64,000 nt of DNA from positions 1 through 64,000 of the forward strand of contig JAKIVC010000012.1 in assembly GCA_021647245.1 (NCBI GenBank). The letters run 5' to 3'. Within the stretch, counting starts at the first letter, position 1; each line of letters opens with the position of its first letter. The stretch is from Gammaproteobacteria bacterium. GTDB taxonomy: Bacteria; Pseudomonadota; Gammaproteobacteria; RBG-16-57-12. The notes below the pieces were generated by a model. It searched no databases. It saw only the letters and a list, made by a program, of their open reading frames with translations, and was not told the DNA's origin. Positions 1 to 64,000 of this stretch are shown here, in pieces. Position numbers and translations under genes: made by a program.

Positions 1-116
1 CTGGCGCTCTGTCAGTGCTGTCGTGCCTGCTTCTGCTTCATTCATTTCTATGCTCCGTGGTGATTGAGTATCACAGGGTGGAGGGAAATGGCTCAGGTTG
101 GTAGGGTGGGGTTGAT

Positions 117-569
117 TTGGCGCTTACTTATGACGCCAAAGTCCTGCTGGGGAAAGAAGGAAAAAAACAGACACAAAAACCACTCCGACTCGTGGGGTAC
201 ACCGTCGATGGAATAAAATACTGGATCGCCACCAGCCGCTTTGATCTTTCCGCTGAAGATGTTGCCCTCGTATATAAGCTACGCTGGGAGATCGAAACGT
301 TTTTTGCTGGGTGGAAGCGTCATCTGCGCGTTTATCATCTTATTGCGCGTAGTGAGCATGGGTTAATGGTACAAATTTTATCCGGCTTGATCACTTATCT
401 TCTGTTGGCTATTTACTGCCATGAGGAACATGATGAGTGCGTTTCTATAAAGCGCGTAAGAGAGTTGCGAACCAAAATTCTTAATGAAACTCGAGAGTCG
501 CAGGTTGCACCACCCAATCCTGGGGACGTAGACTCTCGAAATTCGGAGAGTTTGCATGCAAGTAGCTAA
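117..569 (+). pseudogene. IS4-type transposase, C-terminal fragment
   Basis: The frame carries the C-terminal part of a DDE transposase. It shows an exact YREK signature of the IS4 superfamily: Y53, R56, E60 and K67 with spacings of 2, 3 and 6 residues. E60 is the catalytic glutamate. The N-terminal part with the two catalytic aspartates is missing. A TGA stop at 114-116 closes the frame immediately upstream and the only start is a TTG, so this is a remnant and not a gene. The tail after the conserved core diverges before the stop. The string CGGACACTACTG at 571-582 could be the outer end of the element, but its partner end is not in the window. The fragment marks the distal edge of the polysaccharide locus. 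Confidence 0.8.
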
Positions 570-616
570 CCGGACACTACTGATGATAAATACCACAATG
601 GGTAAATATATTTTAC

Positions 617-1492
617 TCAACCCCGCTTAGGAAATGTATATCCATAACTATCCAAAACACCACCTGCAACTCGCTCAATAGCCTCAACGTCTTTTGGAGA
701 AAGTTTCCCTAAACTATGTGCATTCATGTTCATGATCTTGGAGTTAAATTCATGAACACTCCAGCCTCTACTAATAATTTCCATAGGCATTGGTGAAATA
801 TCAAGAAACTGGGTAATCGTATTCAGCGTATCGACTGGGTGTTCGGTAAAATCCTCATAAGTGACCGTTAAAAAATTGGTTAGCCCCCCCTTATCTGCTT
901 GAGCAATTTCATCTGAAAGACGCCACTGTCCAGCACATAAATCTATAGGATACCCTCCATTTTTATATGGGCTACCCCAGCGCTTATAGTTAGCCTTGCG
1001 CTGAATCCCCTTCGAAACAGCATAGCCATTCCGGACAATATAAATAAAATAGGCCGGCTTAAAATATTCCTGGAGATATGGCATTCTGGTTAAATTGGAG
1101 ATAGACTTTTCAATGAGATTTCTTGAATCACTTGGATACCAAAGCGACCAGTTTCGCTTTATTTTCTCCGCAGACTCAGCTGCACCAGGCTCATTGGGAT
1201 CGATATTTACATGCTCAAAACATTGCGACCACATTCGAGGCCAACCCTTTTGCTCCGGATATGGCAGCTCGTCCGTTAAAAATGCCCCCTCATTTAACAT
1301 GCCAGACAACAGGGGATGCTTTCTTAAAACACTTGCCAAAAGCGTTGTTCCCGAATTATAACAACCAACAATAAATATCCAACGATCAGGACTAAGCTCA
1401 TGCCCAAAAGGTAACAAGCAACGCTGAACCGATGATTGCATCAATAGCGTTAAATACACTTTTTCAGCATTTTTTTTCAGTAATTTAAACAT
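617..1492 (-). CDS. Sulfotransferase family protein
   Basis: A 291-residue protein with the PAPS-binding 5'-phosphosulfate loop of sulfotransferases at about residues 41-52 (VGCYNSGTTLL). A second motif near residue 150 (YIVRNGYAVSKG) fits the 3'-phosphate binding Arg/Ser element. Family members move sulfate from PAPS to hydroxyl or amino groups of carbohydrates, lipids or proteins. As the last intact gene of the exopolysaccharide locus, sulfation of the polysaccharide is the likely role (inference). The ATG at 1492 is preceded by GGGAGA at a good spacing. A 250-base gap with no gene and then two gene relics separate it from the rest of the operon, so it may be transcribed separately. The acceptor cannot be told from sequence. 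Confidence 0.8.
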   Translation of the reverse strand: MFKLLKKNAEKVYLTLLMQSSVQRCLLPFGHELSPDRWIFIVGCYNSGTTLLASVLRKHPLLSGMLNEGAFLTDELPYPEQKGWPRMWSQCFEHVNIDPNEPGAAESAEKIKRNWSLWYPSDSRNLIEKSISNLTRMPYLQEYFKPAYFIYIVRNGYAVSKGIQRKANYKRWGSPYKNGGYPIDLCAGQWRLSDEIAQADKGGLTNFLTVTYEDFTEHPVDTLNTITQFLDISPMPMEIISRGWSVHEFNSKIMNMNAHSLGKLSPKDVEAIERVAGGVLDSYGYTFPKRG

Positions 1493-1552
1493 CGTCTCCC
1501 TATAATTTTAGCACTTTATTATTGGCAGCCACACCTAAGGAAATCCTGATTA

Positions 1553-1566
1553 AGTCTGATCAGACT
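1553..1566. promoter_or_regulatory. 14-bp perfect palindrome upstream of the sulfotransferase gene
   Basis: AGTCTGATCAGACT is a perfect two-fold palindrome about 60 bases upstream of the sulfotransferase start. The position would suit an operator, but no regulator is linked to it and no copy was noticed elsewhere. The surrounding stretch 1493-1744 otherwise holds no gene or RNA that I can recognise. Confidence 0.2.
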
Positions 1567-1744
1567 CCAAATCCGAGATACAAAAGGATTGTGCGTAATA
1601 TTTCAATGCTGACATGTCTACCAACCTGAATTCAAGTAATGTTTGCGCACTAACACTAAAATCAATAGCGAGCCTTTGCTTTAAGCAAAGCACCTGCCTT
1701 GACAATTTTCAAAAAAATTATTTGCCTTACTTATCTGGAATATC

Positions 1745-1954
1745 TTAATCTGTGCATGTATCAAGATACCCAAGTTCAAAATCACCTGCTCCATACTCAA
1801 CATAGGGTTGACCCGTGCGCTTAATTTTCCGGGGGTCATCACCAAGAATATTTCGTTTGTCTCGCTGATCCCAAGAACCCAGTGTAATTAATTTATACAG
1901 CTCATGCGCTTTTAAGAGTGAGTAATTGTTATAGCCTCCGCAAGACCAGCAGAT
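1745..1954 (-). pseudogene. Unrecognised gene relic (C-terminal end)
   Basis: The minus strand is open from 1954 to a TAA at 1745-1747, giving about 69 residues with ordinary protein composition, including GSWDQRDKRN and GQPYVEYGAGDFELGY. There is no start codon with a ribosome binding site. An in-frame TGA lies directly upstream at 1955-1957, inside the neighbouring glycosyltransferase pseudogene. I read this as the surviving 3' end of a gene whose front was lost when the two decaying genes were joined by a deletion. I do not recognise the family. Confidence 0.4.
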
Positions 1955-2338
1955 TCAACTTCTTAACCATGCGAAGAGAGCAGCTTGCATGTTTCGCCAC
2001 CACCAATCGAGGAATACCCGCCAGTTTCGCTGGCTAATAACAGTGGATCAATTGTGTAATATGGAGCACATCGGGCTTCACTCGTTTAAATAATTGATAA
2101 AACCGATACCTCACGACCAAGGCAGAAAAAGTGCCACCGCCCATGCCATAACAGGGAATATTGCTTTTCTCCAACTGGGTGTGAATCGGGCCATTTTCGC
2201 CATTGATGGCAGATACAGACACTGCCCCCCAAGCTGGCTTATTTTTTCAGCAATCGCTGCAGCCAAGCGCCCTGAACCACCAATTTCGAAGGCATAGATA
2301 ACCTCCATGATTCGTTTATGATTCTTTTCACCCATCAC
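1929..2338 (-). pseudogene. Glycosyltransferase (GT4-like) pseudogene, N-terminal part
   Basis: Reading from 2338, the first 40 residues match the start of a GT4 glycosyltransferase (IMEVIYAFEIGGSGRLAAAI). The homology then moves to another frame (SAINGENGPIHTQLEKSNI to KPDVLHI), which marks a frameshift around 2215-2250. That frame hits a TAG at 2034-2036 but continues in frame with GT4-like sequence (PAKLAGIPRLVVAKHAS) to a TAA at 1929-1931. So there are three lesions: a frameshift, an internal stop and loss of the whole C-terminal nucleotide-sugar domain. The start lies two bases after the stop of the intact glycosyltransferase upstream, showing it was once an operon member. It cannot make an active enzyme. 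Confidence 0.75.
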
Positions 2339-2340
2339 AG

Positions 2341-3489
2341 TTATCCATTTTCAAGAAGCTCCTGGTAGAGTGTGGTAATTTTTTTGGCGCGCTGCGCTGG
2401 TGAAAATTTAGGGTAGAGCATCTCATACCCTTTTTTCGCATACTGAGCACACAGCTGTCGACTACTGACTACTGCGCTAATGGCTTCAGCCAGCGCCAAA
2501 CGGTCACCCGCAGGCACCACTCGCCCATTAACACCATCCTCTACAATTTCACGAACACCGCCTACATCAGTCACTATAACGGGCTTTCTGGCTGCTTGCG
2601 CCTCCAATACAACGTTAGGCAATCCCTCACTATGCGAGGGCATGACCACTATATCTACAGCCTCATAATAATCCTGCATCGCACGCTGGTAACCACAAAA
2701 CACCACCTGGTTACTAATTCCCAGCCGCTCTGCCAGCGCCTTGAGGCTTACCCCCTCTTGACCGTCCCCCACCAGCATCACTTTTACCTTGGAATGCTTT
2801 GGCGTCACCCGGGCAAAGGCTTCAAGCAACACCTCCTGCCCCTTTTCCGGGCTGAGCCGACCAAAACACCCCAACACCAGATCATCACTGTTGAAGCCAT
2901 GCTTGATACGGGTAGCAGCCCCGCCAATTTCACCCGGCAGCTCACCCTCCTCCACCGCATTAAGAATCATTGAGGTCCTTTTTTTCACCCCACGAAAGCT
3001 GCTAATACGATCATAGAGTTTTGGCGAAACAGCAACGGCTATATCTGCTCTTTTTAGGCAGAAGCGTTCGATTTTATTGTAAAAGCGAACTTTAGCATTC
3101 TCATTAGTCCAACCATGCGCCCAAGCAATCCACTTAAACCCGAACAGCCTAGAGAGTACATAAGCGATTACATGCCCTTTATATCCATGGGTCTGGATAA
3201 TATTACACTTTTCATCCCGATAGAGCTTTAGCGCCTGCTTAATGAGTGCTGGATCGAGCATTGCTTTCTGGTAAAGCAATCGATAGTTGGCACCCTCTTT
3301 CTCAGCAACCTCGGCAAACTCTGACTTGCATCCGATGTTATTCGTAAAGTTAGCCAACACATAGTCAAAGCCATGCCCCGCCTTGGCATGGCGAATAAAT
3401 TGAAACAGACCTTTCCCAGGCCCACTCAAGATCCTCGACGCAAATATAATAAAAACGTTAGGTTTCATCGAGCGTGTGTCTATATTCAT
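2341..3489 (-). CDS. Glycosyltransferase family 4 protein
   Basis: A 382-residue GT-B fold glycosyltransferase. The N-terminal acceptor domain covers roughly residues 1-180. The C-terminal donor domain begins with GRLSPEKGQEVLLEAF and carries the family E-x7-E motif (SEGLPNVVLEAQA), which binds the nucleotide sugar. It should act at the cytoplasmic face, adding one sugar to the lipid-linked EPS repeat unit. The ATG at 3489 gives a 32-base overlap with the upstream acyltransferase gene. A second ATG at 3468 would shorten the overlap, and neither has a strong ribosome binding site. The donor and the linkage cannot be deduced. Confidence 0.85.
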   Translation of the reverse strand: MNIDTRSMKPNVFIIFASRILSGPGKGLFQFIRHAKAGHGFDYVLANFTNNIGCKSEFAEVAEKEGANYRLLYQKAMLDPALIKQALKLYRDEKCNIIQTHGYKGHVIAYVLSRLFGFKWIAWAHGWTNENAKVRFYNKIERFCLKRADIAVAVSPKLYDRISSFRGVKKRTSMILNAVEEGELPGEIGGAATRIKHGFNSDDLVLGCFGRLSPEKGQEVLLEAFARVTPKHSKVKVMLVGDGQEGVSLKALAERLGISNQVVFCGYQRAMQDYYEAVDIVVMPSHSEGLPNVVLEAQAARKPVIVTDVGGVREIVEDGVNGRVVPAGDRLALAEAISAVVSSRQLCAQYAKKGYEMLYPKFSPAQRAKKITTLYQELLENG

Positions 3490-4189
3490 CCAGACTTTTT
3501 ACAATCTTTGCCGGGTTGCCCGCTACGATACAGAAATCAGGAACATCCTTAGTCACCACTGAACCCGCAGCGACAATCGAAGCCCTACCAACCGTCACTC
3601 CTTTCATAATCAAGCAATTCATTCCAATCCACGCATAATCTTTAATCTCAATATCACCACAGCCACTCTCGTCGGGTGACTCATTATTAATGCGCCGGAC
3701 AGGGTCCAGGGGGTGCAGATCATACCCTGCCAGTGAAACACGATTGGCAATCAATACATTACTACCAATAGTGATTTTTCTTCCTACCGCAATGCCCATT
3801 TGATACCCCAAATGGGTATTATCTCCAACAACAAGCTCAGGGTGGGGGTAGACCTTACTGCCAACAAAGGTTGCTGCACCGTGCATCGTCACGCCATTTC
3901 CCACACGAAGCGACAGTAAATCATTCACTTGCGGCATACCGCCAATTAAATGCAACCCTGAGCCGCAGCTTTTACAACACGTTTTGAATAAAGGCTCATA
4001 ATAAAAAAAACAAGTGAATTTATCCCAAAGTGCAAGCCGTGAACGGCGCTCCCCCGCCAAGAACTTGTGCAGAGGCCAAATTACCGGCATATTTATTTTT
4101 CGTAACCGCTTTCCAGCCTTGTAGACACCCTCCCAAAAGGGGGTCTCTCGTTTACGTATTTTGTTCAGTAGCTTTTTTATCATTACCAT
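3458..4189 (-). CDS. LbH (hexapeptide repeat) acyltransferase
   Basis: A 243-residue protein whose second half (about residues 90-235) is made of hexapeptide repeats that fold as a left-handed beta-helix. It ends with the typical cap SVVTKDVPDFCIVAGNPAKI. This architecture is shared by WbbJ/NodL-type O-acetyltransferases and serine acetyltransferase relatives, which transfer acetyl from acetyl-CoA. The N-terminal 80 residues are basic and lack a signal peptide. Within a glycosyltransferase operon, O-acetylation of a sugar intermediate is the likely role. ATG codons at 4189 and 4183 are both possible starts. Confidence 0.8.
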   Translation of the reverse strand: MVMIKKLLNKIRKRETPFWEGVYKAGKRLRKINMPVIWPLHKFLAGERRSRLALWDKFTCFFYYEPLFKTCCKSCGSGLHLIGGMPQVNDLLSLRVGNGVTMHGAATFVGSKVYPHPELVVGDNTHLGYQMGIAVGRKITIGSNVLIANRVSLAGYDLHPLDPVRRINNESPDESGCGDIEIKDYAWIGMNCLIMKGVTVGRASIVAAGSVVTKDVPDFCIVAGNPAKIVKSLDEYRHTLDET

Positions 4190-4210
4190 ACGCCTGTTAA
4201 AAAATTCACT

Positions 4211-5359
4211 CTAACGGTCTACTCGAGACCAGGTTACCTTTTGCGTACCCAATAAATTCTTCCAGAAGCCAATAAAAAACGCCGCATTTACAGCTGAAAA
4301 ATAGTATGGGATATAGACAACTGTACGCTCACGTAAACTAGGCAACAGTGCGCCAATCACCGCCAGAAAATAGAACGCCACCTGAAAAAAGAAAAATAGA
4401 GTGAAAAACTTACCCTCTGCCAACAAGAAGGCATTGCTAACGAAAAGCGTAATCATAAAAAATGGTGACAACCAACGTAGAAACTTATGTGAAATAAAGA
4501 ATATTGTGGCGGTAATATTGCTAAATGGGCGCTTGAGAAACTCAATGTGTCTTAATATCTGAAATCCACCCGCCGCAATTCGAGTTTTGCGGCGAAATTC
4601 CTGAGCTACTGAGGCAGGCACCAGCTCCTCAGCCACTGCTTTAGGCTCATAGATGATCCGGCTTCTGTTCGCTAGCACTCTCATTGCCAAGTAGAAGTCG
4701 TCCAGAATAATATTGATTGGAACGCCATTGACAAAGCGTCTTCTAATCGCAAACATTCCCCCGTCAATACCCACCATGGTATGTACTTTAGACTCACTCT
4801 TCTGGATAAATCGCTCATATTTCATATAAGCACCTTCACCCAAGGGCTCGCCACTCTCCATTGCAACTAGCTCAACCCGCCCACTGACCGCACCACATAA
4901 CTCATCAGAAAAACAGCTCGCTAACTTTTCAACAGCATCAGACTCAAAAAATACATTGGCATCAGTAAAGACAATTACATCACCGGCTACCCGCTTTAAC
5001 CCCTGGTTAAGCGCATTTGCTTTACCCATTCGATCCGTCACTTCAAGCACCGTAAGGCGCTCATCGTCAAAGCTCTCTGCAATCTCCAGTGTTCTGTCAC
5101 TTGATCCATCAGAGATTACGATTATCTGCAGCTTCTCATGTGGGTATTTTTGAGACAGCGCATTTTCAATTTTTCTGCCTATATATTTCTCTTCGTTATA
5201 TGCCGCAATAATCAAGCTGACACTTGGCAACTCACCACTATGAGGCGGGCTATTTTTTACAAAAAAGCCCACTAACCACAAGCTCAGAGGATAGAAAAAG
5301 TACATGTAACACAGTAAAAATAAACTGCATAAAAAAAGAACCAACAATATCATCAGCAT
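4211..5359 (-). CDS. Membrane glycosyltransferase family 2 protein
   Basis: A 382-residue GT-A enzyme. It has one N-terminal membrane segment (about residues 1-25), then the GT2 catalytic domain starting SLIIAAYNEEKYIGRK, a metal-binding acidic motif in VIVFTDANVFFE, and a downstream RRKTRIAAGG element at the place of the processive-type R/QxxRW motif. Three or four hydrophobic segments fill the last 100 residues. The layout resembles BcsA/IcaA-type enzymes that work at the inner membrane, but the length and context fit a repeat-unit glycosyltransferase as well. The start at 5359 is supported by AGGGAATGT just upstream. Confidence 0.85.
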   Translation of the reverse strand: MLMILLVLFLCSLFLLCYMYFFYPLSLWLVGFFVKNSPPHSGELPSVSLIIAAYNEEKYIGRKIENALSQKYPHEKLQIIVISDGSSDRTLEIAESFDDERLTVLEVTDRMGKANALNQGLKRVAGDVIVFTDANVFFESDAVEKLASCFSDELCGAVSGRVELVAMESGEPLGEGAYMKYERFIQKSESKVHTMVGIDGGMFAIRRRFVNGVPINIILDDFYLAMRVLANRSRIIYEPKAVAEELVPASVAQEFRRKTRIAAGGFQILRHIEFLKRPFSNITATIFFISHKFLRWLSPFFMITLFVSNAFLLAEGKFFTLFFFFQVAFYFLAVIGALLPSLRERTVVYIPYYFSAVNAAFFIGFWKNLLGTQKVTWSRVDR

Positions 5360-5461
5360 ACATTCCCTATCTAATAGATACGATGCACCCCATTAGAAGC
5401 ATCAACTAATAACAATCACGCTCAGCCTGCAACAATCCTTGCTGTCAACTCTATTAGCCAG

Positions 5462-6454
5462 TCATTTATTTTGGGTTGGCTCACAAATAATGCTGTAAAT
5501 AGCATTAATGGATCCGGGAGGAAGAATAAACTCGTCTATCTTGCATTTTTTCTCAAGATCATAAGCCACAATACGTGTTTTAGTAATATGCGAACGTCCA
5601 CTTAAGATATCACGTGTCCAACTGATATTTTCTTTCACTTTGGTAGGACGTAGGTGACTAAATGCCACGTAAGCCACATTCTTCTCTATCGCTAGTCCAC
5701 GACACCACCCTAGCGGCCTATTAACGCCTTCAATCTGTTTGAGGTCAACTCGTTCAACAACCTTGAACGTCCTCACATCAACGATCACAATCTCACCGTA
5801 CACACACGTAAAATAGAGGAAGTCTCCAATCAAGTGTCCATCATGAATACCAGCCCCACCTATATCTATTTTTTGAGTGAAATCTTCAAGATTAACCACA
5901 TCTTTCTGCACTAGGCGCGTCACCCAGATACTATTGTTTAAATAAAGCAAGAAATTAGGGTGACAGTCGTGGGGTTTGGTTGAGTGAATTTTCCTGTAAT
6001 CAACAGTACTGTCATATCTGTGCCATGGATCCTTATCCTCGACATTAATAACCCGCTCCAAGGCAAGCGTTTCTCTTGAAAGAATGGCAACAAGATCCAG
6101 CCCCGTTGAGACGACTCCTATTTTAGTACCGATAGGCGTAACATGATGGACGTTTTGAAAACAAGGGTATGAGGCCGTACGTTTCAACTTCAATTCAGGA
6201 TATGAGTACTCAAATATCTCCGTCTCAGTGCATAGCCATAAACTATCGCCATCTAATGTTGCTGCAGTAAAAAGAAAATTTGGCGACTCATCAGGGTAAT
6301 TGATTTTTGCATCATCGAGCACAACGAGATCAGTCAATGTTTTTGAGTTCATATTCAGGCGCAATAATTTTGCTGACTCAAACCCCCGACCATCACCATG
6401 ATTTGCATTTTTTCTACGCTCCAGCCCCCCGGTCAACAAAAAAGTCTTATCCAT
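5462..6454 (-). CDS. Beta-propeller-like protein of unknown function
   Basis: A 330-residue cytoplasmic protein without signal peptide or membrane segment. It is built of short repeated beta-strand blades, for example SLWLCTETEIFEYSY, YFTCVYGEIVIVD and GWCRGLAIEKNVAYVAFSHLR. Conserved His/Asp-rich loops occur (NVHHV, PHDCHPNF, GIHDGHL). It recalls the DUF4915/TIGR03032 group found in glycan clusters, but I hold this only loosely. The frame can be extended to a TTG at 6487, but the ATG at 6454 has a strong AAAGGTGG ribosome binding site and is preferred. A role in sensing or modifying a sugar is possible; none is established. Confidence 0.65.
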   Translation of the reverse strand: MDKTFLLTGGLERRKNANHGDGRGFESAKLLRLNMNSKTLTDLVVLDDAKINYPDESPNFLFTAATLDGDSLWLCTETEIFEYSYPELKLKRTASYPCFQNVHHVTPIGTKIGVVSTGLDLVAILSRETLALERVINVEDKDPWHRYDSTVDYRKIHSTKPHDCHPNFLLYLNNSIWVTRLVQKDVVNLEDFTQKIDIGGAGIHDGHLIGDFLYFTCVYGEIVIVDVRTFKVVERVDLKQIEGVNRPLGWCRGLAIEKNVAYVAFSHLRPTKVKENISWTRDILSGRSHITKTRIVAYDLEKKCKIDEFILPPGSINAIYSIICEPTQNK

Positions 6455-6660
6455 TGTTACCACCTTTAATATCCACTCGTTTTTCAATTATTCACTGCGA
6501 CACTACCGAAACTGAATGATACTGGAATTTATCTTAGAAATCAGCTGAAAGCACCATATTAAGACCTATGCACGAGATGAATGGAGGGTAAAAACAACCA
6601 AAGCTCCAATAGCAAGCTATTACTCTCTCGCAGAAGTTTCATATTCTAAAAACTCTTTAA

Positions 6661-8133
6661 CTACCCTTTTTTCGACTGACGCTTTTGAATCATCACAACA
6701 ACAGCCTTAATATCATGCAGCTTTACAAATCCCACCAGCACCAGCACCACTAGAAAAGTTACCATCAAGGTACTTTTGTAGAGCAAATTGAGTAATAGTG
6801 AATCCAAAACGATTAACCGCCCCAAGCCGATAACCAGCACAGCAACAACAATCAACTTAACCATACCACGCCACTCCCAACGAACTGTAGAGAACCGCTG
6901 AGAAACGACAAACGTTACAATCAATACGTATGAGAAGGAAAGCAGCGTCGCCACTGCCGCACCCACAATCCCATACTGCTGAATAAGAATATAATTGAGA
7001 ATAAGACAAACAACCGCCGCCGACGAATGAATATACCCAATAGCCCCTGTTTTCTTTTCTGCATAAAGAGGTGTTGCCATAACACGCGCCAAGCCACTCA
7101 TCACATAAGCAAATGCAATAAAGGGAACAACCACCGCCGCCGCATAATATTGGGGCGTTGTCATCAACTGCAACACCTCTTCTATAAATATTGACAAGCC
7201 TAATGCGCAAAAAACCAGCAAAAAACCAAGCCCAGATAAAACCTTGTTTAAAACCTCATCCCGATCTGGGTGGCGATACACCTCAAACATTTTGGCGCTC
7301 CAAACCAATAAAAAAGGCCCAATCAATAGTGGGCTAATTAAAAAACCAAACTTATAACCTATAGCATATAGCCCAACCTCTTCCAGGCTTCCTAATTCAT
7401 TCAGGAAAAATCGATCCGATGAATTCAGAACAAACAGCCCTATCACTCCAGGGATTAGTGGCGCGCTATAAATAACCATCTCTTTTGCAACAGCAACATC
7501 ATGTTTAATGCCAACCGATTTTATCGTCGAATACAACAAGGCCAAACAGACAAACCCCGAAACGATAGCATTTGCCAACAACACACCAAACACAGACATT
7601 TCGAGAAATACCACCATCCAGATGGTAAGGCAGACCGTTAGCAGCACTTGTATTAATGTAATGACCACAAACAGCTTGCTTCTATCTTGGATTCGAATGT
7701 ATAACAATGGAATCTGGGTAATTATACCAAAAACAGAGGTGATAAAGATCGTCTGGAAAAGATATGCGAACTCGGTACTATCAAAAATTAGCGATGATAG
7801 ATTGTCGGCAAAAAAACTCAAGCTTACATAAAAAAGAATCGCTAGCACCGCAACCATAAGGATTGAAGTACTTATCACCCGACGCTTCGCTTCAGGGGTT
7901 TCTGCCGCGTCATGAAACTTGGCTACTGCATGTATGAGTTGGAGGCCTAGCACCAGTGAGAGGACATCTACGGTCAACACCAACATCTCCAGCATACCAT
8001 AATCCACTGGCTCCAAATAACGCGTATAGAGCGGGATCAGCAAAAAACCAATCATTTTTGAAAGCATAATCGCAAACCAATATATTGCAGAGTGCGATAT
8101 CAACTTCTTCAATACTTGACCAGATCCACTCAC
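6661..8133 (-). CDS. wzx: Oligosaccharide flippase (Wzx-like)
   Basis: A 490-residue polytopic membrane protein with about 12-14 hydrophobic segments along its whole length. The N-terminus (LISHSAIYWFAIMLSKMIGF) and overall pattern are those of the MATE/MVF-superfamily polysaccharide flippases (RfbX/Wzx, PF01943/PF13440). It would flip undecaprenyl-diphosphate-linked EPS repeat units to the periplasmic leaflet for polymerisation. The adjacent Wzy-like polymerase gene fits this pairing. The start is a GTG at 8133 with AAAGGTAG about ten bases upstream. Substrate specificity is not readable. Confidence 0.85.
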   Translation of the reverse strand: MSGSGQVLKKLISHSAIYWFAIMLSKMIGFLLIPLYTRYLEPVDYGMLEMLVLTVDVLSLVLGLQLIHAVAKFHDAAETPEAKRRVISTSILMVAVLAILFYVSLSFFADNLSSLIFDSTEFAYLFQTIFITSVFGIITQIPLLYIRIQDRSKLFVVITLIQVLLTVCLTIWMVVFLEMSVFGVLLANAIVSGFVCLALLYSTIKSVGIKHDVAVAKEMVIYSAPLIPGVIGLFVLNSSDRFFLNELGSLEEVGLYAIGYKFGFLISPLLIGPFLLVWSAKMFEVYRHPDRDEVLNKVLSGLGFLLVFCALGLSIFIEEVLQLMTTPQYYAAAVVVPFIAFAYVMSGLARVMATPLYAEKKTGAIGYIHSSAAVVCLILNYILIQQYGIVGAAVATLLSFSYVLIVTFVVSQRFSTVRWEWRGMVKLIVVAVLVIGLGRLIVLDSLLLNLLYKSTLMVTFLVVLVLVGFVKLHDIKAVVVMIQKRQSKKG

Positions 8134-8154
8134 AGAGAGTCTACCTTTACTAAT

Positions 8155-9438
8155 TTAGCCACTTCTATACCTTGCTCTTGTCGCTCCAGCCGCCACATTA
8201 CCCTCAGCCGTATCAAGTTTATTTTTATATGCAATAACACCAATGCAGTGCGTGAGAATAAAAAGGGAAAATAATAAAGTTGAGTACGCCTGTGATAGAA
8301 AAAAACTGGTCACAAAGCAGCCAAGCAAGGCCCCTTTGAACCCAATGAGATAACATTGAAACTCCAAAGCGTCCTCCCCTTTATAGCCCCCTGCTACCGT
8401 CAACACTTTAATTGACCGAAGGTAGAGCCACAGAAAGATAAACAGACCCAATAGACCCAACTCGGCCCCCACTTGAATCAGAGTATTGTGCGCTGTTTGG
8501 TAACTTCCGCCAAGAATCATACCCTGTGCTGCACCGAACGCACCCGCCCCAACACCATAGGGATACTGGAGAATCAACTCAATCCCATCCCCCCAAATTG
8601 CCAAACGTCCGCGCTCAGAAGTTACATTATAATCATCTGAGGGGTTAAAGATCGTTGCGATACGGCCCCAGTATTCATCGCTGGAAAACATTGCCAAGGC
8701 GGCGACCGCTGATAAGATAAGCACTATTTTTTTAAAGGAGAGGCGCGGCTTTTTCTCCTTCGTTTGAGTAGGAAGGCGTACTAACAGCAAATAACCTGCT
8801 ACGGCAACCAGGCCAAGGAATCCTCCCCTTGAACCCGTCAGCACAATAGCAAAGAGCATAATGGCAACAACACCGCCGTAGAGAAGCTTAGTGCGGGCGC
8901 GAGCCATAATAAACAGCATAACCACTAGTGGTAAAATCGTGACTAACACCATGGCCAAATCATTGGGGTCAAATGTCATACCCACGCTCAGCCTTCCCGT
9001 CGCCCCCAACGTGACCGTTGTGTAGGCTAGCGTCGCTCCGCTAAAGGCAAAGCACTTCACATAAAAAGAGAGTGATTTAATATCACGCGTGGTTTTAACC
9101 AATGCATAGAGCAAAATCGATGTACCTAGAAGTGGGCCAGTTAGTAACTCAAAACTTCTTGCTTTATAGACCGATACCGTTACGCTCAGAACAGCCAAAA
9201 GAAGATAGATAATACACAGTACCACTATTTTATTTGGCGGTTTGATGCTTGGGCTTTGCTTGATTGGCTTCATAAACAGCACCGCCAGCAGCACTACCGC
9301 TACCGTTATTTTACCTATGGGGAGGTACATCAAAAATGGAAAAAGCTCGTGCAGGCGCCCCAGCGTCACAAATAAGTACATAGCCACCGCATAAAGGGCA
9401 AAACGTGAAACTTGACTTTCTTGTGAGTTATCAACCAC
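8155..9438 (-). CDS. O-antigen ligase/polymerase-like membrane protein (Wzy role)
   Basis: A 427-residue protein with about 10-11 membrane segments and one large periplasmic loop (about residues 270-330) typical of the Wzy_C/O-antigen ligase family (PF04932). The loop includes the conserved type of motif RGRLAIWGDGIELILQYPYGVGAGAFG and a following TAHNTLIQVGAELGLLG with the family His. In an EPS locus with Wzx and chain-length genes this is the likely polymerase. The frame opens at a TTG at 9465, but GTG at 9438 has GGAGAG seven bases before it and starts one base after the preceding stop, so it is preferred. Confidence 0.8.
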   Translation of the reverse strand: MVDNSQESQVSRFALYAVAMYLFVTLGRLHELFPFLMYLPIGKITVAVVLLAVLFMKPIKQSPSIKPPNKIVVLCIIYLLLAVLSVTVSVYKARSFELLTGPLLGTSILLYALVKTTRDIKSLSFYVKCFAFSGATLAYTTVTLGATGRLSVGMTFDPNDLAMVLVTILPLVVMLFIMARARTKLLYGGVVAIMLFAIVLTGSRGGFLGLVAVAGYLLLVRLPTQTKEKKPRLSFKKIVLILSAVAALAMFSSDEYWGRIATIFNPSDDYNVTSERGRLAIWGDGIELILQYPYGVGAGAFGAAQGMILGGSYQTAHNTLIQVGAELGLLGLFIFLWLYLRSIKVLTVAGGYKGEDALEFQCYLIGFKGALLGCFVTSFFLSQAYSTLLFSLFILTHCIGVIAYKNKLDTAEGNVAAGATRARYRSG

Positions 9439-9439
9439 G

Positions 9440-10618
9440 TTACTCTCCAACAAGCCAAGCAACAACTTGACGACGTACTGATGCGTTCACAAGTAAATGT
9501 GTCGGCAATGTGACTAAATGATTTGAGACAAAATCAGCACCGGGAAAATCGTCACCATAATTCAGGCAAAACCCCTTAATTTCCTTCAGCTTATGCAACC
9601 CCTGAGGGTACATTTGTGATATTCCCAGCTCCCTACCCGAAAGTGATTTATTTTTTCTCGACAGCTCAATATCACCCTCAAGGTAGCACGGAAACCTGAT
9701 TGGAAATGATTCACTCTTTTCCAAGTGAGCCAACAATGAAACACGCCCACATTTTTTTAGCCTATTAAAATAAAAACCAGCGCACTCTCTCCGAGATGCC
9801 TTTAATGTGGGTAACCTCTTCAACAGCCTCTGAAGCAATAACACTCTAAGCCGCCCCATTCTTTCCATGGAGATATAATCGGGATAGACCGTTCTTCCTA
9901 TGCCAAGGAACGGTAGTCTGGCAGGCAGCCAGAAAATGGAGGGTTGAATCAACAGATCATTCATCAGCATCATCAACGCAGATTTAAGCTCTCGGATCCG
10001 ACCTGGCATAGGCATCACTTTATGACGAGATGTAAGCTCCGCACTGATTTCATCACAACTTACTGCCAAGATACCACCACCATTTGTGCTAATTGGTTTG
10101 CCACGGCCAAAGCTATAGACGATGATGTCAGAAGTCATCACCCCTCGCTCTGGATCAATACCTGACTGTGCTGCATCTTCGACCAAATATGCACCAACAC
10201 TATCTGCCAGTTTGCGTGCCTGATCGATGTCCGCACTTTTACTGAAAAAGTGGGTTGAAATAATGCACAATGTTTTATCATGAACAACCGATTTTAATTT
10301 CTGATAATCGAAATCAAGGGTCTCTGGCACCACATCACTGAGCACCATTTTTAGGCCTGCCTCTTCAATAGAGGCGGCAACGGAATAGCAAGTGTAGGCT
10401 GGCACAACAACCTCGCACTTGTCTTTTTTCAGTTTCGCAAGCACTCTGAGTGCTGTAACCAGCGCCGCCTTGCCACTGCAATAGTCATAAACAGCACAGC
10501 CGCCAAACAGCTCAGGCTTCATTTCAGAGTTTTTGTTCATTAACGAGGAGAGTAAGGCACCGACAACGCTGCCCATCCCATGAGTCATTCCAACTGCTGG
10601 CACACAATAAAAACTCAC
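9440..10618 (-). CDS. DegT/DnrJ/EryC1/StrS-family PLP aminotransferase
   Basis: A 392-residue protein of the sugar aminotransferase family. Visible landmarks are the PLP-holding acidic motif VEDAAQSGI, the internal-aldimine lysine in YSFGRGKPISTNGGG, and an N-terminal GKAALVTALRVL segment for the phosphate cup. Relatives convert keto-sugar nucleotides to amino sugars, or act on other keto substrates. The C-terminal half (about residues 200-390) is less conserved than in ArnB/PseC. The GTG start at 10618 lacks a clear ribosome binding site. No sugar 4,6-dehydratase lies in the window, so the substrate must come from elsewhere, or the protein has another role. Confidence 0.8.
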   Translation of the reverse strand: MSFYCVPAVGMTHGMGSVVGALLSSLMNKNSEMKPELFGGCAVYDYCSGKAALVTALRVLAKLKKDKCEVVVPAYTCYSVAASIEEAGLKMVLSDVVPETLDFDYQKLKSVVHDKTLCIISTHFFSKSADIDQARKLADSVGAYLVEDAAQSGIDPERGVMTSDIIVYSFGRGKPISTNGGGILAVSCDEISAELTSRHKVMPMPGRIRELKSALMMLMNDLLIQPSIFWLPARLPFLGIGRTVYPDYISMERMGRLRVLLLQRLLKRLPTLKASRRECAGFYFNRLKKCGRVSLLAHLEKSESFPIRFPCYLEGDIELSRKNKSLSGRELGISQMYPQGLHKLKEIKGFCLNYGDDFPGADFVSNHLVTLPTHLLVNASVRRQVVAWLVGE

Positions 10619-10673
10619 TTAAGGATTACCCCACAAACAAACATCATATGACCACACATCAACCCCCCCCCTG

Positions 10674-11843
10674 TCACTCATCACATGATTTCAGGTATGA
10701 AATCATCTCAGCAGATCTCGCTGACCATGTCTGATTTTTCATGGTGTCGGAGATCGCCTGTTTAGATGGCAAATAACCACCGGCAACTACCTTTCGAATT
10801 TCACTGACAAATTCATCCGCAGTTGTCGCCACAAATACGGCACTATCAATATTTTTCACTTCTTGTTGATTTGTGCAAACCACAGGGGACCCCGCAGCCA
10901 GGTACTCACGGACCTTAGTTGGATTGGCAAATTGATTTCTCCGAGTGTTTGCATAGGGCAAGATGGCAACATCGAAATGTGCAATATATTGGGGTAACTC
11001 ATCGAATGGTTTCATCCCCAGGTAGTGAATATTGCCCGCCTGAGGCACCTCGATACCCTCTTCAACAGGACCTATCATGACAAAGCTATATTCAGGCAGT
11101 TCTTTGGCCGTGTAATTGAGTAGATCCAGGTCAATATGTTCACCAATCAGGCCAACAAAACCGACAATGGGCCGCGAAAACAGTTTCATCTCGTGAGGGG
11201 TTTCACGGGAAAACTGAAGCGCTTTACAAAAGTGCGGGTAATCTACACCGTGAGGAAGATAATAAACATGTTCGTGCTTGGATTGTTTCTGCTCCTGCAG
11301 CGCCCTTGCCGTCACCAAGACCACCTCCACCTGTTTTAACAACTTATCTTCAAGCTGCTGAACAAGTGTCGCATCCATGCCTGCAATTGAAGCATATTCA
11401 TCAGCGCAGTAGTACGCTTTGACTTTAGCGGGAAGATCATCCAACACAACCGTGGTCGAGGGGCAGGCCGTAATAACATAGGGTTCCGCAATATTATAGT
11501 GTAGATAGGCCTTTCTAAAGAGACGTTTGAGTATCTGCCGGTTTATCCACCTGACCAGACTATATTTGAAGAGGGGGATTGTAATGGGAGTGATGACATG
11601 AATATTTTTTTGCTCTTCATTTTCACCTACCGCAGCCTTTTTTCGATCAAAAACAGACTCTTTAAGCTTGCTAACAATACGCTTGGCATCCCCCAGATTG
11701 AGCTTGGGCGCTCTCATTCCCAATGAGTTAACCCACAAAATATGGTAACCCTCTTTCTCCAGCTCCTTGGCTAAATATTGCCCTGTACTATGGTGCCTGC
11801 CCCAATCCTCACCAAAAAAAATGATCCACTTCCTGTCTGTCAA
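10674..11843 (-). CDS. Glycosyltransferase (GT1/GT4-like)
   Basis: A 389-residue GT-B-like glycosyltransferase. The N-terminus WIIFFGEDWGRHHSTGQYLA and the central CADEYASIAGMD segment resemble TuaH-type transferases. The C-terminal donor domain has FVGLIGEHIDLDLL, a PYANTRRNQFANPTKVREYLAAGSPVV helix-turn region and a modest E motif. The start is a TTG at 11843 with an AGGCG element upstream. It probably adds one residue of the EPS repeat unit at the cytoplasmic membrane. Donor and acceptor are unknown. Confidence 0.8.
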   Translation of the reverse strand: MTDRKWIIFFGEDWGRHHSTGQYLAKELEKEGYHILWVNSLGMRAPKLNLGDAKRIVSKLKESVFDRKKAAVGENEEQKNIHVITPITIPLFKYSLVRWINRQILKRLFRKAYLHYNIAEPYVITACPSTTVVLDDLPAKVKAYYCADEYASIAGMDATLVQQLEDKLLKQVEVVLVTARALQEQKQSKHEHVYYLPHGVDYPHFCKALQFSRETPHEMKLFSRPIVGFVGLIGEHIDLDLLNYTAKELPEYSFVMIGPVEEGIEVPQAGNIHYLGMKPFDELPQYIAHFDVAILPYANTRRNQFANPTKVREYLAAGSPVVCTNQQEVKNIDSAVFVATTADEFVSEIRKVVAGGYLPSKQAISDTMKNQTWSARSAEMISYLKSCDE

Positions 11844-11884
11844 AATCTAAACGCCTGTTACTTAAATTAAGTGGCTAAAACAAA

Positions 11885-12586
11885 TCACTTTTCTGAGCGA
11901 TCGGCCTTAATTTTCGATAAAAAGTCGCCACCTACCTGATCCAAAGCTTTATAGGCTTCAGGATTCAAATGCACATGGTCTCCCCGGTCATACTTAGGAT
12001 CCATATAGCGATTTTCATTTGAAACACGCAGTGCCGCCTCTAAATCCAGCACCGCCAACCCCTGCTTTTCAGCAACTTCGCGTAACCAGTCATTGTAGGC
12101 GGTGAGTTGTTTCATTTTGTTGGGCTTACCCATCACGCCTTTAATCACGCTTTTTATTTTGCTTGTTAGGCCAGTTTGCTCACTGACGGGTACTGAGGTC
12201 GCAAACACGACATCAATGTTCTTTTCAGCCAGTTGCGCTGTCCATTGCGTGATTTTCTTTTTATAATCAGCGATATCTCCCGGGAAATAGACTGAACACT
12301 CTTTTATGATGACCACATCGGGAAGTTCGTTGCGACTGATAAGCTCATCTATTGCGGATGACTTATCGAATGAATCATAAATAGCCACAAATTCCAGATT
12401 AAAACCATCGGCATCGACACGTTCAGCAAGCTCATCAAACTTCCAACCATTGCCAATTGAGGCGCCGACAAGTACTACATTGATATCGTTATCTGGCATC
12501 TTATCCTCCACGGCCATAGAAACACTCGCCATGAATAAGCTACCCATAACAAAAAGAAATACGTTAAATTTATTTTTTAGATACAA
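11885..12586 (-). CDS. Secreted SGNH/GDSL-like hydrolase
   Basis: A 233-residue protein with a signal peptide (basic MYLKNKFN, hydrophobic core, cleavage near VSMA-VE at about residue 26). Block I reads VVLVGASIGNGW, so the nucleophile serine is kept while the usual Asp of GDS is Ala. Block V DHVHLNPEAY supplies the Asp and His. SGNH enzymes in EPS loci, such as AlgX/AlgJ relatives, handle O-acyl groups in the periplasm. The start is TTG at 12586, backed by a very strong AAAGGAGG six bases upstream. It overlaps the end of the preceding acyltransferase gene by 17 bases, so the pair is translationally coupled and may place or remove acyl groups together (inference). Confidence 0.7.
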   Translation of the reverse strand: MYLKNKFNVFLFVMGSLFMASVSMAVEDKMPDNDINVVLVGASIGNGWKFDELAERVDADGFNLEFVAIYDSFDKSSAIDELISRNELPDVVIIKECSVYFPGDIADYKKKITQWTAQLAEKNIDVVFATSVPVSEQTGLTSKIKSVIKGVMGKPNKMKQLTAYNDWLREVAEKQGLAVLDLEAALRVSNENRYMDPKYDRGDHVHLNPEAYKALDQVGGDFLSKIKADRSEK

Positions 12587-13163
12587 CGGTTGCCTCCTTT
12601 TTTAAAAAACGTGCTGGATTACCAATAGCAATGGTTTTCGCTGGCATCGGCTTGGTAACGACACTACCCGCAGAAACCGTGCTATCACCTTCAATATCGG
12701 CCATCACTAAGCTGCCTTCACCCAGCCAAGTCTCATTGCCAATCTTTATCATTTTATAATTAACTTGGGAAGTCGTATTTCCTTCGTTTTCCATATCATG
12801 TTGGTATTTCCCCCCCATAATGGAAACCCTGCTTGAGACAAGAATATTATTTCCTAGGTCAGCAGAGCCGATGATTGAAAAACTGCCGATCACAACACCG
12901 CGCCCAGCGCTGGCAGTGGGATGGGCAAAAAAAGAGGCAAAACCAACCACCAAGTCATATTTACATTCAGTAAGGGTAACGCAATAGAACGAGGTTCGAA
13001 GATATTGGCCTATTTTCCCCGGTACCAGACTGAGCAACTTCGCAGAGAAGCTGAACATCTCTTCAGAGCCAAATAGCTTGTAGATAAGCCAACTTGAGAT
13101 GGAAAGCGGCCATGTCAGCAAATGCATCAGCCAGACAACAACGCCCTTTAACTTATACGACAT
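12570..13163 (-). CDS. LbH acyltransferase (paralogue of the one at 52180)
   Basis: A 197-residue protein. A hydrophobic N-terminal stretch (residues 8-30) is followed by a conserved PGKIGQYLRTSFY region and hexapeptide repeats ending in SAGSVVTKPMPAKTIAIGNPARFL. It is a close relative of the protein encoded at 52180-52758; shared features include PGxIGxYLRxxFY, an EC pair, SFFxHxxAS and xQHxM. Both look like acetyl- or acyl-CoA dependent O-acyltransferases tethered to the inner membrane. It lies between the NadE-like gene and the SGNH hydrolase gene, and all three are tightly packed. Confidence 0.75.
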   Translation of the reverse strand: MSYKLKGVVVWLMHLLTWPLSISSWLIYKLFGSEEMFSFSAKLLSLVPGKIGQYLRTSFYCVTLTECKYDLVVGFASFFAHPTASAGRGVVIGSFSIIGSADLGNNILVSSRVSIMGGKYQHDMENEGNTTSQVNYKMIKIGNETWLGEGSLVMADIEGDSTVSAGSVVTKPMPAKTIAIGNPARFLKKEATVVSKK

Positions 13164-14129
13164 TTAACTACCTATCCCCACCTCTTCGAGCAACAGCGGC
13201 TTCATGTGATGATAGCGGGTAGCGGCGCGCTTGGCCTCAATATCCTTATAGATGAAATTAGCGTGGTCTTCATCTGTAGAGAGCGCGGTGGCCAGCTCAG
13301 CAGCGGGCACATTATGGTTGTAACTCCACAGAGCGATATCCATCTTGTCATAGGGCAGTGCGTAGTAAAACTCATCCTGCCCCTGTGGCATGCTGTAGGT
13401 GTCTGTTGAAGGTGTAGAGTTGCAGATCTCCTCTGGCAGCCCCAGATATCGGGCCAGTGCATAGACCTGAGTTTTATAGAGATGGGCAATCGGCTTTACA
13501 TCAGCTGAGCCATCGCCATTTTTCACGAAAAAGCCTTGGTCATATTCAACTCGATTGGGGGTACCCACAACCGCATAATTTAATCGATCGGCATGAAAAT
13601 ATTCTACTGTTTTGCGAATACGCTGTTTATAGTTGGTGGCAGCCACTACCTGCAAATACTCTTTTAGGCCCATGCGTTTTTCTGAGATTTCGCCCGATGG
13701 GGACTGTACTACCAGATTGAAGTGATTAATCGTCCCCTGTTTCTGACCGGCGATGGCTATTTTGCACTTCCAATCATCACTGTACTCCGGAAATAGTTTT
13801 CGAATCGCCTCATCTCGCCAGCGGTAGCAACCGATCGCTTCCAGTGTAGGGCCAATATTTTCCATCATATGATCCAGCCCATATTTATCCACCACCAACT
13901 GGCCGTAAGAGACGCTCTGTGAAGATGAGTCATGTTCCGGCATTAAAATACCAAAGACCCGCTTGGCGCCCAGCGCCTCAACACAAAGCGCGGTACAAAC
14001 CGCGCTATCAACCCCGCCTGAGATTCCGACCACCAAACCACGGCGATGTAGTTTATTTCTTAGCAGCTCAATCAATCGATCTGCAATTTGTTTAACTTCT
14101 GCCTGCTCATCTATTTTTAACATATCCAT
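13164..14129 (-). CDS. NAD synthase-like (NadE family) PP-loop enzyme
   Basis: A 321-residue protein with the ATP pyrophosphatase loop GISGGVDSA at residues 35-43 and the NadE signature GTPNRVEYDQGFFVKNGDG followed by KPIAHLYKTQVYALA. In NAD synthase these parts adenylate nicotinate adenine dinucleotide and bring in ammonia. The protein is longer than ammonia-dependent NadE (about 275), with an extra segment around residues 120-165, and it has no nitrilase-type glutaminase domain. It sits next to an acyl carrier protein and an AsnB-like enzyme inside a polysaccharide operon, so a biosynthetic amidation or condensation role is as likely as NAD synthesis. Family membership is clear; the substrate is not. 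Confidence 0.75.
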   Translation of the reverse strand: MDMLKIDEQAEVKQIADRLIELLRNKLHRRGLVVGISGGVDSAVCTALCVEALGAKRVFGILMPEHDSSSQSVSYGQLVVDKYGLDHMMENIGPTLEAIGCYRWRDEAIRKLFPEYSDDWKCKIAIAGQKQGTINHFNLVVQSPSGEISEKRMGLKEYLQVVAATNYKQRIRKTVEYFHADRLNYAVVGTPNRVEYDQGFFVKNGDGSADVKPIAHLYKTQVYALARYLGLPEEICNSTPSTDTYSMPQGQDEFYYALPYDKMDIALWSYNHNVPAAELATALSTDEDHANFIYKDIEAKRAATRYHHMKPLLLEEVGIGS

Positions 14130-14187
14130 GATAATTCCGCCCTTCTACGAACCACTTTTAAATTCACTAACAATGAATTTATTTAAT

Positions 14188-14436
14188 TTAGCTTGCTGTT
14201 TTTTTGCTTATAAAAGCAGCAATGTTATTTACAGAATCAAAGTTTTCAGGAATCATCTCATCATCTTCCACTGCAATGCCAAAGGTCTCCTCCAGAAAAA
14301 AGATAACCTCTAGAATTCCGGTCGAATCAATAATTCCTTTCTCAATGAATGAATCATCATCACCCAATGCTGACATATCGTCGGTAAATAGATAGTTTTC
14401 CAGAATATACTCTTTTACCTTATTTTCCACGCTCAT
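14188..14436 (-). CDS. Acyl carrier protein
   Basis: An 82-residue acidic protein with the phosphopantetheine attachment motif GIIDSTGIL, serine at residue 38, and the three-helix pattern of ACPs. The motif is DST in place of DSL, as in many specialised carrier proteins. ATG at 14436 follows AGGTGAATCT. It lies between the AsnB-like and NadE-like genes in one operon, so it is probably a dedicated carrier for an EPS substituent and not the fatty-acid synthase ACP. AMP ligases that could load it are encoded at 50542 and 62327. Confidence 0.85.
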   Translation of the reverse strand: MSVENKVKEYILENYLFTDDMSALGDDDSFIEKGIIDSTGILEVIFFLEETFGIAVEDDEMIPENFDSVNNIAAFISKKTAS

Positions 14437-14459
14437 AGATTCACCTATTAAATTTAATA

Positions 14460-16406
14460 TTATTTAACTGAAAACTTCTCATGAAACTGCTCAATGAACA
14501 GGCTGTGCCATATCTGCGTAGAGAGTATGCCGATAAAGGCCATATTATCCTTATGCCCGATAGCCCGCCCTTTTTTCACTTTCTTAACCAATAGCTGAGT
14601 CCTTTTCGGATCAAAATAGCCAAAACGTTTCACTGTTGATTCTGAGAGCAGCTCTTCGACATAACCCGGCAACCTGCCTTCATGACTGAAAGCGGCGATA
14701 TCGGGGGCACGGTAAGGCTGTTTATAGCGCTTTACGATATTAGATGGGAGGTATTTCCCCATCGCTTTTTTCAATAAAAACTTCTCGTTCAAAACCTTCA
14801 TTTTGAGCTTTGGATGCAATTGATTGGCAAACTCAATCACCCGGTGATCCAAAAATGGAAAACGCCCTTCAATCGAGTTTGCCATCAACATCCTGTCCCC
14901 TTGAGAGCAGAGCAGGTATCCTCCCATCAAAGATTTTGCTTCAATATACTGAGCCCGATTAAAAGAGTGCCAACGGGGCAGTGCCTTCGGCAAGCTATTC
15001 CCTATGATATCATAAGGGTTTTCTGCTAGCTTACTTTTTAAATCATCCGAAAAGAACTCTTTACATTTCGCGGTGGTGACCCAACGCGGTAGATGAGAAA
15101 AATAGGCCAGATTGGGTTGTTCAAGCCCCATTCCAAAGAAGTTTTTCAGATAAGCCTGCCCCTGCCGCTTGGATACATCCAGGTAGGGGTAGAGGCGTTT
15201 TAGCAGCGCGGCTCTAAAGGCTGAATCACTGTTTTTAGCCCAAAACTGGCGGATCTTTGTCTCTTTAAAAATATCGTACCCACCCAGCACTTCATCGGCA
15301 CCCTCGCCGGTCAGTACCACCTTGTAGCCCTGCTGGCGCACCAGACCAGAGAGTAGCCGCATCGGCACCGGTGCGGTTCGTAATACAGGGGCTTCTGTAT
15401 GCCATATGGTATCAACAAAGTTATCCGCCACATCACGGTTTGAGCAGATAATACGGCTATGGTCAGCCCCTAGGTGTTGAATCAGGTCATTCTGATAGGA
15501 TTGTTCATCCAGACCAGACTCTTCAAAACCGATGGAGAATGTCCGAAGGTAGGCATCACTGTGGTTGTGAATAATCGATACCAGCACCGATGAATCCAGG
15601 CCACCGGAGAGATAGGCACCCACCGGGACGTCTGAACGTAATCGAATCCGGGTAGAATCAATCAGAAGGTCGTGCAGCTCGCCCGCAAGCTGCTCATCAC
15701 TGCCACTTCGGTACTCTCCGCTAGCATCCGGGAAGCTCCAATCCCAGTATCGTCGGCAGCTGATCGCGCCGTTTTTTACGGTTAGTATCTCCCCCGGAGT
15801 GACTTCATTGACGCCCTCAAACAGCGACCCCGGGCTCACGGGCGACCAAAAAGTCATCAACTGGTCCAGTGCTGAAAGGTTCAGCCTTGGTGAACTATCG
15901 AAGGTAGAGAGAATAGATTTAACTTCGGATGCAAAAACCAGCCGCTCATGGGTCTGTTGATAGAAAAGTGGAACAATTCCCAAGCGATCACGAATCAGCA
16001 GCAGAGTATTGTTTGGTGCATCCCAAAGAGCGATAGCAAACTGACCATTGAGGTGATTCACAAAATCATCACCATACTCTTCGTAGAGGTGCACAATAAC
16101 CTCGGTATCACTCAGGGTGTAAAAGTGATGCCCCTTCCCCTCTAACTCAACCCTAAGCTCAACAAAATTAAATATTTCACCATTAAAGCTCACCCAGATA
16201 GAGCTATCTTCATTGTGGATTGGCTGTTTTCCGCCCTCCAAGTCAATGATACTCAACCTGGCATGCCCCAGACCGATGTTGTTTTTCACATAACACCCTA
16301 ATCCATCGGGCCCCCGGTGATCTATCTGCGCAACCATACGCATAATTTCATTTTCAGATACCGAGCGTTCCGAGTCGTGATAAACAATCCCCGCTATTCC
16401 GCACAT
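14460..16406 (-). CDS. asnB: Asparagine synthase-like glutamine amidotransferase
   Basis: A 648-residue two-domain enzyme. The N-terminal class II glutaminase starts MCGIAGIVYH, with Cys2 as nucleophile exposed after Met removal, and continues with RHRGPD-type (DHRGPDG) and SFNGEIFNF elements. The synthetase domain begins near residue 240 with the PP-loop YLSGGLDSSVLVSI. True AsnB makes asparagine from aspartate. Relatives in exosortase-A loci are annotated as system-associated amidotransferases (TIGR03108) and probably amidate a polysaccharide substituent. The length fits both. Its neighbours, an ACP and a FemAB-like protein, favour the polysaccharide role. Confidence 0.85.
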   Translation of the reverse strand: MCGIAGIVYHDSERSVSENEIMRMVAQIDHRGPDGLGCYVKNNIGLGHARLSIIDLEGGKQPIHNEDSSIWVSFNGEIFNFVELRVELEGKGHHFYTLSDTEVIVHLYEEYGDDFVNHLNGQFAIALWDAPNNTLLLIRDRLGIVPLFYQQTHERLVFASEVKSILSTFDSSPRLNLSALDQLMTFWSPVSPGSLFEGVNEVTPGEILTVKNGAISCRRYWDWSFPDASGEYRSGSDEQLAGELHDLLIDSTRIRLRSDVPVGAYLSGGLDSSVLVSIIHNHSDAYLRTFSIGFEESGLDEQSYQNDLIQHLGADHSRIICSNRDVADNFVDTIWHTEAPVLRTAPVPMRLLSGLVRQQGYKVVLTGEGADEVLGGYDIFKETKIRQFWAKNSDSAFRAALLKRLYPYLDVSKRQGQAYLKNFFGMGLEQPNLAYFSHLPRWVTTAKCKEFFSDDLKSKLAENPYDIIGNSLPKALPRWHSFNRAQYIEAKSLMGGYLLCSQGDRMLMANSIEGRFPFLDHRVIEFANQLHPKLKMKVLNEKFLLKKAMGKYLPSNIVKRYKQPYRAPDIAAFSHEGRLPGYVEELLSESTVKRFGYFDPKRTQLLVKKVKKGRAIGHKDNMAFIGILSTQIWHSLFIEQFHEKFSVK

Positions 16407-16415
16407 ACAATTCCT

Positions 16416-17489
16416 TCAAGGTAAATTTTTAACCAGCATCGGCCCTAAAAACTTGGTTAAAGCCAGTGGCAGCTTTTGCCATATCTTAATCGCAAGCTGA
16501 TACTTAGGGTTGTTTGGATTAAGCTGAGGCAGCTCACCGCCATCCCGCATCCAGTAATGCCAATAGAGCTGCTTTGGTTTTGCTCCCCACTGTTTTTTGA
16601 AGCGGAAGGTTCCGCTATCAGTGGATGAGCGCCCAAAATCAAACTGATCAAAGCCCTGTTCAATCGAATACTTCAACACCTCCCAATAGAGGAACATATT
16701 GACACCGATTTTATTAACCTCCCGCAGGGTGGATGCCCAAGGAATCTCCATCTGTCCGTTGTAACCCAGCAAAAATGCGGCGGCAACAGGCTTCTCTTCA
16801 TGGCGTACAATAACAATGTGGACACTATCTGAAAAAGTTTCGATAATCGCCCGGAAGAAGTTTTTACCGTAGACCGGTGTCCCCAAGTCGCGCATATTGC
16901 GCGCAAAGACATCGTAAAATTGATCGAGCAACTCTCCTTTACCAGTCAGCACTTCTACGCCTTCGCGAATGGGGCGTTTAATCTGTGAACGACGTTTGGC
17001 ACCAATCGCCTTCCACAGGATATCGGGGTCGTCCGGCAGATCAAGCAACATCGCAACCTTGTCGAGTCGAGCAGGTAGTATTGATTGCCGCTCCTGCACA
17101 TCCCTGAACTCGATATGGCTGACATTGAGGGCCTTGCCCTGCTCAATGGCACTCTCCATCAGGGCTTGTTCGGTGCTTTCGTCAATAGCCACCGCCCCCC
17201 CGTAGTTAAAATAGGGGAGAGAGACCATGTAGTTTCCAAACAGCATACTTTTAATATGAATAATGGGCAGTACACCCACAACCTTACCTGCCTGATCTTT
17301 CGCGAGAAAGCAGTAGTTATGATGACCAAACAGCTGGTTGATCATCTTTGGCGCTGCACTGTGATGGTACAGGCTGCACCGCTCTGATTGCGATACATAG
17401 CCATCCCAAGCACTGAAATCGGCACTTTTTAGCCTCTCTACCCGAATCGCCATTTGCCGCTGTGTTGTATCCAATATTTCCTGTTCCAT
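16416..17489 (-). CDS. FemAB-like protein of XrtA/PEP-CTERM systems
   Basis: A 357-residue protein of the FemAB/GNAT-related family that uses aminoacyl-tRNA or acyl donors. The first domain carries SLPYFNYGGAVA and a typical IEFRDVQE segment. The second has ARNMRDLGTPVYGKNFF, PVAAAFLLGYNG and DFGRSSTDSGTFRFKKQWG, motifs that characterise TIGR03019 proteins of exosortase loci. Classical FemX enzymes add amino acids to peptidoglycan precursors; the EPS versions are thought to modify the sugar chain, with no defined substrate. It lies nine bases from asnB and just downstream of the deacetylase gene. Confidence 0.85.
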   Translation of the reverse strand: MEQEILDTTQRQMAIRVERLKSADFSAWDGYVSQSERCSLYHHSAAPKMINQLFGHHNYCFLAKDQAGKVVGVLPIIHIKSMLFGNYMVSLPYFNYGGAVAIDESTEQALMESAIEQGKALNVSHIEFRDVQERQSILPARLDKVAMLLDLPDDPDILWKAIGAKRRSQIKRPIREGVEVLTGKGELLDQFYDVFARNMRDLGTPVYGKNFFRAIIETFSDSVHIVIVRHEEKPVAAAFLLGYNGQMEIPWASTLREVNKIGVNMFLYWEVLKYSIEQGFDQFDFGRSSTDSGTFRFKKQWGAKPKQLYWHYWMRDGGELPQLNPNNPKYQLAIKIWQKLPLALTKFLGPMLVKNLP

Positions 17490-17528
17490 TCACACGCCCA
17501 AGGGTATTTTATTGTTGTAATTCATCTG

Positions 17529-18413
17529 CTAACGGTCTCCAACACTGTCAAAACCCAAACCAGAGAGCACATTTGCCATGGTTGTAAATTCAAAGTCTTG
17601 CAGCAATGCCCTGAACCTTGTTTCGCAGCGATTCAGGTTCATATAATGTCGGGTTCGCGACAGCAGGCTTGTCTTAATGCGCGGCTGTTCCGGATCCACC
17701 TCCCACGGATGAAGGTAGAAAACAAAAGGCTTATTTTCCTTTTTATTGATACTCGCCAGCATCGATCTTGAAAATGGATAGGGGTAGACTCGAAAATACC
17801 CCCCGCCCGCCACTGGCAACTGATAGCCTAGCAATTTTTTGGTCGAGATAGGGAACTCAACAATAGATGAGCCATTACTCAGGGTATGCTGATAAGGGTG
17901 TTTAGGGGCATCGGGCACCCCGTAGCGATCGTGATAAACCGGGAAAATACTGGAATCATAGGTGAAGCCAAGATCCCCCAGAATATCCATCGCCCACATC
18001 GACTCCTTGGTGATCGAGTAGCTTGCGGCTCGATAACCCTCTACCGGCTTCTGAATAATATCCTCCAGAATCTCTTTTGCTTTGCGGGTCTCTTGGTAAA
18101 AAATTTCAGGTGTCTGATTATAGATCAGCTGATGACTGTAACCATGACACGCTACTTCATGTCCCTCGCTGAGAATATCTTTCACCAGTTGCGGTTCTCT
18201 TTCGGCCACCCAGCCCAATACAAAAAAGGTTCCTTGCCGCTGAGCATCTGACATCGCCCTCAAAATAACGTGGGTATTTTTAACGACCCGAGACTCATAG
18301 TCGCCCCAGTTCGCGTAATCGACATTGGCCGCAAATGCTGAGACTTGGAAGTAGTCTTCAACATCAATGGTCATGGCGTTGCTTATTTTTTTTTGAACCG
18401 CTGTCGTCATCAT
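17529..18413 (-). CDS. XrtA-associated polysaccharide deacetylase
   Basis: A 294-residue NodB-domain protein (TIGR03006 type). The metal-binding Asp motif is MTIDVEDYFQV (residues 14-24), and the His motif is EVACHGYSHQLIY. A catalytic-type region follows in GYRAASYSITKES, and the end of the barrel shows FYLHPWEVDPEQPR. The family removes N- or O-acetyl groups from polysaccharides. There is no signal peptide, so action on a cytoplasmic intermediate or non-classical placement is implied. The start codon overlaps the stop of the upstream outer-membrane protein gene by one base (TAATG), which indicates translational coupling. Confidence 0.88.
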   Translation of the reverse strand: MMTTAVQKKISNAMTIDVEDYFQVSAFAANVDYANWGDYESRVVKNTHVILRAMSDAQRQGTFFVLGWVAEREPQLVKDILSEGHEVACHGYSHQLIYNQTPEIFYQETRKAKEILEDIIQKPVEGYRAASYSITKESMWAMDILGDLGFTYDSSIFPVYHDRYGVPDAPKHPYQHTLSNGSSIVEFPISTKKLLGYQLPVAGGGYFRVYPYPFSRSMLASINKKENKPFVFYLHPWEVDPEQPRIKTSLLSRTRHYMNLNRCETRFRALLQDFEFTTMANVLSGLGFDSVGDR

Positions 18414-19807
18414 TAAAAACTCATCTCAATAGTGGCCGCAAGCTGCCTCTCTTTATATCCTTCGCTGCCGCCAGACCCCGATCTATTTCGGCTAGAGGCC
18501 TCCAGAGAGAGGCTTAAATCCCGGCTAATTTGTCGCTGGTAATCTATGGTTATAATTTTATCTGCTGATACACCCTCAAGCGGATTGGACCAAACCCTGA
18601 TGTAGTCATATCGGACGCGAAGCGTGTCACTTCTTTTCATCTGGTACGCTGTCAAAAAACGGTGAGTATAAGAACGTTGAAATGAGCCGCCTCCCTGTGA
18701 TGAACGGTGAGTGCCTGAATTTGAGTATTGAATACGCAGCCGTTGTCGTTGATACGACACGCTAGAAGTTAATGTTTTTGTTAAAAAGATATCATTTCTC
18801 ACCGAAAGGTAAGATCGAAAATCTGGCTCGACCGAGGCCCCTTCGCTGGGCATGAATGCACGCGTGGCATCCGAGGTGGTCTCCTCTTCATATCCCGCTT
18901 CAATGGTGATACGCGATCGCTGGTAAGAGAGTTCTCCGGCATAGCTGCGGCCATAGTAGCGCCCACCGCTTGACAAACTCAGCAACAAGTAGCTTTTAGG
19001 TCGATATGAAAACCCGCTATTCCAATAGTATCCTTGTTGTTCGGTGGATAAGCGGCTATTTGTATTTCGCTCTTTTCCGCGCCGATAACTGAATTGTAAT
19101 TTTGTGGTGTATTGGTAGGACATTTTCAGGTAGATGTCTTGAAATGAACTCGTTGCACCCAACAAACTCACATAATCAACATCTGTTTCACTCCACTTTG
19201 CCGATACCGCGAGTGGACCATGGCTATTTCCTGACCCTACCTCTAGAACTTTGCTGTTGATATTACTGCTTGCCTGAGTCTGCCGCTCATAGCGCGAGAG
19301 GCCAAAAACATAGTCGAAATCAAGCGTATAATCAGAGTTCGATAGCGATAGAGAGGGGTTAACAAACCCTGTCTGCACTTTTTCAATGTCACTACTCACA
19401 ACGATCCTGGAGGTTGTCGTTCTGCCGTAGGAGACAGGCTGTCGCTGGATACTGGCACTACTGGCAAAAGATAAATTATTTTGTTGGTATGCTGAAAAAT
19501 TGACATTTAGATCTTGGTATGCCATATCCAGATTCGAACTGTTTTTTACGATCTGCTTGGTGATACCGTAGTCCGCAGCCAGCTGTATGTCCGCAGACTG
19601 CAGCTGAATCAGAATACCCGGGTTGATGAGTGTCACTCTGTCAGTAACCGTTGACTGTTCAGTTAAAAAGAGGTTGTTCGAATATTTCTCAGAGAGCAAA
19701 AGTGTCGGCGACACTCTAAAATCAGCCGTCGCAACACTCACTAATAGCAGAGCGGCAACCAGTGTAGCGATCCTCAACATACCATTTCCCACACACACAT
19801 TCGTCAA
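18413..19807 (-). CDS. TIGR03016-type outer-membrane beta-barrel of PEP-CTERM systems
   Basis: A 464-residue protein with a signal peptide (LRIATLVAALLLVSVATA) and then long runs of alternating hydrophobic residues, aromatic girdles and a terminal aromatic (ATIEMSF), as expected for an outer-membrane beta-barrel. Early landmarks FRVSPTLLLSEKYSNNLFLT match the family found only beside XrtA exosortase loci. It could be the secretion pore or an assembly partner for the EPS, since no BcsC/AlgE-type porin gene is nearby. The start is 19807 in the longest frame; an ATG at 19780 directly before the hydrophobic core is an alternative. Confidence 0.82.
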   Translation of the reverse strand: MTNVCVGNGMLRIATLVAALLLVSVATADFRVSPTLLLSEKYSNNLFLTEQSTVTDRVTLINPGILIQLQSADIQLAADYGITKQIVKNSSNLDMAYQDLNVNFSAYQQNNLSFASSASIQRQPVSYGRTTTSRIVVSSDIEKVQTGFVNPSLSLSNSDYTLDFDYVFGLSRYERQTQASSNINSKVLEVGSGNSHGPLAVSAKWSETDVDYVSLLGATSSFQDIYLKMSYQYTTKLQFSYRRGKERNTNSRLSTEQQGYYWNSGFSYRPKSYLLLSLSSGGRYYGRSYAGELSYQRSRITIEAGYEEETTSDATRAFMPSEGASVEPDFRSYLSVRNDIFLTKTLTSSVSYQRQRLRIQYSNSGTHRSSQGGGSFQRSYTHRFLTAYQMKRSDTLRVRYDYIRVWSNPLEGVSADKIITIDYQRQISRDLSLSLEASSRNRSGSGGSEGYKERQLAATIEMSF

Positions 19808-19816
19808 CCAACCCGG

Positions 19817-20653
19817 CTACTTGGCGCTGTACTGCTGATAATATCCACCTGATGAGTCGATAAAGGAGCACTTATTCAACACCATGCAAACACTTTTATC
19901 CCTGACCATCTCATCAAGTGCCTCCATGACTTTCCCTTGGGGTGTGCTAGCCGCCTCTACTACCATAACAATCTGGCCCACCATATCGGCCAGGATTTTG
20001 GCTTCGTTGGAGAGCAGTAGTGGGGGTGCATCAAAAATGACAATACGATCCGGATAACGTTCCGCCAGCTCGGTCACCAGCTGAGTCATTCGTGAGCTGG
20101 CAAGCAGTTCAACACTTTGAGCAGAATAGCCCCCCGCTGGCATCAACACCAAATCACTGATATTTGTTCGATACATGACATCGGCAACTGTCATAGACGG
20201 ATCCCGCAGGTAATCAGCCAAACCAAGCTCATCACTGAGTCCCAGTTTTTTGAAAACAGTGGGGCGTAACACGTCCGCATCGACCAGCAGCACGGTATGA
20301 TCCATCTCATGGGCCATAATTAATGCCAGATTAATTGCGGTGTATGTTTTCCCTTCTCCCGCGATGGCACTGGAGACCATAATCAAATTTCCGCGCTCAA
20401 AAAGTGACGAGCTACTTCCAAAGGCATTATTTATCAGTGGACGTTTGATCTGCCGGAACTCTTCAGAGAGCTGACAGCGGGGCATTTCAGGCGTAATAAA
20501 CCCTACATGCTCCATCTCTGCAAAGTTCAGCTGTTTGTGCCCAACCTTTGAAGAGAGGAATTTTCGCTTAAACTGCATCATCTCTTGCTCGCCGAGTGTT
20601 GGAACAAAAGAGAGCGATTCAGCCGGTTGAGCTGATTTATTTTTATCCATCAA
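19817..20653 (-). CDS. XrtA-associated tyrosine autokinase (Wzc/CpsD-like)
   Basis: A 278-residue BY-kinase domain (TIGR03018 type). Walker A is SSAIAGEGKTYTAINLA, Walker A' is VLLVDADVLRP and Walker B is IVIFDAPPLLL. The C-terminus GGYYQQYSAK carries a short tyrosine cluster for autophosphorylation. In E. coli Wzc the kinase is fused to the chain-length domain; here the partner is the separate gene directly upstream (20673-22256), as in many XrtA loci. Cycles of phosphorylation control EPS chain length and export at the inner membrane. Confidence 0.9.
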   Translation of the reverse strand: MMDKNKSAQPAESLSFVPTLGEQEMMQFKRKFLSSKVGHKQLNFAEMEHVGFITPEMPRCQLSEEFRQIKRPLINNAFGSSSSLFERGNLIMVSSAIAGEGKTYTAINLALIMAHEMDHTVLLVDADVLRPTVFKKLGLSDELGLADYLRDPSMTVADVMYRTNISDLVLMPAGGYSAQSVELLASSRMTQLVTELAERYPDRIVIFDAPPLLLSNEAKILADMVGQIVMVVEAASTPQGKVMEALDEMVRDKSVCMVLNKCSFIDSSGGYYQQYSAK

Positions 20654-20672
20654 AAATCACCTATACCATCAA

Positions 20673-22256
20673 TTATGATGAAATATTCAAATACACCATG
20701 GCGGCTGAAAGCAGACCCGCCTCAAAAGCGATCACCATAAAATACACGAGTAAAAAGAGTGCTACCAACGTAAAAAATGTGAACATTTTAACTTTTCGGG
20801 TTCTCAGTTGTGCGGGTGTTTTAAAGAGTGAAACACCACCCAACACTGGTAGCCCGGTGACCGCTCTTAACGATTGGACCGAATTAAATTGCGGCCTTAA
20901 CTGAGCATCAAGAAAAATTATTCCACAGATAAATGCCAAACCACCCAGCATCACAGCGGTTATAAGCAGCGGACGGTTCGGGCCCACAGGTATAACCGGT
21001 TCGCGCGGAGGATCAATAACACGTACATGCACCTGATCAGAGCTAAGCTCAGCCTCACGTGAAATCATCGCTGCCTCACGCCGTGACACTAACGCTTCGT
21101 AGTTACTCTTGTTAACATCATAGTCACGATTCAGCTTGGCCAGCTCAGCCTCCACCATGGGAATGGTGTCGACATGCTCTTTGAATTTATTTACATGGCG
21201 CGAATATTCGGCAACACGCACTCTTAAGCCTGAGACCTCGGCCTCAACACGACTCAACTCAACTCTCAACTCCTGATAAACCGGATCAGCGGTATACATT
21301 GCAACGCTCACAGACTGCCCCTCTTTAGCCGCTGCTTTACTGGCAGCCACTTGTGACTCCAGAAGTGCAATATTTTCACGCAGAACAAGAATATCCGGAT
21401 GAGACTCTGTGTAATTAAATGTCAACTCATCCAAGCGCATCCGCATAGCACTCAGCCGCTGCTCAAGGGGGGTCTCTGCCACCGCAATCATTGAGTGCTG
21501 GCTTCGTGATTCAATCACCGACTTCTCCTGATCCAACTCTGTTCTCAGGTCATCACGTCGTCGCGTTGCCTCTCTCAGATCCAGACGAGCACGGCTTAAG
21601 TTATTTTCAGCCCCTTCCAGCTGCCGAAAATACCCACCCGCCTCGGTCGGCATTAAACCGATATTCTCCCGTTTGAATGTTTTTAGCGCACTTTCAGCCT
21701 CAATCAACTTTTTCTCATAAACAGAGATCTGTGTTTCGAGAAACTTATGCGCCAATTCGGCATCACCACGACTACTTTTTAGCATCGAGTTCATGAATGT
21801 TTCAAGTAGTGACTCGACTACCCGCTTAGCTAAGCGGGGGGCTTTGTCAGAGTAGGAGATCACATAGATATTTTCCCGCTCACTCCCATTGATCTTTATT
21901 TTATTTCTCAGATCCACGATGATTCTCTCAAACTCCTCAGGTGAGTTAGCCCGAAGATCAAGGTCGACCAACCTGGCCACGATCTCAAGATTAGTACGAC
22001 TAAGCAGTGTCCTGCGGGCCAGATCCAGCTGCTCTTCACTACTGCCCTGTCCATCAACAGCCAGGCCTTCAAGTAGCGGCCCAAGGACTGACTGAGTATC
22101 CAGGTATATTTTCACTTTTGATTCATAAACATTTGGCATGAAGTGCACCACTGGCCAGCCGACCATACTGATACCCATCACCACCCACAACACCAGCCAT
22201 CTTTTACGCCAAAAAAGATAGCCAATCGATAAAGCTTGCTTTAACTGCTCATTCAT
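20673..22256 (-). CDS. XrtA-associated polysaccharide chain-length determinant
   Basis: A 527-residue PCP protein (Wzz/GumC type, TIGR03007). It has an N-terminal membrane segment (about residues 20-37), a long periplasmic coiled coil (roughly 140-400) and a C-terminal membrane segment preceded by the proline-rich DPPREPVIPVGPNRP. A second hydrophobic segment lies near residues 490-515. It spans the periplasm, sets polysaccharide length and links polymerase, kinase and outer-membrane exporter. The ATG at 22256 starts MNEQLKQALSIGYLFW. A 194-base non-coding gap, in which I see nothing definite, separates it from the export lipoprotein gene. Confidence 0.9.
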   Translation of the reverse strand: MNEQLKQALSIGYLFWRKRWLVLWVVMGISMVGWPVVHFMPNVYESKVKIYLDTQSVLGPLLEGLAVDGQGSSEEQLDLARRTLLSRTNLEIVARLVDLDLRANSPEEFERIIVDLRNKIKINGSERENIYVISYSDKAPRLAKRVVESLLETFMNSMLKSSRGDAELAHKFLETQISVYEKKLIEAESALKTFKRENIGLMPTEAGGYFRQLEGAENNLSRARLDLREATRRRDDLRTELDQEKSVIESRSQHSMIAVAETPLEQRLSAMRMRLDELTFNYTESHPDILVLRENIALLESQVAASKAAAKEGQSVSVAMYTADPVYQELRVELSRVEAEVSGLRVRVAEYSRHVNKFKEHVDTIPMVEAELAKLNRDYDVNKSNYEALVSRREAAMISREAELSSDQVHVRVIDPPREPVIPVGPNRPLLITAVMLGGLAFICGIIFLDAQLRPQFNSVQSLRAVTGLPVLGGVSLFKTPAQLRTRKVKMFTFFTLVALFLLVYFMVIAFEAGLLSAAMVYLNISS

Positions 22257-22450
22257 TTATTGAAAAAACCCACTAATTACAAAGATCCAACCGCAATCCA
22301 TAATGCAATAAAGCTCACTTTTCATGAGCCGACACTACACAACATCCTTAACCCACAAAATACTGATCACGGACCATCGAGTGCCCGCAATACTGCAACA
22401 AATTTCTTATCTTTGGCTGCCCGACTCACAAATTTCACTAAAAATCCGCA

Positions 22451-23113
22451 TCAAAAATATGATTCTGGGATAATGACGATATCACCCGCTTTTAGAACCT
22501 TGTTTTTGCTTATATCGCCTTTTTCCATTAAATCTTCGAGTTTCAATGCTATCTTCTGCTGCTCTCCATTATGATCACGAATCAACACCGCCCGATTACC
22601 CGCAGAGAACTCAGTCAGACCACCGACCTCAATTAATACATCCAGCAGTGTCATCTCTTTTCTATACGGTAACGCCCTCGGCTCTGCCGCCTGACCGATC
22701 ACTCTGACTTGATGTGAATAGGCTGTCCCAAACCCTGTCACCATCACCGTTACTTTCGGGAACTTAATATAAGACTGCAACAGCGCCTCAATCTGGCGAG
22801 AGGTCGCAGTAGTGGTAACGCCTACAACCGGCAGATCGTCAACCAGCGGAATAGATATATAGCCATCTGGGCGAACCGGCACCGTTACCGACAGCTCTGG
22901 ATTGCGCCAAACAAATATATTAAGCATGTCGCCGACTTGAACCGTGTATTTCAAGTCATCCAGCTCATCGCCCTCTTCAGGCAAGGCCATCTCACTAAGA
23001 GATACCGGAGTCCCTTTTTTTTCTGCCTGCACCGAATTGTATTGAGCCGCGGCGTTACACCCCACCAACAAAAGCGTACTCAAGCATCCCACAATAACAA
23101 CTGCCAATCTCAT
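22451..23113 (-). CDS. EPS export outer-membrane lipoprotein (Wza-like)
   Basis: A 220-residue polysaccharide export protein (TIGR03027 type). It has a lipoprotein signal with lipobox LLVGC (Cys19). Then comes the Poly_export domain (YTVQVGDMLNIFVWRNPELS, VRPDGYISIPLVDDL) and a SLBB domain (VRVIGQAAEPRALPY, TLLDVLIEVGG). It is shorter than Wza (about 380) because it has a single SLBB domain and no C-terminal helix, which is usual for this family. It should form the periplasmic part of the export channel with the chain-length protein. Confidence 0.9.
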   Translation of the reverse strand: MRLAVVIVGCLSTLLLVGCNAAAQYNSVQAEKKGTPVSLSEMALPEEGDELDDLKYTVQVGDMLNIFVWRNPELSVTVPVRPDGYISIPLVDDLPVVGVTTTATSRQIEALLQSYIKFPKVTVMVTGFGTAYSHQVRVIGQAAEPRALPYRKEMTLLDVLIEVGGLTEFSAGNRAVLIRDHNGEQQKIALKLEDLMEKGDISKNKVLKAGDIVIIPESYF

Positions 23114-23173
23114 AGCACATTAATCCTTATTCATAATACCCAGCCATTTTCGCCACAGAGGCAGCAGGCTATT

Positions 23174-25981
23174 TTAGTTCAATCTTTTCATCAGTTTTTC
23201 CGCATCACTGCGCGCCATGAAGCTACCCTTTTTTTCCAACGCTTCTGTCAAAAGTCTCTTTGCTTCGGAGTGCTTATTGGCCTTTGCTAACACCGCTGCA
23301 TAGTGGTATTTAATATCTGAGCTATCCGGCATAAGGGCGTAGGCTTGGGACAACAGACTCTCCGCCTTCACATCGTCACCTGACTTAAACAACAGCCATC
23401 CATAAGTATCCATGACATTAGCATCATCTCCTTTTAGTTCGTATGCCTTGGTTGCAGCTGTTTTCCCTCGCTCAATATCCCCCAACTCCAAATGAACCCA
23501 GGCAAGATTATTGTAGACCAGGTAATCATCTGGGCTGTTCAGCAGAATATCGTTGTACAAGTGCAAGGTTTTTTCGTATTTTCCACGGTTGAGATAATCC
23601 GATGCGATCATCTTCTTAACATTCACATCGCTTGGGTTTTTATCGACCCATAGCTCAAGCTCCGCAACGGCATCCTGTCGATTTAATTTCAGTTTAACCT
23701 GGTATAACTTGACGACCAGCACCTGACTCAGACCGATTTTTTTTGCGCTATTATAGGCCGACAGCGCTTGCTGAAACTCCCCCTGAGCGGCATAAAAATC
23801 ACCTTTCAGTATATATCCACCCGCTCTATCAGGGTGCGCTGCAATCAGCTTGTCTGCATATTTATGAGCCATACGAAAGTTTCCTGATGTGGCTTCGGCA
23901 ACGGCCATCATCACAATAACTTGTTCATTGCGCGGGTCGATTCTATTTGCCCGTTCGAGTGAGTTGAGTGCGACCGCCTCATTACCCAGTTGAAGGTGTA
24001 CTTGTGCATGCATCAACAGAGAAGCTACAGCGTCATCCTCTTTCACAAGCTGGTTAAGAACGCTTACCGCATCATTAAGCCGTCCTGACTGAATATATAG
24101 CTGGCTTATCAACACTTTTGCGGAAGTCGAATCTTCTGCCTTATCCAGTATCTGATTTAAGTAGCTCTCAGCCGTCTCAGGCTTGCCGTTGCGTAAGTAG
24201 TGCCTTGCCAGCAACATGCGAGGCATCACCGCCTTGTCGTCAAGACGTATCAGCTTCTCCATCAACTTAAGCGCATCACTCTCACGTCCGAGTTGTACAT
24301 AGATCTGCGCAAGGCCAATCGCTGTACGTTCATTTCCCTGCTCCAGCGAGTGTGCTTTTTCAAAATAGTCCCGTGCCTTTTCGAGCTTGCCATCCCGATA
24401 CTCCAGCTCAGCCATGGAAGAGAAAAGCAGCACGGAGGGCTCGACATTATCCAAAGCTTGCTGCAGCTCTTTGCGGGCCAGGTCGAAATCGCCCTTTGTC
24501 ATATAGACCTTAGCAATGGCGATATAACCATTGGGTTGCGCCGGATGCTCTTTTATCGCTTTTCTGGAGAGATCAATAACTTTGGGGAAATTACCCTTTT
24601 GCAGGTAAGCGGCCACCAGCGCCATCTGCTCATTCAAATCACTATTATTACCCCCAGCCAGTAACGCGATAACATCATCCGCATTACCTCCCGAAAGGTA
24701 GGCCATTGCCAGCTCTGAGCGCAGTGAACTGCTCTCAGGTGAAGAGGGTAGAATTTTATCTATATACTCCTTTCCAAGCTGGTAATTACCGCTGCGAATT
24801 GCGGCGGTACTAATCAGGGTGATCAACTGCTGGTCATCTGCATTATTGGCGATTCCCTTGCTTAGAATTTCATAAGCCTCTTCAGGCTGCTGAAGCATCA
24901 AGCGGGTCGCGCCCAACAGCTTGCGGGGAAACAGGTTATCGGGATCAATAGCCATATATTGACTTAAATATCTATTTGCCTGCTCAAAACTACCCAACAC
25001 ATACTTAACCGCCCCCATTAGCAGCAGTGATGGTTTATGATCGGAAGATATTGACAACAGCTTTTCCAGATAGTCTTCTGCCAGGGCATACTCTTTTTGC
25101 TCGTAGGCAATCATGCTTCGGAGGTAGAGGCTGTTAGGGTTTCGGTCGTTGGATGCAAGCAGCTGCTCAACATGCTTTAGAGCACCACTATAATTTTTTT
25201 CTGCTAGATTTGCCCGCACCAAACCATTCAGCGCCTGATGCTTATACAGCGTCATCACCTCCTTAAAGGCGCTATCAACCACTCGCTCATAAGTAGATTT
25301 CGCGGCAGGGAAGTCTCCACGTTTCATCGCAAGGTCAGCCCTGAAAAGCAGCGCCTCCGGGTCTTTATCATTCACCGACAGCGCCTTATCAAGGCTAACC
25401 TCGGCCAGCTCAACATCACCTGACATCAACACTTTTTTTGCCTGTAGAACATGAGCCGACACGGCATCTGGATTTTTTTGTAGTGCCTTGTCCGCAAGCT
25501 CAGAACCTGCCTCCAGCTCACCCAGGGAGAAATGTGCTTTCGCTTGGATTACATACAGTTCAGCCTGCGATCGATCACTCATTGCTTCCGTTGGGGCGAA
25601 GTCCCGGAGTATTTTTTTATACTTTCCTTGCAGAAGCAGTGCTTGCCCCTGATTAACCAGTAGTGTTTCATCGCCTGGCTTCAGACGCAGTGCTCGACCA
25701 AGCTCTTTTTCAGCACCTGCGGCATCACCCATCGCAAGATAGATTTCACCCAGTGCGGAGCGAGCAGCCACATCATCAGGAGCAGCAATCAGCGCGTTTT
25801 TATATGCAATAATTGCCGGCTCTATTTTACCACTCTGATAATACTGAAGCGCCTGTTCAACAAACGCTTTACTATCCGTCGGCTCACTTGAACACGAGGC
25901 AAGCAGGGCCATGGAAAATGCCATAACAATAATGTTGAGTGACCGCTTGCCAGCAAGCCTCTTTCCGCTGTAATAATCCAT
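23174..25981 (-). CDS. prsT: PrsT-type TPR lipoprotein of XrtA/PEP-CTERM systems
   Basis: A protein of about 935 residues. A lipoprotein signal ends in the lipobox ALLASC (Cys30 from the chosen start), and about 20 tetratricopeptide repeats follow to the end. The family (TIGR02917) occurs only with exosortase-A EPS loci and is thought to scaffold assembly or protein sorting in the periplasm. The frame opens at 26047, but ATG at 25981 has GGGGAGAG before it and places a normal signal peptide at the N-terminus. ATG at 26008, overlapping the xrtA stop, is the alternative. There are no nucleotide-level repeats despite the protein repeats. Confidence 0.88.
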   Translation of the reverse strand: MDYYSGKRLAGKRSLNIIVMAFSMALLASCSSEPTDSKAFVEQALQYYQSGKIEPAIIAYKNALIAAPDDVAARSALGEIYLAMGDAAGAEKELGRALRLKPGDETLLVNQGQALLLQGKYKKILRDFAPTEAMSDRSQAELYVIQAKAHFSLGELEAGSELADKALQKNPDAVSAHVLQAKKVLMSGDVELAEVSLDKALSVNDKDPEALLFRADLAMKRGDFPAAKSTYERVVDSAFKEVMTLYKHQALNGLVRANLAEKNYSGALKHVEQLLASNDRNPNSLYLRSMIAYEQKEYALAEDYLEKLLSISSDHKPSLLLMGAVKYVLGSFEQANRYLSQYMAIDPDNLFPRKLLGATRLMLQQPEEAYEILSKGIANNADDQQLITLISTAAIRSGNYQLGKEYIDKILPSSPESSSLRSELAMAYLSGGNADDVIALLAGGNNSDLNEQMALVAAYLQKGNFPKVIDLSRKAIKEHPAQPNGYIAIAKVYMTKGDFDLARKELQQALDNVEPSVLLFSSMAELEYRDGKLEKARDYFEKAHSLEQGNERTAIGLAQIYVQLGRESDALKLMEKLIRLDDKAVMPRMLLARHYLRNGKPETAESYLNQILDKAEDSTSAKVLISQLYIQSGRLNDAVSVLNQLVKEDDAVASLLMHAQVHLQLGNEAVALNSLERANRIDPRNEQVIVMMAVAEATSGNFRMAHKYADKLIAAHPDRAGGYILKGDFYAAQGEFQQALSAYNSAKKIGLSQVLVVKLYQVKLKLNRQDAVAELELWVDKNPSDVNVKKMIASDYLNRGKYEKTLHLYNDILLNSPDDYLVYNNLAWVHLELGDIERGKTAATKAYELKGDDANVMDTYGWLLFKSGDDVKAESLLSQAYALMPDSSDIKYHYAAVLAKANKHSEAKRLLTEALEKKGSFMARSDAEKLMKRLN

Positions 25982-26000
25982 CACTCTCCCCTGCCGCTTT

Positions 26001-27542
26001 TTACCCATTAGCCTTCGATCCACTCGCCAGCCCGTCCACAAAGCCATTTAAACCCGCATTCGCCTCCTCGTAAAAAGAGGAGAGCACGCTTCTAGCTTCA
26101 TCGGGATGAACATCATAGCCAGCAGAAATTATAATCAACGCCCCGTCAGAGCGACCAGTCAAAATACCAAACACTTCGAATAGCTTTGCCTGATATTTTT
26201 CTGCGCTAACCCGGCCACCGATTCTGTACCAATACCAAGCTAACCGTTCGCCTCCCGCGCCGGAACGGATGGTAACCTCTTTTACATGGCCAGACAACAG
26301 TGAGTAATCCTTTTCAGACGTTAGCTGGGACCAGTTTTCACCATCTACGATGTGATTAGCATAATCGATAAGACTTGCCTCAGGTTTTGATGATGAGTAA
26401 TAAGCCACCGCGGCCTGCACATCTGAAGTCGCACCCTGGTAAACCGTGCCAATGGTGAAATCTGCCCCTTTATAATCCGGCAGCACCAGCTGTTCAGGTG
26501 ACTCAGAAAGTGTTGCCCAGCCTGCAATATCCGGCATTTCTGCATTACTGAGAGGCATTGAGATATTGCTGCGCAGGTAGTCAGATAGTGCTGGCGGAGC
26601 AATCAGCAATACCAAAGCTAGCGAAAGCACAGCAACCTTAGTCGGCTGCGACGTGAACAGTGCATTAGTAATTACTGGCGCCGTTTTCTGCTCTGTTTCA
26701 GCAGGCACCACATCCCACTTAGCAAGATATTTGTAACCGAACCAGTAGAGCAGAGCCACCATCACCAAAAAGATATACCAGCCTAGATTGGCGTGATCAT
26801 GAATATAGGGGTGCTCCATTTGCGTCAAATGCCCGGCATAAATAACCACGAACACCCGCAGCCAATTAGCGAGCAGTGATGCCATCAAAAACAGCAAGAC
26901 GTACAGCAACCTGATTTTAAAGCTGTAAAAATTCAGATAAGAGAAGAGCGTTGAAAGAGCAAAAGCGACCAGGAAGTAGCGAAGCCCACTACACGCCTCA
27001 AGTACCGCAAAACTGCCCTCGGGAATCGTCAATAGGTAGCCATCTCTGATCACTGGAATACCCGCCAACATAAGCATCTGATGCACAGCATGCACTGTAA
27101 TGACCTGAAACGGCATTTGTAACGGCAGCCAAACCGGTGTTGCAAAGAAGATAAACAACATCGCAAACAGCAGCTCTTTGGTGATGCTATAGCCAAGAGC
27201 AAACCAGACAAACAGCATCATTATCAACAGAGCACTGAGCACCTGTACCAGGTTGACATCCACCAGTGAGCCCAGTAACCAAAAAAAGCCAACGAAGGGA
27301 ATAATAATAACCGGCCGAATATCCAGTCGCGGTTGCATACGGGGGAGAGAGTGCCGTTTATCCCACACAAGAAACAGGACCACTGCAATAATTAACCAAC
27401 CGTGGGCATATTCACCTTCAACATCATTCCACAATGCAAACAGACGACTAAAGGTATCCCAATATGAGTAGAGTATGGCTCCACAACCGACCAGCAGCAG
27501 CGAGAGCGCACTCTTCCATTGAATTTTAGCTTCATACTTCAT
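26001..27542 (-). CDS. xrtA: Exosortase A fused to an EpsI-like domain
   Basis: A 513-residue protein. Residues 1-275 form the exosortase, with about eight membrane segments and the three invariant catalytic residues: Cys184 in EACSGLRYF, Arg229 in NWLRV and His250 in HDHANLGW. Exosortases cleave and re-attach proteins bearing C-terminal PEP-CTERM tags, in the manner of sortase and archaeosortase. Residues 300-500 are an EpsI-type domain (DYKGADFTIGTVYQG, RLAWYWYRIGG), the usual fusion in XrtA. It is encoded between prsR and prsT. No tagged substrate is encoded in the window. Confidence 0.92.
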   Translation of the reverse strand: MKYEAKIQWKSALSLLLVGCGAILYSYWDTFSRLFALWNDVEGEYAHGWLIIAVVLFLVWDKRHSLPRMQPRLDIRPVIIIPFVGFFWLLGSLVDVNLVQVLSALLIMMLFVWFALGYSITKELLFAMLFIFFATPVWLPLQMPFQVITVHAVHQMLMLAGIPVIRDGYLLTIPEGSFAVLEACSGLRYFLVAFALSTLFSYLNFYSFKIRLLYVLLFLMASLLANWLRVFVVIYAGHLTQMEHPYIHDHANLGWYIFLVMVALLYWFGYKYLAKWDVVPAETEQKTAPVITNALFTSQPTKVAVLSLALVLLIAPPALSDYLRSNISMPLSNAEMPDIAGWATLSESPEQLVLPDYKGADFTIGTVYQGATSDVQAAVAYYSSSKPEASLIDYANHIVDGENWSQLTSEKDYSLLSGHVKEVTIRSGAGGERLAWYWYRIGGRVSAEKYQAKLFEVFGILTGRSDGALIIISAGYDVHPDEARSVLSSFYEEANAGLNGFVDGLASGSKANG

Positions 27543-27579
27543 GCGATTAAATCCTTGATCGCGCTATTCTGCACATTAT

Positions 27580-28956
27580 CTACGCATCTCTCATTTTATA
27601 TTTATCCAGCAAATCATATAGTGTTGGACGGCTCACACCCAACATCTCCGCCGCTTGCGATATATTTTCATTGCAGGTCGTCATCGCCTGCTGCAAAGCA
27701 GCAAGCTCTGCCTTTTCTCGAACTTGGCGCAGATTCAACAAAGCAGCAGGTGCCGCTTCCGATGCGATTAACTCAAGGTCATCACAGGTAATCGATACAC
27801 CATCAGCCATGATCACCGCACGCTTAACACGATTCTCTAACTCACGCACGTTGCCTTTCCATGCGTGCTGTTCAATGCCCTGTATTGCATCCGTAGAAAA
27901 AGCCCTGACGGTGCTTCCCATCTCATGGGCATATTTCGTCAAGAAGTGGCGCGCCAACACCACTGCGTCACCTGATCGATCCCGTAACGCCGGGATTTTC
28001 ACTGTGATTTCTGAAATACGGTAATAGAGATCCTCTCTAAATCCACCCGCTGAAATCAACTGCTCAATATTTTGATGTGTCGCACAAACCACCCGGACAT
28101 CGACGGAAATCTCTTTCCGTCCGCCGACTCGCTCAACGATTCTCTCCTGCAAAAAACGTAACATTTTGGTTTGCAGCAGCGGCGGCATATCGCCAATCTC
28201 ATCTAGAAAAAGTGTACCGCCATCCGCATGTTCGATCTTGCCAATAGTCTGCTTTGCAGCACCGGTAAAAGCACCCTTCTCATAGCCGAACAGCTCGCTT
28301 TCAAGCAGATTTTCGGGGATTGCCGCACAGTTGATCGCCACGAAGCGCTCACCCGCACGAGGACTCAGATCATGCAGCGCCTTGGCAATCAGCTCTTTTC
28401 CGGTGCCACTCTCACCTAAAACCAGCACCGTTGCACTGGTCGGTGCAATTTTTTCAATAACTTTACAGGTCTTTTGCATCTCGGGACTGGCGGATATAAT
28501 ACCGTATAGCGCACCCTTACCCATGCTACTCAGTAGTCGGTTCTCTTTTTCCAAGGCATAAACGTGAAATGCCCGGCTTACAATCAGCGTCAAAATATCC
28601 AGGTCAATCGGCTTTTGGTAAAAATCAAACGCCCCCATGGAAATCGCCTTCACCGCATTTGATCGATCATCATTCCCGGTCACCACAATTACTTTGGTAT
28701 GAGGGGCCAGCGAGGTGATCTCTTCGAGAGTGGCCAAACCTTCGCTTGCATTTTCTGGGTCAGGTGGCAGCCCTAAATCCAGCAAAACCACACACGGTTC
28801 ATGGCGCCTTAAGGCCGCAACACCCTCCGCACGATTGCCGGCAATGATCACATCATAGGAGTCAAGCCCCCATTTAAGCTGACTCTGCATTCCGGGATCA
28901 TCTTCGATCACCACAAGTTTTTGCAATTTTTTCACTTGGTTACTCAACAGCCACAC
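27580..28956 (-). CDS. prsR: PrsR sigma-54-dependent response regulator
   Basis: A 458-residue NtrC-type regulator (TIGR02915). The receiver domain has an acidic pocket at residues 18-20 (EDD) and phosphoacceptor Asp60 in VVLLDLGLPP. The AAA+ domain has Walker A GESGTGKELIA, the sigma-54 contact loop GAFTGA and Walker B GGTLFLDEIGD. A C-terminal Fis-type helix-turn-helix (ISQAAEMLGVSRPTLYDLL) follows. It should activate sigma-54 promoters of EPS and PEP-CTERM genes when phosphorylated by the PrsK kinase encoded 32 bases upstream. I did not find a convincing -24/-12 promoter in the window. GTG at 28956 follows AAGGA; another GTG at 28935 is possible. Confidence 0.92.
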   Translation of the reverse strand: MWLLSNQVKKLQKLVVIEDDPGMQSQLKWGLDSYDVIIAGNRAEGVAALRRHEPCVVLLDLGLPPDPENASEGLATLEEITSLAPHTKVIVVTGNDDRSNAVKAISMGAFDFYQKPIDLDILTLIVSRAFHVYALEKENRLLSSMGKGALYGIISASPEMQKTCKVIEKIAPTSATVLVLGESGTGKELIAKALHDLSPRAGERFVAINCAAIPENLLESELFGYEKGAFTGAAKQTIGKIEHADGGTLFLDEIGDMPPLLQTKMLRFLQERIVERVGGRKEISVDVRVVCATHQNIEQLISAGGFREDLYYRISEITVKIPALRDRSGDAVVLARHFLTKYAHEMGSTVRAFSTDAIQGIEQHAWKGNVRELENRVKRAVIMADGVSITCDDLELIASEAAPAALLNLRQVREKAELAALQQAMTTCNENISQAAEMLGVSRPTLYDLLDKYKMRDA

Positions 28957-28988
28957 CTATCCTTGCCGTATATATAAAATTTCCGTAG

Positions 28989-31034
28989 TCACCCACTGAT
29001 CTCAATGGGCAAATCAAATTCAAAAACCGTGCCCTGGCCCAGGTCACTCTTCACCACAACCTTTCCACCTATATTTTGAATGTACTCTTTTGCCTCATAA
29101 ACGCCAATTCCCATCCCGGCATTACCCTTGGTGGTATCAAAAGGCTTGAACAGACGGTCACGGATAAACGCCTGCGTCATCCCGCAGCCGGTATCGCTTA
29201 CACTGATAATCGCCCTGCCGTTTTCAACCCGAAGCATCAACTCAACCCTACCAGACTCCGGCGTTGCCTCCTGCGCATTTTGCACCAAATGAATCAGCAC
29301 CGCCTCCAGGCGCTCTCTGTCTGCAAGAACACTAGGGATCTCACCACATTTATTGACCAGCACGGGAGGAGGCTTACTCTCCTGCCTCGCACCACAGACC
29401 GCCTCCAGGCAATCAAGCAAATCCACCCGGTCATTATTGGCGGAGACCATCATGCTTCGGTCTTTTCTCAACTGTAAGAGCATCCGACTCATTTTATTTG
29501 CCGCATTATCAACTGTTAGCAGTGCTGATTCAATAAACTCAGGGTTATTTTTATGCTTTTCCGCATTTTTCACCACTAATGAGAGCTGTGACACTACATT
29601 TTTCAAATCATGAACCACATAGGCCGACAGGCGATTAAACGCTTCAAACTGTTTAGCATCATGCAGCTCTTGAGACAAGCCCATCAGCGCCAGATAACCC
29701 GCAGCCTGTTGAGCCACTGTTTTTAGCAAATCACGATCCTCCCAGTTAAACGCCCTGTCAGCCCGGGGTTGATTCAGCCCGAGAATGGCCAGCGGCTTCC
29801 CCTGGTGAACGATAGGAACCAACAGCCTTATGGTCGCATCACCCAGCAACCACTCTGGCAGCATCAACCACTCATATCGCTCCGCGTTATCTCTATATTC
29901 ACGCACATCCACCACCCAGCCGCTCTCCTCCAAAAAAGCCACTAGGTTACCCTGATCATGGTCACTCAGCTTAGGCAGTAGCTCATGGTTCAGCGCGACA
30001 GTATTGAGATACTCATCTCCCTCCTTCGTCCAGATCAAGCCGCCTGTGCTGTCAATAATATTGGCGATTGATAGGATTATTCGCTCTTCAAGGGGGGTAT
30101 TGTTTTCCAACTCTGAAAATGAATCTGAAAAGCGCAACCACTCATCACGGTAGTCGTATTTATAATCAAAAAAATGTTTACTTACATAGACTTTAATCAG
30201 CGCCCTCACTTGCCCTGAAAAGACCAAAACCAGTAAAGCCAACAATGCAACGCTGAGAAATACAATCTGGAACAGCGCCCCCCACTCGCCACCTGAAAAC
30301 TGCAGATAGTATCCAATCGCCGACATCAGCAGCAAATAGACCCCAATACCGATCAAGCTCACACTGTGAAATGCGATATGGTGAGAGATCACAACCTTGC
30401 TCTTTCGATTGGTGATCCGGTGGATTGAGACCCACATTAACGGTATTAGCAGAAGAATAAAGGCAGGGCGTGCATTCCACAGATACTGGTCGAGATTGGC
30501 ACTCAGCAGCGATGAAGAGTAGAGCGCGATATCGTAGACAAACTGCACTGCGATAACAATGGCTAACAGCTTGATCGCCCAGCGAAGCTCCGCATCCGCA
30601 TTACGCAACAGCTGCTCCACCAAAACCAGCCCGGCAACTGATAGCAGCAGGTACTCATAGGACCAGAGCGTCACCAGCACCGCACGGTTCTCACCAGCCA
30701 AGCGCAGGGAGAAGTAGATATCTAGCGCCAGTAGAGAGAGGAAGAGCGCAATAAAAACCAGTGCGCCACGACGAAAAGCAGGCTCAAGATATGCCCACTT
30801 TAATGCTGGATTCAATAGGTAAATAAGCAGCCAGATCCATGACAGATCTCGAGCAAGCTCCAGGTAGTGCCACAAAAAACCAGGGCCAAAAGCAGATGCA
30901 GCGGCCCATAACGCAGTTATAAGCAGCGAAAATATAAAGCTAATCTTTACCGGGTGGCTACGGGCAAAGAACAGGGTAGCAAATGCAAAAACAGAGAAAA
31001 CAACGCTGGCAATGACATACAGCAATCCAGTCAT
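28989..31034 (-). CDS. prsK: PrsK sensor histidine kinase
   Basis: A 681-residue kinase (TIGR02916). The N-terminal third has about eight to ten membrane segments. A GAF domain follows at about residues 310-455. The phosphoacceptor is His475 in VVHDLKNVVSQL, and the ATPase domain has the N box LVQNAQEATPES, G1 box SDTGCGM and G2 box GNAGMGIGVYEA. It pairs with prsR directly downstream. The signal is unknown; the polytopic membrane domain and GAF suggest sensing both within the membrane and in the cytoplasm. Confidence 0.92.
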   Translation of the reverse strand: MTGLLYVIASVVFSVFAFATLFFARSHPVKISFIFSLLITALWAAASAFGPGFLWHYLELARDLSWIWLLIYLLNPALKWAYLEPAFRRGALVFIALFLSLLALDIYFSLRLAGENRAVLVTLWSYEYLLLSVAGLVLVEQLLRNADAELRWAIKLLAIVIAVQFVYDIALYSSSLLSANLDQYLWNARPAFILLLIPLMWVSIHRITNRKSKVVISHHIAFHSVSLIGIGVYLLLMSAIGYYLQFSGGEWGALFQIVFLSVALLALLVLVFSGQVRALIKVYVSKHFFDYKYDYRDEWLRFSDSFSELENNTPLEERIILSIANIIDSTGGLIWTKEGDEYLNTVALNHELLPKLSDHDQGNLVAFLEESGWVVDVREYRDNAERYEWLMLPEWLLGDATIRLLVPIVHQGKPLAILGLNQPRADRAFNWEDRDLLKTVAQQAAGYLALMGLSQELHDAKQFEAFNRLSAYVVHDLKNVVSQLSLVVKNAEKHKNNPEFIESALLTVDNAANKMSRMLLQLRKDRSMMVSANNDRVDLLDCLEAVCGARQESKPPPVLVNKCGEIPSVLADRERLEAVLIHLVQNAQEATPESGRVELMLRVENGRAIISVSDTGCGMTQAFIRDRLFKPFDTTKGNAGMGIGVYEAKEYIQNIGGKVVVKSDLGQGTVFEFDLPIEISG

Positions 31035-31072
31035 CGCTCAAGCCCATGCCAGGTCGTCGTCAACAAAGCCCA

Positions 31073-32476
31073 TTAACGCGCCCCCCGTCCCCATAAGATG
31101 ACCTCAGCGGTTTGAAAAATTATCGACAAATCCAGAAACAGGCTGTAGTTTTTCACATAATAGAGGTCATATTGTAATTTTTTCCTGGAGTCATCTTCAG
31201 AGGCGCCGTAGGGGTAACCAATTTGTGCCCATCCGGTGATACCGGGTTTCACCATGTGACGATCGTGAAAATAGGGGATATTTTCTGCCAACTTATCCAC
31301 AAACTCCGGGCGCTCCGGACGCGGACCCACAAAGCTCATATCACCCCGCAGTACATTGAGTAATTGGGGAAGCTCATCAATACGCATTTTACGAATAAAT
31401 CGGCCCACGGCTGTTATCCGGTCATCACCCTGGGTCGCCCACTGAGCACCATTTTTCTCGGCATCCATACGCATGCTGCGAAACTTTATCACCTCAAACG
31501 GCGCACCCTTTTCACCCACGCGCACCTGCTTATAGAAAATGGTACCGCGCCCTTTTGACTCGACCTGTATGGCGATAGCCGTTAACAGCATCACCGGCCA
31601 AACTACGAGCAGCATCGCCAAGCTAACGCCCAGATCCATACCGCGCTTAACCATCCCATTGAACAGCCCGGATTTAAATCCATCTGAATAGATCATCCAA
31701 CTGGGGGTGATAATATCAAGGCGTAGCAGCCCCAGTTGACGCTCAAAAAATGTCGAGAGGTCGGTAATCTGAGTACCATACATTTTACACGCCAGCAGCT
31801 CATCAACCGGTAGTGATTTACGCCGATCCTGTATTGCCACAACCAGCTCATCGATAAAATGAGTCTCTACCAGCTCGGTTATTGAACCTTCAGCTTTCAA
31901 GATTTTTTCCGGCTTAACCAGCTCCTCCTCATTCGTGACATTGACAAAACCCACAATCGTACAGCCACGACAATCAGACTTGCGGCGTAATTTTGCCACC
32001 TCGACCGCATCCCGACCGGTGCCCAGCACTAAAACACGCCTATTCAAATATTTTTGGTCTGCAACCACGAAAAAAATCAGCCTAAAACAGAGCACGCCGA
32101 TGAACGAAATTAAGATCGCAGTCCACACCACATCACCACCCAGCTCAATACTCGGCATAAGTGAAAAGATACCGTGCACCAATGCACCGCCAATCAGCAT
32201 AGCGAGGATAATACGCAAAAGCAGATCACCCACCTTGCCGCTCAATCGACGCCGGTACAGCCCCATAGCCATCAATGAACTAAAGATCACCAGCAAAAAT
32301 AGACTGGCATTTGAGAATGTTGGGTGCAACGTATGAATCGCAGCACTCGCCACGTCCCGCACCAGAAAGCTAAGGAAGGCATCTGCCAAATAGAGTGATG
32401 CCACCAGCAGTAACAACTCAACCACGCCCAGCAGCAATAGAGAAGTCGGAACATAGTGTTTAAATATTCTAACCAT
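31073..32476 (-). CDS. Undecaprenyl-phosphate sugar phosphotransferase (TIGR03013 type)
   Basis: A 467-residue polyprenyl glycosylphosphotransferase (WcaJ/WbaP group). It has four or five N-terminal membrane segments, a central nucleotide-binding-like region (RVLVLGTGRDAVEVA) and a C-terminal catalytic domain. That domain begins MVKRGMDLGVSLAMLL and includes IFYKQVRVGEKGAPFEVIKFRSM, IDELPQLLNVLRGDMSFVGPRPE and PGITGWAQI. It transfers a sugar-1-phosphate to undecaprenyl phosphate, the first membrane step of EPS synthesis. The TIGR03013 form is specific for XrtA loci. It heads the Prs-Xrt block. Confidence 0.92.
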   Translation of the reverse strand: MVRIFKHYVPTSLLLLGVVELLLLVASLYLADAFLSFLVRDVASAAIHTLHPTFSNASLFLLVIFSSLMAMGLYRRRLSGKVGDLLLRIILAMLIGGALVHGIFSLMPSIELGGDVVWTAILISFIGVLCFRLIFFVVADQKYLNRRVLVLGTGRDAVEVAKLRRKSDCRGCTIVGFVNVTNEEELVKPEKILKAEGSITELVETHFIDELVVAIQDRRKSLPVDELLACKMYGTQITDLSTFFERQLGLLRLDIITPSWMIYSDGFKSGLFNGMVKRGMDLGVSLAMLLVVWPVMLLTAIAIQVESKGRGTIFYKQVRVGEKGAPFEVIKFRSMRMDAEKNGAQWATQGDDRITAVGRFIRKMRIDELPQLLNVLRGDMSFVGPRPERPEFVDKLAENIPYFHDRHMVKPGITGWAQIGYPYGASEDDSRKKLQYDLYYVKNYSLFLDLSIIFQTAEVILWGRGAR

Positions 32477-32572
32477 CCGGAATACTTGTCCTTTTTACTT
32501 AAAATTACATATAACGTCTAACCCCCGGGTAAAAGTACGCATGCTACGCAATCTCTTGACCCCACAGCAAAG

Positions 32573-32605
32573 CAAAAAATAGTCGCCGAACCTACGAGTG
32601 CGACT
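32573..32605 (-). terminator. Rho-independent terminator, minus strand
   Basis: On the minus strand a six-base-pair stem (AGTCGC/GCGACT, 32605-32600 with 32586-32581) and a 13-base loop are followed by ATTTTTTGC. It lies about 260 bases after the epimerase stop and 100 bases before the sugar-transferase start, so it would separate those two transcription units. The stem is short and the loop large, so strength is doubtful. The rest of 32477-32722 holds no gene; it contains a short sequence shared with 61056-61071. Confidence 0.4.
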
Positions 32606-32722
32606 CCTATTTTATTTCACCGTGAAACCAAACGCTTACACATCATCTCGCACCTCTACCCAGAAATCAGGGGTAGCGGATTATCTTGATAAAAAATAAA
32701 ATATAACCACTTACTTACTGCC

Positions 32723-32885
32723 AGGAGGCTGTCGGGCTTAGGTGATCGTAGCGAGGGAAAGCCATTTTGAGTCCATTTTTTTGATCGTTTGAGACGAATA
32801 TTGAGCATATTCAACGAAAATGATCGGAGAAATGGGCCTGAATGGCTTTTCCGCAGTAGATTCACCCTAAGTCCGACAGCCTCCT
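32723..32885. mobile_element. 163-bp palindromic MITE, copy 1
   Basis: The element is bounded by 20-bp terminal inverted repeats (AGGAGGCTGTCGGGCTTAGG, with one mismatch in this copy) and recurs at 53735-53897 with about three differences over 163 bases. The repeat symmetry continues inward: GGAAAGCCATT, CCATTT and GATC on the left match an inverted GGAAAAGCCATT, CCATTT and GATC on the right, with GAATAT-TGAGC-ATATTC at the centre. The whole unit can thus fold into one long imperfect hairpin, as ERIC or NEMIS elements do. It encodes no transposase. Its right end lies inside the epimerase gene and supplies that gene's last seven codons and stop. No clear target duplication is visible. Confidence 0.85.
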
Positions 32886-33812
32886 AGAGGCCTCTGCACT
32901 ACCCACTAATGACCTTATCCCCACCTGCAGAGGAGTATCAGGCACAATACCCAGCAGGTTCTCTAGCACTTCAGGCAAGGCCAGCGAGTGTCGAATATCT
33001 CCAGCCCTTGCTTTAGAAAAACTTTTTTCTACTGATTTACCGGCGGCCGCCTCAATCGCTCGGATCATTTCATTTAATGAGGTTGGCTTACCCGCACCGA
33101 CATTAACCACATGTGCTGACAAGTCAGGTTTATTAATTGCTGCGGTTAATATTTTGACCAGATCTTTGACAAAAACAAAATCCCGCGTCTGCTCACCATC
33201 ACCATAGATCGTTATGGGCTTGTTTTGAGAGATACGGCTGGTGAAGATACTGATAACCCCTGAGTAGGGTGAGTTGGGGTCCTGGCGTGGGCCATAAATA
33301 TTGAAGAAGCGAAAAGCACAATATTTCAGGCCAAACTGGCGATGATAGAAATCAAGATAATATTCACCGGCCAACTTGTCAGCCGCGTAAGGGGTCATCG
33401 GTTTTTTTACGGTGGATTCAACAACCGGCAAGACTTCTGTATCACCATAGATGGCTGCTGACGATGCGTAGATTATCCGTTCAACCTGATTCTGGCGTGC
33501 CGCCTCCAATACGTTAAGAGTGCCATCAAAGTTGGTTTTATGGGTCTCCACCGGCTCATCAACAGAAGCTTGCACCGAAGCAACGGCGGCCAGATGAACA
33601 ATAGCGTCAACACCTTGTGCACACTGATCAACTAATGCTGCATTGGCCACATCGCCATCAACCACCTCTAAGTGCGAACTCTTTGCTGGCAGGTTTTCAT
33701 GCTTTCCCGTGGAGAAATTATCGAGAACACGCACAAACACCCCCTGCTCCAACAGCTCATCAACAAGATTTGAGCCGATAAACCCCGCACCACCTGTTAC
33801 CAAAACTCGCAT
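32862..33812 (-). CDS. NAD-dependent nucleotide-sugar epimerase (GalE/WbpP-like)
   Basis: A 316-residue extended short-chain dehydrogenase. The Rossmann motif is VTGGAGFIGSNLVDEL at the N-terminus. The catalytic Tyr-Lys pair is in MTPYAADKLAGEYY, with the partner Ser in IIYASSAAIYGD, and RFFNIYGPRQDPNSPYSGV follows. It probably epimerises a UDP-sugar at C4 to feed the EPS pathway. ATG at 33812 follows AAAGGAAC. The last seven residues and TGA stop come from the inserted palindromic element at 32723-32885, so the native C-terminus has been replaced. The loss looks small and the enzyme is probably still active. Confidence 0.88.
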   Translation of the reverse strand: MRVLVTGGAGFIGSNLVDELLEQGVFVRVLDNFSTGKHENLPAKSSHLEVVDGDVANAALVDQCAQGVDAIVHLAAVASVQASVDEPVETHKTNFDGTLNVLEAARQNQVERIIYASSAAIYGDTEVLPVVESTVKKPMTPYAADKLAGEYYLDFYHRQFGLKYCAFRFFNIYGPRQDPNSPYSGVISIFTSRISQNKPITIYGDGEQTRDFVFVKDLVKILTAAINKPDLSAHVVNVGAGKPTSLNEMIRAIEAAAGKSVEKSFSKARAGDIRHSLALPEVLENLLGIVPDTPLQVGIRSLVGSAEASRRLSDLG

Positions 33813-33943
33813 TCTAGTTCCTTTAAAGTCCCTGCCAAAACCATGCTGGCATTCATTAGTTTTTTTGTGTGTAATCCCACCGAAGAGAGCCTCATCCCAC
33901 TAACCCGGATAATAAGCCTAAAAACCGGCCAAGCATAACAGAA

Positions 33944-35458
33944 TTATTTTTTTTCATCCCGTTTAACCACCTCAGGATAGAGGGCATCCAGTGCAACCGA
34001 GCGACTATCCTCCATCACCATGCGTGCATGGGTGCGTCGCAACTGACGCGGCTCTTTTACACCACAGGAGTGCGCAATCATCCCCACTTCGTGCAACATA
34101 TTTTCCACATAATATTTCACCCGCTCTGATTTCAACTCCGATACCAAACCACGTTGCAATTTAGGGTTGTGTGTTGCAATACCGGTTGGGCAGGTATTTT
34201 TATTGCACTGCAACGCCTGTACGCACCCCATGGAGAACATAAAACCTCGTGCAGAGGTCATAAAGTCTGCACCCATACAGAGCGCCCAAGCAAGGTCAGC
34301 GGGGGTAACCAGCTTACCGGAAACAATCACTTTCACCCGACCTCTCAGCCCATACTCATTCAGCTTATCCACCAGCGCTGGCAGGCTCTCTTTTATGGAT
34401 AACCCCATGTAGTCGATCAGCGACATGGGGGCCGCCCCAGTACCGCCATCGGCACTATCAAGGGTGATAAAATCAGGTGCAGATGCTGGGCCTCGCACTA
34501 CAATCTCTTCAAAAAACCGATCCAACCACTTCACATGCCCCAGCACCATTTTAAAACCTACCGGCTTGCCCGTAACACGGCGCACCCGGTCAATCATATC
34601 CAGCAACTCCCCATCACTGTTGATATCTTCGTGACGATTGGGACTGAGCGAATCCTGATCCTGGGGAATTCCCCGAATAGCCGCAATCTCTGGAGTGATT
34701 TTAGCGGCAGGGAGAATACCCCCTTTACCCGGCTTGGCCCCCTGGCTTAACTTTATTTCAAACATCCGCACCTGCTCAATGGCTGAAATCTCTCGTAATT
34801 TTTTATCACTCAGATTACCTTCGCCATCACGCACACCGTATTTGGCTGTGCCAATCTGAAATACCAGATCACAACCACTCTCCAGATGGTACGGAGAGAT
34901 TGCACCCTCCCCCGTATTAAGCCAACAGTTAACCTTTAATGCACCGTATGAGAGCGCCTGCACCGCCGGCTTCGAGATCGCCCCGTAGCTCATACCTGAA
35001 ATGTTAAACAGCGACTTCGCTGTGTATGGATACAGACAATCCGGGCCAATCGTTAACGCCGGGGTTGCCACGCTATCCCTATCCAGACCCGGAAAGGGGC
35101 AGTTGGCAAACAAAATGGTCCCTGGGGGGCGCAGATCACGGGTTGAGCCAAAGGCGACCGTATTGTCTATATTTTTTGCGGCGCGATACACCCATGAGCG
35201 CTGTGCACGATTAAAAGGCATCTCCTCCCGATCCATCGCAAAAAAATATTGGCGAAAAAACTCCCCCAAGTGCTCAAAAAAATAGCGGAAACGACCAATA
35301 ACCGGGTAGTTCCGACGTATAGCATGGGTCTTTTGTGTGACATCAATAATATAGATAACCACCACCGCCAACAGACCCAGGCCAACAGCAAAAACAAACA
35401 GCGAAGAGAAAATATCCAGCACCAAAGTGGTCTGCTGCTTAAAACCATTGGAGATCAT
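33944..35458 (-). CDS. Membrane-anchored FMN-binding glutamate synthase-like protein
   Basis: A protein of about 504 residues. One N-terminal membrane segment (about residues 15-40) precedes a GltB-like central and FMN barrel (PF01645). The barrel shows ISGMSYGAISKPAVQAL, GEGAISPYHL, KPGKGGILPAAKIT, DSADGGTGAAP and the cluster-binding CNKNTCPTGIATHNP. It has the synthase domain but no amidotransferase or 2Fe-2S partner domain, so classical glutamate synthesis from glutamine is unlikely without other subunits. The frame opens at a TTG at 35488; ATG at 35458 with GAGGGG upstream is preferred. It is divergent from lexA. The physiological substrate of this subgroup is not known to me. Confidence 0.85.
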   Translation of the reverse strand: MISNGFKQQTTLVLDIFSSLFVFAVGLGLLAVVVIYIIDVTQKTHAIRRNYPVIGRFRYFFEHLGEFFRQYFFAMDREEMPFNRAQRSWVYRAAKNIDNTVAFGSTRDLRPPGTILFANCPFPGLDRDSVATPALTIGPDCLYPYTAKSLFNISGMSYGAISKPAVQALSYGALKVNCWLNTGEGAISPYHLESGCDLVFQIGTAKYGVRDGEGNLSDKKLREISAIEQVRMFEIKLSQGAKPGKGGILPAAKITPEIAAIRGIPQDQDSLSPNRHEDINSDGELLDMIDRVRRVTGKPVGFKMVLGHVKWLDRFFEEIVVRGPASAPDFITLDSADGGTGAAPMSLIDYMGLSIKESLPALVDKLNEYGLRGRVKVIVSGKLVTPADLAWALCMGADFMTSARGFMFSMGCVQALQCNKNTCPTGIATHNPKLQRGLVSELKSERVKYYVENMLHEVGMIAHSCGVKEPRQLRRTHARMVMEDSRSVALDALYPEVVKRDEKK

Positions 35459-35601
35459 CGCACTACCCCTCTTTTTAACCACAAGCAAGGGCGATCATCG
35501 CACATTGAATCCATCACATGCTTATCCATAACCCATCACCTCTTCAAATGTACTTTGTGCGCCACTCACCCAGATACATTAGCGCCAGAAAAAAACAGCA
35601 C

Positions 35602-35630
35602 TTGAAAGTTCTCTTAATGTTCTCTATCCT
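35602..35630 (+). promoter_or_regulatory. lexA promoter with GTTC-N7-GTTC operator in the spacer
   Basis: A -35 hexamer TTGAAA (35602-35607) and a -10-like TATCCT (35625-35630) are exactly 17 bases apart. The spacer is itself the direct repeat GTTCTC-TTAAT-GTTCTC (35608-35624), which contains GTTC-N7-GTTC. That spacing and sequence are the known LexA operator of alphaproteobacteria. A repressor bound there would cover the promoter, giving LexA autoregulation. The translation start follows 26 bases after the -10, with AAGGGA as ribosome binding site. Confidence 0.65.
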
Positions 35631-35655
35631 TCAAAAAACGATCAAGGGAAAGTCT

Positions 35656-36261
35656 ATGCCCACACCACTCGAACAAAAAATAGTTCAAGCGCTGCGCCAT
35701 TACATCGCCCAGCACGGCCAAGCCCCCACCCTGCAAGCCCTTGGGAAGCGCGTCGGCATCCACTCCAAAGGCACCGTTCACCGCTACGTCAACTCCCTTA
35801 TTGACCAGGGACTGCTAACCCGTGACCCACACAAAGGGTGGCGAAGCATTTCTCTTACCCAAAGCAGCACTGGAGATCTGCACACTCTGCCACTCTTGGG
35901 GCGTATTGCCGCAGGCAAACCGATTGAAGCGATCCCTGACAACCACCAGCTCAACCTGATGACCCTCTTTGAGGGAGAGGGGCGATATGCGCTAAAGGTG
36001 CAAGGAGATTCGATGATGGATGCGGGTATTTTAAATGATGATTGGGTGGTTATCCTCAGCACCGCGCAAGCAGCGCAAGGAGAGATTATTGTGGCACTGA
36101 TTGACAATGAAGAGGTGACACTCAAACGACTGGGTGCACGCAACAAAGAAGAGGTCACCCTCACGCCTGAAAACAGCACCCTGCAGCCGACCTGCTATTC
36201 AGCGGAGAGAGTGCAGATTCAGGGTGTTTTAATAGGCCAAATACGCCACTACCCGAGATAG
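35656..36261 (+). CDS. lexA: LexA-family SOS repressor
   Basis: A 201-residue protein with a winged helix-turn-helix (residues 1-65) and an S24 autoprotease domain. The self-cleavage site is Ala86-Gly87 (GRIAAGKPIEA), the nucleophile is Ser119 (VQGDSMMDAG) and the general base is Lys157 (VTLKRLG), so RecA-stimulated self-cleavage should work. The recognition helix reads SKGTVHRYVNSL, unlike E. coli (SPNAAEEHLKAL) but similar to the SKSGIHRLI pattern of alphaproteobacterial LexA. The ATG at 35656 has an AAGGGA site; the frame extends upstream, but that would run through the promoter. The next gene, a Y-family polymerase, begins three bases after the stop. Confidence 0.88.
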   Translation: MPTPLEQKIVQALRHYIAQHGQAPTLQALGKRVGIHSKGTVHRYVNSLIDQGLLTRDPHKGWRSISLTQSSTGDLHTLPLLGRIAAGKPIEAIPDNHQLNLMTLFEGEGRYALKVQGDSMMDAGILNDDWVVILSTAQAAQGEIIVALIDNEEVTLKRLGARNKEEVTLTPENSTLQPTCYSAERVQIQGVLIGQIRHYPR

Positions 36262-36264
36262 AAG

Positions 36265-37491
36265 GTGGAGCACTCACTGTGGGACAGAGCCATTATCCTG
36301 ATGGATATGAACGCTTTTTTTGCCGCCATCGAGCAACTCGACCACCCCGAGTGGCATGGTAGACCTATCGCCATCACGAATGGCCAGCTGGGCACCTGCA
36401 TTATTACCAGCTCATATGAAGCACGCTCATTTGGCATCAAAACCGGCATGCGTTTGCGCGAAGCACGCAAGCTCTGCCCCCATTTGATTCAAGTGGCCTC
36501 ACGACCAAGGCGCTACACAGCGGTCTCCACTGCCATTATGGCGGGGTTACAGGAGATCACCCCCGACATTGAAATATTCTCTGTGGATGAGGCATTTCTG
36601 GATGTCACGCATGTTCAAGCACTACACGGCCCACCCGGTCGCATTGCACGCATGGTTAAACTCGCCGTTTTTAAAGCCTCCGGATTACTCTGCTCGGTGG
36701 GTGTCAGTGGTGATAAAACCACCGCCAAGTATGCCGCAAAACAGCAAAAACCCAATGGGCTCACCCTTATCCCCCCTTCACTAACAGCACAACGATTGGC
36801 CAATGTGCCCGTCACAGAGCTTTGTGGCATTGGCAAGGGCATCGGGGCATTCCTGGCGCGCCACGGCGTGCACTATTGTGGTGACATGCAGCGCCTGCCA
36901 ATCAGTGTTCTGGCGGAGCGCTATGGCAATGTGGGGCGGCGGATCTGGTCTATGTGTCAGGGCAAGGACCCCTCACCGGTACAAAGCAATATCGCAGCAC
37001 CCAAAAGCATGGGGCACGGAAAAGTGATTCCACCTGATTCACGCAGCGGCCAGCTGATACTGACCTATCTGATGCATATGAGTGAAAAAGTAGCGGCACG
37101 CTTGCGACAACACCATATGGAGGCCATTCACTTCTGGATCGGCATTAAATCCAACCAGGGCTGGCTAGGCGAAAGGTGTCGTCTGGCTCAACCGGGCAGT
37201 GATGGTCGCTCATTGCAGGCGCTGTGCCACCAGGTGTTTCAGCGGCAGTGGCATGGACAGGGCATTTATCAGGTACAGGTCACCGCGCTAAACCCGCAGC
37301 CCGCACATCTGCAAATGGAGCTGTTTACAGAGCGCGACCCTCGCCGCTATGCGCTCAACCAAGTAATGGATTCTATTAATCAGCGTTATGGTGACTTCAC
37401 TCTGGCACCAGCAAGGCTCTTGTCGCGCTCAAAGATGCCCGATGTTATTGCCCCTGCCTGGCAACCCAGCGGGCCGCGAAAAAGTGTATAA
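36265..37491 (+). CDS. Y-family translesion DNA polymerase (DinB/UmuC-like)
   Basis: A 408-residue polymerase. Palm-domain metal ligands are Asp14 (ILMDMNAFFA) and Asp108-Glu109 (FSVDEAFLDV); the steric and fingers motif SSYEARSFGIKTGM follows the usual pattern. A helix-hairpin-helix thumb (TELCGIGKGIGAFLARHGV) and a little-finger domain (about residues 230-350) follow. All catalytic residues are kept, so unlike ImuB it should be active in bypass of damaged bases. The start is GTG at 36265, three bases after lexA, so both are co-transcribed and DNA-damage inducible by inference. The pairing resembles umuDC, but here the partner has a full DNA-binding domain. Confidence 0.85.
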   Translation: MEHSLWDRAIILMDMNAFFAAIEQLDHPEWHGRPIAITNGQLGTCIITSSYEARSFGIKTGMRLREARKLCPHLIQVASRPRRYTAVSTAIMAGLQEITPDIEIFSVDEAFLDVTHVQALHGPPGRIARMVKLAVFKASGLLCSVGVSGDKTTAKYAAKQQKPNGLTLIPPSLTAQRLANVPVTELCGIGKGIGAFLARHGVHYCGDMQRLPISVLAERYGNVGRRIWSMCQGKDPSPVQSNIAAPKSMGHGKVIPPDSRSGQLILTYLMHMSEKVAARLRQHHMEAIHFWIGIKSNQGWLGERCRLAQPGSDGRSLQALCHQVFQRQWHGQGIYQVQVTALNPQPAHLQMELFTERDPRRYALNQVMDSINQRYGDFTLAPARLLSRSKMPDVIAPAWQPSGPRKSV

Positions 37492-37503
37492 ACCCAATCA
37501 ATT

Positions 37504-39270
37504 TTAATGCCCCTGGTAGAGCACCTCCACTTGATCTGCGTAGTGCGCCATAATTCGCTTACGCTTTAGTTTCAGGGTCGGCGTGATCAAACCCTGTTCA
37601 ATACTCCAGGGGACGAGCTCACAATGCGCCCGGCGAATTTGCGCATAACCAGGAAAGGCCTGTATCTGAGCGGTTACTCGAGCCAGCACCTCTGTTTCCA
37701 GCTTGCCATCATCCAGTGCTAACGCCAATTTTTCAAACTGCTCGGGATTCAAGACCGCCAGCAGACTGAGGTAAGGCTTGCCCTCGCCGATCACCATACA
37801 TTGCTCGAACAGTGGGTCCATGGCAATCGCCATCTCCATATCAGCCGGTGGTACCTTCTCACCGTTAGAGAGCACGATAATCTCTTTCAAACGACCGGTT
37901 ATGGTCACCACCCCGTCATCAATACGCGCCTTATCTCCAGTATGCAGCCACCCCTGCTCATCAATCATGTCACGGGTCGCCTGCGGGTTATTCCAGTAGC
38001 CTAACATCACGCAGTCACTGCGAGTCAGTAGCTCATCTTTCTCACCAATCATCACCTCGACACCCTCCAGTGGCTCACCCACACTCGAAGGGATGTTCTT
38101 CTCACCACGACAAACACTGATCACCGGGCTGGTTTCGGTTAACCCGTAACCCTGCCGCAAGTCGAGACCCAGGCCGATAAATGTTTTTGCCACATCGGGA
38201 GAGAGGGGTGCGCCACCACAAATTGCCAGGCGGAGCCGCCCGCCCAGTTTGGCCATAATTTTACTCGCAACCAGCTTATTCAATAGTGGCCAGGCAAGGA
38301 ATGTCGGGCACCAGCCACCTCGCCCTTGGGCAAAGAGAAAGCGTCGCCAGCCCACATTCACTGCTGCGGCAAAGAGCTTACCGGCAAGTGAGGATTTCTC
38401 TGCCAATTGGGCGCTAATTTTGGCATAGACTCGCTCATAGATACGCGGCACTGAAACTAAAATGGTGGGATGGATGGTTTGCAAGTCTTCGGCCAGCAGC
38501 AAAACCGAACGGGCATAAGCGACCTCTGCGCCCACAATCATCGGAATGTAGTAACCCGCCATGCGCTCAAACATGTGCGACAGCGGCAAAAAGGAGAGAA
38601 ACAGATCACTATGATCAAGGTCGGCGGCCGCTTCGCCACCAAAGGAGTTGAGCAGCAGGTTTTTATGGCTCAGCATCACCCCCTTAGGGCGACCCGTTGT
38701 TCCTGATGTATAGACAATCGTGCAGAGCTCATCGGGTTCAGCCCCTTCGGCCCGCATCGCCTCAGCATCATCCGGCAGCCACTCATCCAGTGAGATCAAG
38801 CGGGAAAAAGAGGCCGTGTTACGGCAAGGCATCACCGTCACGATGCGCAGCAAACCATCTAACTGGGCATGAATCGGTTGTAACTGCTGCCAATGTTCAT
38901 CGCCGCCGCAAACCAGAATTTTGATCCCGGCATCCTGTAAGATAAATGCGATATTATCGGGGCGATCATTGGTATAAAAGGGCACAATCACCAGCCCTAA
39001 ACCCATCACCGCCTGCTCACAACAGACCCAGGCTCGACTGTTATTCAGCATCACGGCTATACGATCTCCCCGCTGCAACGACTCTTTGCCCAGCGCGGCT
39101 TGCCAGCGGGCTACTTCGCGCCCCATATCAGCCCAGCTACTACCCCGCCACTGATCTGACTCTTGGTCGTACTCTCGATAGGCAGGCAGATCGGGGGTTC
39201 GCGCCACCCGCTCACGAAACAAGCCATCAAGGGTGGTTACTTCATCGCGTTTAATTGTCGTGTCGCTCAT
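37504..39270 (-). CDS. fadD: Long-chain acyl-CoA synthetase (FadD-like)
   Basis: A 588-residue AMP-forming ligase. The core motifs are TIVYTSGTTGRPKGVMLSH, GYGLTETSPVISV, WLHTGDKARID and a C-terminal TPTLKLKRKRIM region with the catalytic Lys. The size and the cytoplasmic LACS-type insert (about residues 310-360) indicate a long-chain fatty acid substrate. It is the last gene of a four-gene beta-oxidation operon. ATG at 39270 with AGGAG upstream is chosen over a longer frame from 39315 that would overlap the preceding gene. It converges with the polymerase gene with only 12 bases between. Confidence 0.88.
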   Translation of the reverse strand: MSDTTIKRDEVTTLDGLFRERVARTPDLPAYREYDQESDQWRGSSWADMGREVARWQAALGKESLQRGDRIAVMLNNSRAWVCCEQAVMGLGLVIVPFYTNDRPDNIAFILQDAGIKILVCGGDEHWQQLQPIHAQLDGLLRIVTVMPCRNTASFSRLISLDEWLPDDAEAMRAEGAEPDELCTIVYTSGTTGRPKGVMLSHKNLLLNSFGGEAAADLDHSDLFLSFLPLSHMFERMAGYYIPMIVGAEVAYARSVLLLAEDLQTIHPTILVSVPRIYERVYAKISAQLAEKSSLAGKLFAAAVNVGWRRFLFAQGRGGWCPTFLAWPLLNKLVASKIMAKLGGRLRLAICGGAPLSPDVAKTFIGLGLDLRQGYGLTETSPVISVCRGEKNIPSSVGEPLEGVEVMIGEKDELLTRSDCVMLGYWNNPQATRDMIDEQGWLHTGDKARIDDGVVTITGRLKEIIVLSNGEKVPPADMEMAIAMDPLFEQCMVIGEGKPYLSLLAVLNPEQFEKLALALDDGKLETEVLARVTAQIQAFPGYAQIRRAHCELVPWSIEQGLITPTLKLKRKRIMAHYADQVEVLYQGH

Positions 39271-39280
39271 GATAACTCCT

Positions 39281-41302
39281 TTACCAGCGGGCATCCGGTG
39301 TGAAACGGTCGCCATGCCCTTGCTGTAGATGGTCTAAACGTTGTTTTAACTGATCACGGCCAGACTTGACGGTGTAGTTCATCGGCCCACCCCTAAATGG
39401 CGCAAAACCCGTACCAAAAATAATACCGGCATCCAGTAGATCTTCATCTTCAACCACCCCTTCACGCAAGCAGGCCATCGCCTCATTTACAAAGCGCAAA
39501 ATCATGCGGTCAGTCAAATCGTCTGGCGGCGGGGTACCGGTGTCACTGGGCTTCACCGGCTTACCCTTCTTGTATTTATAAAAGCCTTCGCCACTCTTGC
39601 GCCCCAGTTGTCCGGCGGCCACCATGGTGCGAAGTTTTTCAGGCACCTCGCCCCCCAGCTCTTGAGAGAGTATTTCTGCCACATGCAGGCAAATATCAAG
39701 CCCCACCGTGTCTGCCAGCTCAATCGGCCCCATGGGCATACCAAATTTGGTTGCTGCCTGATCTATCAATACCGCGGGTACCCCTTCAGACTCCAGTATG
39801 ACCGCTTCAATCAGGTAGGGCATCAATATCCGGTTAACCAAAAACCCAGGTGAGCTTTTAACCGGCAGCGGCAGGCGGCCAATCTGCTTGGTAAAGGCAC
39901 AACCTGCATCGATCAGTGCTTCATTGGACTGCGCACCGCGCACAACCTCCACCAGCTGCATCTGTGCCACCGGGTTAAAAAAGTGCAGCCCGATTAAACG
40001 GGAAGGGTCTGTCAGTACACTGCTAATGGTCTCCAACGGAATGCTGGAAGTATTGGTTGCCAGCAACGCATCCGGCTTGGCCTTTGCTTCAACCTCTTTG
40101 AAAAGCTGTTGTTTCGCCTCTACATTCTCAAAAATGGCTTCGATAATCACATCCGCATCAGCAACGCCGCGCCCCTCAATATCGGGACGCAGACGATCCA
40201 TTGCATCACGAATTTTAAGCGGATGCTTCAGCTTCTTTTTGTATAATTTGTATGCTCGCCCTATGGCACGGCCAATCACCTCATGACTACGATCTTGCAG
40301 TGTCACCTGAAGCCCCTGCATAGCACACCAGGCCGCAATATCGCCGCCCATCACGCCGCCGCCAATCACGTGCACCCGCTGTGCTTTAAAGTCACTGTTA
40401 CTGCCCAGCCCTTTCATGCGCTCTTGCAGGAAAAAAACCCGGATCAGATTCTGTGCCGTGTCACCCATCACCAAACGAGCAACCGAAACCGCCTCCTCCT
40501 TCATCATCACTTGGGGATCAGAGGCGTACTTTTCCCACAGCTCGATGATGGCATAGGGGGCAGGATAGTGCTCCTGACGCGCCTTTTTTGCTAATTTTTT
40601 ACGCATCATACTGGCCAGCAGTGGGCGCAGCAGCGCGCCACTCACCCACGCCTGCCACCCCTTGGCTTTTCTAGGTGGTGGTTTCTGTTGCAGCAGTTGA
40701 GTCGCGGCACTGAGCTTGTGCCGTTCGGGCACGGCATGATCAACCACCCCCACCTTGGCGGCGGCCTTTGCGCTCAAGGAGCGCCCAGTGAGCATCAGAT
40801 CCATTGCCGCCGGTGCGCCAATAAGTGGCGGCAGACGTACCGTGCCACCAAACCCCGGATGAATACCCAGCTTAACCTCAGGCAGACCCAGCTTAGTTTT
40901 AGGGTCATCAATCGCAATGCGGTAGCGGCAAGCCAGCGCCAACTCCATGCCGCCACCCAGGCAAAAACCCTGGATCAGCGCCACCGTTGGGCAGTGCAGT
41001 GCTTCCAGACGATCAAATACCCCTTGAGCACGACGCACCAAGGCGAAGCCATCATCCTGATCTTTTAAGGTGGTAAACTCACTAATATCAGCGCCCGCAA
41101 TAAAGCCACTGCTTTTAGCTGAGGTGATCACCACACCGGCAGGTTTATCATATTCAACCTCTTCGAGTAGCTCATCCAACTCTTCAATGACTGCTCGACA
41201 GAGTATGTTTGCTTTACTCTCCGCCCGATCAAGATAGAGCCAGGCAATATCATCACGCCCCTGCTCTTTACGCCAATGCTGGTAGACCTTTTTTTCGCCC
41301 AT
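39281..41302 (-). CDS. fadJ: Fatty-acid oxidation complex alpha subunit (FadJ/FadB-like)
   Basis: A 673-residue fusion. The N-terminal enoyl-CoA hydratase/isomerase domain (residues 1-200) has the oxyanion-hole segments IAGADISEFTTL and GGGMELALACRYRIA. The 3-hydroxyacyl-CoA dehydrogenase NAD domain starts near residue 310 (VIGGGVMGGDIAAW), with the HFFNPVAQMQLVEVV segment and a C-terminal dimerisation domain (GEGFYKYKKG). It carries out the hydration and oxidation steps of beta-oxidation. The ATG at 41302 follows GGAGTGATC and overlaps the thiolase stop region; a GTG at 41308 is less likely. Confidence 0.88.
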   Translation of the reverse strand: MGEKKVYQHWRKEQGRDDIAWLYLDRAESKANILCRAVIEELDELLEEVEYDKPAGVVITSAKSSGFIAGADISEFTTLKDQDDGFALVRRAQGVFDRLEALHCPTVALIQGFCLGGGMELALACRYRIAIDDPKTKLGLPEVKLGIHPGFGGTVRLPPLIGAPAAMDLMLTGRSLSAKAAAKVGVVDHAVPERHKLSAATQLLQQKPPPRKAKGWQAWVSGALLRPLLASMMRKKLAKKARQEHYPAPYAIIELWEKYASDPQVMMKEEAVSVARLVMGDTAQNLIRVFFLQERMKGLGSNSDFKAQRVHVIGGGVMGGDIAAWCAMQGLQVTLQDRSHEVIGRAIGRAYKLYKKKLKHPLKIRDAMDRLRPDIEGRGVADADVIIEAIFENVEAKQQLFKEVEAKAKPDALLATNTSSIPLETISSVLTDPSRLIGLHFFNPVAQMQLVEVVRGAQSNEALIDAGCAFTKQIGRLPLPVKSSPGFLVNRILMPYLIEAVILESEGVPAVLIDQAATKFGMPMGPIELADTVGLDICLHVAEILSQELGGEVPEKLRTMVAAGQLGRKSGEGFYKYKKGKPVKPSDTGTPPPDDLTDRMILRFVNEAMACLREGVVEDEDLLDAGIIFGTGFAPFRGGPMNYTVKSGRDQLKQRLDHLQQGHGDRFTPDARW

Positions 41303-41304
41303 GA

Positions 41305-42612
41305 TCACTCCACCTCCCGTTCAAGCAACATCGCACCACCTTGCCCACCACCAATACAGAGACTGGCAATACCACGCTTGGCATTATTCCTTTTCAACAC
41401 ATGCAATAGATGCAACACGATACGTGCACCGCTGGCACCCACCGGATGCCCCAGGCTCACGCCACCACCATCCACATTTAGCCGAGTCGCCTCTATTTCA
41501 CCCAAGGCCGCTGGCAGCCCCAGCAGCTCCTGACAGTAGCGCTCATCCTTTAAAGCCTCGACACAGGCCAGTACCTGAGTGGCAAATGCCTCGTTGATCT
41601 CCCAATAGTCCACATCCTTCACAGCAAAATGATGTCGTTGCATGATGGGAGCCATGGCATGGACAGGGCCCAGCCCCATCTCTGAAGGTTCCAATGCGGC
41701 CCAGTGGCTATCCATAATTTGCCCCAGCACCGGCAGTTGATACTTCTCCACTGCCTCCGCACTGGCGAGCAGTAACATGGCAGCCCCATCGGTAATCTGA
41801 GCACTGTTGGCGGCGGTTACCTTGCCAAAGTGGCGGTCAAACACCGGCTTTAATTTGGCCAGTTTTTCCACACTGCTATCGGCGCGAACACCATCATCGC
41901 TGAGGTGAACACCACCTTTATTGTCATAGATCGGCACGACCTCATCCATCCACCCCTGTGTCTGTGCATGGGCGAGGCGATGGTGACTGCGGACTGCATA
42001 CTCATCCATCTGCCGTCGAGTGATGTTAAAGCGATGGGCAATGATTTCTGCTGTCTGCCCCATACCCAGGCCATTAATCGGATCGGTGAGGCCACACAGC
42101 AGACCGACAATCGGTTTAAGGTGACCCGCTCTCAATCTGGAGAGTACTTTGAGCTTGTCCAGTGGCTTTTTAGCACCGTACAGGTCGGCCATCCAGTTAA
42201 CCATCGTTTCATTTAACAGCAGTGGCGCGTGGCTCATCGCCTCTACCCCACCCGTTAAAATCAATTCAGCACGACCACTGGCAATGTTGCCCGCCGCACT
42301 ATCCAGCGCCTGCATGCCTGATGCGCAGTTGCGCTGCACGGTCCAGGCGGGGGTGTTGATGCCACAGGACAAACGCAGCGCGACCACCCGGGCGATATTG
42401 GCCTCATTCGGGCCGGGCATTACACAGCCCATAATAACCTCATCAATCTCGCTGGGTTTAAACGGCAGTCGCGACAGCAGAGCTCTGCCCGCCTGCACTG
42501 CAAGATCAGCCGCGTGGAAGGGGCCCGTTTTACCCTTTGCTTTTAGAAAGGGTGTTCGCGTACCGTCCACCACATAAACGGGGCGTGCCAGGTGTGTTGT
42601 GTTGTTTGACAT
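41305..42612 (-). CDS. fadI: 3-ketoacyl-CoA thiolase (FadI-like)
   Basis: A 435-residue thiolase. The acyl-binding Cys is in VQRNCASGMQALDSA, the His in INEAFATQV and GHPVGASGARIVLH, and the second active-site Cys in SLCIGGGQGGAM. The length matches FadI/trifunctional beta-type thiolases (about 435), which are longer than FadA (about 390). It cleaves 3-ketoacyl-CoA to acetyl-CoA plus a shortened acyl-CoA, working with the multifunctional protein encoded next to it. ATG at 42612 is preceded by AGGAGCAGGA. Confidence 0.88.
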   Translation of the reverse strand: MSNNTTHLARPVYVVDGTRTPFLKAKGKTGPFHAADLAVQAGRALLSRLPFKPSEIDEVIMGCVMPGPNEANIARVVALRLSCGINTPAWTVQRNCASGMQALDSAAGNIASGRAELILTGGVEAMSHAPLLLNETMVNWMADLYGAKKPLDKLKVLSRLRAGHLKPIVGLLCGLTDPINGLGMGQTAEIIAHRFNITRRQMDEYAVRSHHRLAHAQTQGWMDEVVPIYDNKGGVHLSDDGVRADSSVEKLAKLKPVFDRHFGKVTAANSAQITDGAAMLLLASAEAVEKYQLPVLGQIMDSHWAALEPSEMGLGPVHAMAPIMQRHHFAVKDVDYWEINEAFATQVLACVEALKDERYCQELLGLPAALGEIEATRLNVDGGGVSLGHPVGASGARIVLHLLHVLKRNNAKRGIASLCIGGGQGGAMLLEREVE

Positions 42613-42623
42613 GAGTCCTGCTC

Positions 42624-45038
42624 CTAGTGTGCCAAATCTTCGTGATTAAAATCATCCACTTGAATCACTTTCCAGCGTGCTTCAGCAGCCTCGTTCACCT
42701 TATCAGCCTCATCCTGGGTAATAAACGCCTTTTCCAGCGCTTGTTCGGCCTGTCTCTCTTTACTGCCTCCCTCGATATCGCCGTTTTTCACCAACTTGCC
42801 AAGCGTTCGCTCCACTGGCTCAGCCGCAATCACCTTGATTAAAGCGTCATCTAATCGCGCCAATTGTTGATCCTCTTCTTCCGGAAGATAGATACCATTG
42901 GTCAAGCGATCACGCGCATCAGAAGGTGCTAAAATCGACTCTGCCACCCGGTGTCCCAGCACGTCACTGGGGGTGCGATAGCGCCGCCCCAACGGAAACA
43001 CAACCGCTCGCATCAGATAGGCCGCAGGCCGATGCGGAAAATTACGCAAAAATGCATCTAAGCTCTCCTGCATTTGATAGAGCGACGTTTCACACGCCCA
43101 CTCCATCAGCGATTTATCAGCCCCCTGTCGCCCCTGAGTGTGGTAATGCTTTAATACAGCGGAGGCGAGGTAGAGTTGACTGAGCACATCGGCCAACCGA
43201 CCTGATAACTTCTCACGACGCTTCAACGAGCCGCCCAGCACCAGCATCGCCACATCGGCCACAAACGCAAAGGCAGCACTCATGCGGGTCAGCTGCTGAT
43301 AGTAACGTTTATCCGCACCCACAACAGGGCTGGCCGCCAGCTTGCTGCGGGTGAGTGCCAGAAAAAGTGCCCGGGAGGCATTACTGACGGTAAAGCCAAT
43401 ATGCCCAAACAGCGCCTCATCAAAACTTTCCAAGTCATCACTATGGCACGACTGAATCTCTTTAATCACGTAGGGGTGGCAACGAATCGCACCCTGACCA
43501 AAGGTGATCATGGTGCGGGTCAGAATATTCGCCCCCTCTACCGTGATCGCAATGGGAATCGACTGGTATGGGCGCGCCAACAAATTTTTCGGCCCCATGC
43601 AGATGCCACTACCACCCTGAACATCCATCGCATCATTCAACACTTCTCGCATCCGCTCCGTCATGTTGTATTTGGCAATCGCTGAAATAACGGCCGGTTT
43701 CTCACCCAGGTCGACAGCGGTAGCCGTCAACGTGCGTGCCGCCTCCATCATATAGGTATTACCAGCAATGCGGGTGAGCGCCTCTTCGACCCCGTCAAAC
43801 ATCCCGATGGGTGTTTTAAACTGCTGGCGAATGCGCGCATAGGCACCGGTAGCGCGGCACGACAGCTTACCCGCACCCGTTGAGAGTGCGGGCAGTGAAA
43901 TAGAGCGCCCCGCAGCCAGGCACTCCATCAACATGCGCCACCCCTGCCCAACCATATCAGGCCCGCCGATAACCCACGCCATAGGAATAAACACATCATT
44001 ACCCTGGTTGGGGCCGTTCATGAACACCATATTCAGTGGCAGATGGCGGCGACCAATAACGACCCCCTCAGTCTCCGTCGGAATCAGTGCGCAGGTTATT
44101 CCTCGCGCCACCTCATCACCCAGCAGATGCTCCGGGTCGTAAAGCTTAAATGCCAAGCCCAAAAGAGTCGCCACTGGGCCAAGTGTGATATAGCGTTTAT
44201 TCCAGTTAAGGCGGATCCCCAGCACCTCCTCACCCTCAAACTCACCCCGACAGACAACCCCTTTGTCGGGCATCGCACCCGCATCACTGCCATTCTCCGG
44301 CCCAGTCAGGGCAAAGCAGGGGACCTCTTCACCACTGGCCAAACGTGGCAAATAATGATCACGCTGTGCCTCCGTACCGTAATGGAGCAGCAACTCACCT
44401 GGCCCCAAGGAGTTAGGAACCATCACGGTCACTGCCGCCGTAATTGAGCGACTGGCAATTTTACTCACCACTGCTGAGTGCGCCAGTGCTGAAAACTCCA
44501 AGCCACCATATGATTTGGGAATGATCATGGCGAAAAAACCATTCTCTTTAATGAACTGCCACACCTCGGGTGGCAGATCTTTCTGTTCGTGGGTAATCGC
44601 CCAATCATCCAGCATGGCACAGAGTTGATTGGTCGGGCCGTCAAGAAAGGCCTGCTCCTCTTCGCTGAGGGTGGAGGTGTTAATTTTTAACAGTTTCTCC
44701 CAATCGGGCTTACCACTAAACAGATCACCATCCCACCAGACGGTGCCTGCATCCAGCGCCTCCTGTTCAGTTTTACTGAGTGCTGGCAAAACCCGTTTGA
44801 AAAAAGTTAATGCCTTGGCACTCACCAGCGTCTGGCGTAACGATGGCACATTGAGTGTTACCAGCACGGCAAGCGTGGCCAGCCACAAAGGCACCAGCAG
44901 CCAAGCGCTAGCACCTACCCAGCTGATAAACAGCAACATCCCGAGCACCGCACCACTTGCCGTCTGTAGTGCCAACCGGTGGTAGCTGACGGCCCAGATG
45001 GTCGCAATAAAAAGAAATAGCGCTAAAAGTGTGCTCAT
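42624..45038 (-). CDS. fadE: Acyl-CoA dehydrogenase FadE
   Basis: An 804-residue enzyme, close to E. coli FadE (814). It has two N-terminal membrane segments (residues 1-60), then the acyl-CoA dehydrogenase domain (about 120-520) with CFALTGPENGSDAGAM and YMMEAARTLTATAVD. A DUF1974-type C-terminal domain runs to the end (about 520-800). It catalyses the first step of beta-oxidation at the inner membrane with electrons passed to ETF. It is the first gene of the operon fadE-fadI-fadJ-fadD. FadE of this two-domain form is typical of gammaproteobacteria. Confidence 0.92.
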   Translation of the reverse strand: MSTLLALFLFIATIWAVSYHRLALQTASGAVLGMLLFISWVGASAWLLVPLWLATLAVLVTLNVPSLRQTLVSAKALTFFKRVLPALSKTEQEALDAGTVWWDGDLFSGKPDWEKLLKINTSTLSEEEQAFLDGPTNQLCAMLDDWAITHEQKDLPPEVWQFIKENGFFAMIIPKSYGGLEFSALAHSAVVSKIASRSITAAVTVMVPNSLGPGELLLHYGTEAQRDHYLPRLASGEEVPCFALTGPENGSDAGAMPDKGVVCRGEFEGEEVLGIRLNWNKRYITLGPVATLLGLAFKLYDPEHLLGDEVARGITCALIPTETEGVVIGRRHLPLNMVFMNGPNQGNDVFIPMAWVIGGPDMVGQGWRMLMECLAAGRSISLPALSTGAGKLSCRATGAYARIRQQFKTPIGMFDGVEEALTRIAGNTYMMEAARTLTATAVDLGEKPAVISAIAKYNMTERMREVLNDAMDVQGGSGICMGPKNLLARPYQSIPIAITVEGANILTRTMITFGQGAIRCHPYVIKEIQSCHSDDLESFDEALFGHIGFTVSNASRALFLALTRSKLAASPVVGADKRYYQQLTRMSAAFAFVADVAMLVLGGSLKRREKLSGRLADVLSQLYLASAVLKHYHTQGRQGADKSLMEWACETSLYQMQESLDAFLRNFPHRPAAYLMRAVVFPLGRRYRTPSDVLGHRVAESILAPSDARDRLTNGIYLPEEEDQQLARLDDALIKVIAAEPVERTLGKLVKNGDIEGGSKERQAEQALEKAFITQDEADKVNEAAEARWKVIQVDDFNHEDLAH

Positions 45039-45073
45039 GGCGTTCGCCTCTCACGGTTCCGTATTGAGTATCG

Positions 45074-45922
45074 TTATTTTGCTGTTTTTTTAATATTTTC
45101 TACTGCCTGGGGCACAAAACAGTCCCCTTTTGCGTTGCAGACCAGGCCGTGATCATCCCAGGGTAACCGGCGGTAAACGGCCAAATTATCAAATCCCATA
45201 AAGGGATATTTAACAATTTCAAAATAGGGTGAACAATCAAAATCGCTCGGCTTGTAGAGCCGAGTGTTTCGTTTATAGAGCCGGTAACGGCCATCTTCCT
45301 CCTTATGAATAACGGGAAGAATCGGGTAATCCACATCATTAAAAGCAGAAGCGATCATACTGGAGCAGACCGTTTTAGTGGGAATACCCGCATTGTGTTC
45401 AAACAGTGTCGAGCGCCAACGCCTAGGTAGAATGCCATAGGGAAAGAGAAACCGTGCCAAATCAAGCATCTGTCTAAAATCATATTCAACACCAAGATGC
45501 TGTACCACATGCTTAATCACCGCCTGTATATCGAGGCGCGACAACCCCTTGGGACGGCAAATCCTCAAGTGCTCACCACGATAAGCCTCCAGCGGGGTGA
45601 CGATAGTACCTCTGCCCAGAATAGGCTCAATCAGAAGCTGGGTATTGGGGTCACCCTCATAGTGGCGCGCAACCAACTCCCGCAACGCGGGATCATCGAT
45701 ATCATGCAGCCGCCCCACATAGATAGCCGAGTGCGTCCAGATACTCTGGGTAATGGTTTTTATCACCTGGCTGACACGGCTGCGCCCCTCCACCAGCAAA
45801 ACATCACATGGGCGAGCTTCAAAAGCGAGACGATCAAAATCACACAGTGGCACATCGTGAATCTCATACTCATGATTCAACCACCCCGCCAACCATTTGC
45901 TAAAGCGTGCTTTCAAGCCCAT
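45074..45922 (-). CDS. YiiX/YebB-like NlpC/P60-family cysteine hydrolase
   Basis: A 282-residue protein of the permuted NlpC/P60 (YiiX/YebB-like) family. The His is in WTHSAIYVGR (about residue 83) and the Cys in TKTVCSSMIASAF (about residue 187). The order, His before Cys, is the permuted one. GDVLLVEGR-type entry (CDVLLVEGRSRVSQV) matches the family. Relatives may hydrolyse peptides or amide or thioester bonds in lipids. There is no signal peptide or membrane segment. It lies downstream of nothing obvious in function; the gene has its own start at 45922. Confidence 0.75.
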   Translation of the reverse strand: MGLKARFSKWLAGWLNHEYEIHDVPLCDFDRLAFEARPCDVLLVEGRSRVSQVIKTITQSIWTHSAIYVGRLHDIDDPALRELVARHYEGDPNTQLLIEPILGRGTIVTPLEAYRGEHLRICRPKGLSRLDIQAVIKHVVQHLGVEYDFRQMLDLARFLFPYGILPRRWRSTLFEHNAGIPTKTVCSSMIASAFNDVDYPILPVIHKEEDGRYRLYKRNTRLYKPSDFDCSPYFEIVKYPFMGFDNLAVYRRLPWDDHGLVCNAKGDCFVPQAVENIKKTAK

Positions 45923-46085
45923 TCCATACCCACTGCTACCCTCATTACCCGGTGCCTGTTTTCACCATTCAAAAACAGCCACCTCCTCAACTGATAACGG
46001 CGAAGCCATTCTTTACTGAAGAGTTTTCATGAGATTAGAGTATGATGAGCCACTCTCTATTTTACCGCCAAAAAGGAAGCGATGA

Positions 46086-47000
46086 ATGTATGAGGTGTTA
46101 GCCCAAATGGCCGGGTTGATTGCCTGCGGCATCTTTTGGCGCATAAAACAGCCTATGGGGCTAGCCGCCGATGATGTGCGTATTCGCCTGACCAGTTTGG
46201 TTTACAATCTACTGCTTCCGGCGCTGGTGCTGCTGGTACTGTGGCGTGCACCACTCGACTTAGATGTCGTTAAAATTGCCACCGTTGCCGCCGCAGGTGT
46301 TTTAGCGGGCCTGCTGTTAGGGGGGGTTATCTATAGATGGATGAAGGTGCCCGGCACCGTTGCCGGAGCGATGATTATTGCCAGCGGCTTTCCCAACGCA
46401 ACCTACCTTGGTCTGCCGGTACTTGAAACCACCTTGGGAGAGTGGTCACGCAGCGTGGCCATTCAATATGACCTATTTGCCTGCACTCCGCTGTTACTCA
46501 CTGTCGGAATGCTAATAGGGGCCGCTTATGGCGAAGGGGAAAAAGACCAGCACCCACTACGCGCGGTACTCAAAGTACCGCCACTGTGGGCGGCAATCGC
46601 TGCAATAGCACTTAATGCCACAGCGGTGCCCATGCCCGGTGTTATCGAAGGCTGGCTTTCCATGATGGCAGGGGCCGTCATTCCACTGATGTTAATTGCC
46701 CTCGGCATGGGGTTGCAGTGGAAAAGCTTTACCCTCGCCAGCTTACCCATTATGGCCCCGGTGGTAGTGATACAGCTACTATTAATACCGATTTTAGTGC
46801 TGTGGCTCTCCCAGCAGCTGGGTCTTGAAGGTGAACTGCTCACCGCCGTGGTACTCGAAGCGGCAATGCCCTGCATGGTGCTCGGCCTGGTCATCTGCGA
46901 TCGTTTTAAACTGGATACACCGCTCTACGCCTCGGTGGTCACACTGACCACCGGACTTTCCATCATCTCACTCCCCATCTGGTTTGAGGTCTTAATTTAA
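46086..47000 (+). CDS. AEC-family transporter
   Basis: A 304-residue membrane protein with about ten hydrophobic segments in two halves. It carries the conserved inner segment AGAMIIASGFPNATYLGLPVLE, where Asn and Pro break the helix as in auxin efflux carrier (AEC, PF03547) proteins. The second repeat holds VVLEAAMPCMVLGLVI. Members export or import organic acids and related compounds through the inner membrane. The start is ATG at 46086. The substrate cannot be told. Confidence 0.85.
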   Translation: MYEVLAQMAGLIACGIFWRIKQPMGLAADDVRIRLTSLVYNLLLPALVLLVLWRAPLDLDVVKIATVAAAGVLAGLLLGGVIYRWMKVPGTVAGAMIIASGFPNATYLGLPVLETTLGEWSRSVAIQYDLFACTPLLLTVGMLIGAAYGEGEKDQHPLRAVLKVPPLWAAIAAIALNATAVPMPGVIEGWLSMMAGAVIPLMLIALGMGLQWKSFTLASLPIMAPVVVIQLLLIPILVLWLSQQLGLEGELLTAVVLEAAMPCMVLGLVICDRFKLDTPLYASVVTLTTGLSIISLPIWFEVLI

Positions 47001-47023
47001 CGACTATTGAGCTGTGATAGAAC

Positions 47024-47962
47024 ATGAAAAATTCAACCATACTACTTGGGGCTGCCTCATACCTCACACTGGCAATAATACTTTTTGGGCTCTTCTCGAC
47101 CCAGCCAGCCGCACCACAACAACCCGCTGATAACTTACCGTTAGTTATAGAGACGGACACCCCCAAAAATGTGACAGAGCTCACCACTCTGTTGATATCT
47201 CACGGACTTGAGTGGCCATTGATAAAAAAGGAGGTCCCCGCACTACTCATAAAAGCACTGCCACAAGATATGCCGGAGATTTACTCCAGTGAAGAGCGCA
47301 AGTCGATTTTTTTACGCACCCTGCTGCCCATTGTATTACTGGAGAATCACCACATTGAAAAGCAGCGGGCGATACTGGAAAAAATGGTTACCCAGCAGAG
47401 TGAACTTAACAATGAACAGGTAGAGTGGCTCGAAGAGCGGTTAAACCATTACCGGCTCTCCAATAATGCAGATGGCCCCAATCGGCTAGAGCAATTACTA
47501 CAGCGCCTCGATCAGCTGCCGCCCTCACTCATGCTGGCACAAGGTGCTATTGAATCCGGCTGGGGAACCTCCCGTTTTGCACTACAGGGCAACAGCCTTT
47601 TTGGCCAGTGGTCCTACTCAAAAAATAGTGGTTTAATACCCGAAGCCCGCAACCAAGGCGCCCAACATGTTGTACGCAGCTTCGATAGCCTGCAGGCCTC
47701 TGTTCGCGCCTACATGCGCAATTTAAATACCCATTTGGCCTACAAAAAATTACGTGAAATAAGGTCGACCATGCGAACCCGACAACAACCACTCAACTCA
47801 ATCGATCTTGCGGATGGATTACTGAGCTACTCACAACGAGGCGCAGCCTATGTGGAGGATGTAAAGCTAATCATTCGCAGCAATAAACTAACTCAGTACG
47901 ACACCATTGAGTTACTACACGTGGCACCTACCGGGGTAAATGTAGTCGCCTCTCGATTTTAG
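47024..47962 (+). CDS. Glucosaminidase-domain protein (Bax-like)
   Basis: A 312-residue protein with one N-terminal membrane anchor (residues 8-27) and a periplasmic glucosaminidase domain (PF01832) at about residues 160-305. The catalytic Glu is in LAQGAIESGWGTSRFA, followed by GNSLFGQWSY and a late YVEDVKLIIRSNKL. It should cut beta-1,4 bonds in peptidoglycan as E. coli Bax is predicted to. It starts 23 bases after the AEC transporter gene and could be co-transcribed with it. Confidence 0.85.
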   Translation: MKNSTILLGAASYLTLAIILFGLFSTQPAAPQQPADNLPLVIETDTPKNVTELTTLLISHGLEWPLIKKEVPALLIKALPQDMPEIYSSEERKSIFLRTLLPIVLLENHHIEKQRAILEKMVTQQSELNNEQVEWLEERLNHYRLSNNADGPNRLEQLLQRLDQLPPSLMLAQGAIESGWGTSRFALQGNSLFGQWSYSKNSGLIPEARNQGAQHVVRSFDSLQASVRAYMRNLNTHLAYKKLREIRSTMRTRQQPLNSIDLADGLLSYSQRGAAYVEDVKLIIRSNKLTQYDTIELLHVAPTGVNVVASRF

Positions 47963-48102
47963 CCACGAAAGATTCCGCCAGGACGTTTGCCACCCGTACA
48001 ACCAAACTATTGAGCTATTTTTGCGCAAATTAATGAAATATCCTGGGTAGGTGGTAAACTTCCGCACAGTAAAAAGGGAACTCTTTTTTGGGGAGGCGAT
48101 AG

Positions 48103-48774
48103 ATGAAAGTAATACTCTTAACACTGGCCAGCGCACTCTTACTGACCTCATTTGGCAGCTATGCCAATGAAGTAAAAACACCCGATATTATTGATAGCAT
48201 CAAGCCGTTCGAAAGCTGTGAACCTGCCTCAATTTACGCACAACAGGCTCTAGAAAAAGCCACCCAACTAATTGATTACCAAGGTGAAGAAATCACTCTC
48301 TGCCGCAGCCTCTCAATCCCCACCATTGCCGCCTGGAGCAAGCTGCTGCGGATGGAAAAGCACCCCTATGTCAACTGGAAAAAACGCCCCATTACCGCAC
48401 CCCACATCAGCTACAACCCACACTATTTTGAACAGCTGCAAACAGCCCAGGGTGATACCATCATCTACGCCGTGCTGGCACAACAAGTTGGACACCACAT
48501 TAAAGATCACACTAACTTTAAAACGCCGTTGGCCGGACTCTCTCCGGAGCCTGAAAAAACAGCCGCTACCGACTATTACGCCGGCGCTCTATTCGCCCAG
48601 CTTAAACTCAGCCAAGCGCAGCTAATACAGGCACAGCAGGCCCTTTTCAGCCTGACTAACCCGCCCACTCCTGCCGTTTTAAAGCAGCGCCAAGAACAGC
48701 TACTGGATGGCTGGGTGAAAGGAGGTGGTGAGCCCATTGAGCTGCCGGATATTTCCCCGCAACAACGCTGGTAG
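48103..48774 (+). CDS. Secreted M48-like protein lacking catalytic residues
   Basis: A 223-residue protein with a clear signal peptide (cleavage near SYA-NE, residue 21) and a strong GGGGAGG ribosome binding site. The pattern follows small periplasmic zincin peptidases, but the core reads AVLAQQVGHHIKDH where the family has a HExGHH. Gln127 and Gln128 replace the first His and catalytic Glu. Further on TDYYAGALFAQL corresponds to ExxADxxAG with the third ligand Glu replaced. The Gly-His pair and the DYYAG helix remain. I read it as a pseudopeptidase with a retained fold. Two cysteines (39 and 67) could form a disulfide. Confidence 0.6.
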   Translation: MKVILLTLASALLLTSFGSYANEVKTPDIIDSIKPFESCEPASIYAQQALEKATQLIDYQGEEITLCRSLSIPTIAAWSKLLRMEKHPYVNWKKRPITAPHISYNPHYFEQLQTAQGDTIIYAVLAQQVGHHIKDHTNFKTPLAGLSPEPEKTAATDYYAGALFAQLKLSQAQLIQAQQALFSLTNPPTPAVLKQRQEQLLDGWVKGGGEPIELPDISPQQRW

Positions 48775-48776
48775 GT

Positions 48777-49958
48777 ATGATGAAGCCGTGGGATGTCATT
48801 ATCATCGGTGCCGGTGCTTCCGGGCTAATGTGCGCCATCGAGGCGGGCAAGCGTGGCCGGCGGGTGCTGTTATTGGAGAAATCAAAAAAATCGGGCAATA
48901 AAATCCGCATGTCCGGCGGTGGACGGTGTAACTTTACTAACAATGAGGTATCTGCGGATAACTACCTGAGCGACAACCCCCATTTCTGCAAGTCTGCCCT
49001 TTCACGCTTCAGCCAGTGGGATTTCTTAGCCATGGTGCAGCGCTACGAGATCCCCTTTCATGAGCGAGATCATGGCCAGCTGTTTTGCAATGAAAGCGCT
49101 AAAGATATTCTGGATATGCTACTGAGCGAGTGCCGCCAGGCTGGGGTTGAGATTCGATTGAACAGCACCATCGAAAAGGTAGCACGTAACTCACAATATT
49201 TTTGTATCGAGAGCGACCAGGCATCACTCCTTTGCCAATCCCTGGTCATCGCCAGCGGTGGATTATCGATCCCCGCCATGGGTGCCGGCCCCTTCGGTTA
49301 TCAAATTGCCGAGCAGTTTGACCTTGCCATAAAACCCACCCGTGCCGGGCTTGTGCCCTTCACATTGCACCCTGAAGAGAAGCAGCGTTTTGCCAGTTTG
49401 TCGGGGATCGCTGTCAATAGCGTTGTGACACACACCCTGACCCGCTTTCGTGAAAATATACTCTTTACTCACCGTGGCCTCAGCGGCCCGGTCATCCTGC
49501 AAATATCCAACTACTGGCGTGCTGGTGAATCCATAGAGATTGACCTCTTACCGGACGTTGACCTCTTCACACACCTAAAGCAGATGCAGCAACAACACCC
49601 ACAACAACAGATCAAAACGGCGCTGCAACAGCTACTTCCCAAGCGGCTTATCAACACCTTTATCGATCATAAATTACTTGAACAACCCCTGGCCAACAGC
49701 CGCTTTGAGCAGTTTTCAGCCATTGCGGAACAACTCAAGCAGTGGCGTGTCAAACCAGCAGGTACTGAGGGCTATCGTACTGCCGAGGTGACACTGGGCG
49801 GGGTGGATACGGGTGCCATCTCCTCCAGAACCCTGGAGGCGAAAAACAGCCCAGGCCTCTACTTCATCGGTGAGGTACTCGATGTTACCGGTGAGCTGGG
49901 CGGATACAACTTTCAGTGGGCCTGGGCTTCAGGCTGGTGTGCGGGGCAATATGTTTAA
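48777..49958 (+). CDS. YhiN/HI0933-like FAD-dependent oxidoreductase
   Basis: A 393-residue flavoprotein (PF03486). It has an N-terminal FAD motif VIIIGAGASGLMCAIEAGKRGR, the family's GGGRCNFTNN segment, a mid-protein LVIASGGLSIPAMGAGP and the C-terminal GLYFIGEVLDVTGELGGYNFQWAWASG. The function of this family is not settled; links to rRNA modification or tRNA-like substrates have been proposed. It starts two bases after the pseudopeptidase stop and overlaps the next gene by eight bases, so three or four genes share one transcript. Confidence 0.9.
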   Translation: MMKPWDVIIIGAGASGLMCAIEAGKRGRRVLLLEKSKKSGNKIRMSGGGRCNFTNNEVSADNYLSDNPHFCKSALSRFSQWDFLAMVQRYEIPFHERDHGQLFCNESAKDILDMLLSECRQAGVEIRLNSTIEKVARNSQYFCIESDQASLLCQSLVIASGGLSIPAMGAGPFGYQIAEQFDLAIKPTRAGLVPFTLHPEEKQRFASLSGIAVNSVVTHTLTRFRENILFTHRGLSGPVILQISNYWRAGESIEIDLLPDVDLFTHLKQMQQQHPQQQIKTALQQLLPKRLINTFIDHKLLEQPLANSRFEQFSAIAEQLKQWRVKPAGTEGYRTAEVTLGGVDTGAISSRTLEAKNSPGLYFIGEVLDVTGELGGYNFQWAWASGWCAGQYV

Positions 49959-50466
49959 AACCATCACTTTTATACTTACTCTGCTGTTTACTACGCCCCT
50001 GCTGGCCGGGTTTGAAATAGAGATCACCCCGCAGCAGATACAACAGGTGGCGGAAAAACAGTTCCCCATCAAAAAGCAGGCGCTATTTGTCCAGATTGAG
50101 CTCAGCAACCCCAAAGTCACCCTCACAGGGCAACGCCTCTCTCTGGCGATGCAGGTTGTGGCAGCTTACCCCAATCAGACCATCAGCCAAGGCACCGTCG
50201 TCGTTGATGGAAGGCTGGGATATAACGAAAAGAGTGGTGAGTTCCTACTGATTCAACCCAGAGTGCAGACAATCACTGTAGAAGGGCTTGCGTCACAACA
50301 TAGCAAATGGCTGAAAGATATCATCTCACCACTGGTTGCACAGTCCGTGACAACGGTTGTACTCTACCGGCTGGATGAAAATCAATTTCGTGATCGCATG
50401 ACCAAAAGCAGCCTTAAAAGCATCACCGTTCGAGAGGGCACTCTGTATGCAGAGATAGCGTGGTGA
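49951..50466 (+). CDS. DUF1439 periplasmic protein (YceB-like)
   Basis: A 171-residue protein with a signal peptide (MFKTITFILTLLFTTPLLA). A DUF1439 domain follows, built of a long helix (TPQQIQQVAEKQFPIKKQ) and amphipathic beta strands, as in E. coli YceB. Unlike YceB it lacks a lipobox cysteine, so it is a soluble periplasmic form. These tubular folds may bind lipids. The start at 49951 overlaps the flavoprotein gene by eight bases. The in-frame extension to 49813 lies inside that gene and is rejected. Confidence 0.8.
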   Translation: MFKTITFILTLLFTTPLLAGFEIEITPQQIQQVAEKQFPIKKQALFVQIELSNPKVTLTGQRLSLAMQVVAAYPNQTISQGTVVVDGRLGYNEKSGEFLLIQPRVQTITVEGLASQHSKWLKDIISPLVAQSVTTVVLYRLDENQFRDRMTKSSLKSITVREGTLYAEIAW

Positions 50467-50541
50467 GTGGAAAGAGAGATAAAAGAGCCCACTCCACACA
50501 CCCTCATCCCCTTACATATTCATCACATAAATGGATTGCTC

Positions 50542-52119
50542 GTGAAGACACAGATGCACCACATCATCAGCCACAGCGCCGAATGCTACCCTGCCAATAT
50601 AGCGGTCAAGCACAAGCAGGTGTCTGTTGATTACCACACCCTTTCAGCTCTCATTACAAAAGCAGCTGCGGGTTATCAACAGCTGGGGTTGGAGAGATCC
50701 GAACGGGTCGCAATCTACCTTCCCAAACTCATCGAAACCGTGACCGCCTGTTTTGCTGCAAGCTGTGCCGATGGGGTGATGGTGCCGGTCAATCCAATGC
50801 TTAAACCAGAGCAGGTCAAATATATACTGAACGATTGCAATGCCCGAATTCTGGTGACCTCCAGTCAAAAAGCCGCACAACTCAAAACAGTGCTTGACCA
50901 GTGCCACGACCTCCACACACTCATTATCGTAGATAAAAACCCATTAAATTTTGCAGCGCCGCCTCACCTTACAATAATTGACTGGAACGCCTTTACAAAC
51001 CTTAGCCACAGCACGCCGCATAACCAGAATATCGACAGTGATATGGCGGCCATCCTCTATACCTCGGGAAGTACCGGCAAACCAAAGGGAGTGGTACTCT
51101 CCCATCGCAACATTATTGCGGGTGCAGAGAGTGTCGCCAGCTATCTGGGCAACCGCCAGAGCGATAAAATTTTGGCGCTACTACCCTTCAGCTTTGACTA
51201 TGGGTTCAGCCAATTAACCAGCGCTTTTGTCAGCGGTGCCCGAGCCCACCTTCTCGACTACCTACTGCCTCGAGAAGTGCTCAACCTCATTACTCAAGAA
51301 CAGATTACCGGACTGGCCGCCGTTCCAACACTGTGGAACCAGTTGACACAATTAAAGTGGCACCAGGAGATCAAACAGTGCCTGCGCTACATCACCAACT
51401 CCGGCGGTACCATGCCGGCGGCCACCCTGCAAAAACTGCGCGAGCAGCTACCCGAAACCGACATCGTTTTGATGTACGGCCTGACCGAAGCTTTTCGTTC
51501 AACCTATCTGCCACCCGATCAGCTTGATAAAAAGCCCGGCTCAATCGGCCAAGCGATCCCGAATGCAGAGGTGATGGTACTTAGGGAGGATGGTAGCCCC
51601 TGCGCTGCCGGTGAACCCGGGGAGCTGGTGCACCGGGGCGCTCTAGTTGCACTCGGTTATTGGAACAACCCGCAGAAGACAGCCAGACGTTTTAGGCCTA
51701 TTCCCTCTCATCAACCGGGCTATCGGCCTGAAACAGCGGTTTGGTCAGGAGATAAAGTCTATCGCGATGAGGAGGGTTATCTCTATTTTATCGGGCGTGA
51801 AGATGAGATGATAAAAACCTCAGGGTATCGTGTCAGCCCAACCGAGGTGGAGGAAGTACTCTATGAGAGCACGCTGGTCGAGCAGGGCGTTGTTTTTGGT
51901 GTCTCGCATCCGCTACTAGGGGAAGCAGTTCTTGCCGTTGTCACACTACATGAAGAGAGCGAACCTAGGTTGTTGGAAAGATACTGTAAACAACACCTAC
52001 CCACCTTCATGCAGCCAAAAATAATTATTAAAACAACACCGCTGCCACACAATCCTAATAGTAAAATTGATCGTGCAGGAATTTCCAGGGAGTATCAGGA
52101 TTACTATCTGGCCGAGTAA
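50542..52119 (+). CDS. Exosortase-A-associated AMP-forming acyl ligase
   Basis: A protein of about 525 residues from the ANL superfamily. It shows AAILYTSGSTGKPKGVVLSH, LMYGLTEAFRSTYLPP, SGDKVYRDEEGYLYFIGRED and a C-terminal NSKIDR with the catalytic Lys. The AFRSTYLPP signature and length fit TIGR03098, a ligase found only with XrtA EPS systems, which probably loads an acyl or amino-acyl group onto an ACP. It is placed about 17 kb outside the main EPS block. The open frame reaches 50467 (GTG). GTG at 50542 or ATG at 50554 align better with the family start, but none has a strong ribosome binding site. Confidence 0.85.
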   Translation: MKTQMHHIISHSAECYPANIAVKHKQVSVDYHTLSALITKAAAGYQQLGLERSERVAIYLPKLIETVTACFAASCADGVMVPVNPMLKPEQVKYILNDCNARILVTSSQKAAQLKTVLDQCHDLHTLIIVDKNPLNFAAPPHLTIIDWNAFTNLSHSTPHNQNIDSDMAAILYTSGSTGKPKGVVLSHRNIIAGAESVASYLGNRQSDKILALLPFSFDYGFSQLTSAFVSGARAHLLDYLLPREVLNLITQEQITGLAAVPTLWNQLTQLKWHQEIKQCLRYITNSGGTMPAATLQKLREQLPETDIVLMYGLTEAFRSTYLPPDQLDKKPGSIGQAIPNAEVMVLREDGSPCAAGEPGELVHRGALVALGYWNNPQKTARRFRPIPSHQPGYRPETAVWSGDKVYRDEEGYLYFIGREDEMIKTSGYRVSPTEVEEVLYESTLVEQGVVFGVSHPLLGEAVLAVVTLHEESEPRLLERYCKQHLPTFMQPKIIIKTTPLPHNPNSKIDRAGISREYQDYYLAE

Positions 52120-52179
52120 AAAATAGGCATAACCCGCCAATCACATGATTTAATACGACAAACAGCTAAGGGCTCGATA

Positions 52180-52758
52180 ATGAAGTTAATACTAAAACGG
52201 ATCGCTGAAGTCATCAGTTTTTTGTTACTTATTCCCATTTTGGCTTTGGTTATAATGGAGAGAAGGTTGCTACCCCAATCACACACTATTTATACCCTTT
52301 TCGCACAATGCATGGCCACTATTCCCGGCATTATCGGTGACTATCTGCGACGTGTTTTTTACCGGTTTGCCATCAAAGAGTGTGGTAGCGACTTCACCAT
52401 CAGCTTCGGCTCATTCTTTTCGCACCGTGATGCCTCTGTGGGTGACCGGGTATACATTGGCGCAGGCTGTATCGTGGGAAAAGTGGCGATACACAATGAT
52501 GTTTTGATTGCCAGCAAGGTCAGTATTCCCAGTGGTCGCCACCAGCACCCGATGAACTCGTCACAAGGTGGCGGTGCATCCAGAGAGGTCTGCTATGAGC
52601 AACTGACGATTGGTCAGGGCGCGTGGATTGGCGAAGGCGCCATGGTACTGGCCAGTATCGGCGAGAGGTCGGTAGTCGGCTCAGGCAGCGTGCTGGTAAA
52701 GCCCATTAGTGCCAACGTGACGGTTGCTGGAAACCCTGCCAAAGAGATTTCAAAGTAA
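52180..52758 (+). CDS. LbH acyltransferase (paralogue of the one at 12570)
   Basis: A 192-residue membrane-tethered acyltransferase. Hydrophobic residues 10-26 are followed by PGIIGDYLRRVFYRFAIKEC and a left-handed beta-helix ending in VGSGSVLVKPISANVTVAGNPAKE. It shares the same layout and motifs as the protein encoded at 12570-13163 (SFFxHxxAS, SxVSI, xQHxM, WxGEG). It lies 60 bases after the exosortase-associated ligase, which suggests that the two act together: one activates an acyl group and the other places it on the polysaccharide. Confidence 0.75.
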   Translation: MKLILKRIAEVISFLLLIPILALVIMERRLLPQSHTIYTLFAQCMATIPGIIGDYLRRVFYRFAIKECGSDFTISFGSFFSHRDASVGDRVYIGAGCIVGKVAIHNDVLIASKVSIPSGRHQHPMNSSQGGGASREVCYEQLTIGQGAWIGEGAMVLASIGERSVVGSGSVLVKPISANVTVAGNPAKEISK

Positions 52759-52774
52759 ATCTGCTTACAAAAAA

Positions 52775-53572
52775 TTAGCTAAACATCCACAACAGTATTA
52801 CGCCCAACACCAGCCGGTAAATAACAAACGGCAGCATCCCCACGCGCTCCACCAGTTGCAGAAAAAAGTGGATACAAAGATAAGCGGTTAATGCCGAGAA
52901 GAGCACACCCAGGGCAATGGCGTTCCAATCCACTGGCAGCGCACTCTCCAGCAGCTCTTTTCCCTTCAACCCCCCGGCGGCCATAATTAACGGAATTGAG
53001 AGCAGAAAAGAGAAGCGCGCCGAGGCGACCCGCGTCATACCCAACATTAAGCCCGCCGTCATGGTAATTCCAGAGCGTGAAGTGCCAGGAATCAGCGCCA
53101 GTGCTTGAGCAAAGCCGATAAACACAACCCCACCCCAGCTCAGCTCATATTCAGTTTTACGCCCTTTAGCAAAATGGTCAGCCGCCCACAGCAGCAGGCC
53201 AAAGCCGATGGTGGCCCAGGCGATAATAATCGGCGAGCGCAGATAGAGCTCGATTAAATCATTGAGAAAAAAGCCGATTAACCCTGCGGGAATGGTACCC
53301 ACCGCCACCGCCCAGGCAAGGCGGCTATCGCCTACGGTCTTACGCTTTGCCACCGAGAGTGTCCAGTCGCGGATCAGCACCCGCAGCTCCTGACGAAAGT
53401 AGACGATCACCGCACATAATGCCCCCACATGCACTGCCACATCGAAAGCCAGCCCCTGGTCTGGCCAGTCGAAAATAGTGGGCAATAAAATAAGGTGTGC
53501 AGAGCTGGAGATGGGCAAAAACTCCGTCACACCTTGAATCACCGCCAACCAAAACGCCTGTAATAAGTCCAT
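52775..53572 (-). CDS. uppP: Undecaprenyl-diphosphatase UppP (BacA)
   Basis: A 265-residue inner-membrane protein with about eight hydrophobic segments. The family motifs are intact: EFLPISSSAHLILL near the N-terminus and LALIPGTSRSGITMTAGLML in the middle, which line the active site. It recycles undecaprenyl diphosphate to the monophosphate carrier used for peptidoglycan and EPS repeat units. It converges with the acyltransferase gene, 16 bases apart. Confidence 0.93.
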   Translation of the reverse strand: MDLLQAFWLAVIQGVTEFLPISSSAHLILLPTIFDWPDQGLAFDVAVHVGALCAVIVYFRQELRVLIRDWTLSVAKRKTVGDSRLAWAVAVGTIPAGLIGFFLNDLIELYLRSPIIIAWATIGFGLLLWAADHFAKGRKTEYELSWGGVVFIGFAQALALIPGTSRSGITMTAGLMLGMTRVASARFSFLLSIPLIMAAGGLKGKELLESALPVDWNAIALGVLFSALTAYLCIHFFLQLVERVGMLPFVIYRLVLGVILLWMFS

Positions 53573-53734
53573 AACCTAAACCCTAATATCTTAAATTTTT
53601 GTAACGACTCAGCATATCCACCAAGCGAGCCACTGACCTCGTATATCAACCCTCTTATATTACCTGCGAGCTATGCCTTGATGCGAAATGCCACAGAATC
53701 GCTGGCTAGGCAATAGTAAGATGATTGATGCACT

Positions 53735-53897
53735 AGGAGGCTGTCGGGCTTAGGTGATTGTAGCGAGGGAAAGCCATTTTGAGTCCATTTTTTTGATCGT
53801 TTGAGGCGAATATTGAGCATATTCAACGAAAATGATCGGAGAAATGGGCCTGAATGGCTTTTCCGCAGTAGATTCACCCTAAGCCCGACAGCCTCCT
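53735..53897. mobile_element. 163-bp palindromic MITE, copy 2
   Basis: Same element as at 32723-32885, equally long and about 98% identical. In this copy the two terminal 20-mers (AGGAGGCTGTCGGGCTTAGG) are perfect inverted repeats. It lies in the 469-base gap between uppP and the MidA-like methyltransferase gene and interrupts no visible gene. The flanking stretch 53573-53734 holds nothing I can recognise. No target-site duplication is evident. A short open frame through it (53671-53967) is a by-product of the palindrome. Confidence 0.85.
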
Positions 53898-53919
53898 GAT
53901 ATGTATTAACTCGCAACTC

Positions 53920-53951
53920 ATTATTCCAGAAGTCTTTTTTTCTGGAATAAT
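53920..53951. repeat. 12-bp stem hairpin
   Basis: ATTATTCCAGAA and TTCTGGAATAAT form a perfect 12-bp stem around an eight-base loop (GTCTTTTT). There is no T-run after the stem on either strand, so it is not a standard terminator. It sits between the palindromic element and the nested inverted repeat at 53970-54042. Confidence 0.6.
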
Positions 53952-53969
53952 GACTGTCTAATACCATCG

Positions 53970-54042
53970 GACTTTATGTATTTACTCGCCAACAATCCAT
54001 ATTATGGATAATTAAGCTGGTGGCGAGTTAATACATAAAGTC
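53970..54042. repeat. Nested inverted repeat at the end of the methyltransferase gene
   Basis: A 22-base arm (53970-53991, GACTTTATGTATTTACTCGC and two more bases) pairs with 54021-54042 with one mismatch. Inside lies a second perfect palindrome ATCCATA-T-TATGGAT (53995-54009). A further copy of TATGTATTAACTCGC occurs at about 53900-53914. The right arm ends at the stop codon of the methyltransferase gene. It may be a second small mobile element or a transcript-end structure for that minus-strand gene. Confidence 0.6.
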
Positions 54043-55247
54043 TAGAGCCGGCTCCGCTGGTCATTCATCATAAACCCTTGCAGCGGCAACCCTAACCCCT
54101 TTTGCAGGGCAATCACCTTAAACAGCTCTCCCATCTCATTTGGCATCGTCAGTTTTTTCACCTGCTGAGCAATCAACATCTGCTGCTTTATATCGTCCGG
54201 GTCATTATCCGCCAACCTCTCGGTGAGACCCAGCGACATCAAAAAGTAAGCTTGGGAGGTGAAACCACTCACATCAAAGCTGGCACGGCACGCCTCTTCA
54301 GCAACCTGAGTAAAATCAACATGGGCAGTAATATCCTGCAAGCCGAGCAGAATCAGTGGATCAGCATGGCTGCGATGCCGGTAGTGGCACATCAAGCTGC
54401 CACCACTGCGTTGTGGATGGTAAAACTCATGTTGCGGATAGCCGTAATCGATCAAAAACACAGCAGCCTTTCCCAGTGAACCGGCCATCGACTGCAACCA
54501 TGGCCCCACCGCGGCGTTATACTCCGAACGGTAACCATCAGGTCGCTGTTTCGCCAGCTCGACCAAAGTCGCCGCACTCGCAAGAGACTCGCCAACCTCA
54601 TCTAAAGCGTAAGTAAGCCCTTGCTCACCCAGCATCACGTTAACCTCTTGAAGCACCCCTTCTTGTACCTCAAACAGGTTTATCGGCATCGCATCCAACA
54701 CCTCATTGGCAAAGACCACGCCGTTAATCGGCACCTCGGGCAGCGCATCCAGCCAGACCACCCGCTCTAACAGCTGCGGCGCATCTTCACGCAGCCGCTG
54801 GTGTTGGCGCTGACGCAAATCCGCGCTCAACTCCATAATATAATAGTGGTCTGGCAGGCAATCGATTCGTGCCAGCTCACGCAGAATTTCTAATGCCATC
54901 ACACCACTGCCGGCACCATACTCAAGAATATCGCCACCGCCCAGCGCCCGCAAAACCTGTGCCGCCTGATGAGCCAAGCAGTGTGAAAAGAGGGGTGAAA
55001 TTTCTGGAGCCGTCACGAAGTCACCCGCTTCACCAAACTTTTGTGCCCCCGCAGCATAATAACCGAGACCCGGCGCATACAGTGCTAGCGCCATGAAACG
55101 GGCAAAGCTTATACTACCGCCTTCGGCTTCAATTTCATCGGCAATCACTTCGAACAGTGCTCGACTATGGGCCTGGGCAAAGGCATCGGGGACGGGTAGT
55201 TGGCTGCACTGTGCTGCCACTTCACGAAGTTGTTTCATTCCGTTCAT
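54042..55247 (-). CDS. SAM-dependent methyltransferase, MidA/NDUFAF7 family
   Basis: A protein of about 401 residues (PF02636). The N-terminal segment SFARFMALALYAPGLGYYA and KFGEAGDFVTAPEISPLF are family hallmarks. The SAM-binding motif is ILEYGAGSGVMALEIL, with a later FANEVLDAMPI. The mitochondrial homologue NDUFAF7 dimethylates an arginine of complex I; the bacterial substrate is unclear. The frame opens at 55343, but ATG at 55247 avoids a non-conserved leader that would overlap the divergent reductase gene. Only 53 bases separate the two divergent starts. The stop codon abuts the inverted repeat at 53970-54042. Confidence 0.88.
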   Translation of the reverse strand: MNGMKQLREVAAQCSQLPVPDAFAQAHSRALFEVIADEIEAEGGSISFARFMALALYAPGLGYYAAGAQKFGEAGDFVTAPEISPLFSHCLAHQAAQVLRALGGGDILEYGAGSGVMALEILRELARIDCLPDHYYIMELSADLRQRQHQRLREDAPQLLERVVWLDALPEVPINGVVFANEVLDAMPINLFEVQEGVLQEVNVMLGEQGLTYALDEVGESLASAATLVELAKQRPDGYRSEYNAAVGPWLQSMAGSLGKAAVFLIDYGYPQHEFYHPQRSGGSLMCHYRHRSHADPLILLGLQDITAHVDFTQVAEEACRASFDVSGFTSQAYFLMSLGLTERLADNDPDDIKQQMLIAQQVKKLTMPNEMGELFKVIALQKGLGLPLQGFMMNDQRSRL

Positions 55248-55300
55248 TCGCTCTGAAAACGCGTTAAGATTAAAATTAAATGAGAAACAGGGGGCTAACG

Positions 55301-56059
55301 ATGGCGAAGGATACCACACCGCAGGCGGTGCGTAAGGTTGCAATTATCACGGGCGCCGCCCACCGAATAGGTGCCTCGATCACAAAAAACCTTCATCAAT
55401 CAGGCATGAATGTGGTGCTGCACTATCGCCACTCCCACGAGGAGGCTCAATGCCTCTGCCATGACCTCAATGCCATGCGACCTCACTCAGCGATCACATT
55501 GCAAGCTGATCTGCACCATGCGGAAAGCTGGCAGCCACTCATCGAAAAGTCGCAACAACAGTGGGGGCGATTGGATCTACTGGTCAACAACGCCTCCAGC
55601 TTTTACCCGACTAAAGTCGCCAATGTTACCGAAGCGATCTGGGATGAGTTGGTGAGTTCAAACCTCAAAACACCCTTTTTCCTCTCACAGGCTGCGGCAC
55701 CCCATCTTAAAAAGCATCAGGGATCCATTGTGAATATTGTCGATATCCACGCCGAGCGCCCACTCAAAAACCACCCAGTCTACTCAATTGCTAAAGCAGG
55801 GCTGGTGATGATGACAAAATCCCTCGCTTGTGAACTAGGCCCGGAAATTCGCGTCAATGGCGTGGCTCCTGGTGCTATTCTATGGCCGGATCACAACATG
55901 GATGATGAGACTCGGCAGCGCATCATTTCACGCACCTTTCTCCAGCGTCAGGGAGAGGCCAATAATATTGCAGAGGCTGTGCTATTTTTAGCTCGCAACG
56001 CCCCCTACACTACGGGTCACATACTCACCGTAGATGGTGGCCGCTCCTTAAACAGTTAG
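55301..56059 (+). CDS. Pteridine reductase-like SDR (FolM/PTR1 group)
   Basis: A 252-residue short-chain dehydrogenase. The NADPH motif VAIITGAAHRIGASITKNLHQ with Arg in the TGxxxRIG position, the NNASSFYPT element and the YSIAKAGLVMMTKSLA active site with Tyr and Lys match PTR1/FolM proteins. These reduce dihydro- or oxidised pterins and can support folate metabolism. The presence of folK and folB 0.8 kb away fits this. ATG at 55301 follows a GGGG stretch; the longer frame from 55280 is not supported. Confidence 0.82.
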   Translation: MAKDTTPQAVRKVAIITGAAHRIGASITKNLHQSGMNVVLHYRHSHEEAQCLCHDLNAMRPHSAITLQADLHHAESWQPLIEKSQQQWGRLDLLVNNASSFYPTKVANVTEAIWDELVSSNLKTPFFLSQAAAPHLKKHQGSIVNIVDIHAERPLKNHPVYSIAKAGLVMMTKSLACELGPEIRVNGVAPGAILWPDHNMDDETRQRIISRTFLQRQGEANNIAEAVLFLARNAPYTTGHILTVDGGRSLNS

Positions 56060-56156
56060 CCTGATCACCCCAAGAGCTAGCAAGCGTTGGGGCAATAGTG
56101 GCATAATCAAAACCATATTTTGTTACCTAATTTAAGAATAAAGGTAAAAACGCCCC

Positions 56157-56828
56157 ATGAAACAGCTTATTTTTACCCTGTTGCTGCTATTTTTCACTAC
56201 CGGAACCGTTGCCGCCGAGGTGGTTAAATATGTTAATGATTACCTGCTGATCACACTACGCAGCGGCCCCGGCTCGCAGTTTAAAATCGAAAAAAACCTA
56301 GGATCAGGCACTCAGCTTACGATTTTGCAACAGAGTGAGGATGGTAAATTTAGCTTGGTACGCACCGACAAAGGTGTAGAGGGTTGGGTGCTCAATCAAT
56401 ATCTGGTGAGCAAACCGGTCGCACGACAGCTGCTTGGTCAGGTACAGCGTGAGCTGGCCACGCTCAAAGAGCAGTATCAAACGCTGCAACAGCGCCACGC
56501 TGAAGTCAGCGATAAGAAAGAGAGTATAACGAAAGAGCGCGCTGTACTGAGTGAGCAGCTTGAAACAGCGCACCAAAAACTAGAGACCCTAGAAAAGGTT
56601 GCCGCCCGGCCACTTCAGCTGGAGAGTGAAAACAGCCGACTGACCAATGAGGCGGTAGAGCTGAGAAACCGTCTGCGTATTACCGAAGAGAAAAACCGTG
56701 CACTGGAAGATAGTGAAGCGCGCCAATGGTTTGCGGTGGGTGCCGTAGTGCTGTTTCTTGGCATCATCCTCGGCCTGATTATACCTCGTCTAAAGCCGCG
56801 TCGCAGCGACTCTTGGGGCGGCATTTAA
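56157..56828 (+). CDS. TIGR04211-type SH3-domain membrane protein (YgiM-like)
   Basis: A 223-residue envelope protein. It has a signal peptide (residues 1-20, ending VAA-E), a bacterial SH3 domain (about 22-90, including LRSGPGSQFKIEKNL and GVEGWVLNQYL), a coiled coil (about 95-180) and one C-terminal membrane helix (about 188-207) followed by a basic tail. E. coli YgiM has the same order of parts. Its role is unknown, with a possible link to cell-wall binding. The stop overlaps the convergent folK stop by four bases. Confidence 0.88.
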   Translation: MKQLIFTLLLLFFTTGTVAAEVVKYVNDYLLITLRSGPGSQFKIEKNLGSGTQLTILQQSEDGKFSLVRTDKGVEGWVLNQYLVSKPVARQLLGQVQRELATLKEQYQTLQQRHAEVSDKKESITKERAVLSEQLETAHQKLETLEKVAARPLQLESENSRLTNEAVELRNRLRITEEKNRALEDSEARQWFAVGAVVLFLGIILGLIIPRLKPRRSDSWGGI

Positions 56829-57316
56829 CCCCAATCGAAGGGTACCCGCCACAAGGTGTGTGCGGGCACTTCAAATTGAGTCCAGAGCTGCTGATAACGC
56901 TCTCCACAAAGGGGGTGGCACTGCTCAGGTACCAACTCTGCCAATGGCTGTAACACGTGAGCGTACTTAGCAATCTCTGCCCGGGGAATATCCAGCCCCT
57001 GTGCGCGATAATCCTCTTGACCAAACAGCAAAATATCCAGATCTAAAGTGCGTGAACTAAATTTGGTACTGCTGCGTACCCGACCATAGCGGGTCTCGAT
57101 CTCTCGCAACGTCGTGGCAACCGACGCAACCGACTGATCACTCTCAAAGCTCAATACCAAGTTATAAAAATCATCCCCTTCAAAGCCAACGGCTCGGCTT
57201 TGGTAGACCGAAGAGAGGCTAAGCTCACCATAAGCCACGCGCAGCGCATCAACGCCCCGATGGATGTTCTTCTCACGCTCAATATTGGAGCCAACACTGA
57301 TAAAAACCGTGGTCAT
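56825..57316 (-). CDS. folK: Hydroxymethyldihydropterin pyrophosphokinase FolK
   Basis: A 163-residue HPPK. The N-terminal motif is VFISVGSNIEREKNI, the pterin pocket is AVGFEGDDFYNLVLSFES, and the ATP/Mg site is RTLDLDILLFG followed by IPRAEIAKYAHVLQPLAEL. It makes the diphosphorylated pterin used by FolP in folate synthesis. The ATG at 57316 overlaps the folB stop (TGATG), so both are translated in sequence. Confidence 0.93.
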   Translation of the reverse strand: MTTVFISVGSNIEREKNIHRGVDALRVAYGELSLSSVYQSRAVGFEGDDFYNLVLSFESDQSVASVATTLREIETRYGRVRSSTKFSSRTLDLDILLFGQEDYRAQGLDIPRAEIAKYAHVLQPLAELVPEQCHPLCGERYQQLWTQFEVPAHTLWRVPFDWG

Positions 57317-57672
57317 CACCCCTTGGTTCCGCGCTCAATCAGTACCCCCACATCGTTCGCCCCCCGCAGCGCGCCCCTCTTATTCAACCGCAAACGCACC
57401 CAAGGCACCTTAAATTCAACCATAATAATTTCACAAATACGCTCAGCCAGCGTCTCAACCAACTGAAAATCACTGCTACTCACAAACTCAATCAAGCGTT
57501 TTGAGACTGCCTTGTAATCCAAAGTATCTCTCAACTCATCACTGGCGGCTGCTTTACGAATATCCGTTGCCATATCAACATCAAAGCTGATGGTCTGAGT
57601 AATCTGGCGCTCCCAATCAAAAACCCCAATTACCGTGTCGATTTTAAGGTCACGAATATAGATAATGTCCAT
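57316..57672 (-). CDS. folB: Dihydroneopterin aldolase FolB
   Basis: A 118-residue enzyme with IYIRDLKIDTVIGVFDWERQ at the start, the LDYKAVSKRLIEFV core and LVETLAERICEIIM. The family Glu and Tyr needed for retro-aldol cleavage of dihydroneopterin are visible. The frame extends to 57717, but ATG at 57672 gives the normal length and N-terminus. It is divergent from plsY, with about 120 bases between as the shared promoter region. Confidence 0.93.
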   Translation of the reverse strand: MDIIYIRDLKIDTVIGVFDWERQITQTISFDVDMATDIRKAAASDELRDTLDYKAVSKRLIEFVSSSDFQLVETLAERICEIIMVEFKVPWVRLRLNKRGALRGANDVGVLIERGTKG

Positions 57673-57793
57673 TGGCACCTGCTTTTGTGTTGTTAAGAAC
57701 ACCCAGTATGACAACACGGGGTGGTATTAATAATTCGGTTTATCCCCCATAATACCCACCTTTACAACAGACAACTAGCAAAGTTCACCTACT

Positions 57794-58393
57794 ATGGATT
57801 ACCTGTTAATTCTGATCGCCTACCTATTCGGCTCTCTAAACTCCGCCATTATTCTATGCAAGGCGCTGTCTCTATCTGATCCTCGCAAACAGGGATCTGG
57901 TAACCCCGGCGCCACCAATGTGCTGCGTTTTGGTGGAAAAAAACTCGCGGCAACTGTACTCTTTTTCGATATTCTAAAAGGGGTCATCCCGGTGCTGATT
58001 GCACTCATCATCGGTATGGATCACGCCGTAGTCGCGGTGGTCGCTTTCGCCGCTTTTATTGGCCACCTCTACCCGTTATTCTTCAAATTCAAAGGGGGCA
58101 AAGGGGTCGCAACCGCTTTTGGTGTACTGGTCGCCATGAACTGGATGGTAGGCCTCTCCATTCTGGCCACTTGGCTGATCATGGCATTCACCTTCCGGCT
58201 CTCATCCCTCTCTGCGCTCACCGCATCAGTATTGGCCCCGCTCTATGCCTGGCTCTTTATCGGCGACCACATCACCACCGTAATCACCGTCATCATGTCC
58301 GCACTGCTGTTATGGCGACATCGCAGCAATATTCGCAACCTTCTGGCCGGTAAAGAACCTAAAATTGGCAGCAAGAAAAAACAGGCCATTTAG
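57794..58393 (+). CDS. plsY: Acyl-phosphate:glycerol-3-phosphate acyltransferase PlsY
   Basis: A 199-residue inner-membrane protein with five to seven hydrophobic segments. It shows the three conserved cytoplasmic motifs: GSLNSAIILCK, GSGNPGATNVLRFGGKK and KFKGGKGVATAFG. It forms lysophosphatidic acid in phospholipid synthesis with PlsX. The divergent arrangement of plsY and folB is common in gammaproteobacteria. Confidence 0.95.
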   Translation: MDYLLILIAYLFGSLNSAIILCKALSLSDPRKQGSGNPGATNVLRFGGKKLAATVLFFDILKGVIPVLIALIIGMDHAVVAVVAFAAFIGHLYPLFFKFKGGKGVATAFGVLVAMNWMVGLSILATWLIMAFTFRLSSLSALTASVLAPLYAWLFIGDHITTVITVIMSALLLWRHRSNIRNLLAGKEPKIGSKKKQAI

Positions 58394-58432
58394 GCTAAAC
58401 TAATAACCCTCGAAAAGATCACACACTATCCC

Positions 58433-59476
58433 ATGACAAAACAACGTAAAGCGGTCGCACTCATCTCTGGCGGCCTCGACTCGCTTCTCGCCGCTAAAGT
58501 GATGCTGGAACAAGGCATCCATGTGGAGGGAATCAATTTTTATACCGGCTTTTGTGTCGAAGGGCATACCCACGCCATCCGCAAAAAAGATAAAGCAAAA
58601 CCCAAACGCAACAACGCATTGTGGTCAGCTGAACAACTGGGGATAAAACTACATATTATCGATGTCATTGATGAGTACAAAGAGGTGCTGATCAACCCAA
58701 AGCATGGCTATGGCGCCAACATGAACCCCTGCCTAGACTGCAAATGTTTTATGGTCAGCAAAGCACGGGAGTGGGCAAAAGAGAACAATTTTGACTTCAT
58801 CATCACCGGTGAAGTGGTCGGCCAACGCCCCATGTCACAACGCCGTGACACCATGAACATAGTCAGTCGAGAGTCAGGCGCTGCCGATATACTGGTGCGC
58901 CCACTCTGCGCAAAAAATCTACCCGAAACCTTGCCGGAGCGAGAAGGGTGGATCTCACGCGATGGCATGTATGACTTTAATGGCCGCAGCCGTAAACCAC
59001 AGATAGCACTGGCCAGCCAGTTTGGCTTTAAAGATTACGCCCAGCCCGCTGGAGGGTGCTGCTTCCTCACCGATGAGTCCTACTCCAAAAAGCTGGTCGA
59101 CCTTTGGGATGCCCGTAACAGCCGCGAATATGAGATGGATGACATCATGCTGCTTAAAGTGGGCCGCCACATTCGCCCCAAACCCCACTTCAAGCTTATT
59201 ATTGGCCGTGAAGATGGCGAAAACCGCTTTATGGATGGCTACCGAAAACAGTTCGACCACTTCACCACCGTCAGCTGCCCTGGGCCGCTGGTACTCATTG
59301 ATGGTGAGATGCAAGCTGATGATATAGAGCTTGCTGCCCGCCTGGTGGCGCGTTTCAGTAAAGATAAAAACAGCGATGCTGTCACGGTCTGCCTACAGCT
59401 ACGTGACGGAACAGAAAGACCACTGACCGTAACACCGCTGCGCGATGAAGAGATTCCCGAGGCATGGTACATATGA
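58433..59476 (+). CDS. MnmA-like PP-loop thiolation enzyme with C-terminal NFACT-like domain
   Basis: A 347-residue protein. The N-terminal PP-loop VALISGGLDSLLAAKVM, a central NPCLDCKCFMVSKAREWA with paired cysteines and FIITGEVVGQRPMSQR resemble tRNA thiouridylases such as MnmA. The C-terminal part (about 240-330; MLLKVGRHIRPKPHFKLIIG, GREDGENRF) resembles the NFACT RNA-binding domain. It may thiolate RNA or another acceptor. The stop codon overlaps the start of a TusA-like gene (ATGA), and a sulfur relay from that protein is plausible. No defined substrate is known to me for this subfamily. Confidence 0.72.
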   Translation: MTKQRKAVALISGGLDSLLAAKVMLEQGIHVEGINFYTGFCVEGHTHAIRKKDKAKPKRNNALWSAEQLGIKLHIIDVIDEYKEVLINPKHGYGANMNPCLDCKCFMVSKAREWAKENNFDFIITGEVVGQRPMSQRRDTMNIVSRESGAADILVRPLCAKNLPETLPEREGWISRDGMYDFNGRSRKPQIALASQFGFKDYAQPAGGCCFLTDESYSKKLVDLWDARNSREYEMDDIMLLKVGRHIRPKPHFKLIIGREDGENRFMDGYRKQFDHFTTVSCPGPLVLIDGEMQADDIELAARLVARFSKDKNSDAVTVCLQLRDGTERPLTVTPLRDEEIPEAWYI

Positions 59477-59709
59477 GCCAACACACACTTGACGCACGCC
59501 GTCTGCTCTGCCCGCTGCCGGTCATTCGCACCCAAAATGCCGCCAAAAAACTCAACCCAGGCGACACACTATCTATCACCTGCACTGACCCCGGCGCGGA
59601 ATCAGATATTCCAACCTGGAGTCGCATCAATGGCCACAAAGTCATTGACATAAAGCAGGATGATGAAGCAAACGAATTGACCATCACCATCGAAATAGGC
59701 AAAGCGTAA
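59473..59709 (+). CDS. TusA-like sulfurtransferase
   Basis: A 78-residue protein with the SirA/TusA signature. LDARRLLCPLPVIRTQNAAKKL includes the persulfide-carrying Cys in the CPxP motif (here CPLP), followed by the DPGAESDIPTW element. TusA-type proteins hand sulfur to thiolation enzymes or take part in sulfur oxidation. ATG at 59473 overlaps the preceding stop by four bases, which couples it to the PP-loop enzyme gene and suggests the two work together. Confidence 0.88.
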   Translation: MSQHTLDARRLLCPLPVIRTQNAAKKLNPGDTLSITCTDPGAESDIPTWSRINGHKVIDIKQDDEANELTITIEIGKA

Positions 59710-59712
59710 TTC

Positions 59713-60891
59713 ATGGGGCAGAGCAACCAGTCTAATAAATCCTCCAGCCAACATGACCTGCGTTACCGGGAGATTCGAAAAGTCACCCTCATCGGATCGG
59801 CGATTGACCTACTGCTGGCCATTTTAAAGCTATTATTTGGTTGGCTGGGTCAATCCCAGGCACTCATTGCGGATGGCATTCACTCCCTATCAGACCTTAT
59901 GACCGACGTCATGGTTATCTACGCCGCCAAACATGCCAGCAAAGAGGCAGACCAAGGCCACCCATACGGCCACGGCCGCTTTGAAACCATCGCCACCATC
60001 ATCCTTGGTGGCACCCTTATATTAGTCGCTATCGGTATCGCCTGGGATGCCACCCTGCGGTTATTTGAACCCACATCACTACTGACACCCGGCTGGCTTG
60101 CACTCTCCATTGCTGCCCTCTCGGTAATCCTTAAAGAGGCGATCTATCAATATACCGCACACGCCGCTAAACGACTGCGCTCGCGGATGCTTCATGCCAA
60201 CGCCTGGCACAGTCGCACCGATGCCATCTCTTCTGTTTTTGTCATCATCGGCATCAGCGGCGCCATGCTCGGCCTCAACTACCTCGATGCCATTGCTGCC
60301 ATTGCGGTTGCCATTATGATTGCCAAGGTAGGCGCCGATCTAGTTTGGCAAAGCACCCAGGAACTCACCGATGCCGCACTGGACCAAGAGCAGGTAAAAG
60401 CAATTGAAAAATGCATTACCAACATCAGCAGCGTTTGCAGCCTGCACATGCTCAGAACACGCCGTATGGGTGGCGATGCACTGGTCGATGTACATATTCA
60501 GGTAGAACCCCACCTCACTGTTTCAGAGGGGCACCAGATCAGCGAAGTGGTTCGCACCACCCTTATCAGCCAGTTTGATGAGATCAATGATGTGATGGTT
60601 CACATAGACCCTGAAGATGATGAACACACACGCCCGAACACAACATTACCCCTGCGAGATGAGGTTGAAAAAATACTGCGAAAAGCCTGGGAAAACGAGC
60701 CGGAAGCCACACATATAAAACGCATTTTACTGCACTATATTAATGGCGAAATAGTGATTGAAGTCACCCTACCATTAAAAATATTGGCAAATATCCAAGA
60801 TGGCACCACAGTAAATCAACGCTTTTCAAAAATTACCGCCCAAGTAAACTACATTGCCCGCGTTGATATCTACTACCAAGACGCACCGTAA
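59713..60891 (+). CDS. Cation diffusion facilitator (CDF) metal transporter
   Basis: A 392-residue protein with six membrane segments in the first 215 residues. Metal-binding residues lie in IADGIHSLSDLMTDVMV, HPYGHGRFETIATI and the ANAWHSRTDAISS motif. A C-terminal cytoplasmic domain (about 220-300) and an unusual second C-terminal extension (about 310-390) follow; most bacterial CDFs end near residue 300. It should export divalent metal such as zinc, iron or manganese. It begins four bases after the TusA-like gene, so it is likely in the same operon. Confidence 0.88.
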   Translation: MGQSNQSNKSSSQHDLRYREIRKVTLIGSAIDLLLAILKLLFGWLGQSQALIADGIHSLSDLMTDVMVIYAAKHASKEADQGHPYGHGRFETIATIILGGTLILVAIGIAWDATLRLFEPTSLLTPGWLALSIAALSVILKEAIYQYTAHAAKRLRSRMLHANAWHSRTDAISSVFVIIGISGAMLGLNYLDAIAAIAVAIMIAKVGADLVWQSTQELTDAALDQEQVKAIEKCITNISSVCSLHMLRTRRMGGDALVDVHIQVEPHLTVSEGHQISEVVRTTLISQFDEINDVMVHIDPEDDEHTRPNTTLPLRDEVEKILRKAWENEPEATHIKRILLHYINGEIVIEVTLPLKILANIQDGTTVNQRFSKITAQVNYIARVDIYYQDAP

Positions 60892-61246
60892 AAGTAGCAT
60901 CCTTTTCCTGACCCAACGCAGCCATTGGCCTATTTGGCAGGAAGGAAGCCGAACCAGAGGCAATGACAGAACCGGGACAGCACCGTGCAGCTGTGTGTGA
61001 AGTGGAAAGTACAACTTAAACTCGGGTGGTTTTTGTCTTGACTATGGGGTCCACTTTACACATCATCTCGCGTTTCTATCTGGGGATTAGGGAAATTACG
61101 GTTGATTGTTATTTCTATGAATGTTGTCATGGAGGATCACTACAAGGGGCTTAGTTAGCCGTCCCTCGGCAATGAGACGACATTTCAAAAATATTAGCGA
61201 AGTAGTTTTTCTGCCTATCGCGGCTTCGCTCAACAATGGGTATATT
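60892..61246. other. Gene-free stretch with a possible IS-end relic
   Basis: These 355 bases carry no supported gene. The string GGGGTCCACTTTACA (61047-61060) reads like an insertion-sequence end. TTACACATCATCTCGC at 61056-61071 also occurs at 32636-32651 and is followed there by similar sequence. The frame of the next gene is open through the second half, but the codons there do not match ZapE. Confidence 0.35.
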
Positions 61247-62326
61247 GTGTCGCCACTACAGCACTACCTGCAAGCGTGCCAGAAAAAAGGGCTGCATACC
61301 GATGCGATTCAGCAACAAGCGGTTGTTCGCTTGGATGACCTCTACCAGCGCCTGCTCGCGCCGCACGAGCCTTCTCTGCTACAACGTTTACTGGGCCGGC
61401 CACTGAACCCCATAGTCGGGATTTATCTGTGGGGTGGTGTTGGCCGGGGCAAGACCTTTGTTACCGATCTTTTTTATAATTGCCTGCCATTTAATGACAA
61501 GCGGCGCGTCCATTTCCACCGCTTTATGCAACAGGTACATGCAGAGCTCCAAGGGTTGCCCAAAACCCCTGACCCCCTAAAAATTGTTGCCAAAAACCTT
61601 GCCAAACAGTTTCGCCTACTGGTACTGGATGAATTCCATGTTTCAGATATTGCCGATGCCATGCTGCTGGCCGGCCTGCTACAGGCTCTGTTCGAAAATG
61701 GTGTAACGCTGGTAACCACCTCGAACATCCCCCTTTCAAAGCTCTATCAAAATGGCTTGCAACGGGAGCGGTTCCTACCTGCCATCACCCTGTTACAACA
61801 ACACACGGAATCTATTGAGATGAACGGCACATCTGACTACCGCCTTAACCTTCTGGAAAAAGATGGAACCTATCACTGCCCAATAGAAGAGAGCACTGAA
61901 GCATTATTGAAACAACAATTCAACACACTGATTAGCGGAACAGCCACGCAACGGCCACTGCAGATTAATGGTCGAGAGATAATTACTCATAAGATAGCGG
62001 GCGGAGTGGCCTGGTTTCGCTTCCCGCAGATATGCCAAACACCTCGCTCAGCGAGTGATTACCTAGAGGTTGCACGTTGTTTTCATACGGTGATCATTAG
62101 TGATATTCCGCGTATTCACGTGGAAAATGATGGTGTTGCCAAGCGCTTCATTGACCTTATCGATGCGCTGTATGATCATCGCGTCAAGCTGCTAGTCAGT
62201 GCTGACCAAGAGCCCGAGAGCCTCTATCTGGGCGAGCGGCTCGCCTTCCCTTTTCAGCGCACAATTAGCCGGCTACATGAAATGCGCAGCCAGCGCTATT
62301 TAGCCGAACCTCACTCTGTGGAGTAG
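61247..62326 (+). CDS. zapE: Cell division ATPase ZapE (AFG1-like)
   Basis: A 359-residue AFG1-type ATPase. Walker A is LWGGVGRGKTFVTDLFY, preceded by the family N-terminal SPLQHYLQ. Then come HFHRFMQQVHAEL, Walker B LLVLDEFHVSDIADAML, TSNIPLSKLYQNGLQRERFLPAI and RRLxxM-type ending (ISRLHEMRSQRYL). E. coli ZapE (375 residues) acts on FtsZ at the division site. The GTG at 61247 puts the N-terminus where homologues start. The frame extends to ATG 61121 with 42 extra non-conserved residues, and no ribosome binding site is strong at either place. The stop directly abuts the stop of the convergent ligase gene. Confidence 0.88.
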   Translation: MSPLQHYLQACQKKGLHTDAIQQQAVVRLDDLYQRLLAPHEPSLLQRLLGRPLNPIVGIYLWGGVGRGKTFVTDLFYNCLPFNDKRRVHFHRFMQQVHAELQGLPKTPDPLKIVAKNLAKQFRLLVLDEFHVSDIADAMLLAGLLQALFENGVTLVTTSNIPLSKLYQNGLQRERFLPAITLLQQHTESIEMNGTSDYRLNLLEKDGTYHCPIEESTEALLKQQFNTLISGTATQRPLQINGREIITHKIAGGVAWFRFPQICQTPRSASDYLEVARCFHTVIISDIPRIHVENDGVAKRFIDLIDALYDHRVKLLVSADQEPESLYLGERLAFPFQRTISRLHEMRSQRYLAEPHSVE

Positions 62327-63886
62327 TCAGCTACTCTGCTGAGACGCTGCGAGCAACTGCTCCTTCAATACCTTTTTACGTATTTTGCCACTCGCCGTTT
62401 TGGGTAGTTCGTCTACAAAAATGACCTCTTTAGGCAGCTTATAGGGTGGCAATTTTTCACGGCAATAACGCTTAACCTCTCGATCAGAGCAGCCCCCCTG
62501 ATCTGCCAAAACAATGCATGCGAGTATACTCTCTCCCAAAATAGAATCTGGCATCCCAATGACCGCAACCTCATGCACACCCGGTAACTCATGAATAACC
62601 TCTTCAATCTCCTTGGGACCAATGCGATGGGCACCACTTTTAATCATGTCACTTTTGCGGCTAACAATATAAAGAAAACCCTCCTCGTCTATTTTCGCCA
62701 AGTCTCCGGTCCATAAGAGGCCATCGCGCAGCACAACGGATGTTTTATCAGGATTATTCCAATACCCACTCATAATGTTTTTTCCTGCCGCGACAATCTC
62801 GCCCACCTCACCGACTGCCACCGGTGTTCCATCATCTTTCAACACCTTTAGTTCAACACCGGGGATCGCCTTGCCAATAGAACCGGCTTTGCGAAAGAAG
62901 TCTGCGGGATCAAGGTAAGAGAGCCGTGCAGATGCTTCTGTCTGACCGTACATAATATAGACATCCGTATTCGGCAAAATACTCTTCACCTCTTTGGCCA
63001 GAGCCGGCGCCATTGCACCTCCAGCCTGGCAAATATAACGAAGGGATGGAAATTCATACTGCCTTATTGCTGAACGGTTGATGAAAATAGCAAAGGTTGA
63101 TGGCACACCAGAAAAGCCCGTCACTTGCTCCTCTTTCATCATTTTCAAAATTACATTTGGGTAGATAAAGCTTTGATTAACCACCAGAGAACCACCCACA
63201 CAAAAATGAGTCAGTAGTAGAGAGTTACCATAGGAGTAAAAAAATGGCAGCACTGCCATCGCCTTATCACGTTCGGTCAACTGCAGATACTCAACAATTG
63301 ACCGGGTATTTTCCACTAAATTAGCGTGGCTCAGCATCACCCCGTTAGGGTCACCAGTCGTACCAGACGTGTAAATAATTTGAGCTAAATCAGATGGTTG
63401 GATCGATATATCTAATACAACAGGATTTTCATTATTCTCTGACAACTCCTCAAAGCTATCGCACTGAATCGACAGCTCTCCCAACACCTCTTTATCGTGG
63501 CAACTTAATAGCAAGCCTTTCAAGGTGGTGGTGCCCTTTAACAGTGGCTTAAAATACTTAATAAAAGGCACGTCAGATAATACACATGATGCACCGCAAT
63601 TTTTCACTTGATAGGCGACAGCATCAACAGACGTTTGGCTATTCATCGCAACAACAACACCACCGGCTATCAATACACCAAAATAGTAAGTAATGTAGTT
63701 AACGGGCTTATCTTCCAGGATAATTACCCTGTCACCCAAAACCACGCCCTTGCGATACAGCCAGCTCGCAACAATTAAAGCATCCCTCAACAACTCGGCA
63801 TACGTTACCCGTCGGCCGGTTTCGATCACGGCCTCTTTTTCAGGGAAACTAGCCACAGACTGGATCAAAAAGTCATGAATGAGCAT
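62327..63886 (-). CDS. AMP-forming acyl-CoA/ACP ligase
   Basis: A 519-residue ANL ligase. Motifs are IIYTSGTTGDPNGVMLSH (with Asn where Lys is usual), MYGQTEASARLSYL, LLWTGDLAKIDEEGFLYIVSRK and LPKTASGKIRKKVL with the catalytic C-terminal Lys. The N-terminus MLIHDFLIQSVASFPEKEAVI resembles exosortase-associated and secondary-metabolism ligases. It could load the ACP encoded at 14188 or a different carrier. ATG at 63886 follows AAGGTG. It lies outside the EPS block, convergent with zapE with no base between the two stops. Confidence 0.85.
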   Translation of the reverse strand: MLIHDFLIQSVASFPEKEAVIETGRRVTYAELLRDALIVASWLYRKGVVLGDRVIILEDKPVNYITYYFGVLIAGGVVVAMNSQTSVDAVAYQVKNCGASCVLSDVPFIKYFKPLLKGTTTLKGLLLSCHDKEVLGELSIQCDSFEELSENNENPVVLDISIQPSDLAQIIYTSGTTGDPNGVMLSHANLVENTRSIVEYLQLTERDKAMAVLPFFYSYGNSLLLTHFCVGGSLVVNQSFIYPNVILKMMKEEQVTGFSGVPSTFAIFINRSAIRQYEFPSLRYICQAGGAMAPALAKEVKSILPNTDVYIMYGQTEASARLSYLDPADFFRKAGSIGKAIPGVELKVLKDDGTPVAVGEVGEIVAAGKNIMSGYWNNPDKTSVVLRDGLLWTGDLAKIDEEGFLYIVSRKSDMIKSGAHRIGPKEIEEVIHELPGVHEVAVIGMPDSILGESILACIVLADQGGCSDREVKRYCREKLPPYKLPKEVIFVDELPKTASGKIRKKVLKEQLLAASQQSS

Positions 63887-63971
63887 AAAGCACCTTTATA
63901 TCTATCCCAAGTAATTCCTAAATTGCACACAATTTCACTTACCTATTGATTACACAGGAAATATCCGAGCT

Positions 63972-64000
63972 ATGTTTTCAAAGAAATTACCTCACCGTAA
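63972..64000 (+). CDS. Possible start of a gene running off the window
   Basis: An ATG at 63972 with AGGAAA about ten bases upstream opens a frame (MFSKKLPHR) that stays open to the window edge. It would be divergent from the ligase gene, with the 85-base gap serving as promoter region. Nine codons are too few to judge what it encodes. Confidence 0.25.

Follow-up and report, generated by a model that had tools for sequence, protein, structure and literature searches.

What does an enzyme resembling NAD synthase do within an exosortase EPS locus, in a tight run with an acyl carrier protein (ACP)? The question is raised by five genes of the window, i.e. the whole stretch of 64,000 nucleotides that was analysed (contig JAKIVC010000012.1 of a gammaproteobacterium), for which a first-pass annotation had proposed the synthesis of an amide-bearing acyl group on the ACP, its transfer to a sugar chain and its editing in the periplasm. 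The five genes are open, tightly packed and all on the minus strand, and the exosortase EPS setting is borne out by matches above cut-off to TIGR03109 (exosortase A), TIGR03007, TIGR03006, TIGR03018, TIGR02917, TIGR02915 and TIGR02916. These genes, followed by four others of the window that bear on the argument, are:

11885..12586, minus strand: SGNH/GDSL-like protein with a signal-like N-terminus (PF13472, 32.9 bits against a cut-off of 32.9, borderline)
12570..13163, minus strand: hexapeptide-repeat acyltransferase-like protein with a hydrophobic N-terminus (weak NCBIfam hexapeptide matches, the best with 44 bits)
13164..14129, minus strand: NadE-like PP-loop ligase of the PRK00876 subfamily, without a glutaminase domain (NF002048, 482.8 bits, cut-off 313)
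14188..14436, minus strand: dedicated ACP with a DSTG phosphopantetheine motif (PF00550, 20.2 against a cut-off of 20.8; module-specific profile, 131)
14460..16406, minus strand: AsnB-like amidotransferase with MCG glutaminase start and PP-loop intact and aspartate loop altered (TIGR01536, 496, cut-off 267)
16416..17489, minus strand: FemAB/GNAT-fold XrtA-associated transferase, a candidate acyl or aminoacyl transferase (TIGR03019, 388.7 bits, cut-off 260)
50467..52119, plus strand: TIGR03098 exosortase-A-associated acyl-CoA ligase, second candidate to supply the ligase that the cassette lacks (735.9 bits, cut-off 592)
52180..52758, plus strand: paralogue of the cassette hexapeptide acyltransferase, adjoining the TIGR03098 ligase (HexAT profile, 174.8 bits; PF00132)
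62327..63886, minus strand: AMP-forming ligase of the module clade, candidate for the missing ligase (module ligase profile, 646 bits)

Gaps of 23, 58 and 0 bases separate AsnB from ACP, ACP from NadE-like and NadE-like from acyltransferase genes, respectively, the acyltransferase and SGNH genes overlap by 17 bases, and the FemAB gene, located 9 bases upstream of the AsnB-like gene, is part of the packed run. No RNA structure was found at the NadE-like/acyltransferase junction.

The family of the NadE-like protein, PRK00876, bears the NCBIfam name 'NAD(+) synthase'. The structure model of the protein (pLDDT 91.9) has the NadE fold among its PDB matches, the top ones reaching TM values (by target length) of 0.82-0.88. 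It keeps the SGGxDS PP-loop of NadE and is identical to 13 housekeeping NadEs at S37, G38, G39, D41, S42, N166, R170, R172, T190, N192, E195, D206 and K219, residues with catalytic roles in adenylation or metal binding. Fold, PP-loop and adenylation residues are also common to the Francisella NMN synthetase 3fiu, which according to its PDB entry title is a NadE fold accepting another substrate. Unlike NadE and 3fiu, however, the NadE-like protein bears an insertion of ca. 45 residues, three-stranded, at about residues 114-159, is changed at many positions that are otherwise fixed in housekeeping NadE (glutamine-dependent ones in this comparison), and is encoded in an ACP-linked neighbourhood. 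A separate housekeeping NadE is encoded elsewhere in its own genome (G000:C16:34554-35300), and a separate full-length NadE is present in all 16 genomes checked, so that a role as sole NAD synthase was rejected. The NadE-like protein is likely to have an ACP-bound substrate and no part in NAD synthesis.

The PRK00876 protein was found in 14 of the 397 other genomes of the phylum that were searched (10 genera). The module ACP and an AMP-forming ligase are encoded within 5 kb of the PRK00876 gene in all 14, and an AsnB-like protein in 13, so that the grouping of NadE-like, ACP and AsnB genes, which the first-pass annotation had suggested looking for, is found in 13 of these genomes; the same partners were found in none of the 15 regions around housekeeping nadE (the 14 genomes plus the own one). 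These genomes are independent of the loci used to build the profiles, except that the L108 ligase is identical to that of L052. In a second set of 66 loci, the ACP, ligase and AsnB genes lie within 5 kb in 57, 45 and 42 cases, respectively (38, 31 and 30 of the 40 loci with 5 kb on both sides), counts that are not independent, since this set, together with two Sinorhizobium loci and the window, supplied the sequences for the profiles. Four-gene sets were identified at 54 loci, in 13 gene orders and with 48 of them on one strand, and they occur as far apart as Actinomycetota, Bdellovibrionota and the megaplasmids of Sinorhizobium. Two of the loci are two strains of one species (L021/L022), L023 and genome G001 probably represent one assembly, and L059 (10 kb flanks) and L078 carry the NadE-like gene without any partner. 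The partner counts in the 14 genomes, together with the 54 loci in 13 orders, indicate that the conserved core consists of AsnB, ACP, AMP-ligase and NadE-like genes, and these four genes very probably constitute one functional unit. The module as such is strongly supported, whereas its chemistry is inferred. The first-pass annotation had named, as outcomes that would speak against its reading, a NadE-like protein that is the only NAD synthase or neighbours that are not conserved; neither came out.

Beyond this core, genes for acyltransferases, SGNH proteins or HemK-family methyltransferases occur as optional additions. A GNAT-type gene lies within 5 kb in 23 of the 66 loci, and hexapeptide acyltransferase relatives adjoin the NadE-like gene in L028 and L110. 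The SGNH protein of the window was considered as a member of the SGNH family that recurs in L030, L040, L060, L072 and L085, and this was rejected, the profile of the latter having no match to it. The idea that the five-gene cassette is the system thus stands as regards the grouping, which is conserved far beyond its own genome, but not as regards its composition, for the core includes an AMP-ligase and can do without the hexapeptide acyltransferase and the SGNH protein.

The window cassette holds three of the four core genes; the ligase is absent, so that the four genes do not occur there within ca. 5 kb. There is no ligase either in the cassette of its relative L023, nor in the DNA available around L033, L042, L043, L046, L053, L063, L067, L083, L084 and L085, several of which have short flanks. 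Two candidates are present on the same contig as the cassette. The ligase at 62327-63886 falls inside the clade of in-cassette ligases (support 95/82). G002, of the same genus, keeps both candidates without a NadE-like gene, and the counterpart of the 62327-63886 ligase has no ACP neighbour in the stretches of G001 and G002 that were read, which weakens its reading as a settled, relocated fourth gene. The other candidate is a true TIGR03098 ligase of the XrtA/PEP-CTERM accessory set (TIGR03098 ligase, TIGR03099 decarboxylase, TIGR03108 amidotransferase), a set known from the same type of locus and with related ligase and AsnB-like families. The window differs from it in that its AsnB-like protein scores 423.3 bits against TIGR03108, far under the cut-off of 816.9, and in that no match to TIGR03099, considered as a partner, exceeds the cut-off in the genome. 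To our knowledge, a NadE-like protein does not form part of that described set.

In our preferred explanation, the cassette represents, in local form, a module of wide distribution in which an acyl group is assembled on a dedicated carrier and given an amide nitrogen, a reading for and against which we find the evidence evenly balanced. An AMP-forming ligase, here from elsewhere in the genome, would activate a carboxylic acid and load it onto the ACP arm. The AsnB-like and NadE-like PP-loop enzymes would then adenylate and amidate the free carboxylate or carboxylates of the carrier-bound acid; the AsnB glutaminase would release ammonia, and the NadE-like protein has no glutaminase of its own. 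Either the hexapeptide transferase or one of GNAT fold (FemAB, GNAT) could pass the group on to the XrtA-type polysaccharide, at an amino sugar, with trimming by the secreted SGNH protein as a possible last step. We give even odds to a carboxamide-bearing acyl group as the product, and the same to its decorating the EPS here. The butirosin BtrI/BtrJ/BtrK and Dlt systems, which the module resembles, load an acid on a dedicated carrier, where it is altered or from which it is handed on before the final transfer, although we know of no NadE-like or AsnB-like amidation in them. The ACP of the window, said at the outset to be a dedicated one, scores 62.8 bits against the ornithine lipid ACP family NF052616 (cut-off 130). 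Of all neighbours of the NadE-like gene, the gene for such an ACP is the one found most consistently, in keeping with chemistry that takes place on a carrier.

It is also possible, if rather doubtful, that the product of the module is a lipid or a small molecule that diffuses, with the ACP-bound amide as starter or building block, and that its placement in an EPS locus is incidental. Natural product pathways use AsnB-like proteins to amidate acids, whether free or linked to a carrier, and the closest solved relative of the AsnB-like protein, 7ylz, is a hydroxyamidotransferase of the AsnB family (alignment partial). A KASIII-like gene, which lies next to the ACP gene in L034, L035, L036 and L038, is added in Burkholderiales loci, which points to chain building over simple decoration and counts against our preferred explanation. 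In Sinorhizobium the four genes form a stand-alone operon, with no glycosyltransferase or EPS genes adjoining. On S. meliloti pSymB (L115) their order is AsnB-ACP-ligase-NadE, and we infer, from a record that carries no annotation, that its ACP and ligase are SMb20651 and SMb20650. According to PMC7232532, these genes are cotranscribed and, in E. coli, SMb20651 is acylated by SMb20650; PMC5686131 describes SMb20651 as needing further investigation. The S. meliloti set differs from that of the window, which has no ligase inside it and lies in an EPS setting. EPS genes thus do not accompany the module everywhere, and their absence beside the Sinorhizobium set counts against the preferred explanation. 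Against a small molecule, the set lies between XrtA EPS genes both in the window and in L023, the Azospirillum set is found beside glycosyltransferases and a polysaccharide deacetylase, and a deacetylase profile match occurs within 5 kb in 10 of the 66 loci.

A special case of the preferred explanation, somewhat unlikely in our view, is an aminoacyl-ACP route, in which a Glu/Asp-type amino acid would be loaded, amidated at its side chain and passed by the FemAB/GNAT protein to an amino sugar, in the manner of butirosin BtrI. FemAB relatives are aminoacyl transferases. The A4 motif of the ligases varies (FDYG, FGYG, YSYG, YAYG, HTYG), so that the loaded acid may differ between loci. FDYG, whose Asp aligns with the A4 Asp of amino acid adenylation domains, is present in 16 of 68 ligase rows, and wherever the ligase motif could be read at a locus with a HemK-family gene, it was FDYG (8 of 8; two HemK loci were unreadable). 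However, the module-type ligase of the window has YSYG, without that Asp, like most gammaproteobacterial ones, and amino acid loading as a general rule is therefore not supported.

An improbable alternative is that the AsnB-like protein acts apart from the ACP pair, forming uronamides on the sugar chain in the manner of WbpS, and that the NadE-like protein loads or amidates something unrelated. AsnB-like proteins do take part in uronamide synthesis in O-antigen loci, and the XrtA amidotransferase TIGR03108 is a standing family of EPS loci. The protein of the window comprises GATase_7 and Asn_synthase domains, with the N-terminal Cys glutaminase and the PP-loop. In place of the TTIRAS loop, which binds aspartate in E. 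coli AsnB, it has LRTAP, two residues shorter, and has thus lost the aspartate loop of asparagine synthetase, a change that we count in favour of the preferred explanation; a pattern for an ExPxxR-type variant of the loop caught 42 of 60 module AsnBs and missed 18. Its counterparts accompany the ACP, ligase and NadE-like genes in 13 of the 14 independent genomes, in different gene orders and also where no sugar genes adjoin, which argues against an independent function. Finally, a true second NAD synthase, linked to its neighbours by chance or regulation, was rejected as very improbable, since the family name, the NadE fold and the kept PP-loop and metal/adenylation residues stand against a separate full-length NadE in 16 of 16 genomes, partners in 14 of 14 genomes and in none of 15 housekeeping regions, and the insertion and changed positions.

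No paper was found that combines ACP, asparagine synthase, NAD synthase and polysaccharide, nor any that combines NAD+ synthase, asparagine synthase and ACP; the 2009 paper on SMb20651 and the 2011 paper on N-acyl amino acid synthases of exosortase loci, which lie outside this search, may contain a description. The set is not described in the titles and abstract openings of related literature, nor in the accessible parts of PMC2922099, PMC11631085, PMC9386255 and PMC10315480. In at least six phyla, the PRK00876 family appears to do something other than its database name says, with the probable consequence that NAD metabolism is wrongly annotated there. Should the more tentative reading given below be true, the NadE fold would have a third use besides the synthesis of NAD and NMN, and the orphan ACP SMb20651 would gain a function; the conserved set offers a concrete, testable pathway for this ACP of a model symbiont, long without a function. 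Amide-bearing acyl groups are something that chemists could seek in bacterial polysaccharides.

More tentatively, and with the balance leaning against it, the module could be an undescribed one, spread across phyla, with a NadE-fold enzyme recruited alongside an AsnB-like protein to amidate a carrier-bound acid, giving carboxamide acyl groups for surface polysaccharides and, in some lineages, N-methyl-carboxamides through a HemK-family enzyme. The HemK family is the glutamine-amide N-methyltransferase family, and its presence at module loci counts for the preferred explanation. The HemK-like enzyme could instead methylate a protein, which counts against the preferred explanation. Its gene is present at nine distinct loci, and a separate PrmC was found in all six such genomes tested.

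The five genes proposed in the first-pass annotation as an amide-forming cassette are present as it had them, tightly packed on the minus strand, and their assigned families agree with those found by family searches:

14460-16406 (-), AsnB-like protein, TIGR01536
14188-14436 (-), ACP, weak match in Pfam
13164-14129 (-), NadE-like protein, NF002048/PRK00876, 482.8 bits
12570-13163 (-), hexapeptide transferase-like protein, weak family match
11885-12586 (-), SGNH-like protein, borderline family match

A FemAB gene (TIGR03019) lies 9 bases upstream of this run, and the surroundings form an XrtA/PEP-CTERM exopolysaccharide locus, many members of which score above curated cut-offs. The EPS gene run has at its far end a sulfotransferase (617-1492, minus strand; PF13469, 68.7 bits), which suggests that the polymer is sulfated. 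A DegT-type aminotransferase family occurs near the module in six loci (9440-10618 of the window, minus strand, and L023, L028, L063, L072 and L082).

The NadE-like protein is not the housekeeping enzyme. The genome encodes a 548-residue NadE on a contig other than that of the window, and a second NadE (open frame of 548-826 residues) was found in all 16 checked genomes with a PRK00876 protein. Of the NadE features, the PP-loop and residues N166, R170, R172, T190, N192, E195, D206 and K219 are conserved in the NadE-like protein, which departs from 13 housekeeping NadEs at many positions fixed among them and has an insertion at about 114-159. Its structure model, of high confidence, places three strands in this insertion, and its best fold matches are NadEs.

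A scan of named genomes rendered 66 loci with a NadE-like protein, from Pseudomonadota, Myxococcota, Thermodesulfobacteriota, Bdellovibrionota, Spirochaetota, Actinomycetota, Verrucomicrobiota, Planctomycetes and others. When these loci were first compared with proteins of the window and of Sinorhizobium, most had an ACP, an AsnB and an AMP-forming ligase next to the NadE-like gene. Profile searches of the 66 found an ACP within 5 kb in 57, a ligase in 45 and an AsnB in 42; 34 have all three. Many of the contigs end close to the NadE-like gene, and for the 40 loci whose DNA reaches 5 kb to either side the figures were 38, 31, 30 and 27. The set is incomplete in the stretches examined of L086, L088 and several contig ends, and no ligase was found in those of L033, L042, L043, L046, L053, L063, L067, L083, L084 and L085. 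No module partner was found at L078, nor within 10 kb on both sides of a Planctomycetes PRK00876 protein (L059 10001-10954, 58% identity).

The profiles were built from the scanned loci, so that the counts for these 66 loci are not independent, and therefore the module was tested in 398 genomes drawn from the phylum, our own included. A PRK00876 protein exceeded the cut-off in 15, and around the 14 genes outside our genome (10 genera) an ACP and a ligase were found in every case and an AsnB in 13, the exception being L103. In the control, the same profiles found no ACP, ligase or AsnB in 15 housekeeping-NadE stretches from the 14 genomes and our own. Of these stretches, 13 are 19.9 kb long and the other two 12.7 and 15.9 kb; the count leaves aside additional NadE copies in genomes G268 and G387. 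Four-gene loci, 54 in total, show 13 different gene orders, with all genes on one strand in 48, and since these orders differ in distant lineages, they argue for the module being a functional unit. The module as a conserved set is well supported. The archaeal control genome, Methanosarcina acetivorans, has a PRK00876 match above the cut-off.

Neither the window cassette nor its relative L023 contains a ligase, and the window contig offers two candidates. Against the module ligase profile the protein of 62327-63886 reaches 646 bits (493-733 for the module ligases read), and it falls within a clade of 33 rows, all others being cassette ligases (support 95/82). The protein of 50467-52119 is a true TIGR03098 exosortase-associated ligase (735.9 bits); the gene after it encodes a paralogue of the hexapeptide transferase of the cassette, and the two (50467-52758, plus strand) lie far outside the run of EPS genes. 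However, in G002, of the same genus, both ligases are present, with identities of 92% and 83%, and the pair is kept (L155); genome G001 has the TIGR03098 ligase without the paralogue (L154). No NadE-like gene exceeded the cut-off in G002, and no ACP was found beside the 62327-type ligase in the stretches read of G001 and G002. Elsewhere on the window, a LexA-like/S24 peptidase gene adjoins a DNA polymerase IV-like gene as an SOS-type pair (35518-37491, plus strand).

The aspartate-binding loop of the E. coli enzyme, TTIRAS, aligns in the AsnB-like protein with a shorter loop that reads LRTAP; among 60 module AsnBs, a text pattern recognised variants of this loop in 42 and missed the other 18.

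On S. meliloti pSymB the order is AsnB, ACP, ligase, NadE. According to PMC7232532, the genes for the ligase SMb20650 and the ACP SMb20651 are cotranscribed, and the ligase yields acylated SMb20651 in E. coli and was unable to substitute for FadD with long-chain fatty acids; PMC5686131 lists SMb20651 with the ACPs that still need functional study. These genes are equated with L115, the pSymB stretch, by replicon and order, because its record is unannotated. Our literature searches, with incomplete coverage of the relevant papers, found no description of the AsnB/ACP/ligase/NadE-like set.

The scheme of the first-pass annotation, in which an amide-bearing acyl group would be built on the ACP, transferred to the sugar chain and edited in the periplasm, is plausible in outline, given a carrier-bound acid, two PP-loop amide-forming enzymes and GNAT-fold or hexapeptide transferases; its substrate, the order of the amidations and the final acceptor are parts that we infer. 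Of the 66 loci, 23 have GNAT-type genes within 5 kb and five have SGNH-like genes of a family other than the window's; in four Burkholderiales loci a KASIII-like gene stands next to the ACP. Among 88 loci scanned, 10 have a HemK-family methyltransferase; two of these 10 come from strains of a single species, in which it lies about 10 kb away. Such enzymes methylate glutamine amides, according to NCBIfam descriptions, and the gene therefore fits an amide product, although it could instead serve protein modification. Two examples scored above the HemK family cut-off and below that of PrmC, a separate PrmC was present in all six tested genomes with such a gene, and the gene was seen only with ligases of the FDYG form of motif A4 (8 of 8 readable).
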